NCBI GenBank assembly: GCA_021811385.1
Contig: JAJZPC010000020.1
Coordinates: 1-39,304, forward strand
Length of the DNA stretch: 39,304 bases
Source of the DNA: Deltaproteobacteria bacterium
Lineage (GTDB): Bacteria > Desulfobacterota > Desulfobulbia > Desulfobulbales > Desulfurivibrionaceae
Reading direction: 5' to 3'
The translations under genes were made by a program, and so were the position numbers. The notes under the pieces were generated by a model. The model ran no database searches, was not told the origin of the DNA, and saw only the letters and a program-made list of their open reading frames with translations. How positions within the stretch are numbered: position 1 is the stretch's first letter; each line of letters begins with the position of its first letter. Positions 1 through 39,304 of this stretch are shown here, in pieces.

Positions 1-85
1 CTGAAACTATGCCTCCCCGCTCTTTTCGTCAATCACATATGCGAACCCTTCCATTTTTTTGCAAAGCAGGGCATGATGGACAATC

Positions 86-1015
86 ATGAAAAACCAACAT
101 CCCAGGCCGCATGGCCCAAACATCGACCCGGAAAAATGCACCGGCTGCGGTCTTTGCCTTACGGTCTGCCCGGACCAGACCCTGTCGCTGCTGGGCGGCA
201 AGGCCGTGGTCAGCGGGGATCGCTGCATGGCCTGCGGGCATTGCCGGGCCATCTGTCCGGCTCATGCCATCACCGTGCCGGGCCTTGAGCACGAACCCAT
301 ATTCAAAAGCTTCGTTCCGGACACCCGCTATCTGCCCCCCGGCCAGGGGGACACAGCCCAGCTGGTCCGGGTCATGCTCTCCCGCCGCTCCTGCCGCAAC
401 TACACAGACCGCGCCCTGGACCCGCGGCTGCTGGAAGATCTGGTTCGCATCGGCACATGCGCCCCCTCCGGCACCAACAGCCAGGGCTGGACCTTTACCA
501 TCCTGCCGCAGCGGCCGGCAGTGGAAAGGTTGGGCAATCTGGTTGGCGCCTTTTTCGCCAAGCTCAACCGCCAGGCGGCCAATCCCGTGCTGCGCGCCCT
601 TCTCCGCCTGATGGGCAAACCGGCCCTGGCCAATTACCATCGCCGCTACCATGCCACCATTGCCCAGGGGCTGCGGGAATGGGCGGAGCAGGGTCGCGAC
701 CGGTTGTTCCACGGGGCATCCGCCGCCATCATCGTCGGCTCCCGGACGGGCTCCAGCTGTCCAAAGGAAGACGCCCTGCTGGCCACCCAAAATATCCTGC
801 TCGCCGCCCACACCATGGGACTCGGTTCCTGCCTGATCGGCTTTGCCGTGGCGGCCATGGCCAAGGATCCGAAGATCCGGCACGCCCTGGGCATTCCCGC
901 TGACGAAGCCATCCATGCCGTCATCGCCCTGGGCTATCCGGCCGAGCCGTACCAGCGGCTCACCGGCAGAAAGCCGCTGACCCCACGATATGTTGAGACA
1001 AAAATAAAAACATAA
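86..1015 (+). CDS. Nitroreductase with N-terminal two-[4Fe-4S] ferredoxin domain
   Basis: 309 aa. Residues 12-62 form a bacterial two-cluster ferredoxin with two Cys quartets (C18, C21, C24, C28 and C47, C50, C53, C57, each ending in CP). From about residue 90 the chain is a nitroreductase-family flavoprotein: SRRSCRNY marks the FMN-binding entry, APSGTNSQGW is the typical substrate/flavin loop, and GLGSCLIG lies near the end. By family knowledge these proteins pass electrons from low-potential donors through the clusters to FMN and reduce nitro, quinone or similar compounds in the cytoplasm; the substrate cannot be read here. An in-frame stop shortly upstream (74-76) leaves ATG 86 as the only ATG start before the ferredoxin domain; its ribosome site is weak. 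No cluster ligand is missing. Confidence 0.9.
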   Translation: MKNQHPRPHGPNIDPEKCTGCGLCLTVCPDQTLSLLGGKAVVSGDRCMACGHCRAICPAHAITVPGLEHEPIFKSFVPDTRYLPPGQGDTAQLVRVMLSRRSCRNYTDRALDPRLLEDLVRIGTCAPSGTNSQGWTFTILPQRPAVERLGNLVGAFFAKLNRQAANPVLRALLRLMGKPALANYHRRYHATIAQGLREWAEQGRDRLFHGASAAIIVGSRTGSSCPKEDALLATQNILLAAHTMGLGSCLIGFAVAAMAKDPKIRHALGIPADEAIHAVIALGYPAEPYQRLTGRKPLTPRYVETKIKT

Positions 1016-1090
1016 CGCCAAGGCGCAGAGGCGCAAAAAACGGCTTGCGATACGGGACTAAAATTCTGCGCCGTTGCGCCTCTGCGTTAA
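1014..1090. repeat. Inverted repeat element, REP-like
   Basis: A 13-bp perfect inverted repeat, CGCAGAGGCGCAA at 1024-1036 and TTGCGCCTCTGCG at 1074-1086, brackets about 37 bp immediately after the nitroreductase stop. The arms are built from repeated GGCGCA units, the style of interspersed palindromic repeats. It may fold as a stem-loop in mRNA, but no T-tract follows, so a terminator role is doubtful. Confidence 0.6.
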
Positions 1091-1123
1091 AAATAGTCCG
1101 TAAGACCCACAAGAAGGAGCCCC

Positions 1124-1303
1124 ATGGAACACCGGATCATCGAACTGGAAACCCGATTGGCCTTCCAGGAAATCGCCCTGGAAGAGCTGAACAGCGCCCT
1201 GATCAGTCAACAGGCCCAGCTTGACGCAGTGGAAAAGGAATGCAAACGATTGGCCGCCATGCTGGCCGAAAACCTTGCCCCCCGTGACACGGACCACCCA
1301 TGA
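1124..1303 (+). CDS. slyX: SlyX family protein
   Basis: 59 aa, almost entirely one amphipathic helix expected to form a coiled coil. It begins MEHRIIELETRLAFQE and includes ELNSALISQQ, the pattern of SlyX proteins (usually 65-75 aa). The biochemical role of SlyX is not established. The ribosome site AAGGAG lies 8 bases before the ATG. The stop overlaps the ATG of the helicase gene as ATGA (1300-1303), so the two are almost certainly translationally coupled. The call rests on length, coiled-coil pattern and the conserved SQQ segment. Confidence 0.8.
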   Translation: MEHRIIELETRLAFQEIALEELNSALISQQAQLDAVEKECKRLAAMLAENLAPRDTDHP

Positions 1304-2646
1304 CAGAGTTCACCCTCACCGTCGGGGCGCAAGCCTGCCTGCGCGGCGCCTCGCCCACCCTGGCCGAAGCGCTCAAGCAGCAGCTGACCATCGACAACCC
1401 CGAGTACCTTGAGGCCAAGAAATACAGCCGCTGGATGGGCAAGAAGCTCAAACCCCATCTCTATTTTTTCACGGAGCACAACGACAGCATCACCTTCCCC
1501 CGAGGCTACGCCAACCACGCCATCCTCCTGGCCCGAAAATTCATGCGCCAGGATCCCAGGATCATCGACCAGCGGCAGAGCTGCGCCCCGGTGGACTTCA
1601 AATTCCTCGGCGAGCTGCGGCCCTACCAGGAGGAGGCCATCAGCGCCATAACCCGGCACGACTTCGGGGTGCTTGAGGCAGGCACCGGTTCGGGCAAGAC
1701 GATAATCGCCCTGGCGGTGATCGCCAAACGACGCCAGCCCACCCTGGTGCTGGTCCACACCAAGGAACTGCTCTACCAGTGGGTGGAACGAGCCAAGACC
1801 TTTTTGGGCGTGGAGGCGGGGATGATCGGCGACTCCCATTTCTCCCTGGCCCCCATCACCATCGCCATCGTCAACTCGGCCCGCAACCGGCTCTCCGAAC
1901 TGCCCGCCCATTTCGGCCAGCTCTGCGTGGACGAGTGCCACCGGGTTCCGGCCTCGCTCTTCACCGAGGTGGTCTCTGCCTTTGACTGCCGCTATCTGCT
2001 TGGCCTTTCCGCCACCGCCTTCCGCCGGGACGGCCTGACCAAGCTGATCTATATCTCCCTGGGCGACCGGGCCTTCAAGGTGGAAACCCTCGACCTGCAC
2101 GAAAGCGGCGCCGTACTCAAGCCGGAATACATCCAGCGTCCCACGGATTTCCGCTATGGCTACCGGGGCAACTACCAGGCCCTGATGAAGGCGCTGACCG
2201 GCAATGCACCCCGCAACCAGCTCATTGTCGCGGACATCCTCAAGGAGCGGTCCTCCTCGCCGGGCACCATCCTGGTGGTGAGCGACCGGGTCAAGCACTG
2301 CGAGGCCCTTGCCGTCATGCTCGAAAAACAGGGGTGCCCCAGCGCGGTGCTCACCGGAAAACTCCCGGCCGAGCAGCGTACCGGTCTGGTGGAATCCATC
2401 CGCCAGGGCGAGGTCAAGGTACTGATCTCCACGGTGCAGCTCATCGGCGAAGGCTTCGATTGCCCGGATCTCTCCACCCTGTTTCTCACCACTCCCATCA
2501 AGTTCACCGGCCGCCTCCTCCAGGTGGTGGGAAGGGTGCTGCGCCCGGCCCACGGCAAGCAGGCAAGGGTCTATGACTATGTCGATCCGGTGGGCGTGCT
2601 TTCCTCCTCGGCCCAGAGCCGCTGGCTCACCTTCCAGCAGGGGTAG
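1300..2646 (+). CDS. Superfamily II DEAD/DEAH-box helicase, XPB/Ssl2-like
   Basis: 448 aa. Helicase motifs appear in order: Walker A GTGSGKT (about residues 127-133), DECH box (motif II), motif III GLSAT, then the second RecA lobe with ISTVQLIGEGFDCPDL and motif VI QVVGRVLRP. The N-terminal 100 residues (for example LYFFTEHNDSITFPRGY) match the DNA-damage-recognition-like front end of compact XPB-type helicases. It probably unwinds or translocates on duplex nucleic acid with ATP; the repair or restriction context is unknown. Translation starts inside the end of slyX with a 4-base overlap, and the only ribosome site lies within slyX. No methylase or nuclease neighbour suggests a restriction system. 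Confidence 0.85.
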   Translation: MTEFTLTVGAQACLRGASPTLAEALKQQLTIDNPEYLEAKKYSRWMGKKLKPHLYFFTEHNDSITFPRGYANHAILLARKFMRQDPRIIDQRQSCAPVDFKFLGELRPYQEEAISAITRHDFGVLEAGTGSGKTIIALAVIAKRRQPTLVLVHTKELLYQWVERAKTFLGVEAGMIGDSHFSLAPITIAIVNSARNRLSELPAHFGQLCVDECHRVPASLFTEVVSAFDCRYLLGLSATAFRRDGLTKLIYISLGDRAFKVETLDLHESGAVLKPEYIQRPTDFRYGYRGNYQALMKALTGNAPRNQLIVADILKERSSSPGTILVVSDRVKHCEALAVMLEKQGCPSAVLTGKLPAEQRTGLVESIRQGEVKVLISTVQLIGEGFDCPDLSTLFLTTPIKFTGRLLQVVGRVLRPAHGKQARVYDYVDPVGVLSSSAQSRWLTFQQG

Positions 2647-2677
2647 CCTCTTCCCCCTTTGCAAATTCTTTTTCCCC

Positions 2678-2699
2678 GTGTTAGAAACACCTTTTTTTT
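2678..2699 (+). terminator. Short intrinsic terminator candidate after helicase
   Basis: GTGTT, a 3-base loop, AACAC, then C and eight T. The 5-bp stem is short, but the U-tract is strong and it lies 30 bases after the helicase stop and before the porin gene. Confidence 0.45.
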
Positions 2700-2764
2700 G
2701 CGCGACAACGGCGCATGCCGTTTTGTGTCAATTGTGCGTTTTCGAGAAAACATGGAGAAGAGCA

Positions 2765-4261
2765 ATGATCAAGAAGATTTCAACCGTGGCCCTGGCAACC
2801 CTGCTCTGCCTGCCCGCCCTGGCCAATGCCGGAGCAGGGAGCGGCAGTGACCGGGTGGCCGACCTGGAAAAACAGATGGCCGAGATGAACAAGGCGTTCA
2901 ACGCCCAGATGCAGGCGATGAAGGAAGAAATCGCCGCGCTGAAGAGCAAGAATGCCGAGATGGGCAAGGAAGTGGCCTCCACCAGCGAAACCGTGAAAAA
3001 CGGCCTCGATGCCGCCGAGTGGACCAAGAAGGTCGCCTTCGGCGGCCAGGTGGCCTTTCGCGGCTACAACGTCCAGAACGTCTGGGATTTCAACGACAAT
3101 GACGACACCGACAACCTGGACCTGTTCCGGACCAAGGGCAGCCTCTGGACCGAGTTCAAGGCCAACGACGACGTCACCGGTCGTATCCAGATCACCAACC
3201 AGACCTGGGGCGAGGGCACCGGCGTTGGGGACAACACCGACAACAAGGTCTTCCTGGACAACGCCTACATCAACGTCAAGCACCTGATGAACCTCCCGGT
3301 GGAAGGCACCCTTGGCCGCCAAACCATGATCTACGGAACCGGTTTTGTCATCCTGGACGGCCAGTCCCAGTTCAGCTCCTCCTCCATCTACTTCGACGGG
3401 ATCAAGCTCCGCTGGCACATCACCGACCAACTGATGCTGGACGGCTTCTACATGAAGGACCAGGAAAACAATCTGGCCAACAATGCAAACGGCAACGCGG
3501 GCGACGACCAGACCCTGTCCGGCTTCTACCTGACCAACACAAAATGCCCGATCACCGGGATGCAGCAGGAGCTGTATGCCTTGAACCGGCATGACGAGGC
3601 GATCAAGAAGGATATCTGGATGTACGGCGCCCGCCTCTCCGACACGCTGGCCAACGGCATCGACTACTCCCTGGAAGGTGCGATCCAGACCGGAGACGCC
3701 AACGCCACCCAGGACCAGGATGCCTGGGGCGCCAAGATGGAGGGTGGCTACACCTTCAAGTCTCTCGGCTGGAAACCCCGGATATCCCTCGGCTATGCCT
3801 TCATGAGCGGCGACGAGGCAAGCTCCGCCGGAGACAACGAACAATGGGACACCTTCTACGGCGGCTGGCCGCAGTGGGGCGATCTTCTGGCCTGGAAATA
3901 CCTCAATATCGGGGCAGGCAACGCCCTGAACACTGTCTATGGCAGCTATGATGCGCAAAGCACCGTGGCAGGCGAGGCGGTCTACTCCAATCTCCGGATC
4001 GCCACCCTCGGCGCCGGCGCCAACCCCACGGACAAGCTGACCCTCGGCATCTCCTATTCCAAGCTGACCTTTGACGAAACCGCCCCCGGAATCGACGATG
4101 ATTTCGGCGACTACTACCAGGCCACGGCCAAGTACCAGTACAACAAGCACCTGAGCTTCGGCCTCTATGCCGCCATGCTTGAGCCGGGTGACGCCTTTAA
4201 GACCATCACCCCCCAGGACAAGGCAACCGAAGCCACTTGGGAGGCTGAGTTCAAGTTCTAG
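2765..4261 (+). CDS. Outer-membrane beta-barrel porin-like protein with N-terminal coiled coil
   Basis: 498 aa. Residues 1-22 are a Sec signal peptide ending ALANA. Residues 30-75 form a charged coiled coil (RVADLEKQMAEMNKAF region), as in porins that anchor to peptidoglycan or trimerise at the periplasmic face. The rest alternates aromatic and polar residues in beta-strand pattern and ends with a C-terminal F (EAEFKF), the outer-membrane assembly signal. Segments such as DNLDLFRTK, YGTGFVILDGQ and YFDGIK resemble alginate-export/DUF3373-type barrels of Desulfobacterota. It is probably a passive channel; cargo is unknown. The reading frame is open further upstream, but ATG 2765 has a GGAGA site and begins the signal peptide, so the upstream extension is rejected. 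A GTTTTC-GA-GAAAAC dyad sits at 2738-2751 just before the ribosome site. Confidence 0.8.
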   Translation: MIKKISTVALATLLCLPALANAGAGSGSDRVADLEKQMAEMNKAFNAQMQAMKEEIAALKSKNAEMGKEVASTSETVKNGLDAAEWTKKVAFGGQVAFRGYNVQNVWDFNDNDDTDNLDLFRTKGSLWTEFKANDDVTGRIQITNQTWGEGTGVGDNTDNKVFLDNAYINVKHLMNLPVEGTLGRQTMIYGTGFVILDGQSQFSSSSIYFDGIKLRWHITDQLMLDGFYMKDQENNLANNANGNAGDDQTLSGFYLTNTKCPITGMQQELYALNRHDEAIKKDIWMYGARLSDTLANGIDYSLEGAIQTGDANATQDQDAWGAKMEGGYTFKSLGWKPRISLGYAFMSGDEASSAGDNEQWDTFYGGWPQWGDLLAWKYLNIGAGNALNTVYGSYDAQSTVAGEAVYSNLRIATLGAGANPTDKLTLGISYSKLTFDETAPGIDDDFGDYYQATAKYQYNKHLSFGLYAAMLEPGDAFKTITPQDKATEATWEAEFKF

Positions 4262-4515
4262 CCGCCAAGGCTGGACGGATCACCCCGGGGCACCGCTTTT
4301 TTTGCCGCCCTTTTTTTCCGGCCACGCGGCCTTACATCCCCGGCCGGGGGCGATTGCAGCATCGTTGAAGGATGCGGAAATCCGTGGTAAATAGCCCCTG
4401 TTGTCCCGGATGCGATCCTGGCGCTGACGGTCTCCGCCTGAAAAGGCCATCCCGCGCAGCCAAGGCAAAAGCAACCGGTCATGGACAACCGCAACATCCG
4501 CAAGAGGGACACGGC

Positions 4516-4947
4516 ATGAAGGTAAAACAGCTTGAGATCTTCCTGGAAAAAAAATCGGGGCGGCTTGCCGAGATCAGTCACACCCTGGCGGAAAACGCCA
4601 TCAACATCCGGGCTCTGTCGCTTGCCGATTCCGCTGATTGCGGCATCCTCCGGTTGGTGGTGAACGATACCACCAAGGCCCAGCAGGTTTTGCAGGAAAA
4701 CGGCTTCACCGTGGGCCTCACCGAGGTGCTGGCCATCGAGGTGCCGGACAAGCCCGGCGCCTTGGACTGCATCCTCCAGATGGCGGGCAAGGCCGGACTC
4801 AATGCGGAATATGTCTACGCTTTTTCCAAGAAGAGCGGCGAATCCGGCATGCTCCTGTTCCGTTTCGACGATCAGGACGCGGCGGCGGCTGTCTTCCGCA
4901 AGGCGGGCTGCCGGTTGTTGAGCGACGACGAGGTCCACTCCCTGTAA
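4516..4947 (+). CDS. Tandem ACT-domain protein
   Basis: 143 aa made of two ACT modules (about residues 3-68 and 71-138). The first starts VKQLEIFLEKKSGRLAEI and the second AIEVPDKPGAL, each with the G-(R/A)-L turn where small amino-acid ligands bind. By family knowledge such stand-alone double ACT proteins sense amino acids and often sit beside aromatic or branched-chain acid metabolism genes. It lies 14 bases upstream of a class I/II aminotransferase, so a regulatory link to that enzyme is a fair inference. An open frame extends upstream to 4372, but homologues start at MKV and the upstream part is Arg/Pro-rich shadow sequence. Confidence 0.87.
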   Translation: MKVKQLEIFLEKKSGRLAEISHTLAENAINIRALSLADSADCGILRLVVNDTTKAQQVLQENGFTVGLTEVLAIEVPDKPGALDCILQMAGKAGLNAEYVYAFSKKSGESGMLLFRFDDQDAAAAVFRKAGCRLLSDDEVHSL

Positions 4948-4961
4948 GCAAAAGGAACCTT

Positions 4962-6140
4962 ATGGCTATCTCACAAAAAATGCTCGGTTTTGCGGAACGG
5001 GCCTCCTGGATCCGCAAGATGTTCGAGGAAGGCGGACGGCTCAAGGCCCAATACGGCGCGGATCAGGTCTGCGACTTCAGTCTCGGCAACCCGGATCTGC
5101 CGCCGCCCGCCCAGTATCAGGAGGCGGTGCGCAAGATTATTGCGGCGGAAACTCCGGGCAGCCACGGCTACATGGCCAACAACGGCTACCCCTTTGTCCG
5201 GGAGGCGGTGGCGCAGCAGATCTCCGCCGAACAGAGCATGGCCGTGGGCCAGGACGATATTGTGATGACCGTGGGCGCAGCCGGGGGTATCAACGTGGTG
5301 ATGAAGGCGTTGCTCGACCCGGGCGACGAGGTGATCATCCTCGCCCCCTTCTTTGTCGAGTACAACTTCTATGTGGACAACCACGGCGGAGTCACGAAGA
5401 TCGTCAACACCGCCCAGGATTTCAGCCTGGATCTTCCGGCCATCGAGGCAGCCATCACCCCAAAGACCAAAGCGATCATCATCAACAGCCCCAACAACCC
5501 CACCGGCCAGATCTACTCGGCCGCGGAGCTGGCCGGACTGGCGGAAGTGCTCAAAAAAGCCCCGCGGACCATCTACCTGATCAGCGACGAACCCTACCGC
5601 AAGATCGTTTACGACAACCACACCGTGCCCGGCATCTTTACCGCCTACCCCAACAGCATCATTGTTTCCTCCTATTCCAAGGATCTCTCCCTGCCCGGCG
5701 AGCGCATCGGCTACATCGCCGTGAACCCGGAGATCGAGGGCAAAGCCCAGCTCCTCGGGGCCATGACCCTGGCCAACCGGATCCTCGGTTTTGTCAATGC
5801 CCCGGCCCTGATGCAGCGGGTGGTGGCTGAGTTGCAGGGAGCCACGGTGGACACCAGTATCTATACCCGCCGCCGCGAGCTGTTCTGCAAGGTGCTTGCC
5901 GAGGCGGGCTACGAGTTTGTCCCGCCCAAGGGGGCCTTCTACATGTTTCCCAAATCGCCCATCGCTGACGATGCGAAATTCGTCGGGCTGCTGGCCGAGG
6001 AGAAGATCCTCGGCGTGCCGGGGAGGGGCTTCGGCATGGAAGGCTACTTCCGCCTCGCCTTCTGCGTGGAGGATGCGGTGATCAGCCGCTCCGCCGAAGG
6101 GTTTAAACGGGCATTGGCCAAGGCCAAGGCTCTAAAATAA
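4962..6140 (+). CDS. PLP-dependent class I/II aminotransferase
   Basis: 392 aa, normal for fold-type I aspartate-aminotransferase-like enzymes. NSPNNPTG (175-182), the SDEPY segment around residues 208-212, the PLP Lys in SYSKDLSLPGERIGY (K240) and R248 are all present. It transfers amino groups between an amino acid and a 2-oxo acid in the cytoplasm; the substrate is not evident. The AAAGGAA ribosome site is followed by ATG 4962, and the gene sits directly behind the double-ACT gene, probably in one operon. The longer upstream frame overlaps the ACT gene and is not used. Confidence 0.92.
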   Translation: MAISQKMLGFAERASWIRKMFEEGGRLKAQYGADQVCDFSLGNPDLPPPAQYQEAVRKIIAAETPGSHGYMANNGYPFVREAVAQQISAEQSMAVGQDDIVMTVGAAGGINVVMKALLDPGDEVIILAPFFVEYNFYVDNHGGVTKIVNTAQDFSLDLPAIEAAITPKTKAIIINSPNNPTGQIYSAAELAGLAEVLKKAPRTIYLISDEPYRKIVYDNHTVPGIFTAYPNSIIVSSYSKDLSLPGERIGYIAVNPEIEGKAQLLGAMTLANRILGFVNAPALMQRVVAELQGATVDTSIYTRRRELFCKVLAEAGYEFVPPKGAFYMFPKSPIADDAKFVGLLAEEKILGVPGRGFGMEGYFRLAFCVEDAVISRSAEGFKRALAKAKALK

Positions 6141-6141
6141 T

Positions 6142-6251
6142 CCCGTCATTCCGGCAGAAGCCGGAGGTAAGGGAGCGGAGCGAGACTCCGATCCAGTATC
6201 TTTTGGATAGTTCAAGAAGGGCTGGACACCGGTTTTCACCGGTGTGACGAC
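6142..6251. repeat. Palindromic interspersed repeat, MITE/REP-like
   Basis: About 110 bp whose ends are imperfect inverted copies of each other: CCGTCATTCCGGCAGAAGCC on the left and, in reverse complement, GTCGTCACACCGGTGAAAACC on the right. Each end is itself a mini-hairpin (CCGG-N6-CCGG on the left; ACACCGG-N6-CCGGTGT at 6226-6245 on the right). The GTCATTCCGGC...GCCGG theme is a repeat type widespread in proteobacterial and Desulfobacterota genomes. It separates the aminotransferase and terC genes; no protein is encoded. Confidence 0.6.
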
Positions 6252-6290
6252 TTTTTTGCATAACCCAACAATTACATCGAGGTTGCACAC

Positions 6291-7001
6291 ATGGGAGACG
6301 CACTGGCGCTACTCGCCCTGCTGGTTGGGCTGGAACTTGTCTTGGGGGTTGACAACATCCTGGTCATCTCGATTTTTGTCGGCCGTCTGCCTGCGGAAAG
6401 ACGCCACTCCGCCCGGCTGGCCGGGCTAGCCTTCGCCATGATCGCCCGCATCGGCATGCTGGTCGCCCTGCTCGGCCTGGCCAATCTCACCAACACCGTG
6501 CTCCTGGATTTTTCCATCCGGGATCTGATCCTGATCTCCGGCGGGTTGTTCCTGCTCTTCAAGGCGGTGAAAGAGATCCACCACACGGTGGAGGCCAAGG
6601 AGGAAGGGGGCGGACCCGGCATGGTCATGGGCGGCTTTGCCGCGATCATCAGCCAGATCGTCCTGCTGGACATCGTCTTTTCCATCGACTCGGTGATCAC
6701 CGCCATCGGCCTCACCGACCAGGTCTGGATCATCATCAGCTCGGTCATCGTCTCCTTCGTGGCCATCCTCTTTTTTTCCCGGCCCATCGGCGAATTCATC
6801 CTCCATCACCCGGCCATCAAGATCCTCGCCCTCTCCTTTTTGATCACCATCGGGGTGACCATCTTCATGGAGGGGCTGCACAAGCATGTGCCCAAGGGGT
6901 ACATCTACCTGCCCATGGGCTTCGCCCTCATGGTCGAGATGCTGCAGATGCGCTATGAGCACAACCGCAAGAAACTCCTTGCCGCGGAGCAGGCGCGATA
7001 A
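6291..7001 (+). CDS. TerC family integral membrane protein
   Basis: 236 aa with about seven hydrophobic segments. The signature acidic sites occur inside membrane helices: LELVLGVDNILV near the start and VFSIDSVITAIG in the middle. TerC/Alx/YgaP-like proteins of the LysE-like superfamily act in tellurite resistance and, for Alx/MntP relatives, Mn2+ export; the ion handled here is not shown. Start ATG 6291 has GAGG about 10 bases upstream. It is monocistronic, with a repeat element before it and a histidine kinase after it. Confidence 0.9.
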   Translation: MGDALALLALLVGLELVLGVDNILVISIFVGRLPAERRHSARLAGLAFAMIARIGMLVALLGLANLTNTVLLDFSIRDLILISGGLFLLFKAVKEIHHTVEAKEEGGGPGMVMGGFAAIISQIVLLDIVFSIDSVITAIGLTDQVWIIISSVIVSFVAILFFSRPIGEFILHHPAIKILALSFLITIGVTIFMEGLHKHVPKGYIYLPMGFALMVEMLQMRYEHNRKKLLAAEQAR

Positions 7002-7139
7002 ATCCGACCCACCCCGAGGTTGACAAGCCGCCGGGGAAAATGCGATGATTTTTTAAGGCTTGCACCCTAATCCATCCTTCGCCACGGTAAGCGGGCGCGG
7101 GTAAAAATTACCGGGGAATGACGCACAAGGAGTCCGCGC

Positions 7140-9698
7140 ATGGGTGACACCACCATCTTCCCCGCCCTCATCCAGAACGCCGCTCTGTTGCTGACCATGG
7201 CCTTCATCTACGACCTGCTGACCAGCCGTCACCGGGTCGGGCCGTGGCCTTTGCCGGTGCAGATGGTGGTCGGCTGCGCGCTCGGCTGCCTCGGCATCAT
7301 CATCATGCTCTCTCCCTGGCGCTATGTGCCGGGCATCGTTTTCGACACCCGCTCGGTGCTGCTTGGCATCTCCGGCCTCTTTTTCGGCGTGGTGCCCACG
7401 GCCGTGGCCATGACAATGACCGCCGCCTTCCGTCTTTCCCAAGGTGGCGCCGCCGCCTGGGTCGGGGTCGCGGTGATTCTGACCACCGGCACCATCGGCA
7501 TCGTCTGGCGCCAACGCCGCCGCCGGCCATTGGCAGACCTTTCCTGGCGTGAACTCTACCTCTTCGGACTCCTCATCCACCTGGACATGCTGGCCTTGAT
7601 GCTCACCCTGCCGTGGCCGACGGGCATGCAGGTGCTTGCCCAAATCACCCTGCCGGTTCTGCTGATCTATCCCCTGGCCACTACCCTGCTGGGCGTGCTC
7701 ATGGTCAATCGGCTGCGGCGGGAGAATTTCGATACCCAATTGCAAACCAGCGAAGAGCGGCTCCGTCTCGCCCTCATGGCCGCCAACCAGGGCCTCTACG
7801 ATCTCAATGTCCAGACCGGCGAGACCAAGGTCAGTCCGGAGTACGCCACCATGCTCGGCTACGATCCGGCCGAATTCCACGAAACCAACGCCCGGTGGAT
7901 CGACCGGCTGCACCCCGACGACCTCGATTCCGTGGCCGCCACCTATCGCGACTATATCGCCGGCAAGATCCCAGAATACCGGGTGGAATTCCGGCAGCGG
8001 ACCAAAACAAACGACTGGAAGTGGATCCTCTCCCTCGGCAAGATAGTGGAATACGATGCCGCGGGCCTCCCCTTACGGATGGTCGGCACCCACACCGATA
8101 TCACCGAACGCAAACAGGCGGAGGAGGCTCTGCGCGAAAGCGAGCAAAAGGCCCGCGCCATCTTCGATCTCTCCTTCGGCTTCATCGGCCTGTTGACTCC
8201 CGACGGCACGCTGTTGGATGCCAATCGCTCAGCCTTGGATTTTGCAGGGATTCAGTTGTCCGAAGTGGTAGGCAAACCATTCTGGGAAACCCCCTGGTGG
8301 TCGCATTCCCCGGAGATGCAAAATCGTATCCGGGCAGCGGTGCATGACGCCGCCGAGGGGAAACTGGTTCGCTCGGAAGCAACCCACCCCGCGCAAGACG
8401 GCTCGATCCATTTCATCGATTTCACCTTGAAACCGGTTGTGGATGAAACAGGCCGGGTCACGCTGCTCATCCCGGAAGGACGCGACATAACCGAACGCAA
8501 GCGGGCCGAAGAGTCGCAACTGCATCTCCACGAACAGCTGACCCAGGCCCAGAAGATGGAATCCGTCGGACGGCTGGCCGGCGGCGTGGCCCATGATTTC
8601 AACAACATGCTCAGCGTGATTCTGGGCAATGCGGAGATGGCCATGGTCCAGGTGGACCAGACGCAACCGATACACAGCCACCTTGAGGAAATCCGCACGG
8701 CCGGCAAGCGCGCCGCCAATCTCACCCGGCAACTGCTGGCCTTTGCCCGCAAGCAGACGGTCGTCCCCAAGGTGCTCTACCTGAACGAGACCGTGGAAGG
8801 CATGCTCAAGATGCTCCGGCGGCTCATCGGCGAGGACATCGATCTGGCCTGGCTGCCCGGAACAGGCCTGTGGCCGGTCAAGGTGGACCCCTCCCAGGTC
8901 GACCAGATTCTGGCCAATCTTTGCGTCAACGCCCGGGATGCCATCGCGGGCGTCGGCAAGCTCACCATCGAAACAGGCAACGCCGCCTTTGACGAGGCTT
9001 GCGGCACGGGACATGCGGGATTCCCTTCAGGAGAGTTCGTGCTGCTGGCCATAAGCGACAATGGCTGCGGCCTGGCCAAGGAAACCCTGGAACACATCTT
9101 CGAACCGTTCTTCACCACCAAGGAGATGGGCCATGGCACCGGGTTGGGACTGGCCACGGTGTACGGCATCGTCAAGCAGAACAACGGCTTCATCAATGTC
9201 TATAGCGAACCCGGCACGGGCACGACCTTCAAGATCTATCTTCCCCGGCACACAGGACAAGCCTCCGGGACCGAAACGGCAATCCCGGCCGCAATCCCCA
9301 AGGGCCAGGGGGAGACAGTACTTCTGGTGGAGGATGAGCCGACGATCCTGGAAATGACCCAAAAGATCCTCGAAATGCAGGGGTATGCCGCGCTGGCCGC
9401 AAGCACCCCGGACGAGGCCATCCGTCTGGCCGAGGAATACCCCGGCGTGATTCATCTCCTCATGACCGACGTGGTGATGCCGAAGATGAACGGCCGGGAT
9501 CTGGCCAAGCGGCTTTGCCCGACTCGGCCTGCGATGAAATGCCTGTTCATGTCCGGCTACACGGCCGATGTCATCGGCCGCCATGGCGTGCTGGACGAGG
9601 GGGTTCAATTCATCCAGAAACCATTCTCGACACAGGATCTGGCGATCAAGCTCAGGGCGGTGTTGGACGATCAAGACAAAGGAGTCTCCAGCCCATGA
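7140..9698 (+). CDS. Membrane hybrid sensor histidine kinase (5TM-PAS-PAS-HisKA-HATPase-REC)
   Basis: 852 aa. The first 190 residues hold five to six membrane helices of the 5TMR-LYT type sensor. Two PAS/PAC modules follow (about 203-325, ending [10 protein letters not shown], and 335-455, ending [10 protein letters not shown]). HisKA has the phospho-acceptor in GGVAHDFNN (H485). The ATPase domain shows the N-box (VNARDA, near 597), G1 DNGCG (640-644) and G2 GHGTGLGLA. The C-terminal receiver holds phospho-acceptor D777 in [12 protein letters not shown] complete phosphorelay within one protein is therefore expected, passing phosphate to an unlinked histidine phosphotransferase or regulator; none is encoded nearby. 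AAGGAG precedes ATG 7140. The stop overlaps the yjbQ-like start (ATGA), so the genes are coupled. Confidence 0.93.
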
Positions 9699-10111
9699 AA
9701 AGCTTTCGCAAGGAACTTCTCTTCAATGTCCCCGGCCGCCGCGCCTTTATCAACATCACCCCGCAGGTGACGGAATGTCTGCGCGAATCCGGGATCCGGG
9801 AGGGGTTGGCCCTGGTCAATGCCATGCACATCACCGCCTCGGTCTTCATCAATGACGACGAGCCGGGACTGCACCACGACTACGAGGTCTGGCTGGAAAA
9901 ACTCGCCCCGCACGCGCCGGTTTCCCAATACCGACATAACGGCTACGAAGACAACGGTGACGCCCATCTGAAACGGCAGGTCATGGGAAGGGAGGTTGTG
10001 GTGGCCGTAACGGAGGGCGCCCTCGACTTCGGTCCTTGGGAGCGGATTTTCTACGGTGAGTTTGACGGCGGCCGTCCCAAAAGGGTGCTGGTAAAAATCA
10101 TCGGGGAATAG
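9695..10111 (+). CDS. YjbQ/UPF0047 family protein
   Basis: 138 aa, the usual size of the family. [18 protein letters not shown] and the end segment ([20 protein letters not shown]) are hallmarks. Members have been shown to have weak secondary thiamin-phosphate-synthase activity in E. coli, but the physiological role is unknown. Start ATG 9695 overlaps the kinase stop by 4 bases; the next gene begins directly after this stop, so this is the middle gene of a three-gene operon. Confidence 0.9.
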
Positions 10112-10690
10112 GTGGCCGGATTGCCGGAAAGAGCGCTTACCATCCCCAATCTGCTCAGCATCCTGCGCATCCTCCTTGCCCCCATGCTTGTGGTTGCTGC
10201 CGCGGCGGGCCAGGCAGGGCTCTTTCTTTTCCTCTTCATCCTCTCCCTTACAAGCGATGCCCTGGACGGCTTTCTGGCCAGACGCCTGGGCCAGGTCTCC
10301 GCATGGGGCGCCCAGCTCGACAGCTGGGGCGATCTTGCCACCTATCTTGCCGCACCGATCGGGGCATGGCTGCTCTGGCCATCCCTTGTCCGGAGGGAGC
10401 AACCCTTTATCCTCCTCGGCTTGGCCGGATTTCTGCTCCCGATTTTTCTGGGCTTTTGTAAATTCGGCCGCCTCACCAGCTACCACACGAGGGCGGCGCG
10501 GATAGCCGCAATCCTCCTGGGTCTTGCCACCCCCCTGCTCCTTGTGGGCGGCCCTCCCTACCCCTTCCGCCTGGCCATGCTCATCTTCCTGCTGGCCGAG
10601 GTGGAGGAGGTGGCGATCACCCTGCGCCTCAAACGCTGGCGGGCAAACATCCCGAGCTTTCGGCACTGTTGCCGGTTGCCGCCGGAATAA
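10112..10690 (+). CDS. CDP-alcohol phosphatidyltransferase family protein
   Basis: 192 aa, about five membrane helices. The family signature D-x2-D-G-x2-A-R-x8-G-x3-D-x3-D is exact in DALDGFLARRLGQV...G...D...D (about residues 49-74), so the metal and CDP-alcohol site is intact. The N-terminus TIPNLLSILRILLAP is typical of PgsA/Cls-type enzymes. It transfers a phosphatidyl group from CDP-diacylglycerol to an alcohol in the inner membrane; PgsA-like versus other alcohol acceptors cannot be settled here. The start is GTG 10112, immediately after the yjbQ-like stop TAG with no gap, indicating coupling. Confidence 0.85.
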   Translation: MAGLPERALTIPNLLSILRILLAPMLVVAAAAGQAGLFLFLFILSLTSDALDGFLARRLGQVSAWGAQLDSWGDLATYLAAPIGAWLLWPSLVRREQPFILLGLAGFLLPIFLGFCKFGRLTSYHTRAARIAAILLGLATPLLLVGGPPYPFRLAMLIFLLAEVEEVAITLRLKRWRANIPSFRHCCRLPPE

Positions 10691-10732
10691 AAAATCCGGA
10701 AGCCAAAAAAATTCCCACCGCACCAAATTGAA

Positions 10733-10763
10733 CAGCCCTGTTCGCAATGAGCAAACAGGGCTG
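10733..10763. terminator. Hairpin between convergent genes
   Basis: CAGCCCTGTT and AACAGGGCTG form a perfect 10-bp stem with an 11-base loop between the convergent phosphatidyltransferase and Gly-rich protein genes. The flanks are only weakly T-rich on either strand, so it is a plausible bidirectional terminator without a strong U-tract. Confidence 0.55.
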
Positions 10764-10789
10764 CAATCTTCAACCTGGTTGGAACAGCA

Positions 10790-11137
10790 TCAACGGCCGC
10801 GGCCGCCACGCGGTCCCATGCCTCCGCCGCCGGGGCCCATCCCCCCTCCGCCCATCGGCATCTCCTCGGGCAGGGTAACGCCCCGCTCCTTGGCCCGCTC
10901 CTGCATGCGATCGTGATTCTCCTTGCGGATCCGTTCGCGCTCCTCAACGGTTTTCGCGGCCCGCATCTTGGCGCGATGTTCGGCCAGCTCCTGCGGCGTC
11001 ATCAATTGGCTGCCGTAAACCTGCTCCTGGGTTTGGGCCTGCGCCTGGGTGGTGACCTGATCAGCCGCCAGGGCGAACCCGGCGACCAACAGGATTGCCC
11101 CGGCCAATCCCCAAACGAGCACAAGTTGTTTTTTCAT
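10790..11137 (-). CDS. Small secreted Gly/Met-rich protein, unknown function
   Basis: 115 aa. Signal peptide residues 1-24 end in GFALAA. The mature part has Gln/Thr-rich sequence, then a charged helix (MTPQELAEHRAKMRAAKT, then EERERIRKENHDRMQERA), and a C-terminal tail of GGGGMGPGGGG repeats ending PRGGRGR. The helix recalls small periplasmic proteins seen in several proteobacteria, some Spy/CpxP-like in look, but no function can be named. The start Met follows a strong GGGAGGGG site; the longer upstream reading is rejected. It is divergent from hrpB. Confidence 0.7.
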   Translation of the reverse strand: MKKQLVLVWGLAGAILLVAGFALAADQVTTQAQAQTQEQVYGSQLMTPQELAEHRAKMRAAKTVEERERIRKENHDRMQERAKERGVTLPEEMPMGGGGMGPGGGGMGPRGGRGR

Positions 11138-11202
11138 GATTGCCCCTCCCTTAAGTGTGGGTTGTTCAGAACGGAGGTGGCAAAACGCCACGATCCGCAG
11201 CC

Positions 11203-11231
11203 TTGCGCAATGGGCGATAAAACAATATTAT
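11203..11231 (+). promoter_or_regulatory. Sigma-70-like promoter candidate for hrpB
   Basis: TTGCGC, 17 bp, TATTAT, about 80 bp before the hrpB start in the divergent intergenic region. The -10 matches well, the -35 only in TTG. Confidence 0.35.
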
Positions 11232-11310
11232 GCGGCCGGTGTTCCTGAAAGTCAAGCTCTGCCGCGGACGCCGGCCCACCCTCAAAACGGAACGAAAACC
11301 AGGAACAGCC

Positions 11311-13848
11311 ATGACACAACTCCCCATCCATGAGGTTCTGCCGGAGCTGCGGGCACAACTGGCAAACCACGAGGCGGTGGTTCTTTCCGCCCCGCCCGGC
11401 TCGGGCAAGACCACGGTGGCGCCCCTGGCCCTGCTTGGCGAGCCCTGGCTGGCGGGAAGGACCATCCTGATCCTGGAACCGCGCAGACTGGCCGCCCGGC
11501 TGGCCGCCGGTTTCATGGCCGGGCAACTGGACGAGGAGGTCGGAAAGACCGTGGGCTATCGGGTCCGTTTCGAAACAAAGGTCTCCCCGACAACCAGGGT
11601 GGAGGTTGTCACCGAAGGGGTGCTCACCCGGAGGATGCAGGACGATCCCGAGCTGGCCGGAGTGGGGCTGGTCATCTTCGACGAGTTCCACGAACGCAAC
11701 CTGCAGGGGGATCTGGCCCTGGCCCTCTGCCTGGATGTGATGGGGGGGCTGCGGGATGATCTCAAGCTTCTGATCATGTCCGCCACCCTGGACACCGAAG
11801 GGGTCAGCCGGCTGCTCGGCAATGCCCCGGTGGTATTGGGCACGGGGAGGAGTTATCCCGTGGAGGTGGAATACTCCAAGGGCGGACAGCTGCTCCAGCC
11901 CCATCCCCGCGAGATCGCCAAACAGATGGCCGCAGCCATCCACAGGGCGCTCACCGAGCAGCCCGGCGATATCCTGGCCTTTCTCCCCGGAGGCGCGGAG
12001 ATCCGATACACCCAGGCGCTGCTTTCCTCCGCCCTGCCGCCGGTCGAAATCGCCATCCATCCCCTGTACGGCGACATGAGCCTTGCCGCCCAGACCGCCG
12101 CGGTGCAGCCCGACCGGCAGGGACGGCGGCGCATCATCCTGGCCACTCCCATTGCCGAAACCAGCGTCACCATCGAGGGCATCCACACCGTGGTGGACAG
12201 CGGCTGGAAACGGAGCCCGCAGTTCGACCCCAACAGCGGCTTGAGTCGCCTCACCACCCAACGCATCTCGCACGCTTCGGCCACCCAGCGCGCCGGCCGG
12301 GCCGGACGCCTTGGCCCGGGCCACTGTTACCGGCTGTGGAGCATGGGCGAGGATCACGGCCTCAAGCCCTTTGACCCGCCGGAGATCATGGCTGCCGACC
12401 TGAGCCAGCTGGTCCTGGACCTGGCCCGCTGGGGGGTGCATGATCCCGGCTCCCTGCGCTGGCTCGATCCGCCGCCGGCCGGGCATTTTTCCCAGGCGCA
12501 ATCGGTGTTGCTACCCCTTGGCGCCCTGGACCACCAGGGACGCATCACCCCCCTGGGCAAAAAAATGGCCGCGCTCTCCACCCATCCCCGTCTTGGCCAC
12601 ATGCTGCTGGCGGCTGCGGAACATGACGCAACCGATCTGGCCTCCGACCTTGCCGCCCTGCTCTCGGAGCGGGACATCATCAAGGGGCGGGACCGCTCGG
12701 CGGATATCGAGGACCGGCTCCACGCCCTGAACGCCTTCCGCACCGATGGCCCGGTCGCGGCCAGAGCCCTGGAGGCGGACACCGATGGTTGCCGCAGGGT
12801 GATTCAGACCAGCAGGCAGCTCCGGGAGCAGCTGCCCAAATCCGCCCGAAAAAAAGATGGGCACACAACGGCGGCGGCGAGCCCCGGCGAACTCCTGGCC
12901 CTGGCCTTCCCCGACCGGATCGGGCAGCGGAGGGGTGAGGGGAGGGGCCAATACAAGCTGACCTCCGGCCGGGGGGCGGTTCTCCCTGCCCACGACCGTC
13001 TCGCCGGCCACGAATATCTGGCCGTGGCCGAACTGGATGCGGGCAAAATCGAAGGCCGCATCTTTCTCGCCGCGCCCCTATCCAAGGAAGCCCTGGTCTC
13101 CCTGTTCCCTAACCGGCTGCAGCGGCAGGAAAAGGTCTTCTGGGATGAACAGAGCGGGATGGTGAAGGCGCAACGTCTCCTGCTCCTGGACGAGCTTGTC
13201 CTGGAGGCCGCCCCTCTGGCAAAGCCCTCTGCCGAGGCGGTGCAGGCTGCCCTGCTCTCCGCCATCCGCAGCCTTGGCCTTACCATCCTGCCCTGGAACG
13301 ACAAGGCCAGGGAATTGCAGGCGCGTATGGAAAGCATGCGTGTCTGGCAGCCGGAAGCGGGTTGGCCCGATGTCTCCGATGCATGCCTGCTCGAAACCCT
13401 TGAGCAATGGCTGGCGCCCTACCTCACCGGAATGCGGAGCGTGGAACAGCTCAAGAAACTCGACCTCTTCGCCATCCTTGCCGCCCGGCTCGACTGGCAG
13501 CAGCAGAGCCGGCTGGACCGGGAAGCGCCGACCCACCTCACGGTGCCCAGCGGCTCCAGGGTGAAGCTGCGCTACACCCCCGGCGAGCCGCCGGTGCTGA
13601 CGGTGCGCCTCCAGGAGATGTTCGGACTGGCCGACACCCCGAGGGTCTGCAACAACATGGTGGAGGTACTGCTCCATCTCCTCTCCCCGGCCCAGCGGCC
13701 CATGCAGATCACCCAGGATCTGCGCGGCTTCTGGGAAGGGGCCTACCATGAGGTGAAAAAGGAGCTCCGGGGCCGCTACCCCAAGCACCACTGGCCGGAC
13801 GATCCCTGGCAGGCACAGCCCACCAGTCGGATCAAACCGAGGAAATAG
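11311..13848 (+). CDS. hrpB: ATP-dependent helicase HrpB
   Basis: 845 aa, the full length of HrpB. Walker A APPGSGKT (27-34), motif II DEFH followed by ERN, motif III SAT, and motif VI QRAGRAGR are present. After the helicase core come the HA2-like region and the HrpB-specific C-terminus with KHHWPDDPW, which separates it from HrpA. HrpB is a DEAH-type RNA-helicase-like ATPase of uncertain substrate. ATG 11311 follows AGGAACAGCC; an open frame upstream (to 11230) has no ribosome site and precedes the conserved start. Confidence 0.95.
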   Translation: MTQLPIHEVLPELRAQLANHEAVVLSAPPGSGKTTVAPLALLGEPWLAGRTILILEPRRLAARLAAGFMAGQLDEEVGKTVGYRVRFETKVSPTTRVEVVTEGVLTRRMQDDPELAGVGLVIFDEFHERNLQGDLALALCLDVMGGLRDDLKLLIMSATLDTEGVSRLLGNAPVVLGTGRSYPVEVEYSKGGQLLQPHPREIAKQMAAAIHRALTEQPGDILAFLPGGAEIRYTQALLSSALPPVEIAIHPLYGDMSLAAQTAAVQPDRQGRRRIILATPIAETSVTIEGIHTVVDSGWKRSPQFDPNSGLSRLTTQRISHASATQRAGRAGRLGPGHCYRLWSMGEDHGLKPFDPPEIMAADLSQLVLDLARWGVHDPGSLRWLDPPPAGHFSQAQSVLLPLGALDHQGRITPLGKKMAALSTHPRLGHMLLAAAEHDATDLASDLAALLSERDIIKGRDRSADIEDRLHALNAFRTDGPVAARALEADTDGCRRVIQTSRQLREQLPKSARKKDGHTTAAASPGELLALAFPDRIGQRRGEGRGQYKLTSGRGAVLPAHDRLAGHEYLAVAELDAGKIEGRIFLAAPLSKEALVSLFPNRLQRQEKVFWDEQSGMVKAQRLLLLDELVLEAAPLAKPSAEAVQAALLSAIRSLGLTILPWNDKARELQARMESMRVWQPEAGWPDVSDACLLETLEQWLAPYLTGMRSVEQLKKLDLFAILAARLDWQQQSRLDREAPTHLTVPSGSRVKLRYTPGEPPVLTVRLQEMFGLADTPRVCNNMVEVLLHLLSPAQRPMQITQDLRGFWEGAYHEVKKELRGRYPKHHWPDDPWQAQPTSRIKPRK

Positions 13849-13950
13849 AGAAACGCCGAGCGCTGCGAATCCTGCGGGCTTTTCGAGCCCCGCATGGTAC
13901 AATAGCGCCCGAAAAACGCGGCATTGTCCGACCAAGAACTTGAACAGAGG

Positions 13951-14052
13951 GCTCCCCTCCCTCGCCGTTGTCACTGCTGACGGGAGGGGCTGGGGGGTGG
14001 GTGAACTTGCCGACAGCCTCACCATATGCACCCTCCCGCAGGGGGGAGAGGG
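13951..14052. repeat. GC-rich palindromic repeats upstream of aldolase
   Basis: Two imperfect hairpins lie in the 237-bp gap before the aldolase gene: GCTCCCCTCCC (13951-13961) with GGGAGGGGC (13982-13990), and CCCTCCCGCAGGGGGGAGAGGG (14031-14052). The second resembles the CCCTCTCCCGC...GGGGAGAGGG repeat dispersed in many proteobacteria. A further hairpin, TGCGGG...CCCGCA, follows the hrpB stop (near 13875-13900) without a T-tract. Confidence 0.45.
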
Positions 14053-14085
14053 AACTTCTATCACATCCAAAAGGAGCTACTCATC

Positions 14086-14715
14086 ATGGAGCTTGAGGTT
14101 CCGGTCATCGGCATACTGCGGGGGGTGGAGGGTGATTTCTTCGGCGAGGTGATGCAGGTCTCCTTTGCCGCAGGGCTTACGGCCATGGAAGTCACCATGA
14201 ACACCCCGGGCGCCGAGGAGATCGTCGCCGACTACCGGCCCGCCGTGCCCGGCGGCAAGCTGCTGGGCATGGGCACCATCCGCAACCTCGAGGAAGCGAG
14301 GCGGGGCGTGGGCGCCGGGGCCATGTTTCTCGTTACCCCCAATCTGGACACCAGGGTGATCGAGTATGCCAAAAAGGAAGGGGTTCCCATTGTCGCCGGG
14401 GCGCTGACCCCCACCGAGGTGTACAGTGCCTGGGCCGCCGGCGCCGATCTGATCAAGGTCTTCCCCTGCGGCGCCATGGGCGGCCCCCAGTACATCAAGG
14501 ATCTGCTCGGACCTTTCGATCACCTCCGGTTCGTCGCCGTGGGCGGGGTGACCCTTGCCAACCTCCCGGAATATTTCGGGGCGGGCGCAGCGGCGGTGGG
14601 CGTATCCACCAGCCTTTTCGGCGGCAAGGCGTTGCGGGAGAAGAACCTCGACCAGATCGGGCAAAACGTAAAAAATTTCATTGAGCATTGCCCCAGGGGC
14701 AAAGATCGGGTATGA
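14086..14715 (+). CDS. KDPG/KHG (KDPGal-like) class I aldolase
   Basis: 209 aa, beta-alpha barrel of the 2-dehydro-3-deoxy-phosphogluconate aldolase family. VIGILRG opens the barrel, MEVTMNT carries the catalytic Glu, IKVFPCG carries the Schiff-base Lys, and AVGGVT forms the phosphate-binding loop. The family cleaves 2-keto-3-deoxy-6-phospho-sugar acids to pyruvate and glyceraldehyde 3-phosphate. Where E. coli Eda has LEVTLRT, this protein has Asn in place of Arg, and GGPQYIK is closer to the DgoA (KDPGal aldolase) version, so the substrate may not be KDPG. AAGGAG precedes ATG 14086. The next gene, another aldolase-type enzyme, starts 49 bases later on the same strand. Confidence 0.85.
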   Translation: MELEVPVIGILRGVEGDFFGEVMQVSFAAGLTAMEVTMNTPGAEEIVADYRPAVPGGKLLGMGTIRNLEEARRGVGAGAMFLVTPNLDTRVIEYAKKEGVPIVAGALTPTEVYSAWAAGADLIKVFPCGAMGGPQYIKDLLGPFDHLRFVAVGGVTLANLPEYFGAGAAAVGVSTSLFGGKALREKNLDQIGQNVKNFIEHCPRGKDRV

Positions 14716-14764
14716 TCCCTTCCTTTACTTGCTAAAGTTACGTCTTTTTCAAGGAGACTTTCCC

Positions 14765-15712
14765 ATGTTCAGACCGGAAATCAAGGTTATCGACTGTACT
14801 GTCCGCGACGGCGGCTTGATGAACAAATGGCAGTTTGACGACAAGTTCGTCCGCGCTGTCTATCAGGGGCTGAGCGAGGCCGGGGTCGACTACATGGAGA
14901 TCGGTTACCTCAGCTCCGAATCCGCTTTTTCCCGCACCGAGGTCGGCCCCTGGAAATTCTGCGCCGAGGATGATCTGCTGCGCATCATCGGGGAGAGCGA
15001 AAAAAAGATCAAGTTCTCGGCCATGGCCGACATCGGCCGCATCGACTACAACGATATCCGCCCCAAAAAGGAGAGCGTGCTCGACATGGTGCGGGTAGCC
15101 TGCTACGTCCACCAGATCGACAAGGCCATCGCCTTGGCCCACCACTGCCAGGACAAGGGCTACGAAACGACGATCAATCTGATGGCCGTCTCCACCGTGG
15201 GCCCACGGGAGCTGGAAGAAGGGCTGGACGACCTGGCGAAAAGCCGGGTGCCGATCATCTATCTGGTGGACAGCTTCGGCGCCTTCTACCAGGAAGACAT
15301 CGAGCTGCTGGCCAAAAAATACATGGAACGGCTGCCGGGAAAAATCATCGGCATCCATGCCCACAACAACCAGCAGCTGGCCTTTGCCAACACCATCTCC
15401 TCGGTGATCTGCGGAATCAACTACCTGGACGCCACCCTGTACGGCATGGGGCGCGGCGCGGGTAACTGCCCCACGGAACTGCTGCTCTCCTTTCTCAAAA
15501 ATCCCAAGTTCAATGTGCGCCCGCTCATCAAGGTCATCGAAGAGGAGATTCTCCCCTGGCGGGAAAAGATCGACTGGGGCTATTTCATCCCCTACATGGT
15601 CGGCGGCGTTATGAACCAGCATCCCAAAGCGGCCATGGCCTGCATGGAATCCGACAAGAAAAACCAGATCACCGAATTCTACGACCAGATGACCAGCGCT
15701 GCCGCTATCTGA
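14765..15712 (+). CDS. DRE-TIM metallolyase family aldolase (4-hydroxy-2-oxovalerate aldolase-like)
   Basis: 315 aa. The N-terminal strand [10 protein letters not shown] carries the metal-binding Asp and catalytic Arg of the DRE-TIM family, GIHAHNN holds the two metal-binding His residues, and [13 protein letters not shown] matches the GxGxxxGN turn of DmpG-like 4-hydroxy-2-oxovalerate aldolases. It would make or break a C-C bond next to a 2-oxo acid using a divalent metal. There is no dehydrogenase partner (DmpF-like) here, so a meta-cleavage role is doubtful. AAGGAG precedes ATG 14765; the open frame upstream is not used. An intrinsic terminator follows. Confidence 0.82.
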
Positions 15713-15741
15713 GTTTTTTCAGGGAAACGAGTTTCAGACAA

Positions 15742-15770
15742 GGCAGCCTCGCAATGGGGCTGCCTTTTTT
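15742..15770 (+). terminator. Intrinsic terminator after DRE-TIM aldolase
   Basis: GGCAGCC, a 9-base loop, GGCTGCC, then six T. It lies 30 bases after the stop codon and closes the two-aldolase unit. Confidence 0.85.
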
Positions 15771-15797
15771 CGTTGCACGCAGCCAGAGGAGGCCGAC

Positions 15798-16313
15798 ATG
15801 GGAACCGATGGGATTGTGCTTACGGAAGAGGACATCACCGGGATCACAGCGGATGCCATAGTGAACGCCGCGAATAATTCCCTCCTTGGCGGCGGCGGGG
15901 TTGACGGCGCCATCCACCGGGCGGCCGGGCCGGAGTTGCTTGCCCAATGCCGGACCCTGGGCGGCTGTCCCACGGGCGAGGCCAGGATAACCAAGGGCTA
16001 CAATCTGCCGGCCGCCTGGGTCATCCACACGGTGGGGCCGGTCTGGCGCGGCGGAAGCCAAGGGGAACCGGAACTGCTGGCCCGCTGCTACCGGAGCTGT
16101 TTTTCCCTTGCCCGGGACTACGGCATCAGGACCATCGCCTTTCCCGCGATCAGCACCGGGGTCTATGGCTATCCCAAGGAAGAGGCTGCCCGCATTGCCG
16201 TGCACGAGGCGCGCCTGGCCCTGGCTGAGAACGAAACCCTCGCCGGCATCCTCTTTGTCTGTTTCAACAGCGCCACACGGCTGGCGTACGAGAAAGCCCT
16301 GGCAGAGGCCTAA
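15798..16313 (+). CDS. Macrodomain protein, ADP-ribose/O-acetyl-ADP-ribose hydrolase type
   Basis: 171 aa, a single macrodomain. [22 protein letters not shown] holds the ligand-binding Asn and glycine-rich loop of the YmdB/MacroD class, and [12 protein letters not shown] forms the second phosphate loop. Such enzymes hydrolyse O-acetyl-ADP-ribose or remove ADP-ribose from proteins. GAGGAGG precedes ATG 15798. The 3' end overlaps the convergent S4 gene by 4 bases. Confidence 0.93.
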
Positions 16314-16537
16314 TCCTCCGCCTTCGCGACAACCTCCAAGACCTCTCCGGCAAACTCCACCAGATCTCCGGCCACCAGCTGGCGGCCTCGGCGGGTTTCC
16401 ACCTCGCCGTTGACCTTTGCCTCGCCCTCCTGGATCCGGAGCTTGCCTTCGCCGCCGGTCTCAACCACCCCGGCCAGTTTGAGCAACTGACCAAGCCGGA
16501 TGACCCCGTCGCGCACCGCCACCTGTTGTCTGCCCAT
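16310..16537 (-). CDS. S4-domain RNA-binding protein, YbcJ-like
   Basis: 75 aa consisting of one S4 fold: [19 protein letters not shown] is the first helix-turn, followed by [13 protein letters not shown] and GDLVEF. This matches the small stand-alone YbcJ family thought to bind structured RNA. It lies 17 bases upstream of the cupin's stop on the same strand, but is convergent with the macrodomain gene. AGGAAGATAG precedes ATG. Confidence 0.88.
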
Positions 16538-16554
16538 CCTCTATCTTCCTCTAG

Positions 16555-16875
16555 TTAAAACGGCGGAGCGATGGTCACCAGAATCCGCATATCGGTATGC
16601 GCCCGGACGCCATGGGGTTCGCTGATATCGCAGAGCAACAGGTCGCCCGCCTGCGCCGCAATGGCCTGTTCATCCTTACCCAGAAAATCCCCTGTTCCCT
16701 CCAGCACCTGAATGGAGAGCTGGCCTTCCACCCCGTGGGAATGCACCGGAAAGACCTGCCCGGCGCTGAGATTGAAATTCAGGATCCGAAACCAGGGTGA
16801 ATCGTGGATCAATACCCTTTTTACGCTCCGGCTGTCAAAAATTCTGGTCTCGACAAGACTTTTTTTCTCCATCAT
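16555..16875 (-). CDS. Small cupin-domain protein
   Basis: 106 aa. Cupin motif 1 (VFPVHSHGVEGQLSIQVLEG) carries two His and a Gln/Glu pair, and motif 2 reads GDLLLCDISEPHGV; together they make the usual metal-binding barrel. Function is not predictable. The longer frame begins at 16923, but a very good GGGAGG site lies 7-8 bases before the ATG at 16875, and none precedes 16923, so the shorter form is chosen. Confidence 0.8.
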   Translation of the reverse strand: MMEKKSLVETRIFDSRSVKRVLIHDSPWFRILNFNLSAGQVFPVHSHGVEGQLSIQVLEGTGDFLGKDEQAIAAQAGDLLLCDISEPHGVRAHTDMRILVTIAPPF

Positions 16876-16979
16876 CACACCACCTCCCGTGGGCAGATTG
16901 AATAGATCTCTTGCCTCCATCATACGAAACCCGACAACTCTTTTCCTTGACCTGAATCAACATCCTCGCGATGCATCAC

Positions 16980-17014
16980 AAAAAAAAGCCGCCATACGAG
17001 ATTCGCATGGCGGC
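16980..17014 (-). terminator. Intrinsic terminator after bactofilin gene
   Basis: On the minus strand GCCGCCAT, an 11-base loop and ATGGCGGC are followed by eight T. It lies just past the bactofilin stop and ends the M23 peptidase-bactofilin unit. Confidence 0.88.
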
Positions 17015-17039
17015 AGTCGGACTTTTTTGGGGCTGTTGA

Positions 17040-17507
17040 TTACTTGCCGGCAACGCCCTTCTTTTTGGCCGGGGTCTGGCCGGCGGACTCTTTCAACCGC
17101 GCCTCCCAATCCTCTTCCGAGGAAGCAGAGCCGGGAACCAACCGCAGCTCTTGCTGGCTCCGGGATTTGATCTCCCCGTTGAGCACGGCGCCGGACTCCA
17201 CCGCCAAATCCATGGTCTCGACCTTGCCCTCGATAAAGCCGCTTTTCACCACATAGAGCTTCTGAACATTGACAGTGCCCTCAACCCGGCCCGAGCAGAC
17301 AAAGGTGTTGACCACGATGTCCCCGGTTATCGTCCCGGTTTCCCCGAGAATGAGATACTCGCCGCGGATATTTCCATCGGCCTTGCCGTCGAGCCGCAGC
17401 TTGCCCTTGAACGCGATATCGCCGACCAGCTGCATATCCGCGCCGATCACACTGGTAATCGTCTCCGCCTTTGTCTCTCCGATGCCCTGCCTGTTGAAAA
17501 AACCCAT
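17040..17507 (-). CDS. Bactofilin family polymer-forming cytoskeletal protein
   Basis: 155 aa. The centre (about residues 20-115) is a right-handed beta-helix of short G-x-(V/I/L) repeats such as FKGKLRLDGKADGNIRGEY and ITGDIVVNTF. It is flanked by an N-terminal hydrophobic/amphipathic tail (MGFFN) and a Lys-rich disordered C-terminus. Bactofilins self-assemble into membrane-attached filaments and position cell-wall enzymes. An in-frame GTG lies three codons upstream (17516), but CAGGTG is better spaced for the ATG at 17507. It lies 83 bases downstream of an M23 peptidase on the same strand, the classic partner. Confidence 0.92.
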   Translation of the reverse strand: MGFFNRQGIGETKAETITSVIGADMQLVGDIAFKGKLRLDGKADGNIRGEYLILGETGTITGDIVVNTFVCSGRVEGTVNVQKLYVVKSGFIEGKVETMDLAVESGAVLNGEIKSRSQQELRLVPGSASSEEDWEARLKESAGQTPAKKKGVAGK

Positions 17508-17590
17508 GCCGATCACCTGCCGCGGATTGCCTGAAGAATCTTACTCCGGACGAGAACTCCGGCGCTGCATCGTTGGTCCATTGCCGCGGC

Positions 17591-18460
17591 CTATTTCGGC
17601 GACACTGCCGCGGCGCGTTGATTCACCTGGATAAATTTGACCGGATCGATCAATTTGTTCCGGTATTTGACTTCATAATGCAGATGGGATCCCGTGCTTC
17701 TCCCGGAATTGCCCATCAGCCCGATGACCTGCCCCCTGGCCACGGGGTCGCCGGATTTGACAAAATCCTTCTGAAGATGGAGATAACTGGTCTGGAATTT
17801 GCTGCCGTGATCGATGGTGACAAAATTGCCGTGGCCGTTGTCATAGCCATTGGCAACGACAACGCCGTCGGCAGGGGCAACGATCTTGGTGCCGGGATTG
17901 TTTCTGATATCAACCCCGCTGTGGAAGGCCGGTTCCCCGTTGATGGGATCAAACCTCCCCCCGAACCGGGAGGTAATGACTCCGCGAACCGGCGGCCCCA
18001 GAGGCACGGACTGGATGGTATCCAGGTATTTATCCACCTTCAGGGTAAGACCTTGGTAGGAATCCTGCGGCAGCCGGGTAAACGGTCCGCCCGCGCCCTT
18101 CGCGCTCTCATGCACCTCAAGATTTACCCCCACCGAGGCGAGGATCGCTTCGATGACCTGGCTCTTCTTTTTCAGGTCGGTCAGGGCGGCATCCAGCATG
18201 ACCTGCTGCTCCTGCTCCTGGCTGGCGGTCCGGGCCTGCATCCTGGCGTTCGCGGCGACGGTGACGGCGAGATCCTTTTGCAATGCCGCAACCCGCTGGC
18301 GCAGAACGATATTCTCTCCCGAGGAAAACCAGCCGAACCCGCTGCCGAAGACGAGAAAACAACAGAACCCAAGCACCATCTTGATGGTGCTTTTGGAGAC
18401 AACAAACGATCGGATTTGCCCCCGTTCGCCGGTCACAATAAAATGCAGCTGTTTATCCAT
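17591..18460 (-). CDS. Membrane-anchored M23 (LytM) peptidoglycan endopeptidase
   Basis: 289 aa. One transmembrane segment (about 28-46), a coiled coil (50-105), then the LytM domain with zinc ligands H180 and D184 (HSGVDIR) and HLH (259-261), plus H228. All catalytic residues are present, so it should be an active D,D- or glycyl-type endopeptidase facing the periplasm. The gene is followed by a bactofilin, matching the BacA-LmdC and Csd/CcmA arrangements in which a bactofilin scaffold steers an M23 enzyme for cell shape. The longer frame from 18523 adds only Arg/Gly-rich residues; the Met at 18460 opens the typical DKQLHF start and is preferred. Confidence 0.92.
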   Translation of the reverse strand: MDKQLHFIVTGERGQIRSFVVSKSTIKMVLGFCCFLVFGSGFGWFSSGENIVLRQRVAALQKDLAVTVAANARMQARTASQEQEQQVMLDAALTDLKKKSQVIEAILASVGVNLEVHESAKGAGGPFTRLPQDSYQGLTLKVDKYLDTIQSVPLGPPVRGVITSRFGGRFDPINGEPAFHSGVDIRNNPGTKIVAPADGVVVANGYDNGHGNFVTIDHGSKFQTSYLHLQKDFVKSGDPVARGQVIGLMGNSGRSTGSHLHYEVKYRNKLIDPVKFIQVNQRAAAVSPK

Positions 18461-18797
18461 GCAGCAGAGGCCCCCTCTCGTTTGCGGTCCGGCTGTCAAA
18501 GTACCCCGCGCCCGCTCTCCCACTTAGAGCTTGTCCGTGAATAAACCCCTAGGCGCGCAACACTATCTCCTCAATACAGAAGGATAATTCGTTGATACTT
18601 CCAAAAAGAGTAACAGGAATACGACAGGCAAACCAGATTTTTTTTGCTCTCTTTCAAGAGAGTATCCGCAACCCTTTCTGCCCCTTGCCTTTGCCGGATT
18701 ATTTTTTTGTCTCTTGTCTCTTGGCCGGAAAAACGCTATGCATATTTCAGATACGTGATCTCTCCTTCCGTGCTCCTCTTTCCCTTGCTAAAGATCC
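18461..18797. other. Divergent intergenic region between M23 peptidase and Smr genes
   Basis: 337 bp without a gene I would support. It is noticeably AT- and pyrimidine-richer than its surroundings. Near 18526-18547 is GAGCTTGTCCGTGAATAAAC, which looks like a repeat-type sequence. CTCTCT-TTCA-AGAGAG at 18650-18663 is a small hairpin; the T-run precedes it rather than follows it, so it is not a plus-strand terminator. Promoters for both flanking genes are expected here, but I cannot place them securely. Confidence 0.5.
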
Positions 18798-19337
18798 ATG
18801 CACAAATCAAAACGTCCCCCCCGGCAAGCGGGCAGCACCGCCAAGGCCACGAAAAAAAGAGCAGGGACGCAGCCCATCCGCAAACTGACGGCCGGCGACG
18901 ACCTCGGCGTTCTCTTCTCCCAGGATCCGGAAGACACCACCCCGCACAGCTTCGCCGGCGCCCTGGCAACCGGGATTCCCGCCACGACCCTTGCGGAAAT
19001 TCTCACGGAAAAGGAAGAGCTGCCGACCCCGGCCCAATCGCTCCAGGCGGCGATACGAAAATCCCCCCCGCCCCAGGATCGGCTTGATCTCCACGGCTGC
19101 ACCGGTCCCGAGGCGGAAATAAAGACGGAGAATTTCTTGACTAGGGCCCGGCGCAATCACCTGAAAACCGTCCTGATCATAACCGGCAAGGGACTCCACT
19201 CACCGGAAGGCTCCGTGCTCAAGGACGTCATCGAGGCCCGGCTCAAGATCATGAAAAACGACGGATCGATCCTCGCCTATCTCTGGGAAAAAAAGGACCG
19301 GGAAAAAAGCGGGGCACTGCTCGTCTATCTGCCCTGA
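18798..19337 (+). CDS. Smr-domain protein
   Basis: 179 aa. A basic N-terminus (KSKRPPRQAGSTAKATKKR) and an acidic linker precede the Smr domain from about residue 93, with the LDLHGCT signature and VLIITGKGLHSPEG. Bacterial Smr proteins can be nucleases related to MutS2, and recent members (such as SmrB) cut mRNA on collided ribosomes; which applies here is not shown. LDLHG and TGKG are intact. The ribosome site is weak (AAAG before ATCC-ATG). Confidence 0.9.
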   Translation: MHKSKRPPRQAGSTAKATKKRAGTQPIRKLTAGDDLGVLFSQDPEDTTPHSFAGALATGIPATTLAEILTEKEELPTPAQSLQAAIRKSPPPQDRLDLHGCTGPEAEIKTENFLTRARRNHLKTVLIITGKGLHSPEGSVLKDVIEARLKIMKNDGSILAYLWEKKDREKSGALLVYLP

Positions 19338-19361
19338 ACTCCAACCAGAAGGATCCTTGCC

Positions 19362-19580
19362 ATGCCCCTCCATCACGTCGCTGTTTTCAACCCCTTCCCC
19401 TTTGTCCTCGGCCAGAGGATTCATATTGCCGGGGGACCGCGCAGCGGCGACTGGCAGGTGATCGGCCTGAGCGAACGCAAAGTCCGGCTCGGATGCCCGG
19501 TTTCCGGCCGGGAGGTGGAATGGGACCGCTTCTGCTATCTTGCCGAAACCCGCGAGCAGGAATGGCCCATACCCCGTTGA
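19362..19580 (+). CDS. Small protein of unknown function
   Basis: 72 aa, not recognised. It reads like a compact beta-rich fold: FVLGQRIHIAGGPRSGDWQVIG then VRLGCPVSGREVEWDRFCY. AGAAGGATCC precedes ATG 19362, 24 bases after the smr stop, so it may be cotranscribed. No membrane segment. Coding is supported by the ribosome site and by amino-acid composition more sensible than the opposite strand, not by a known family. Confidence 0.6.
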   Translation: MPLHHVAVFNPFPFVLGQRIHIAGGPRSGDWQVIGLSERKVRLGCPVSGREVEWDRFCYLAETREQEWPIPR

Positions 19581-19693
19581 CTTTTTCCATACCCCTCCCT
19601 TGACTTGGATGCAGCCGGAATTATATTCCCTGACAGCATTCGGGCCTTGCGCCCGAAGGAACAACAAGCGGGCAATCCGCAACGAGGACATCC

Positions 19694-20542
19694 ATGGGAA
19701 ACACGATGAAAACAGGCATGCTGATGGCGGCCCTGACCGCCCTCTTCATGGTGGCAGGCCAGGCCATGGGCGGCCAGGGCGGCATGACCGTGGCCCTGCT
19801 CATGGCCGTGGGGATGAATTTCTTCGCCTACTGGTTCAGCGACAAGCTGGCCCTGAAGATGGGCGGGGCCAGGGAGATCGAGCAAAGCGAGGCGCCGGTG
19901 CTGCATGGACTGGTTGCCGGGCTTGCCACGCGGGCCGGATTGCCCAAGCCCCGCGTTTACATCATTGACAGCGACACCCCCAACGCCTTTGCCACGGGAA
20001 GAAACCCGGCCCATGCCGCCGTTGCCGTGACGCGGGGGTTGATGAACATCCTGACCCGCGAGGAACTGGAAGGCGTTCTCGCCCATGAACTGGCCCATAT
20101 CAAGAACCGGGACATCCTGATCAGCTCCATGGCCGCGGTCATGGCCGGAGCCATCAGCTCCCTTGCCACCATGACCCAATGGGCCATGCTCTTCGGCATG
20201 GGGAGAAGCTCGGACGACGAAGACAGCGGCGGCGGAATGCTCGGCGCCATCGTGATGATGATCATCGCCCCCATTGCTGCGGCCCTGATTCAGATGGCCA
20301 TCTCCCGCAGCCGCGAATACCTGGCCGACGCCACCGGCGCCCAAATCTGCGGCCACCCGGCCTCCCTGGCCAGCGCCCTTCAGCGGCTGGATGACTCCAA
20401 CCACCGTCACCCCATGGAGGTCAACCCGGCCACGGCCCAGATGTACATCGTCAACCCGCTCTCCGCCGGGGCCATGGCCGGCCTGTTCAGCACCCATCCG
20501 CCCATGCGGGAACGGATCCGGCGGCTTCTCGCCGCCGGTTGA
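19694..20542 (+). CDS. htpX: HtpX membrane metalloprotease (M48)
   Basis: 282 aa. Two N-terminal transmembrane helices, then the M48 domain with HELAH (H131, E132, H135), the third zinc ligand in SREYLAD, and a further hydrophobic pair (165-200) typical of HtpX. It degrades damaged membrane proteins at the inner membrane, usually with FtsH. GAGGA precedes ATG 19694; an ATG four codons on would also fit. Three bases separate its stop from the following HAD gene, suggesting an operon. Confidence 0.95.
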
Positions 20543-20545
20543 GCC

Positions 20546-21160
20546 ATGCCCCACACTTCCTCCATCACCACCATTCTCTTCGACTATGGCGGAGTCCTGG
20601 CCGAAGAGGGTTTCACCCTCGGGCTTGCGGTCATCGCCGAGGAAAACAGCCTCGACCCGGCCCCCTTTTTCCGGACCGCCGTCGAAACCATCTACGAATG
20701 CGGCTACGTGACGGGCAAGTCAACGGAACAGGCCTACTGGCAGCTGCTCCGCGACCAAACCGGCATCAGAGGCGAGGACCAGGCGCTGACCGAGACCATC
20801 CTCAGCCGTTTCACCTTGCGGCCCAAGATGCTTGCCACGGTCCGCGCCCTTAGGGATCACGGGCTGAACCCGGTCATCCTCAGCGACCAGACCGACTGGC
20901 TTGATCGCCTCAACCAGCGGCAGCCGTTTTTCCAGGAATTCACCCGGGTCTTCAACAGCTTTCATCTCGGAAAAACCAAACGCGAGCCCAGCCTGTTCAC
21001 CGACATCCTCGCAACCCTCAAGGTAGAGCCCCAACGCGCCCTGTTTGTGGATGACAACCCGGGTCACATCGAGAGGGCAACACTCCTTGGCCTGCAAACC
21101 CACCTGTTCGAGAACGAGGAGCTGTTTTTCACCGACCTTGCCCGGCGAGGCCTTGCCTGA
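20546..21160 (+). CDS. HAD-superfamily hydrolase (HAD-IA, YihX-like)
   Basis: 204 aa. Motif I is ILFDYGGVL with nucleophile D13; the second acidic residue seen in phosphatases is Gly, as in several YihX-like members. Later come VILSDQTDW (motif II Ser region), K in GKTKREPS (motif III) and ALFVDDNPGHIERA (motif IV acidic pair). It is probably a phosphatase for a small phosphorylated metabolite. It starts 3 bases after htpX and likely shares its transcript. Confidence 0.85.
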   Translation: MPHTSSITTILFDYGGVLAEEGFTLGLAVIAEENSLDPAPFFRTAVETIYECGYVTGKSTEQAYWQLLRDQTGIRGEDQALTETILSRFTLRPKMLATVRALRDHGLNPVILSDQTDWLDRLNQRQPFFQEFTRVFNSFHLGKTKREPSLFTDILATLKVEPQRALFVDDNPGHIERATLLGLQTHLFENEELFFTDLARRGLA

Positions 21161-21200
21161 GCCGGAGCGGAAAACCATCTGACAAGAGGAGCACAACGGG

Positions 21201-21611
21201 GTGCTGGATCACAAGAAACTCGCCGTCATCCATATTGTCAAAAAAGAGCTGGGCGCAAGCGACGAGGAATACCGCGACACCCTGGAAAAGGTGGCGGGGG
21301 TCCGCTCGGCCAAGGATCTGGACGATGCCGGGTTCCAGAGGCTCATGCGCTATTTTGCCAGAAGCGGCCATTATCGCGCCGACCGGGAGGGCATCACCTT
21401 CCGGCAGAGGATGTACATCAAGCATCTTGTGGAAGATCTTGCCTGGGATGCGACGCATTGCGCCAATTTCCTGAAGAAATACTACAAGACCGCCGAGCTG
21501 GACACTCTTTCCAAAAAAGAGGCCGGCAAGGTGATCGAATCACTGAAGCATATCCTGGCGGGACGAAAAAAATGGGAAGGGAAGGAAAGCAATGACAGCA
21601 TTCAAGGATGA
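21201..21611 (+). CDS. Phage Mu gp16/GemA-like protein (DUF1018)
   Basis: 136 aa. IHIVKKELGASDEEYRDTLEKVAG and the two-helix segment TFRQRMYIKHLVEDLAWD match the DUF1018/GemA family, named from Mu-like phages where it modulates host gene expression. The start is GTG 21201, the only good start before the conserved MLDHKKLAVIH; AGAGGAG lies 12-15 bases upstream. There is no other phage gene nearby, so it may be a host-adopted copy. The next ORF begins 20 bases before its stop. Confidence 0.75.
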   Translation: MLDHKKLAVIHIVKKELGASDEEYRDTLEKVAGVRSAKDLDDAGFQRLMRYFARSGHYRADREGITFRQRMYIKHLVEDLAWDATHCANFLKKYYKTAELDTLSKKEAGKVIESLKHILAGRKKWEGKESNDSIQG

Positions 21612-21942
21612 ATGGGATCTGGGCATGGCGCTCCAGGTTCTGCACAGTGAAACCGTGGACAGCAAGATTTGGAGCGAAGCGGTGAAATGGCTCTTTCTCT
21701 TCGGCCCCCCGCAAATTCGGGAGATGATCAGCCAGGCCTCAAGCATGGCAACCGGAGAATTCTTCCCGGAACTTTCCCCCATCGGCTACACCGACGAAGG
21801 GGAACCCCTGTACGACATCAAAAAACTTGCCGAGAGCCTGGGGATGAGCGAAGAGGAGGCCTTGGCCAAGATGGCGGAACTGGAAGCGGAGCACGATATC
21901 CAGAGCCTGTATGACCCGTCACGGGCGCATAAGGTCCAGTAG
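21592..21942 (+). CDS. Protein of unknown function downstream of gemA-like gene
   Basis: 116 aa, not recognised, soluble and acidic. It starts with a clear AAGGAAAG site inside the end of the gemA-like gene (20-base overlap) in a different frame, so the two are translationally coupled. EEEALAKMAELEAEHDIQ near the C-terminus looks like a helical, possibly helix-turn-helix-like, end: the segment YDIKKLAESLGMSEEEALAKM has the rhythm of an HTH, but this is speculative. It ends 2 bases before the convergent doxX gene. Confidence 0.65.
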   Translation: MTAFKDEWDLGMALQVLHSETVDSKIWSEAVKWLFLFGPPQIREMISQASSMATGEFFPELSPIGYTDEGEPLYDIKKLAESLGMSEEEALAKMAELEAEHDIQSLYDPSRAHKVQ

Positions 21943-21943
21943 A

Positions 21944-22408
21944 TCAGAACACGATCCCGCCCCGCCGCCTGTCCCTGGCGAAAATCCGGTCCAGGGAGAG
22001 CATGCCCCCGCCCCGCACAACAAGGGCCAGGGCAATCCCCAGCACCAGGATATGGTATTCATACCCCTCCCCCTGCTGTTGCCCGAACCAATTCATGAAA
22101 AAACCATACTGCAGGTGGTTCATCTTCAGACAGACGGCGATGGCCGCGCCGATGGCCAGGGCCCAAACCCTGGTAAAAAGGCCGAGCACCAGCAACAGAG
22201 AACCGAACACCTCGGAAACCATCAGGAGCATAATGGCCCAGAACGGAAAACCCATGGCGGAAAAGGCCGTGACCGTTGCGCTGTATCCGGATCCTCCGAA
22301 CCAGCCGAAAACCTTTTGCATCCCGTGGGGAAAGATCACCACCCCCAGGGCCAGACGGATCAGGAATTGGGCAGGGCTGTTATCTGTCGCGGCCAGGAGT
22401 TTCAGCAT
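21944..22408 (-). CDS. DoxX family integral membrane protein
   Basis: 154 aa with four hydrophobic helices. RLALGVVIFPHGMQKVFGWFGG is the DoxX N-terminal signature, and VLGLFTRVWALAIG the third helix. DoxX members associate with redox or thiol-stress systems in several bacteria; the role here is unknown. AGAGG lies upstream of ATG; a 12-bp palindrome sits 26 bp before the start. Confidence 0.88.
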   Translation of the reverse strand: MLKLLAATDNSPAQFLIRLALGVVIFPHGMQKVFGWFGGSGYSATVTAFSAMGFPFWAIMLLMVSEVFGSLLLVLGLFTRVWALAIGAAIAVCLKMNHLQYGFFMNWFGQQQGEGYEYHILVLGIALALVVRGGGMLSLDRIFARDRRRGGIVF

Positions 22409-22788
22409 CTAAATAACCTCTCAAAAGAACCAGTTGCACGTGCAATACCCAGCTGCCTTCGGGATAGAGATTCCCGTACACAACTCCAAGCAATGACGCA
22501 ATTTTTTAATATATCAATTCAACACCGGAATTTCCAGTTGAAAAACACTTGCCCGCATTGTCAAACACAGTTATTTCACACAATGGGCATGGCGTTTTAT
22601 TTTTTTTTCAGGTAAGTTGAAAAAGTTCCCACAAGGAGCGAAAACGCAACGGATGCCGGGCGTCGCCGTGCCATGCCTCCCCTCTTTCCGGGCCGGAATT
22701 CAACCGCGTTTTCGCAGGGGAAAATCTTCATCGATCAGTCAGTTGCCGGATCCCGGATGACGACACAGTGAACCACGAGGAGAGAACA
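22409..22788. other. Divergent intergenic region doxX / pentapeptide lipoprotein
   Basis: 380 bp without a convincing gene. Besides the palindrome at 22434-22445 it holds a hairpin GCCC-GC-ATTGT...ACAATGGGC (22551-22588) followed on the plus strand by a T-rich run ending at 22608, and a 10-bp inverted repeat GCGAAAACGC (22638-22647) / GCGTTTTCGC (22706-22715). A 36-codon ORF spans the latter, but its composition gives no support. An sRNA ended by the hairpin is possible but unproven. Confidence 0.4.
22434..22445. promoter_or_regulatory. Perfect 12-bp palindrome upstream of doxX
   Basis: TTGCACGTGCAA is a perfect dyad 26 bp before the doxX start codon, the place of an operator. No regulator can be assigned. 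Confidence 0.4.
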
Positions 22789-23718
22789 TTGAACGCCCAA
22801 TACCGTTATTTTTTTCTGCCCTTGACCATATTGCTTTTTCTTGTAGCCGGTTGCGGCATGATGACAGAGGCGACAGACACCCAGGAAAAAGCGCCCGCGG
22901 GCGAGGGGACCAGGGTCACCGGCGCGGAACTGATCGAACTGCTCTCCGACAACACCATTTCCATCCAGGAATATGGCGACACCGCGACCATCGAGATGTA
23001 TGCCAATGGCAAAATGTACGCGGTGAAAAGCAAGACGGAAAAGAATGAGGGGGTATGGTCAACGGAAGACGACAGGCTCTGCCTCCAGTTCAAACGTTGG
23101 GGCTTTGGCGAGCAGATCTGCTACACGGTGTTCCGTAAGGGCGAGGAGTATCACCTCTATACCTCCACCGGGATAAAATCGAGCTATTTCACCATAACAA
23201 AAGGCGTCAAACGGGGGCAGGCAGGCAAAAGCGCGGCAGGCGCCCAGAAACAGCCAAGCAGGCGGGCCACCGCCACCACCTCCCCCGATGTGGTAATCGA
23301 AGAGCCGGCCGCGGCGCCACCCGTATCCACGCCGACAATCCAGGAAACGTACCAGACCTCCAGCCCTCAGGCAGCCAGCCGGGATCTGGGCATGATCTAC
23401 CGCGGCATGAGCCAGAACTGCCCGGGCTGTAACCTGCAGGGCGCCAATCTGGCCGAAGCCAGCCTGATGCGGGCCAACCTGGCCGGGGCCAATCTGAGCA
23501 ACGCCACCATGGTCAAGGCCAATCTCAAATGGGCAAACCTGAAGGGCGCCAATCTGACGAGCGCGGATCTTTCCGGGGCAAACCTGGCCGGGGCCGACCT
23601 GGCCGGAGCCAATCTGGAACGGGCCGATCTGACCGGGGCCAACCTGGAACAGGCCAATCTCCGGGGGGCCACGATCACCGGCGCCATCGGCCTTGACCTG
23701 AAAAAGGCCATCCGGTAA
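22789..23718 (+). CDS. Pentapeptide-repeat lipoprotein
   Basis: 309 aa. The signal peptide ends in lipobox LVAGC, so it should be a lipoprotein. About residues 45-145 form a domain with GVWSTEDDRLCLQFKRWGFGE and a second Cys shortly after, a pattern like DUF995-type secreted domains. A low-complexity linker (Pro/Thr/Ala-rich) leads to NCPGCNLQGANL and about 15 A(D/N)LxX pentapeptide repeats forming a right-handed quadrilateral helix to the C-terminus. The two Cys before the repeats form a CxxC. The start is chosen as TTG 22789 because GAGGAGAG lies just upstream; the GTG at 22768 has no such site and would extend a charged stretch before the signal. Confidence 0.8.
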   Translation: MNAQYRYFFLPLTILLFLVAGCGMMTEATDTQEKAPAGEGTRVTGAELIELLSDNTISIQEYGDTATIEMYANGKMYAVKSKTEKNEGVWSTEDDRLCLQFKRWGFGEQICYTVFRKGEEYHLYTSTGIKSSYFTITKGVKRGQAGKSAAGAQKQPSRRATATTSPDVVIEEPAAAPPVSTPTIQETYQTSSPQAASRDLGMIYRGMSQNCPGCNLQGANLAEASLMRANLAGANLSNATMVKANLKWANLKGANLTSADLSGANLAGADLAGANLERADLTGANLEQANLRGATITGAIGLDLKKAIR

Positions 23719-23745
23719 CAGCCCGCATCATCTCCCGCACGAAAG

Positions 23746-23784
23746 GCAACCCGGTTTGGCTTTAGCCGGGTTGCTTCTTTTCTC
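23746..23784 (+). terminator. Intrinsic terminator after pentapeptide lipoprotein
   Basis: GCAACCCGG, an 11-base loop, CCGGGTTGC and a T-rich tail (TTCTTTTCTC). It lies in the gap between convergent genes. Confidence 0.85.
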
Positions 23785-23884
23785 TCTCCGGCCCCGAAGG
23801 GTCACTATCCCACACCTGCACTTTCGCGGAAAGAATGAAGAACAACCCCTTCTTCCCCGTTTCCTGTGTCTCTGCTGCCCGTCC

Positions 23885-25543
23885 TTATCGCGGCACAGAC
23901 TGAATAATTCCCGGCTTGCTCCCCTTTTCCTTCGGGGAAGAATCGTTCGGCGTGGGGCAGTGATGCGCATCGCACAGGATATCCAGCTGGGGATCATAGA
24001 GTTCGGTGCGAACCTCCATGCTCCCGAGGAGGGTGTGGAACAGGTTGTCCTGGGAGAGTTCCCGCCCGGCCTGTTGCCTGAGTATATCCCTATTGATTTC
24101 AAATCCCGCGCCAAACCACATGATGGCCCCGATATGCGTCTGGGCCTTCGGGGCCAGCAGGTAGGGCATGCCATGCAGGTAGACCCCCAATTCACCGAGG
24201 GATTCGCCATGGTCGCTCATGTAGATCATGGCGGTTTCGAAGCGCTTATCATTTTGTTTGAGCAGGGTAATGACCTTGCTCAAGAAGTAGTCCGTATAGA
24301 GGATGGCGTTATCGTAAGCATTACCTATCTCCTCGGTGCTGCACTTATCGAGTTCATTCGTCCGGCAGGTCGGGGTAAAGCGTTCAAAGGCCTTGGGATA
24401 TCTCTTGTAATAGGCTGGGCCATGGTTGCCCATCTGATGGAGGACGATCAGGATATCCCCCTTCTTATGCGCATCGATATACTCCTGCAGGCCGACCAAC
24501 ATCCCCTCGTCCCGGCACTCCACATCGCAAATTGTATTCCGGACAGGATCCTGATAATCCTCATAGGGAACACGCAGGGCCACGCCCTTGGAGTCCGAGT
24601 TGTTGTCCCGCCAGAGGACGTTGACCCCGGCCCGCTGGACGATGTCTAGGATGTTTTCCCTGGCCTTGGCTTTCTTGTTGCTGAACCCGGAATGGGTCAA
24701 ATTGGAAAACATGCAGGGAACCGAGGTAGCGGTCGAAGTATCGCAGGAACTCACCTGGGGATAAAAGATCACATCCTCCTGGCTGAGCAGGGGATTGGTC
24801 ATGCGTCCATAGCCGTTCAGGGAAAAACGATCAGCCCTGGCCGCCTCGCCCACCACCAGAATAATCAACTCCCTATCCTCGTCCGCAGCCGGGATGTTAG
24901 CGTCGGTGCCGATGGCCTGAACCGTCACTGCGGAGTCACCCCAGGTTTTTTTCGCATATTTATACACAGAATACAGGGCGTAGGTCGGATTGCTGTAATA
25001 GCGCAACTCCGCATGCTCCCGAAAAAAGGAGGCGTAAAAACGGCTAAACAAAAAGAGCGGGATCAAGATAAGAAGCAGGGAGATCCCGATCATCTTGAGC
25101 CGTGCCACAACAGCCTGACGCAAGGGCGGACGCTGAAGCGGCAACAGACACACCGCCAGAACCGGCACGATCCCGAGAAAAAAGAGATACAGAAACAGCT
25201 TGAGGGAGAAGAGGTCCACCGCTTCCCGCATGTTGGTCTGCAGGACATTTTGAACCATGATGTAATCAATGACCACGCTGTAGTTGTTCATGAAATAGCT
25301 GTTGGTTGCGGCCAACAGGAGCAAAACAACCAGGAGCGGCTTGGTGGTGAAGCGTGAGGCGAGCAAACTGAGGAGCAAGGCGATGACCCCGATCAACCCA
25401 AGGGCCAGGGAGACGAGAAAGAGCAGGTTATTGCGCTCGGCAAGGGGATAAACCCCTATGACGTTTTGAAAAAAGGCGATATTGCCGGAGAGAACCAAGA
25501 AAATGGCCGTGGCCATGATCAGCTTGTTGGTGGTCACTTGCAT
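23885..25543 (-). CDS. eptA: Phosphoethanolamine transferase (EptA-type)
   Basis: 552 aa, about five N-terminal transmembrane helices to residue 170, then a periplasmic sulfatase-fold catalytic domain. Metal ligand E233 lies in LVVGEAARADRF; the acceptor Thr lies in the SCDTSTATSVPC segment (266-277); the later metal site is YMSDHGESLGE. Enzymes of this family move phosphoethanolamine from phosphatidylethanolamine to lipid A or inner-core sugars, adding positive charge and polymyxin resistance. Multiple Cys in the soluble part match the family's disulfides. Start ATG 25543 follows GGAG at a suitable distance. It has no adjacent two-component system; a lone gene. Confidence 0.92.
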   Translation of the reverse strand: MQVTTNKLIMATAIFLVLSGNIAFFQNVIGVYPLAERNNLLFLVSLALGLIGVIALLLSLLASRFTTKPLLVVLLLLAATNSYFMNNYSVVIDYIMVQNVLQTNMREAVDLFSLKLFLYLFFLGIVPVLAVCLLPLQRPPLRQAVVARLKMIGISLLLILIPLFLFSRFYASFFREHAELRYYSNPTYALYSVYKYAKKTWGDSAVTVQAIGTDANIPAADEDRELIILVVGEAARADRFSLNGYGRMTNPLLSQEDVIFYPQVSSCDTSTATSVPCMFSNLTHSGFSNKKAKARENILDIVQRAGVNVLWRDNNSDSKGVALRVPYEDYQDPVRNTICDVECRDEGMLVGLQEYIDAHKKGDILIVLHQMGNHGPAYYKRYPKAFERFTPTCRTNELDKCSTEEIGNAYDNAILYTDYFLSKVITLLKQNDKRFETAMIYMSDHGESLGELGVYLHGMPYLLAPKAQTHIGAIMWFGAGFEINRDILRQQAGRELSQDNLFHTLLGSMEVRTELYDPQLDILCDAHHCPTPNDSSPKEKGSKPGIIQSVPR

Positions 25544-25767
25544 AGACAGGACTCCAGGGATGTTGCGCTGCGGACAAACCGAAAACGGTCGAACGCAGCA
25601 GGGATGACCGAGAGGATATCATTTTTCCTCCCGGCCAGCCACGATTTTCCCTGGAGCTTGGCCTGCATCATCGCGGGGAAAAACACAACTACCGAAGATG
25701 ATTCGGACACAGGAACAGCCGACGATTTGGAACCGAAAACCACGCCTGACCCAGGCTCGACCAAGCC

Positions 25768-26025
25768 TCACTTGGCGCGGCGCACCGCCCTGGTCATGGC
25801 CGGCCACTGCCGCGGCACCAGGCAGAGAAAGGGATACAGCAACCAGCGCATCTTGCCCAAGCGGGCAACGGTCACATCCTTGCACCGGCAACAGTCGCAG
25901 GAGGCGGCAAGATCCTTTTCCTCGCCGAGCCATTGATGCTGGTAGAGCAAAAACACATGGGAATTGGCCTTGGCGCATTCCTCGCACAGCCATTGAACGG
26001 TTCCGTTTATCTGCCACTTCTGCAT
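25768..26025 (-). CDS. Cys-rich small protein, unknown
   Basis: 85 aa. CEEC (near 14-17) and CDCCRC (near 43-48) suggest a zinc- or iron-binding site; the C-terminus is basic (MRWLLYPFLCLVPRQW). Not recognised. AAGGAAATCC precedes ATG. It is divergent from another Cys-rich unknown across a 237-bp gap, possibly related in role. Confidence 0.6.
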   Translation of the reverse strand: MQKWQINGTVQWLCEECAKANSHVFLLYQHQWLGEEKDLAASCDCCRCKDVTVARLGKMRWLLYPFLCLVPRQWPAMTRAVRRAK

Positions 26026-26262
26026 GAAGGATTTCCTTTTTCATTCCTGAGCATTTGACTTACTATCCTTTCCAAGATACTGCCGACACCACAACTATCG
26101 GTATCCTCTTATCTTTCCTTGAGCGTTTCCGCAACGCCCCCTTCATTTCCCCCCTGCAAAAGCCCCTTATCATCCGCTGCCTGCAACCCGATATGGATTG
26201 CAAGGGGGCAGGCTTTCGGCATCAACACCACAGAGCCGCCTGACGCGGCGGAAGGAGGGACC

Positions 26263-26685
26263 ATGCACGAAACAGAGCGACTCGGGCTCCTGGCGGAGCT
26301 TCCCAACGAATGCTGCGAACTGAACCATGGCCCGGGAACCCGCCGGGAAGACTTTCCGGCGGTGGACTATCTTGTCATGCCCTTCGGCTATCACGAAAAC
26401 GAGATCACCGAGGTCTCGGTCCGCGAGATGGTCATTCCTGTTTGCCGGGAATGCGCCGCCGCCTTGTCCGGCGAGGAATGGACCCTGCTCTACTGCTTTG
26501 AATGCTGCAGCTGCCAATGGGTGGCCAGGGCCTATGCCAAAAACCGTTACCGTCATCACATCCTCTGGCTGCGGGGCTGTCCGCATTGCGCCCGACAGTT
26601 CGGCGGGCTGTATTTCAACGATCTCAGCGCCCTGGCCGGGATACCGGCCTTCCTGAGCCGGCAGCCCGGGGTCATGGCCGCCTGA
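26263..26685 (+). CDS. Cys-rich protein of unknown function, zinc-ribbon-like
   Basis: 140 aa. Three close Cys sites, VCREC (about 66-70), FECCSC (83-88) and CPHC (108-111), look like zinc-ribbon knuckles. The middle carries SVREMVIPVCRECAAALSGEEW. No known family is assigned. GAAGGAGGGACC precedes ATG 26263; the longer open frame from 26119 lacks a site and is rejected. Confidence 0.7.
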   Translation: MHETERLGLLAELPNECCELNHGPGTRREDFPAVDYLVMPFGYHENEITEVSVREMVIPVCRECAAALSGEEWTLLYCFECCSCQWVARAYAKNRYRHHILWLRGCPHCARQFGGLYFNDLSALAGIPAFLSRQPGVMAA

Positions 26686-26719
26686 GGTCTCAGCTGCCGA
26701 ACAACCGTGGGGGCCCCGC

Positions 26720-27484
26720 TCAACCATCCTTACCCAGGTAGGTGCGCGCCCCCACGTAACACCCGTCAAAATAGCCGTTCCGCAGCGAGCTTTGCCGGAT
26801 GGGTTCCCCTCTTTTGGGCGCGTGGATGAATCCGCCGTTTCCGGTATAGATCCCCACATGGGAAACGGCGGAATCCCCGTTGGTGGCGAAAAAAACCAAA
26901 TCTCCGGGCGCCAGATCATCGCGGTCCACCGGGCTTCCCGCCTGGTACTGCGCCATGGAGTTCCGCGGCAGATTGAGGCCGTTGAGCTTGTAGACGGTCA
27001 TGGCCAAGCCGCTGCAATCAAAACCCGTTTCCACCGACTCCCCGCCCCATTCATAGGGGATTCCGAGAAACCCCTCCGCAGTGCTCACCAGCATCCTCCG
27101 CAAGGTTCCATCCCGATAGTGCCGAAACCGGGCTGCGGCAAATTCCCCCGGAGCGACCAGGTAAAACTCCTCGATCACCCCGGCTTTGCGCAGCTGGGTG
27201 GCCCGAACTTGAGCCTCTTTGCGCGAAGGAAAATTCCCGAAGCGCACCTTGTACAACCCGCCGGCATGGCGATAATAATAGGCGTCAAGCCCCAGTCCAT
27301 CAAGTTTTTGCATGAGACGCACCGCATTGTCCAGTTCGGCAAAGGCGCCGACCTGGATGGTGTGTCCCAGCATGGCCAATTCTTTGCCCGAGGCTGGACG
27401 AGGCAAGGATCCTTCTCCCTGCCTCAGCCCGGAGCAGCCGGGAAAACTCCCCAGGACAAATACGAGCAAAATCCACCTGACCAT
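26720..27484 (-). CDS. SPOR-NlpC/P60 cell-wall lipoprotein
   Basis: 254 aa. A signal peptide ends with a lipobox-like SFPGC17. A SPOR domain (about 39-115; HTIQVGAFAELDNA, YKVRFGNF) binds denuded peptidoglycan. The NlpC/P60 domain (130-250) has catalytic C157 (FDCSGL), H209 (VSHVGIY) and the third residue in FIHAPKRG (H221). It probably cuts peptide cross-links at sites of cell-wall remodelling. The start at 27484 lies 2 bases after the WYL gene stop, so the two are one operon; the longer upstream reading lies wholly inside the WYL gene. Confidence 0.85.
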   Translation of the reverse strand: MVRWILLVFVLGSFPGCSGLRQGEGSLPRPASGKELAMLGHTIQVGAFAELDNAVRLMQKLDGLGLDAYYYRHAGGLYKVRFGNFPSRKEAQVRATQLRKAGVIEEFYLVAPGEFAAARFRHYRDGTLRRMLVSTAEGFLGIPYEWGGESVETGFDCSGLAMTVYKLNGLNLPRNSMAQYQAGSPVDRDDLAPGDLVFFATNGDSAVSHVGIYTGNGGFIHAPKRGEPIRQSSLRNGYFDGCYVGARTYLGKDG

Positions 27485-27486
27485 GC

Positions 27487-28494
27487 TCACGGCTTGCCCC
27501 CACTCCTGCCCCTGCCATAATCGGCCAACGCGGCGGCAAGCTCCTGTTGCACCCCGTCCACCAGTTCCTTGGGGGCAATGGCCCTTGCCCCGCTCCCCCA
27601 GGAAAGAACCCAGCGCCTCACCTCGTAGAGATGGAGGGCCGGAAACCCGAGCACCATGCTCCCGTCCTTCTTTTGGACCACACTCTGTCGGGGATGCCAT
27701 TCCCGCTCCAGGACATACGGGGCATGCGCCCTGGAAAACCACACCTTGACCAACACCTCGCGCTCCCCGCTGAAAATACCGAACTGGGCGCCGCCGTAGC
27801 GGGCATGGTCAAAATCAACGGGCACGGAAAATCCGTTTTCAAGCAGCAGGACCGCTTCGATCCGGGACATGGCAAAGGTGACGATGGCGCCGCGCCTGTG
27901 GCAATGGCCGATGAGATACCACTCCCCCTGATAGCGCACCAGGTGGTAGGGATCAACTCGCCGCTCCGTGCTCTCTTGCCCGCCGGGCTTGCGGTAGGAA
28001 ATGGCCACCGTCCGGTTCTTGCTCAAGCCCGCCGAGACAGCCTCCCACACCTCCGGCTCAAGCCTGGTTTGCCGCTCCGGAATCACCGACAGCTTATCCT
28101 CCACCCACTCGGGATGGATGGAGACCTTGTCGGGCAGGGAATCCTCGATTTTGCGGAACACCTTCCGGAGCTTGCGGTAGATGGGGGTATCCTCATGCAT
28201 CCGCAGGGCTTTTTCCGCGATGCAGATGGCGAACAGATCGCTCTCATTCAAGGAAATGGCGGGCAGGGCGTAATTTTCCTCGGTGTAATAATAGCCCCGG
28301 GACGTGGCGTCGTAGGCGATGGGCGCATCCCGCTGACTCCGCAGGTAGTCGATATCCCGCAGAATGCTCTTGGCGCTCACCTCGTATTCGGCGGCCATGG
28401 AAGCGCAGTTCGCCAGGATCCCGCTTTTCATCCCCTCGCGGATCTTGCGGTCGATGAACAGCAGTCGTAAAAGCTGGGTCTTGTCTTTTGCCAT
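27487..28494 (-). CDS. WYL-domain transcriptional regulator
   Basis: 335 aa. An N-terminal HTH (about 5-60; YEVSAKSILRDIDYLRSQRDAP) is followed by the WYL domain with DPYHLVRYQGEWYLIGHC, where small ligands or nucleic acids are sensed, and a WCX-like C-terminal domain. These proteins are repressors or activators, some linked to DNA-damage or defence. It sits in an operon with the SPOR-NlpC/P60 gene, and its own divergent promoter region holds a 25-bp dyad (28517-28541) suitable for autoregulation. Confidence 0.9.
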   Translation of the reverse strand: MAKDKTQLLRLLFIDRKIREGMKSGILANCASMAAEYEVSAKSILRDIDYLRSQRDAPIAYDATSRGYYYTEENYALPAISLNESDLFAICIAEKALRMHEDTPIYRKLRKVFRKIEDSLPDKVSIHPEWVEDKLSVIPERQTRLEPEVWEAVSAGLSKNRTVAISYRKPGGQESTERRVDPYHLVRYQGEWYLIGHCHRRGAIVTFAMSRIEAVLLLENGFSVPVDFDHARYGGAQFGIFSGEREVLVKVWFSRAHAPYVLEREWHPRQSVVQKKDGSMVLGFPALHLYEVRRWVLSWGSGARAIAPKELVDGVQQELAAALADYGRGRSGGKP

Positions 28495-28516
28495 CTCTTT
28501 TGCAAAAAAAGTTTAG

Positions 28517-28541
28517 AGGTGGGACACCATTTGTCCTACCT
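28517..28541. promoter_or_regulatory. Dyad operator candidate between WYL regulator and divergent ORF
   Basis: AGGTGGGACA, 5 bp, TGTCCTACCT: 10-bp arms with one mismatch. It lies 23 bp from the WYL start and 60 bp before the ATG at 28601, which is where a divergent operator would be expected. Confidence 0.5.
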
Positions 28542-28600
28542 GCCATGTTAGCCTTACTTCAGAAGAAAATACAACCCAACTTTTCATCCGGAGGAAAACA

Positions 28601-28813
28601 ATGTTCCACACAGACCATGGCTTCAAACACGAATTGCTCTCAGCGCTCAACCGGTGTGTCGCCGCCCAGTTTTTTTCCATGACCCCTGGCGAAAAACAGA
28701 AAAACACGCAACCCGCCTTCGAGATGACCACCCGGATCCCCAAAAACCTTGCCCAGGAAAGGTACCTTGCCATCCCCACCTTTATCCGGCAGGGCAAAAC
28801 CCTGGGGGTGTAA
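28601..28813 (+). CDS. Small protein of unknown function
   Basis: 70 aa, soluble, basic; not recognised. A strong GGAGG site lies 6 bases before ATG 28601 and the stop is clean. It starts divergently from the WYL regulator. Coding is inferred mainly from the ribosome site. Confidence 0.5.
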   Translation: MFHTDHGFKHELLSALNRCVAAQFFSMTPGEKQKNTQPAFEMTTRIPKNLAQERYLAIPTFIRQGKTLGV

Positions 28814-28970
28814 CACCGGGGCAGGGCCAGCCGCCCTTTCCATTTTGCCCTGTCCGGGGGCGCGGACGCAACCTGCTTGCTCCCCGCCGGACCTTGGCGT
28901 ATACTATCGGAGTGGAGTTGCTGATCCGCTCCGAAACCATATTGCCAAAGGTCCGACCGAGCCTGCCATC

Positions 28971-30203
28971 ATGATCAAGAAGGTTGCCATCGAAGAGCTC
29001 CAGCCCGGCATGCATATCGAGCGTTTTGATTGCGGTTGGCTGGATCACCCCTTTATCTTCAACAGCAAACGGATCAAGAGCGAGGGAGAGATAGAACGCC
29101 TCAAAGACTGGGGCGTCACCCACGTTTACATTGAGGACGGCCACAACCCACCCCCGGTCCCGGTCAAAATCGAACGGGAAAGACCTCCGCCGCCGGTGGT
29201 GGCGTTCGAGCACATCGTCACCCCGCAGACCGCGCGGGTTGATCGCGAGCTCAGACATATCCCGATCCGCCATGAGATTGTCCGGGCTCAAAAGGTACGG
29301 CAGCGGGCCAGCCAGGCCGCGAAGAACATCCTGGCCGACGTGCGGGCCGGAAAAAAGATCCAGACCAGGGAGGCCGAGACCGCGGTAGGCGAGCTGGACA
29401 ACTCCATCTGCCACAACAAGGACGCGTTGTTCCTGCTCATGCGCTTGCGCAAGAAGGATGAATACACCTTCGACCATTCGGTGAGCGTGGGCGTGCTGCT
29501 CCTGGCTTTCTGCCGGGCCATGGGCTTTGACCAGGAAACCACCCGGACCATCGGGTTGGGCGGACTGTTGCATGACGTGGGCAAGATGGCCGTGCCCCTG
29601 TCCATCCTCAACAAACCAGGCTCCCTCAACGACGACGAGTTTAAAAAAATCCAACAGCATGTCATCTATTGCAAGGAAATCCTGGCCACCACCCACAACA
29701 TCTCCCTGCCCGTGGCCCAGATCGCCATGGAACACCATGAACGGTTCGACGGCTCCGGCTATCCCCACGGCCTGAGCGGGGAGTCCATCAGCCTGGGCGG
29801 GCAGATGGCTGCCATTACCGATGTCTTCGACGCCCTGACCTCGGACCGCTGCTACCGCACCGGCATCGACCAGGTCGAGGTGCTGCGCAAGCTCTACGGC
29901 TGGAGCCGCAACCATTTCAACGAAGAACTGGTGCACCGCTTCATCCGGTGCATCGGCGTCTATCCGGCCGGCACCCTGGTTCAGCTGGAAAGCGGTCTGC
30001 TCGGCGTGGTGGTGGAATCGACCGACAACCTGCTGCGCCCGGTGGTGCGCCTCATCTACGACACCAGGCACGACTGGGCGGTCAGCCAAAAGGACATCGA
30101 TCTCTCCAAGCCCCATGGCAAGGGCGGCGAGGATCGGATCATCGGCTATGAGTCCGCCAAACGCTGGCGGATCAATCCCCTCAAGGTTCTCGGCATCACC
30201 TGA
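28971..30203 (+). CDS. HD-GYP cyclic-di-GMP phosphodiesterase with DUF3391 N-terminus
   Basis: 410 aa. The N-terminal 60-130 residues match DUF3391 (MIKKVAIEELQPGM, WLDHPFIFNS). The HD-GYP domain has the conserved residues: H169 (FDHS), HD at 201-202 (GLLHDVGK), H230, HH at 255-256, and the GYP motif in HHERFDGSGYP. It should hydrolyse cyclic di-GMP to pGpG/GMP. The frame is open upstream, but the conserved N-terminal domain begins exactly at ATG 28971. The ribosome site is weak. Confidence 0.93.
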   Translation: MIKKVAIEELQPGMHIERFDCGWLDHPFIFNSKRIKSEGEIERLKDWGVTHVYIEDGHNPPPVPVKIERERPPPPVVAFEHIVTPQTARVDRELRHIPIRHEIVRAQKVRQRASQAAKNILADVRAGKKIQTREAETAVGELDNSICHNKDALFLLMRLRKKDEYTFDHSVSVGVLLLAFCRAMGFDQETTRTIGLGGLLHDVGKMAVPLSILNKPGSLNDDEFKKIQQHVIYCKEILATTHNISLPVAQIAMEHHERFDGSGYPHGLSGESISLGGQMAAITDVFDALTSDRCYRTGIDQVEVLRKLYGWSRNHFNEELVHRFIRCIGVYPAGTLVQLESGLLGVVVESTDNLLRPVVRLIYDTRHDWAVSQKDIDLSKPHGKGGEDRIIGYESAKRWRINPLKVLGIT

Positions 30204-30216
30204 TCCCCCGCCGCAA

Positions 30217-30257
30217 TACCGACCTTCCCCCATTGCGTTTTACCGACTTCCCCCCAT
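30217..30257. repeat. 17-bp direct repeat pair
   Basis: TACCGACCTTCCCCCAT (30217-30233) and TACCGACTTCCCCCCAT (30241-30257), 24 bp apart start to start, about 80 bp before a small ORF. The spacing suggests a two-site DNA-binding element, or chance. Confidence 0.4.
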
Positions 30258-30336
30258 ATATTTCCCGGCCCGGTTCGGATACAGTGCCAGAAATTTGGAA
30301 GCACGCGCCTTGTCTCAACGGAAAAGGGGAACCCAT

Positions 30337-30684
30337 ATGAACCATTGCGATCTTGCGGAAAACTGCTTTTTCTTCGCGGTGCGCGAAGAAGGGAGGGAGA
30401 TGCGCGAATACTTGACGGGACTCTACTGCACTGGGAACTTCAGCGATTGCGCACGGTACAGGGCAACGATGGATATGGGACAGAGACCGGTGCCGGACGA
30501 CATCTTCCCGAACGAGGATATTTTCGTAAGCCTTTTCGCCTGGGCCTTCAACCAACGGCAAATCCCGGTCAGCAAACAGCGCCGGACCCGGTGCCCTGGC
30601 AGGCTGCCAGTTTCCGCGCCAGAAAAGACCGCAGCATCTTCCGGACATCTTCCTCCAACCCGTCAAACTCACAACCAACGCTGA
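30337..30684 (+). CDS. Small Cys-containing protein with antisense overlap
   Basis: 115 aa. The start MNHCDLAENCFFF, then YCTGNFSDCARYRATMD and DIFPNEDIF, resembles a small Desulfobacterota family (CDxAExCxFF ... C..xxxxxCARY) whose function is unknown; four Cys could bind metal. GGGGA precedes ATG 30337. From about residue 78 the sequence turns Arg/Pro/Ser-rich and runs 116 bases into the convergent PilZ gene, so this tail is probably not native and the original stop may have been lost. Confidence 0.6.
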   Translation: MNHCDLAENCFFFAVREEGREMREYLTGLYCTGNFSDCARYRATMDMGQRPVPDDIFPNEDIFVSLFAWAFNQRQIPVSKQRRTRCPGRLPVSAPEKTAASSGHLPPTRQTHNQR

Positions 30685-30979
30685 CATTGCTCACCATCGG
30701 ATGGTCCAGCACCCAGCGCACGGTAAGCGGCATGGCCCTGTCGCACAAGAAATCATCCCCTTCGCTAAGCCGGGCAAGGACAAGCTGACGCCCAGGCTCC
30801 AGGGAATTCCACTCCTCCCGTTTCAAGATGAAGTGGATCCCCCCAAGACTCAGGTCAAGAATCAGGGCGGAAAAGGAAAACTGCCCGAAATCCGGAAAAA
30901 CGAAAACCCCGCGGATATTCTCTCCCGGGGAAAAGTACACCCGCGTTTCTTTTCTTTTCTCATGAAAACCGCCGGCCAT
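30569..30979 (-). CDS. PilZ-domain protein
   Basis: 136 aa. KRKETRVYF supplies the N-terminal basic RxxxR-type motif, and ILDLSLGGIHF the D/NxSxxG motif; together they bind cyclic di-GMP in PilZ proteins. It starts at the second ATG (30979), spaced 5-6 bases from AGGGAG; a TTG further upstream is unlikely. Neighbours include HD-GYP and GGDEF-EAL genes, so it is a likely local c-di-GMP receptor. Confidence 0.85.
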   Translation of the reverse strand: MAGGFHEKRKETRVYFSPGENIRGVFVFPDFGQFSFSALILDLSLGGIHFILKREEWNSLEPGRQLVLARLSEGDDFLCDRAMPLTVRWVLDHPMVSNVSVGCEFDGLEEDVRKMLRSFLARKLAACQGTGSGAVC

Positions 30980-31117
30980 CATCTTCTCCCTCGCGGCCCG
31001 GGCAGATATACCTCCCAACCCCTGGCCATCATTACCTAATTTTCCCCTCTGCTTTCATTTTTATATCTGGGGCCGCTTTTTTTGGCAAGCCCTACCTCGA
31101 ACAGATGGTCTTAGGAA

Positions 31118-31146
31118 TTGACAAAGAGAGAGCCCACGGCTATCTG
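31118..31146 (+). promoter_or_regulatory. Sigma-70 promoter candidate for cupin operon
   Basis: TTGACA, 17 bp, TATCTG, 44 bp before the cupin ATG. AACAGAT (31100-31106) and ATCTGTT (31142-31148) form an inverted repeat that brackets -35 and overlaps -10, possibly an operator. Confidence 0.6.
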
Positions 31147-31189
31147 TTAGCAACAGCCACCCCCGCAAACATCGACCAAGGATTTGCCC

Positions 31190-31456
31190 ATGCCCATCAC
31201 CATCGAAAAGCTTTCCCCGAAAAAACGCGAGGCCCTGCGCCTCGACGAATGGCCGATCTGGCAGTGTGAGCCCTCGACCTTTCCCTGGCATTACGATCAG
31301 GAAGAGTCCTGTTATATCCTGGAAGGCGAGATCACCGTAACCACCGCCGACCAGACCGTGCACATCCTCCCCGGCGATTACGTGACCTTTCCCCAGGGGC
31401 TGGATTGCCAGTGGCAGGTGCACAGCGCGGTGCGCAAGCATTACCTGTTCCGCTGA
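31190..31456 (+). CDS. Cupin (DUF861/EutQ-like) protein
   Basis: 88 aa. DQEESCYILEGEITV and LPGDYVTFPQGLDCQW with a C-terminal VRKHYLF are the hallmark of the DUF861/EutQ cupin subfamily. Likely a small-molecule-binding barrel of unknown ligand. ATG 31190 follows AAGGATTTGCCC; an in-frame TTG two codons upstream is less likely. It is the first gene of a probable operon with a sugar kinase and a DOMON-like gene. Confidence 0.85.
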   Translation: MPITIEKLSPKKREALRLDEWPIWQCEPSTFPWHYDQEESCYILEGEITVTTADQTVHILPGDYVTFPQGLDCQWQVHSAVRKHYLFR

Positions 31457-31478
31457 AACGGATCTTCCGGCAAGCCCC

Positions 31479-32576
31479 GTGATCGATCCTGCCGCCATCG
31501 CCCGACAGTTCGCCTTTCCCGGCGAGGTTCTCACCGTGCGCGAGTACGGGTCCGGCAATGTGAACGACACCTATCTGGTGCGGGTCGCGGACACCGAGGC
31601 CGTCCGCGACTTCATCCTGCAACGCCTCAATCCCCATGTATTTCCGCACCCCGAACGGATCATGCACAACCTCCGGGTGCTCGACGACCATGTCCGACCC
31701 AAATTGCCGGCGCAGCCAAACCGCCGCTGGGAGCTGCCACGGATCATCCCCACCCGGACCGGCGCTGATTATCACCGGGATCCGGACAGCGCCTTGTGGC
31801 GGGCCCAGAGCTTTATCGCCGACACAGAGAGTTTCGATGCCATCGCCGACGTTTCCCAGGCCGAAGAGGCAGGGAGGGGGCTGGGGTTCTTCCATGGGCT
31901 GATCCATGACCTGCCCGTGCATCTGCTGCACGACACCCTGCCAGGCTTCCATGTCACCCCCGGCTATCTGGCCCGGTATACGGCGCTGGCCACAGCCCCC
32001 CCCAGGCCCGACCCGTCACCGGAAGCGCTTTTCTGCCACCGCTTCATCGCCGAGCGAAAAGAAGCGGCCGGGGTGCTCGAAGCCGCGCACCTGCGGGGTG
32101 AACTGCCCGCCTGCCCCATCCACGGCGACCCCAAGCTGGCCAATATCCTCTTTGCCCGCGATACCGGCCAGGCGATCAGCCTCATCGATCTGGACACGGT
32201 CAAGCCCGGACTGCTCCATTACGACATCGGCGACTGCCTCCGCTCCTGCTGCAACCCGGCCGGGGAAGACGCGAACCCGGCCAAGGTTTCCTTCAACCTC
32301 GCCTGCTGCGCCGCCATCCTCCGGGGATACCTGCCCCAGGTCGCCCCGTTTTTTTCCGTGGCCGACTATCACTACATCTATGACGCCGTCCGGATCATCG
32401 CCTTTGAGCTTGGCTTGCGCTTTTTCTCCGACCATCTGGCCGGCGATCTCTATTTCCGGATCAAAAGACCGGGCCATAACCTGCGCCGGGCAATGGTCCA
32501 GTTCGCCCTCTGTCGCAGCGTCGAAGCGCAGGAGGCGGAGATCAGAGCCATTGTCAGGGATCTCCAAAAACCATGA
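31479..32576 (+). CDS. N-acetylhexosamine 1-kinase-like (aminoglycoside phosphotransferase fold)
   Basis: 365 aa, the length of bifidobacterial NahK. Matches to NahK run along the whole chain: YGSGNVNDTYLV, ILQRLNPHVFPHPERIMHN, IHGDPKLANILF (catalytic loop with Asp and Asn), LIDLDTVKPG (metal-binding Asp), LRFFSDHLAGDLYF. NahK phosphorylates the anomeric carbon of GlcNAc/GalNAc. The start is GTG 31479, 22 bases after the cupin stop. The ATGA overlap with the next gene couples it to the DOMON-like protein. A lacto-N-biose phosphorylase, the usual NahK partner, is absent, so substrate and pathway are open. Confidence 0.85.
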   Translation: MIDPAAIARQFAFPGEVLTVREYGSGNVNDTYLVRVADTEAVRDFILQRLNPHVFPHPERIMHNLRVLDDHVRPKLPAQPNRRWELPRIIPTRTGADYHRDPDSALWRAQSFIADTESFDAIADVSQAEEAGRGLGFFHGLIHDLPVHLLHDTLPGFHVTPGYLARYTALATAPPRPDPSPEALFCHRFIAERKEAAGVLEAAHLRGELPACPIHGDPKLANILFARDTGQAISLIDLDTVKPGLLHYDIGDCLRSCCNPAGEDANPAKVSFNLACCAAILRGYLPQVAPFFSVADYHYIYDAVRIIAFELGLRFFSDHLAGDLYFRIKRPGHNLRRAMVQFALCRSVEAQEAEIRAIVRDLQKP

Positions 32577-33100
32577 CCACCTTCAGCCTGCATCCCTTTC
32601 CAGGCCAGGATCCCGGCGGGATGACCGTCCAGGGCGGTATCGAGCGCACGGGCCGGATCATCGTGCTTTCCTTTCTCCTGCAAGGGAACCTGCGCGATCT
32701 CGTTTTGCCGCCGCCAACACCCGATCGGCAACGGTGCGACAACCTCTGGCAATCCACCTGCCTTGAGATGTTCTGGGCTGAAGAGGGACGAAAAAATTAT
32801 TGGGAACTGAACCTTGCCCCGAGCGGGGGTTGGAATGTTTACGCTTTTACCGATTACCGCACAGACATGCGCCGGGAAGAGCGGATTGCCGAACCGCTTG
32901 TCACAATGCAGGCCACACCGGACACCTTCTCCCTGACCACCGAAGTGGAGATCGGCAATCTCCGGACACGTCCCCCCCTCCGGGTTGGAATCAGCGGCGT
33001 TCTCCAACATCGGGATAACCGGCTGAGCTACTGGGCTCTTGCCCACCCGGAAGAGAGACCCGACTTTCACGCGCCCCATGCCTTTCTCCTGCGGGTATGA
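32573..33100 (+). CDS. DOMON-like domain protein
   Basis: 175 aa, predicted all-beta. LWQSTCLEMFWAE, YWELNLAPSGGWNVYAF and DYRTDMRR are characteristic of a DOMON-like family of uncharacterised cytoplasmic proteins related to CBM9 carbohydrate-binding folds. There is no signal peptide, so it acts in the cytoplasm. It overlaps the kinase gene by 4 bases (ATGA). A sugar-binding role beside a sugar kinase is inferred. Confidence 0.8.
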   Translation: MTTFSLHPFPGQDPGGMTVQGGIERTGRIIVLSFLLQGNLRDLVLPPPTPDRQRCDNLWQSTCLEMFWAEEGRKNYWELNLAPSGGWNVYAFTDYRTDMRREERIAEPLVTMQATPDTFSLTTEVEIGNLRTRPPLRVGISGVLQHRDNRLSYWALAHPEERPDFHAPHAFLLRV

Positions 33101-33176
33101 TTGCCTCCCCGCTCATCTTGCGCCCGCCGCCTTTTTGCTTGTTCTTTCCACAAACCGGATTACCATGTATATGAAT

Positions 33177-33196
33177 GTTTAGAAGCATGTCTAAAC
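33177..33196. promoter_or_regulatory. Inverted repeat upstream of GGDEF-EAL gene
   Basis: GTTTAGA, 6 bp, TCTAAAC: perfect 7-bp arms in a short AT-rich patch 120 bp before the gene start. Operator or hairpin; its role is not known. Confidence 0.35.
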
Positions 33197-33317
33197 TTCC
33201 TTTGACCGTCGTATCCTTTTTCCGGCATGGACCATTGCCGGCCGCGACGGGGCGGCAACGCTCCTCCTGGCTGCCGGGACAGACAAACGAAGCCAACAAC
33301 CGGGACATGCCCAATAC

Positions 33318-34934
33318 ATGATCCAACATATTTTTTCCATTTCCATGGTCGTTATCGGCATCATCCTGCTGATCAGCGCCCTGAATCCGGTTCACCTGAT
33401 TCGCCGTTTCGACAAGGAAAACCGCACCGGCTGGAATACCCTGTTCATTCTCATCCATTTTTTCGTCCTCGGCTACACCACCTTCTGCTACTTCCTTTTC
33501 CGCCCCCGGATCACCTTCGGCGATTTTGTCGTCGCCCTCATCCTGTTCGGCGGCAGCATCTTTGTGGTTATCGTTGTCCGCCTGAGCCGATCCTCCATCG
33601 ACAACATCAACAGAATCGCCGCCCTGGAACGGCACAACGCCCTCCATGACGACCTCACCGGCCTGCCCAACAGGGCCCTTCTGCTGGAACGCATCAACCA
33701 GTTGATCCTGCATGCCAAACGGGATTTGCAACCACTGGCGATTCTGGTCATGGATCTGAACCGCTTCAAGGAAATAAACGACGCCCTGGGCCATCACTAC
33801 GGCGACTTTCTCCTGCAGAAGGTGGCGGAGCGGCTGCAGGAAGTCATCCGCGAGTCCGATACCCTGGCCCGCTTGGGCGGCGATGAATTCTCCGTGGCCT
33901 TGGCCGCGGACGCGGAACAGGCCAAGATCGTTTCCCAAAAAATTTCCGAAACCCTGCAACAGCCGTTCATCATTGAAGGGCATAGCCTCAACATCGGCAT
34001 CAGTATCGGCATCGCCATCTATCCTGCGCATGGAATCGATTGCGACACCCTGCTCCAGCACGCCGATGTCGCCATGTATTCGGCCAAGAAAACCGAAACC
34101 CACTACGCGCTTTACGACGATTCCCAGGACCAGTTCACCCTCAACCGCTTGATGCTGCTGACCGATCTCCGCGAAGCGGTGCGGAAGGAAGAACACCTGA
34201 CTCTCCATTTCCAGCCCAAGATCGACGCCAAACACAGCCGGATTCATGGCGTGGAGGCGTTGCTCCGCTGGAACCATCCGGAACTGGGCATGATCGCGCC
34301 GGACCAGTTCATCCCTCTGGCGGAACAGGGCGGCATCATTCGCTCCTTGAGCAAATGGGTGCTCAATGCCGCGCTCGCCCAGCGGGCGGCATGGCGCGAT
34401 GCGGGGCTCGACATCCCCGTTTCCGTCAATCTTTCGATCAAGAACCTGCAGGACATCTCCGTTCCCTTGCTGATCAAGGATTTGCTCAAGAAATATCAGC
34501 TGGCGCCGTCCGATCTGATGCTGGAAATCACCGAAACCAGCATGATGCTCGACCCGGACCGGACCTACGAAGTCATCTCGAACCTCCACGCCCTTGGCGT
34601 GCAGCTGTCAATCGATGATTTCGGCACCGGCTATTCATCCCTGGCCTACCTCAAGCAGCTGCCCGCCGAAGAACTGAAGATCGACAAATCATTTGTCAGA
34701 AACATGCTCAAGGACGACAACGACGAAGTCATTGTCCGGGCCACCATCGATCTGGCCAAAAACATGGGGCTTGAAGTAATCGCCGAAGGGGTGGAATCGG
34801 CGGAGATAATGACCAGGCTGCAGGAGCTGGATTGCGACCTGGCGCAGGGGTATTACATCTGCAAGCCCCTGCCGGCAAAAGAACTGGAGGAATGGTTGAG
34901 GACTTCCCCTTACTCGGTTCCAGGCTCCCCCTGA
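33318..34934 (+). CDS. Membrane GGDEF-EAL c-di-GMP bifunctional enzyme
   Basis: 538 aa. Three transmembrane helices (about 5-25, 40-62, 68-90) precede a GGDEF domain with GGDEF intact (187-191) and an RxxD I-site (R178, D181) exactly 5 residues before it. The EAL domain has EAL (313-315), VNLS (N371), LEITE (E403, E406), DDFGTG (433-438), K454, EGVE (490-493) and QGY (510-512). All residues for both c-di-GMP synthesis and hydrolysis are present, so activity direction cannot be read from sequence. There is no PAS domain. The start is ATG 33318; the ribosome site is weak. Confidence 0.93.
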   Translation: MIQHIFSISMVVIGIILLISALNPVHLIRRFDKENRTGWNTLFILIHFFVLGYTTFCYFLFRPRITFGDFVVALILFGGSIFVVIVVRLSRSSIDNINRIAALERHNALHDDLTGLPNRALLLERINQLILHAKRDLQPLAILVMDLNRFKEINDALGHHYGDFLLQKVAERLQEVIRESDTLARLGGDEFSVALAADAEQAKIVSQKISETLQQPFIIEGHSLNIGISIGIAIYPAHGIDCDTLLQHADVAMYSAKKTETHYALYDDSQDQFTLNRLMLLTDLREAVRKEEHLTLHFQPKIDAKHSRIHGVEALLRWNHPELGMIAPDQFIPLAEQGGIIRSLSKWVLNAALAQRAAWRDAGLDIPVSVNLSIKNLQDISVPLLIKDLLKKYQLAPSDLMLEITETSMMLDPDRTYEVISNLHALGVQLSIDDFGTGYSSLAYLKQLPAEELKIDKSFVRNMLKDDNDEVIVRATIDLAKNMGLEVIAEGVESAEIMTRLQELDCDLAQGYYICKPLPAKELEEWLRTSPYSVPGSP

Positions 34935-35040
34935 TTACGGCCGGGAAGCTCCACGCCTTTCTCCTCCGGAAACACCTCCCTCCCCCCTGCCCCGCAAATC
35001 TCCATGGCGATGCGCCGTCCAGGTCCGTAAAAAACTTGCC

Positions 35041-36519
35041 ATGCGCCCGAGCGGTATATATCCTAAGCTGACAGCCCGCAATTTCAGCCAGGAGCAGACA
35101 GACACGGTGAGCACGGAGATTCCCAAAACCATCGGCCGGTACCGCGTTGTGCGACAAATCGGCCTGGGCGCCATGGGCGAGGTCTATCTTGCCCTTGACG
35201 AACTCATCCACCGCAAGGTCGCCGTCAAATGCATGCGGGTGGACCGCTGCAAAAACGAGCAGAAACGGCAGAAAGCCATGGAGTCCTTTCTGCACGAGGC
35301 CCGCATTGCCGGAAACCTCGACCACAGCCACATCGCGGCGGTGTACGATATCGGGGTGCAAGACAACGCCCCTTACATCGTCATGGAGTATATCGAAGGC
35401 GGCAACATCAAGGAGCTGATCCGCGGCAAGGCCCCTTTCCCCATCGAGGAAAAACTCAGCCTCATCGCCATGGTGGCCCGCGCCCTGCATTTTGCCCATA
35501 AGCGGGGCATCCTCCACCGGGATATCAAGCCTGCCAACATCATGATCCTGAAGCAGAGCCGCCTGCCCAAGATCACCGACTTCGGCATCGCCCGGGTGCT
35601 GGACACCGCTTCCTTCGGCAACATCGAAGGCAATATCGACGAGGCGGGCTTGATCCCAGGCACGCCGTTGTATATGTCGCCGGAGCAAATCCGGGGCGAG
35701 GAGCTGGACACGCGCAGCGACATCTTCTCCCTGGGGGTGCTCGCCTACGAATGGCTCAGCGGCGAAAAGCCCTTTGCCGGGCAGGATCTCAATGGTCGCC
35801 TGCAATCCGTGCTCACGGACACGCCGAAACCGCTCACCGATTTTCCCGGCATCGATCCCGAGATCAACAGCATCGTCATGCGGGCCCTGGCCAAGCCAAA
35901 GGGGGAGCGCTACCAGAGCGCCGACGAGTTCGGGGACACCCTGGAGCTCTATCTCAACTCCATGGAAAAGAAAAAAAGCGGGGAAAAAACGAGTTTTTCC
36001 TTTGATAAAAAGGAGATCGTCGAGCGGTTGCGGCAGCGCTACCCCTTTTTTGCCGATTTCAGCGAAGAGGAGCTGTACGAGCTGTTCCGCGCCTCCTGCA
36101 AGGAGGAGTTTGCCATGGGCGACTACCTTCTCCGCGAAGGCGCCTCGGGCGCCAAGATGTACATCATCATTTCCGGCGCCGTTATCGTGCTCACCGAAAC
36201 AGAAGGCAAGCGGGTGGAGCTGGAAACCCTGCGGGATGGCAGCTGCGTGGGAGAGATGTCGATGATCGACCACATGCCGCGCTCCGCCTCGGTGGTGGCG
36301 TTCAAGAAAACCGTGGCCCTGGCCTTGAATGAAACGGTCCTGCGCCACAACAACCCCAAGCTCTGCCTCAAGCTCTACCGGAACCTGGCCACCACCCTGT
36401 CGGAACGGCTGCGGGCCAGCGAAGCCAAGTATCTGACCCTGCTGGCCACCCACCATGCCTGGGGAAAAGAATGGCGTGGAGTCAACAGGGCAGGGGTCGA
36501 GGCTAGGCAGAACGACTAG
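35041..36519 (+). CDS. Ser/Thr protein kinase fused to C-terminal cyclic-nucleotide-binding domain
   Basis: 492 aa. The Hanks kinase (31-305) is complete: Gly loop GLGAMGEVYL, VAVK (K63), HRD (159-161), DFG (180-182), and SPEQ in the activation segment. After a Lys-rich linker (309-322) comes a CNB domain (about 340-440) with the phosphate-binding cassette: G404-E405 then P413-R414-S-A, so both the ribose-binding Glu and phosphate-binding Arg are retained. The kinase is not membrane-anchored. It probably phosphorylates targets in response to cAMP/cGMP or a related nucleotide. The start is uncertain: ATG 35041 has no ribosome site, and GTG 35107 follows AGGAG with a long spacer; both precede the kinase domain. 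Confidence 0.9.
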   Translation: MRPSGIYPKLTARNFSQEQTDTVSTEIPKTIGRYRVVRQIGLGAMGEVYLALDELIHRKVAVKCMRVDRCKNEQKRQKAMESFLHEARIAGNLDHSHIAAVYDIGVQDNAPYIVMEYIEGGNIKELIRGKAPFPIEEKLSLIAMVARALHFAHKRGILHRDIKPANIMILKQSRLPKITDFGIARVLDTASFGNIEGNIDEAGLIPGTPLYMSPEQIRGEELDTRSDIFSLGVLAYEWLSGEKPFAGQDLNGRLQSVLTDTPKPLTDFPGIDPEINSIVMRALAKPKGERYQSADEFGDTLELYLNSMEKKKSGEKTSFSFDKKEIVERLRQRYPFFADFSEEELYELFRASCKEEFAMGDYLLREGASGAKMYIIISGAVIVLTETEGKRVELETLRDGSCVGEMSMIDHMPRSASVVAFKKTVALALNETVLRHNNPKLCLKLYRNLATTLSERLRASEAKYLTLLATHHAWGKEWRGVNRAGVEARQND

Positions 36520-36592
36520 GGGAAAAATATGCCTGGCCGTTCCAACGGCAGAAATCAGGCGCGAGCCAACAACTTACCGCGCCAGCCCACCC

Positions 36593-36621
36593 TTGACAGT
36601 ATCCCACAAAAATTCTACACT
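36593..36621 (+). promoter_or_regulatory. Near-consensus sigma-70 promoter for VapBC-type module
   Basis: TTGACA, 17 bp, TACACT. The -35 is perfect and the spacer optimal. It lies 35 bp before the antitoxin ATG. Confidence 0.75.
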
Positions 36622-36655
36622 AATCATATCGATCTACAAAAAGGAGAATACAACC

Positions 36656-36862
36656 ATGCAAGCAACCATCTCAAGCAAATATCAGGTAGTCATCCCCAAG
36701 CCGGTCAGAGAGCATCTGCATCTTAAACCGCAACAGAAGCTCACAATCCTGGAAAAGGACAGGATGCTCATCCTCGTGCCCCAGGTCTCTCTCGATGAGT
36801 TGCGCGGCATCGCCGTCGGCGCGGCAACCGATGGCTTCCGGGAAAAAAAGGACCGCTTCTGA
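36656..36862 (+). CDS. AbrB/SpoVT-type antitoxin (VapB-like)
   Basis: 68 aa. ISSKYQVVIPKPVREHLHLKPQQKL is the swapped-hairpin AbrB DNA-binding fold, and the C-terminal tail (TDGFREKKDRF) is what would wrap into the toxin. It represses its own promoter in such modules. GGAG precedes ATG 36656 with proper spacing; the longer upstream frame is rejected. The stop overlaps the toxin ATG by one base (TGATG). Confidence 0.88.
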   Translation: MQATISSKYQVVIPKPVREHLHLKPQQKLTILEKDRMLILVPQVSLDELRGIAVGAATDGFREKKDRF

Positions 36863-37236
36863 TGATCATCGTCGATTCCTGCGGCTGGCTGGAGTGGTTC
36901 ACCGACGGCGTGCTGGCCGACAGTTACAAAAAATATCTCGCGGACCCGGACAACCTCCTGGTGCCTGCCATCGTCCTCTACGAGGTCTACAAGGTTCTCA
37001 AGCGGGGGGCCGGGGAAGAAAAGGCGCTGCTCGCCGCCGGGTATATGCGAAGCTCCCGGCTAATTCCGTTTGACGATACGCTTGCGCTCGCCGCTGCGGA
37101 TATCGCTCTGCAAAAAAAACTCGCCATGGCTGATGCCATCATTGTGGCGGTATCCAAAGCGTATAATTGCAGGATCATCTCCTCGGATGCCGACCTGAAA
37201 GATTTCGACAATGTGGACTATATCCAGAAAACATAA
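36862..37236 (+). CDS. PIN-domain toxin (VapC-like)
   Basis: 124 aa. The PIN acidic quartet is present: D5 (IIVDSCGW), E41 (LYEVYK), D91 (MADAII) and D109 (SSDADL). By family knowledge it is a Mg-dependent ribonuclease cutting tRNA or rRNA, neutralised by the adjacent antitoxin. It starts with the last base of the antitoxin stop codon. No regulatory gene lies between. Confidence 0.9.
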   Translation: MIIVDSCGWLEWFTDGVLADSYKKYLADPDNLLVPAIVLYEVYKVLKRGAGEEKALLAAGYMRSSRLIPFDDTLALAAADIALQKKLAMADAIIVAVSKAYNCRIISSDADLKDFDNVDYIQKT

Positions 37237-37246
37237 CCACCCAATG

Positions 37247-37270
37247 CGGGGAATAGATATACTGTCCCCC
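37247..37270. repeat. REP-like palindromic core
   Basis: CGGGGA...TCCCC (GGGGA at 37248-37252, TCCCC at 37265-37269) around AATAGATATACTG, downstream of the PIN toxin. It resembles the GGGGACA-type repeat at 38273-38331. Confidence 0.45.
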
Positions 37271-37311
37271 GAATTCTTCCCGAATTCTTCCCGAATTCTT
37301 CACGAATTCTT
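37268..37311. repeat. Four tandem 11-bp repeats
   Basis: CCCGAATTCTT repeated four times, the last unit reading CACGAATTCTT. It lies between the two toxin-antitoxin modules and before the DUF1778 gene. Confidence 0.8.
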
Positions 37312-37326
37312 GTCCAAAAAACGTAA

Positions 37327-37337
37327 TGACAATGTCA
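37327..37337. promoter_or_regulatory. Palindrome upstream of DUF1778 antitoxin
   Basis: TGACA-A-TGTCA, 43 bp before the antitoxin ATG; a plausible autorepression site for the antitoxin. Confidence 0.4.
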
Positions 37338-37380
37338 GTGCTCTAGGTTAAGCTCAAGAAAAAATAGAGGAGGCCATTCC

Positions 37381-38171
<791 letters not shown>

Positions 38172-38221
38172 AACATCAACAACATCCCCTCTGGCTCCCG
38201 ATTGCGTGTTTTTTTAGTATT

Positions 38222-38273
38222 GATATCCTGCCCGATATCCGGGGACATCCGATATCCCGATATCCGCGATATC
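38222..38273. repeat. Five closely spaced GATATC palindromes
   Basis: GATATC occurs five times in about 52 bp, some within short CCGATATCC units. Each copy is a perfect palindrome; a repetitive sequence of unknown use. Confidence 0.65.
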
Positions 38274-38331
38274 CGGGGACATAATACCTAATTCTCTTAG
38301 AAACAAACCGTAATTAGTATTATGTCCCCGG
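38273..38331. repeat. 20-bp inverted repeat, REP/MITE-like
   Basis: CCGGGGACATAATACCTAAT (38273-38292) and AATTAGTATTATGTCCCCGG (38312-38331) pair with one bulged base across an 18-base loop. The TGTCCCCGG ends are typical of repeats associated with REP-type transposases, but no transposase is present. Confidence 0.7.
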
Positions 38332-38355
38332 AATAGGCTCCCCGGAATAGGCTCC

Positions 38356-38401
38356 TGAGGCCGATCTTCTTCACCAGCTCCCGGTCGCCGAAATAGAGAT
38401 A
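38356..38401 (-). pseudogene. 46-bp duplicated fragment of RlmL-like methyltransferase gene
   Basis: Identical to 38621-38666 in the same orientation except for two adjacent bases, which are GACCGG versus GATAGG in the coding frame: both encode Asp-Arg. The fragment encodes YLYFGDRELVKKIGL out of any open frame of its own. Confidence 0.8.
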
Positions 38402-38549
38402 GAGAAATGAAGGAAATAAGGAAATAAGGAAATGGGGAGAAAGGAAATGGGGTCGGGCCAAGCTAACAGCTTAATCTGACATCATAAAAGATGAAAACCT
38501 CGGCCATATCAGGCCTTAATTTGCCTTTTTATGGCCATAAAAGGACGCC

Positions 38550-39304
38550 TCAATACATCTCATACTTGGCCAACACCCCGTCCAAGCCGCCGTTACTCAG
38601 CGGCTTTTTCCAGGCGGGCTTGAGGCCGATCTTCTTCACCAGCTCCCTATCGCCGAAATAGAGATACGCCGTGGAGCCGGTGCATTTATGCTTGAGAAAA
38701 CTGCCCAGCTCCCCCACCAGGGCAGCGGCCTCTGCCTGGGCTCCCAGCCTGACCCCGTAGGGCGGGTTGGCAACGATGACCGAATCGCTGATCGGTTCGA
38801 GATCCTGGAAGCGGCTGGTGCGCACCACCACCTCTTTGCCGTAGGGCAGCTGACCGAGGTTGATCCGCGCCGCTTTCACCGCCAGTTTCCCGGCGTCGCT
38901 GCCCGTGATCAGCCCCTCGGGCAGATCGCGGATCTGGCTATCCGCCTCATCCTTCACCCGTTGCCACGCCTCGGGCTCAAAATCGGGCATGCGCATGAAG
39001 CCGAAGCTCTCCCGCAGATAGGCGGCGGGAATCCGGCAATACCGCATCAGCCCCTCGCAGAGCAGGGTGCCCGAACCGCACATGGGGTCGATCAGCCTGC
39101 GCTCGCCGTCCCACTGGGTCAGGTCGAGGATCGCGGCGGCCAGGGATTCCTGCATGGGCGCTTCCACTGCCTCCTGCCGGTAGCCCCGCCGGTGCAGGGA
39201 GGCGCCCGAGGCGTCGAGGCTGATCACCGCCGTGTTTTTATGGATATGGAGGTTGAAGACCAGATCGGGGTTGCGCTTGTCCACGTTGGGCCGGGCGCCG
39301 AATT
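38550..39304 (-). CDS. THUMP-type 23S rRNA (guanine-N2)-methyltransferase, RlmL-like, 5' end beyond window
   Basis: Partial; the frame is open to the window edge and reads through RPNVDKRNPDL at the start of the visible part. The SAM-binding motif is LIDPMCGSGTLLCEG and the catalytic motif is VIVANPPYGVRLG, as in RlmL/YcbY proteins that methylate 23S rRNA guanine at N2. The C-terminal end is normal (KYEMY stop). The THUMP domain would be upstream, outside the window. The gene's 3' part was once duplicated next door (38356-38401). Confidence 0.9.
   Translation of the reverse strand, partial: FGARPNVDKRNPDLVFNLHIHKNTAVISLDASGASLHRRGYRQEAVEAPMQESLAAAILDLTQWDGERRLIDPMCGSGTLLCEGLMRYCRIPAAYLRESFGFMRMPDFEPEAWQRVKDEADSQIRDLPEGLITGSDAGKLAVKAARINLGQLPYGKEVVVRTSRFQDLEPISDSVIVANPPYGVRLGAQAEAAALVGELGSFLKHKCTGSTAYLYFGDRELVKKIGLKPAWKKPLSNGGLDGVLAKYEMY

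Follow-up and report, generated by a model that had tools for sequence, protein, structure and literature searches.

The locus described here raises the question of which sugar is handled by a kinase that resembles bifidobacterial N-acetylhexosamine 1-kinase (NahK), and of what is contributed by the small protein of carbohydrate-binding fold that is encoded with it. The locus lies in a stretch of 39,304 nucleotides (the window, meaning the whole stretch of DNA that was analysed) from a 2.6 Mb draft genome (G000, contig 33; 75% complete), the closest named relatives of which are uncultured Desulfobulbaceae/Deltaproteobacteria. On the + strand, a cupin gene is followed by the kinase gene and then by the CBM9/DOMON-like gene, with these features:

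31118..31146, + strand: promoter-like element TTGACA-17-TATCTG upstream of the cupin gene (TTGACA perfect, second hexamer weak)
31190..31456, + strand: small single-domain cupin, Cupin_3/EutQ-like, TM1112 type (PF05899 profile match)
31479 (GTG)..32576, + strand: NahK-type anomeric sugar kinase of APH fold, 365 aa (profile, structure-sequence match, motifs H215-G-D-P-K and D237-L-D-T)
32573..32576, + strand: ATGA overlap of the kinase stop and the CBM9-like start (sequence; -4 spacing)
32573..33100, + strand: CBM9/DOMON-like protein, predicted to be cytoplasmic, 175 aa (fold model, alignment)

The kinase was matched by the Pfam profile of the APH family (PF01636, E 1.5e-19), and residues 7-363 of its 365 could be aligned with NahK of Bifidobacterium (4wh1/4ocj; 357 residues, E 2.8e-47, 31% identity), its closest solved relative. 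An earlier sequence-only reading of this DNA had called the kinase NahK-like along its length, and the description holds. When the window kinase was aligned with NahK and with 19 relatives drawn from several phyla, the HxD motif, the DLDT motif and a C-terminal E-G-RF-D-L-G-YF-NL-R signature proved to be kept throughout, the invariant residues being H215, D217, K219, N222, D237-T240, D249, D252 and R255, and, in the C-terminal part, E310, G312, R314, D318, G322, Y325, N334 and R337. Full-length homology, the catalytic motifs and the C-terminal signature place the protein among the NahK-type kinases; neither NCBIfam AmgK model matches it at E up to 10, and it is not assigned to AmgK. According to an excerpt of PMC6264712, characterised NahKs act on GlcNAc and GalNAc, and also accept mannose and several derivatives.

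The likeness to the bifidobacterial enzyme lies in this full-length match and in the catalytic and C-terminal motifs common to both, whereas the window kinase differs in being paired with a CBM9-like gene and in having no lacto-N-biose phosphorylase, GalT or GalE among its immediate neighbours in the window. Kinship to NahK, as judged from the alignment, is claimed for the kinase itself and not for the lacto-N-biose/galacto-N-biose pathway. The kinase had also been described as an orphan, which is true locally, where phosphorylase and epimerase neighbours are missing, but not of the genome, which encodes an AmgK-like/MurU-like pair and the exo-N-acetylmuramidase NamZ elsewhere. In two draft genomes, G014 (L008/L117) and G138 (L073), the kinase gene is interrupted and continues in a second frame, either through mutation or through an error in sequencing, and the partner gene reads through.

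For the partner protein, the CBM9_2 profile (PF16011) gave E 0.031 and 14.4 bits against a curated cut-off of 25, a score at which membership in this family is not assigned; 46 of the 68 members of the CBM9-like alignment are matched by the same profile (best E 7e-6). An AlphaFold2 model based on the 68 sequences (mean pLDDT 96, pTM 0.91) was compared with solved structures, among which 4jpq, a putative carbohydrate-binding protein of Bacteroides uniformis, was the best match (Z 16.0, 166 of 175 residues). Three CBM9 entries gave Z 12.8-13.3 and rmsd 3.0-3.1 over 149 of 175 residues, and the CBM9 of Thermotoga maritima Xyn10A (1i82; Z 13.0, rmsd 3.0, 149 residues) assigns the model to the CBM9 beta-sandwich fold, at an identity to 1i82 and 4jpq of 7-15%. 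DOMON-type subunits came next in the structural ranking (2ivf chain C, Z 9.7). Antibody-like folds, with Z of about 8 or less, were set aside.

The protein appears to have no signal peptide, because the modelled chain opens directly with a strand. The view of it as a cytoplasmic DOMON-like protein of CBM9-like fold, put forward from the letters alone, is thereby borne out by the model; 1i82 and 4jpq share the fold, yet the window protein stands alone, is predicted to be cytoplasmic and does not form a module within a secreted enzyme. Thirteen residues (R54, L58, W59, C63, E65, Y76, E78, W87, R96, A155, H158, F165 and H166) are invariant in the 68 sequences, and W154 is conserved in at least 90% of them. 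CBM9 modules are described, in an excerpt of PMC8280721, as holding the reducing end of a sugar between two aromatics, which are W71 and W175 in the Thermotoga module; by position and conservation, W59 and W154 are candidates for such a clamp. In one relative, the full-length CBM9-like gene is followed, about 3.5 kb downstream, by a further fragment that corresponds to its C-terminal part (L025, G011:C11:50596-50724).

The association of the two genes is not confined to the window. Among 58 relatives, the CBM9-like gene was found in 24, the kinase in 49 and both in 23, and the two adjoin in 19 of these 23; for 395 sampled genomes of the phylum, the corresponding figures are 32, 51 and 13, with 11 of the 13 adjoining. 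Such adjacency exceeds chance in both samples. All co-occurrence counts are inflated by phylogenetic kinship. Dependence of the kinase on the CBM9-like gene is not universal, since 26 of the 49 kinase-bearing relatives have no detected copy of the latter. The best 80 of 558 named loci, whose proportions lean towards close relatives because only these 80 were taken, include 60 with the kinase directly upstream of the CBM9-like gene, spread over Desulfobacterota, Nitrospirota and many Cyanobacteria; the remaining 20 comprise one with a kinase at 2.2 kb, six with NamZ adjoining and 13 with neither. An absence of any conserved neighbourhood, which had been named as the finding that would tell against the sequence-only reading, is thus not what is seen.

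The start of the CBM9-like gene lies within the kinase stop, as had been noted, and the same 4-base overlap occurs in 48 of the 60 paired named loci, where stop-to-start distances use the start codon nearest to the kinase stop and short distances are thus favoured. From this spacing, the overlap is read as probable translational coupling. The distances of the kinase and its partner correlate (r 0.91 over 53 pairs, reached in 0 of 2000 permutations), which mostly reflects shared descent. Clustering of the open reading frames of the 80 loci revealed no third neighbour that recurs widely beyond the pair. The kinase and the CBM9-like gene are a real and widely conserved two-gene module, in which known folds meet in an unstudied combination: no study of the pair could be found in the literature searched, from which subscription papers are largely absent. 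The same order and 4-base overlap across Cyanobacteria, Nitrospirota and Desulfobacterota imply that the pair should matter to the cell. Nostoc is among its carriers and is close to Anabaena, a model for cell-wall remodelling that is reported, in an excerpt of PMC10936207, to be without NamZ and NagZ.

The cupin is not part of this wider unit. It is matched by Cupin_3 (PF05899, E 5.4e-27) and, over nearly its whole length, by Thermotoga TM1112 (E 3e-27), and the kinase and the DOMON-like gene do follow it, as had been stated, after a gap of 22 bases; its linkage to the kinase is seen in two genera only, the window's own and one neighbour (g5). As to whether the order cupin, kinase and DOMON-like gene is conserved, a check that had been proposed, the answer is positive far beyond the genus for the last two genes but limited to these two genera for the first. 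A similar division applies to the near-consensus promoter that had been proposed. The TTGACA at 31118 is perfect and is kept in g5 as well as by the majority of aligned relatives within the genus (it was not seen in L036/L116, where nearby bases are masked, or in L046), but the second hexamer, TATCTG, 17 bases after it, agrees with the consensus at 3 of 6 positions, and a consensus promoter scan listed no promoter upstream of the cupin.

Where the kinase is missing beside the CBM9-like gene, other neighbours recur. NamZ is its direct neighbour in 11 of the 30 phylum loci examined (two of the 32 CBM9-like matches were left out), nine of them in one family (f41) with NamZ first and two others with NamZ second; the six such cases among the best 80 named loci include Brevundimonas, Phenylobacterium and Tepidiphilus. 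Pfam confirmed the identity of two of the NamZ genes, recognising both NamZ domains in each, and the rest were identified by similarity to those two. An AmiA-like amidase (PF07313), which presumably acts as an amidase on MurNAc bonds, directly follows the CBM9-like gene in L080, L081 and L084, and one open reading frame comes between them in L083, all in one family (f73). Because nine of the 11 NamZ loci belong to f41 and all AmiA-like loci to f73, these arrangements represent few independent events. In a longer stretch of the L080 genome (L207, 6312-11115), the CBM9-like gene, the AmiA-like amidase, a GT2 glycosyltransferase, a DUF4922 protein and SpoIID form one run, which resembles a cluster for cell-wall recycling and in which the DUF4922 protein is uncharacterised. 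DUF4388, HAD hydrolase, DnaJ and PhoU-like neighbours look incidental; in L129 the HAD protein that adjoins the CBM9-like gene may be MupP-like, a single case.

The frequent position of NamZ or an AmiA-like amidase beside a CBM9-like gene that has no kinase points to salvage of peptidoglycan sugars. By hand counts uncorrected for kinship, NamZ occurs in 43 of 51 kinase-bearing phylum genomes versus 178 of 344 others, and in 28 of 32 genomes with the CBM9-like gene versus 193 of 363 others, in a phylum where it is common anyway (221 of 395). A salvage or recycling route with a sugar-binding accessory protein had been suggested from the window alone; the CBM9 fold and these neighbours strengthen that suggestion, which overall is partly supported.

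The amino-sugar recycling genes of the window's genome and its relatives bear on which sugar this might be. NamZ is present in 52 of the 58 relatives, including the window's genome (C45), and its context there (L199) and in four relatives (L195-L198) revealed no link to the kinase pair. An AmgK-like gene was found in 56 of the 58, with AmgK as the best curated match (E 5e-23, below the cut-off). In the window's genome it lies at C47:22039-23097 beside a MurU-like nucleotidyltransferase gene (23336-23980), with lpxA/fabZ-like genes recognised nearby from reading of the open reading frames, and NamZ and a MurU-like gene share one cluster in G037, G042, G051 and G055. In four relatives (L214-L217), NamZ stands within what, from the open reading frames, is an lpxD-fabZ-lpxA-lpxI-like cluster with a MurU-like gene. 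No genome passes the NCBIfam cut-off for MurU, not even the Caulobacter control, although C. crescentus is reported, in an excerpt of PMC13046382, to have a MurU pathway that works. NagA and AnmK, both detected in control genomes, were each found in 0 of the 58 relatives, so the usual GlcNAc-6-phosphate route looks absent from them.

These observations lead to a tentative proposal, to which we give a chance just short of even: the kinase would be a C1 kinase of an amino sugar from peptidoglycan turnover, most likely GlcNAc, whose product would go to GlmU, and the CBM9-like protein would be an accessory that binds reducing ends. The substrate, the fate of the product and the part played by the CBM9-like protein are what we infer here, from what the analysis establishes on gene anatomy, conservation, fold, partner genes and the gene content of relatives. 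Peptidoglycan turnover would release the amino sugar in the cytoplasm, the kinase would phosphorylate its anomeric (C1) hydroxyl, and GlcNAc-1-phosphate could be converted directly to UDP-GlcNAc by GlmU. The co-translated CBM9-like protein may hold the free sugar, or a short peptidoglycan saccharide, at its reducing end between two aromatic residues and assist the kinase by delivery, anomer selection or control. MurNAc would be handled in parallel by NamZ and the AmgK-like/MurU-like pair; in the window's organism it probably goes through AmgK and MurU. Since that pair and NamZ are encoded elsewhere in the genome, the window kinase is probably a second, GlcNAc-directed anomeric kinase and not the MurNAc kinase. 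No NagA route is visible for free GlcNAc, a gap that would be closed by a NahK-type kinase supplying GlmU. Salvage of cell-wall amino sugars is most likely what the module serves.

The GlcNAc reading is argued for the window's order only, because a NagA match is present in 23 of 24 pair-bearing genomes outside it (22 cyanobacteria, one Nitrospiraceae and one Desulforhabdus), 17 of them over the cut-off; in cyanobacteria the sugar could equally be MurNAc or another one. An AmgK-like gene occurs in 2 of these 24 genomes, and the 22 that carry the pair without it favour a different assignment, namely that the kinase is a MurNAc (or MurNAc/GlcNAc) 1-kinase of MurU-type salvage and the CBM9-like protein binds MurNAc or GlcNAc-MurNAc. 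The NamZ and AmiA-like partners, named for action on MurNAc bonds (for NamZ, according to a published reference), agree with it. We nevertheless consider it unlikely: an AmgK-like gene is already present in the window's genome and in 55 further relatives, the copy on C47 matches both AmgK models and the window kinase neither, and NahK, the closest solved relative, works on GlcNAc and GalNAc. AmgK-MurU of Pseudomonas/Caulobacter resembles the window system in using an APH-fold C1 kinase for cell-wall sugars, but the window's organism has its own such pair at another locus, and no nucleotidyltransferase was found adjoining the kinase and the CBM9-like gene.

It is quite doubtful that the pair is unconnected with peptidoglycan and salvages some other sugar, for instance mannose, GalNAc or glucose derived from storage or envelope glycans. 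The acceptance of mannose and several derivatives by NahKs (excerpt of PMC6264712) would fit, as would the lack of a conserved third gene and the origin of the solved CBM9 modules, which are parts of xylanases and bind plant-glycan sugars (excerpt of PMC8280721). This reading leaves aside, however, that the recurrent alternative neighbours of the CBM9-like gene are NamZ and the AmiA-like amidase, NamZ occurring on either side of it and in several groups of bacteria. It is improbable that the CBM9-like protein has enzymatic activity of its own, for example as an aldose 1-epimerase (mutarotase) supplying the anomer for the kinase. Invariant charged or polar residues (R54, E65, E78, R96, H158 and H166) do stand on a small single-domain fold, and the partner reaction is presumably anomer-sensitive, but the closest solved folds are those of binding modules, namely CBM9 and DOMON-type subunits, and no catalytic precedent is known to us in such a fold.

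A broader extension of the GlcNAc proposal, possible but rather less likely than the proposal itself, is that stand-alone cytoplasmic CBM9 proteins form an unrecognised class of cell-wall-recycling factors, which would hold the reducing ends of released sugars, in some bacteria in company with a C1 kinase and in others with NamZ or an AmiA-like amidase; in the window's order, the pair would replace the NagK/NagA branch by a route from GlcNAc through GlcNAc-1-phosphate to UDP-GlcNAc. The module suggests a testable idea of how GlcNAc could be reused in bacteria without NagA and AnmK, and a role for a cytoplasmic CBM9 protein.

As to its surroundings, the pair is flanked by signalling genes across window positions 28893-36519. 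One of these encodes an HD-domain protein that also carries DUF3391, and a PilZ gene (30569-31018) runs on the opposite strand; 33318-34934 codes for a GGDEF-EAL protein, and 35041-36519 for a protein kinase that contains a cyclic-nucleotide-binding domain. Further on (36455-37236), a gene with a MazE-type antitoxin domain precedes a PIN-domain gene, the start of which falls on the final base of the antitoxin stop codon; the two are a probable toxin-antitoxin pair.

Follow-up and report, generated by a model that had tools for sequence, protein, structure and literature searches.

A PknB-like Ser/Thr kinase with a C-terminal cyclic-nucleotide-binding domain and an acidic activation loop, probably regulated by cAMP

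The window, by which we mean the whole stretch of 39,304 nucleotides that was analyzed, contains a gene encoding a Ser/Thr kinase domain and a cyclic-nucleotide-binding (CNB) domain in one reading frame (Table 1). The sequence-only reading had placed the start of this gene at ATG 35041. However, this codon was not conserved among the orthologues, and its A forms the 3′ end of the -35 hexamer in a promoter-like element that is kept 5′ of the kinase gene across the genus, as seen in the alignment of the upstream regions (n=7). The preferred start, GTG 35107, follows an AGGAG sequence after 12 bases and is located exactly eight codons 5′ of the motif IGRY. Of the 11 orthologues read at this place, 10 have a start codon at this spacing (GTG in nine, ATG in one) and L021 lacks it; in two orthologues, stops interrupt the frame upstream of the GTG position. 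Because of the conserved start and AGGAG, the upstream stops and the location of ATG 35041 inside the promoter-like element, the protein is read here as 470 amino acids from GTG 35107. Residue numbers are counted from this GTG, and Pfam ranges are given for the 492-amino-acid reading from ATG 35041.

Table 1. Features of the kinase-CNB locus with their positions in the window and the evidence for them.
Feature	Position	Strand	Basis or remark
HD-GYP gene	about 28965-30203		Several genes from the kinase, syntenic
PilZ gene	30569-31018	-	Several genes from the kinase, syntenic, opposite strand
APH-family gene and ORF without Pfam match	31479..33100	+	Conserved upstream neighbours of the kinase; Pfam, synteny in 6 genus loci
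GGDEF-EAL gene	33318..34934	+	Accessory neighbour, outside the conserved locus
Promoter-like element TTGCCA-N17-TATCCT	35036..35064	+	Alignment of 7 upstream regions; consensus scan, 9/12 matches
Ribosome-binding site AGGAG	35090..35094	+	Spacing to the start shared by most orthologues of the genus
Kinase-CNB gene, GTG start, 470 aa + stop	35107..36519	+	Pfam, start-codon conservation, alignments
PknB-like Hanks Ser/Thr kinase domain, residues 10-280 (K41, H137-R138-D139, D158-F159-G160)	35134..35946	+	Pfam PF00069, invariant residues, best solved match PknB
Asp178-Glu179 at the place of PknB Thr171-Gln172	35638..35643	+	HMMER alignment to PknB; count over 134 kinases
CNB beta-barrel and flanking helices, residues 301-416	36007..36354	+	Pfam PF00027, AlphaFold2 model, solved CNB relatives
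Phosphate-binding cassette GEMSMIDHMPRSASVVA with Glu383 and Arg392	36250..36300	+	Invariance in 20 relatives; fits published consensus
Long C-terminal helix, residues 417-455	36355..36471	+	AlphaFold2; one helix, confidence drops past about residue 440

The kinase domain was recognized by Pfam as PF00069 (Pkinase; residues 34-260, E 3.5e-50), and its best solved match was PknB of M. tuberculosis (E 8.6e-54). At E 1e-30, 21 distinct solved sequences were matched; PknB, StkP, and PknA were on top and no PKG was among them, so by these matches the domain is not an AGC-type kinase as in PKG. The catalytic lysine K41, the H137-R138-D139 triad, and D158-F159 of the DFG motif were invariant in 20 aligned relatives. 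Thus, the complete Hanks kinase of the sequence-only reading was found intact, its K63 being K41 in the GTG numbering. The fold with the catalytic Lys, HRD, and DFG places the domain among the Hanks-type (PknB-like) kinases; the regulatory loop threonine, which is typical of these kinases but not strictly defining, is occupied by Asp178. With the PASTA-containing PknB/Stk1 family (NF033483) the protein scored 280 bits, below the cut-off of 450, the match covering only residues 32-315. The idea of a pseudokinase or a non-functional remnant can practically be dismissed, as none of the aligned relatives has lost a catalytic motif and the orthologues have an intact reading frame; nothing was found in its favour, the host genome assembly being 75% complete.

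The CNB domain was identified as PF00027 (cNMP_binding) at residues 355-434 with an E-value of 4e-17 and 62.4 bits, the gathering threshold being 27.5. Its phosphate-binding cassette, GEMSMIDHMPRSASVVA, is close to the consensus GEMALLDGEPRSATVVA published for the 'Other_bacterial' CNB group (PMC2246266). The glutamate and arginine said earlier to be retained are Glu383 and Arg392, which were invariant in 20 of 20 aligned kinase-CNB proteins from several phyla and were also kept when the cassette was aligned to PKG sites and to the bacterial consensus. The AlphaFold2 model, built with 13 sequences, reached a mean pLDDT of 80.5 and a pTM of 0.68, with both domains at moderate to good confidence, a low-confidence linker at residues 292-300, and a cassette helix at residues 383-388. 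In this model, the long C-terminal helix (residues 417-455) resembles the C-helix of CRP and could possibly have a role in dimerization or as a relay.

The GGDEF-EAL, HD-GYP, and PilZ neighbours named in the sequence-only reading were all found in the window. In six other loci of the genus, the gene order was NlpC, WYL-type regulator, HD-GYP, PilZ, APH, ORF without Pfam match, kinase-CNB, and methyltransferase, of which NlpC, WYL, and methyltransferase were named by eye. Of the seven syntenic loci of the genus, just two, those of the window and L135, have a GGDEF-EAL gene between the ORF without Pfam match and the kinase. A conserved GGDEF-EAL/kinase operon was therefore rejected, the kinase having a promoter-like element of its own. 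The kinase could still be envisaged as a dedicated member of a c-di-GMP module with the GGDEF-EAL, HD-GYP, and PilZ proteins, since HD-GYP and PilZ are syntenic with it in the genus and the window and one relative have GGDEF-EAL adjacent to it. We consider this highly improbable, as GGDEF-EAL is missing beside the kinase in five of the seven loci, the conserved promoter-like element belongs to the kinase itself, PilZ is on the opposite strand, and the nearest conserved neighbours are the APH-family gene and the ORF without Pfam match. The specific link to c-di-GMP proposed earlier is, for the first two of these reasons, weak.

Directly 3′ of the kinase gene, a MazE/AbrB-PIN toxin-antitoxin pair is located at 36656-37236 (+), with a promoter-like TTGACA-N17-TACACT at 36593. 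L133 has a closely related pair and L131 a diverged one (41-43%), and L132, L134, and L136 gave no match. Elsewhere in the host genome, a kinase domain was matched only at G000:C28:31530-34503, next to a PP2C phosphatase gene; no phosphatase was seen adjoining the kinase-CNB gene.

A kinase followed by a CNB domain proved not to be a rare order. When the architecture was searched for across Desulfobacterota, matches spanning both domains were obtained in at least 13 of the 297 genomes of the phylum, the genome of the window counted and the top candidates alone scored. In the family of the window, 12 of the 27 genomes carried an orthologue, one of which was interrupted by a contig end. A scan of genome contigs revealed full-length relatives in a Desulfobulbaceae bacterium (76%) and, at 31-35%, in many Gammaproteobacteria, a Nitrospira, and a betaproteobacterium. 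In the Gammaproteobacteria, the class of L047, matches were found in 45 of the 229 sampled genomes and were nearly all full-length. The full-length alignment of 13 proteins showed a single CNB domain after the kinase in one frame. The order is thus common in Gammaproteobacteria and recurrent in the window's own phylum, and the idea of a single rare fusion was rejected on these results. In several gammaproteobacterial loci (L044-L046, L047, L050, L051, and L054), two kinase-CNB paralogues lie within a few kilobases; those of L047 (2175-7293) flank a glucose-6-phosphate-isomerase-like ORF. The matches listed from a plasmid search were mostly kinase-only; one, to a kinase/MFS fusion, was long but weak.

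In the kinase-domain tree, the clade of the window was placed apart from the other kinase-CNB proteins, and none of the bootstrap trees united both. An AU test with long branches removed did not reject one clade (p 0.134), and therefore we do not claim two independent fusions; judged from the sequences, one or two fusions are possible. Bacterial CNB domains attached to kinases, the type of kinase being unstated, were included in a survey from 2007 (PMC2246266), and the CNB domain is among those joined to the STKs of Planctomycetota (2024; PMC11032199). No statement on CNB kinases was found in the older kinome papers examined, and no experimental work on a bacterial kinase-CNB protein in the open-licence literature.

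The activation loop sets the clade of the window apart. In the HMMER alignment with PknB, NIDEAGLIPGT in the window kinase is paired with SVTQTAAVIGT, a stretch whose threonines we take to be Thr171 and Thr173, so that Asp178 corresponds to Thr171 and Ala180 to Thr173. Both threonines have been reported to be crucial in PknB (PMC2875399). The loop position was located by counting back from the GT/GS motif and was scored in 134 kinases, after exclusion of 10 kinases (nine of them CNB-less) that were off the loop pattern. At the Thr171 equivalent, every CNB-less relative with a readable loop (94 of 94) had Thr or Ser and 23 of the 28 other kinase-CNB proteins had Thr, while in the clade of the window all orthologues with a readable loop (12 of 12) had Asp, always followed by Glu; as close relatives (about 70-89% identical), these 12 represent one evolutionary change, kept since. 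The loop of this clade is 5-6 residues longer than usual, and the equivalence of Asp and Thr depends on the alignment of the downstream GT motif. The Asp-Glu pair may be phosphomimetic, and since it occupies the site of the regulatory threonine of PknB, the kinase may work without loop phosphorylation. The architecture as such is widespread and has already been touched on in surveys; the clade-specific acidic loop is the new feature.

The host genome contains three class III cyclase genes; a CYTH cyclase was not found in it. By reading, two of the encoded cyclases are CHASE2-like and one has an FHA domain. Two have Lys and Thr, one has Lys and Ser, and the catalytic Asn and Arg are kept in all of them, which is the pattern of class IIIb adenylate cyclases. 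CyaB was the closest solved relative of one of the three. Class III cyclases also occur in relatives without the kinase-CNB gene, so the co-occurrence of kinase and cyclase is unspecific. L142 (G000:C26:33500-37500) contains a gene for a class III cyclase whose N-terminus is FHA-like and, just downstream, an HD-GYP-like ORF (FHA and HD-GYP by eye); as FHA could read phosphothreonine, kinase, cAMP, and c-di-GMP signalling might converge here. At another place in the host genome (L004 1372-2913, G000:C62), an MnmE-like gene is closely followed by a gene for a CNB protein whose C-terminal region is HDOD-like (names by eye).

In the cassette of the window, Arg392 is followed by Ser. Ser or Thr at this place is frequent in cGMP-selective kinase sites (PMC6717892), and the closest solved cassette sites are those of apicomplexan PKG domains, both of which would be in favour of cGMP as the physiological ligand. 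However, CRP and Bd1971 carry Ser there too and are both activated by cAMP (PMC6717892), and the host cyclases have residues of the adenylate-cyclase type, which makes cGMP improbable. A cyclic nucleotide is our best guess for the ligand, cAMP being the likeliest because the host cyclases look adenylate-type and the cassette resembles those of CRP and Bd1971. The cyclic-nucleotide gating suggested in the sequence-only reading is plausible in view of the intact cassette and the likely adenylate cyclases of the host. The CNB domain might instead bind another small molecule (a nucleoside or other cyclic nucleotide) or nothing, and act as a dimerization or partner-docking module. CNB folds can switch ligand: CooA is described as a CNB fold with haem as its ligand and the CNB domains of trypanosomatid PKA as binding nucleosides (PMC10959531), and on the strength of the latter the cassette residues are no proof of cNMP binding. 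Such a ligand change, or loss, is an appreciable but minor possibility, as the invariance of Glu383 and Arg392 across phyla fits retained cNMP binding.

We therefore favour, with a probability of roughly 0.55, a soluble Ser/Thr kinase that would be regulated by cAMP. According to this model, cAMP would bind to the C-terminal CNB domain, the cassette would close on the phosphate, and the long C-terminal helix would move, leading the kinase domains to pack or dimerize differently. The ligand would turn the kinase on, activation being preferred to inhibition by about 60:40. As Asp-Glu occupies the site of the regulatory threonine, loop phosphorylation is probably not needed to prime the kinase, and ligand binding, rather than autophosphorylation, would then be the main switch. 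More speculatively, and with less confidence than in cAMP regulation itself, the loss of the loop-phosphorylation switch (Thr to Asp-Glu), direct cAMP gating by the C-terminal CNB domain, and a possibly independent fusion could together amount to a separate, reverse-order PKG-like logic. Should the kinase be gated by its CNB domain, cAMP would act in these bacteria via protein phosphorylation as in eukaryotes, beyond transcription factors of the CRP type. The family is widespread, no biochemistry on it was found in the open literature, and a single small soluble protein of 470 amino acids could be informative.

The closest counterparts are the kinase-CNB proteins of L044-L054, which likewise have a kinase followed by a single terminal CNB domain, a size of about 430-470 amino acids, and an invariant E and R in the cassette. 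They are about 31-35% identical to the window protein and most of them keep Thr at the PknB loop position; compared with the window, the members inspected have no Pro before the cassette Arg and a shorter CNB beta-hairpin. PKG, including that of Plasmodium, also combines CNB and Ser/Thr kinase in one chain with an alignable cassette, but in PKG several CNB domains precede an AGC kinase, whereas the window protein has one CNB domain, C-terminal by Pfam, after a PknB-like kinase; the reversed order pointed out in the sequence-only reading was thus borne out. PknB has a membrane anchor and a PASTA sensor. It carries the regulatory Thr171 and Thr173, in contrast to Asp178 and Ala180 and the CNB domain of the window kinase. 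The 'Other_bacterial' CNB group (PMC2246266) and the CNB-bearing STKs of Planctomycetota (PMC11032199) are counterparts in that a CNB domain is attached to a kinase. Bd1971 of Bdellovibrio (PMC6717892) resembles the window protein in that a CNB domain regulates a fused enzyme and in the Ser at the same cassette position, but its cAMP-sensing CNB domain is N-terminal and its output is an EAL c-di-GMP phosphodiesterase, while in the window protein the CNB domain is C-terminal and the enzyme is a kinase.
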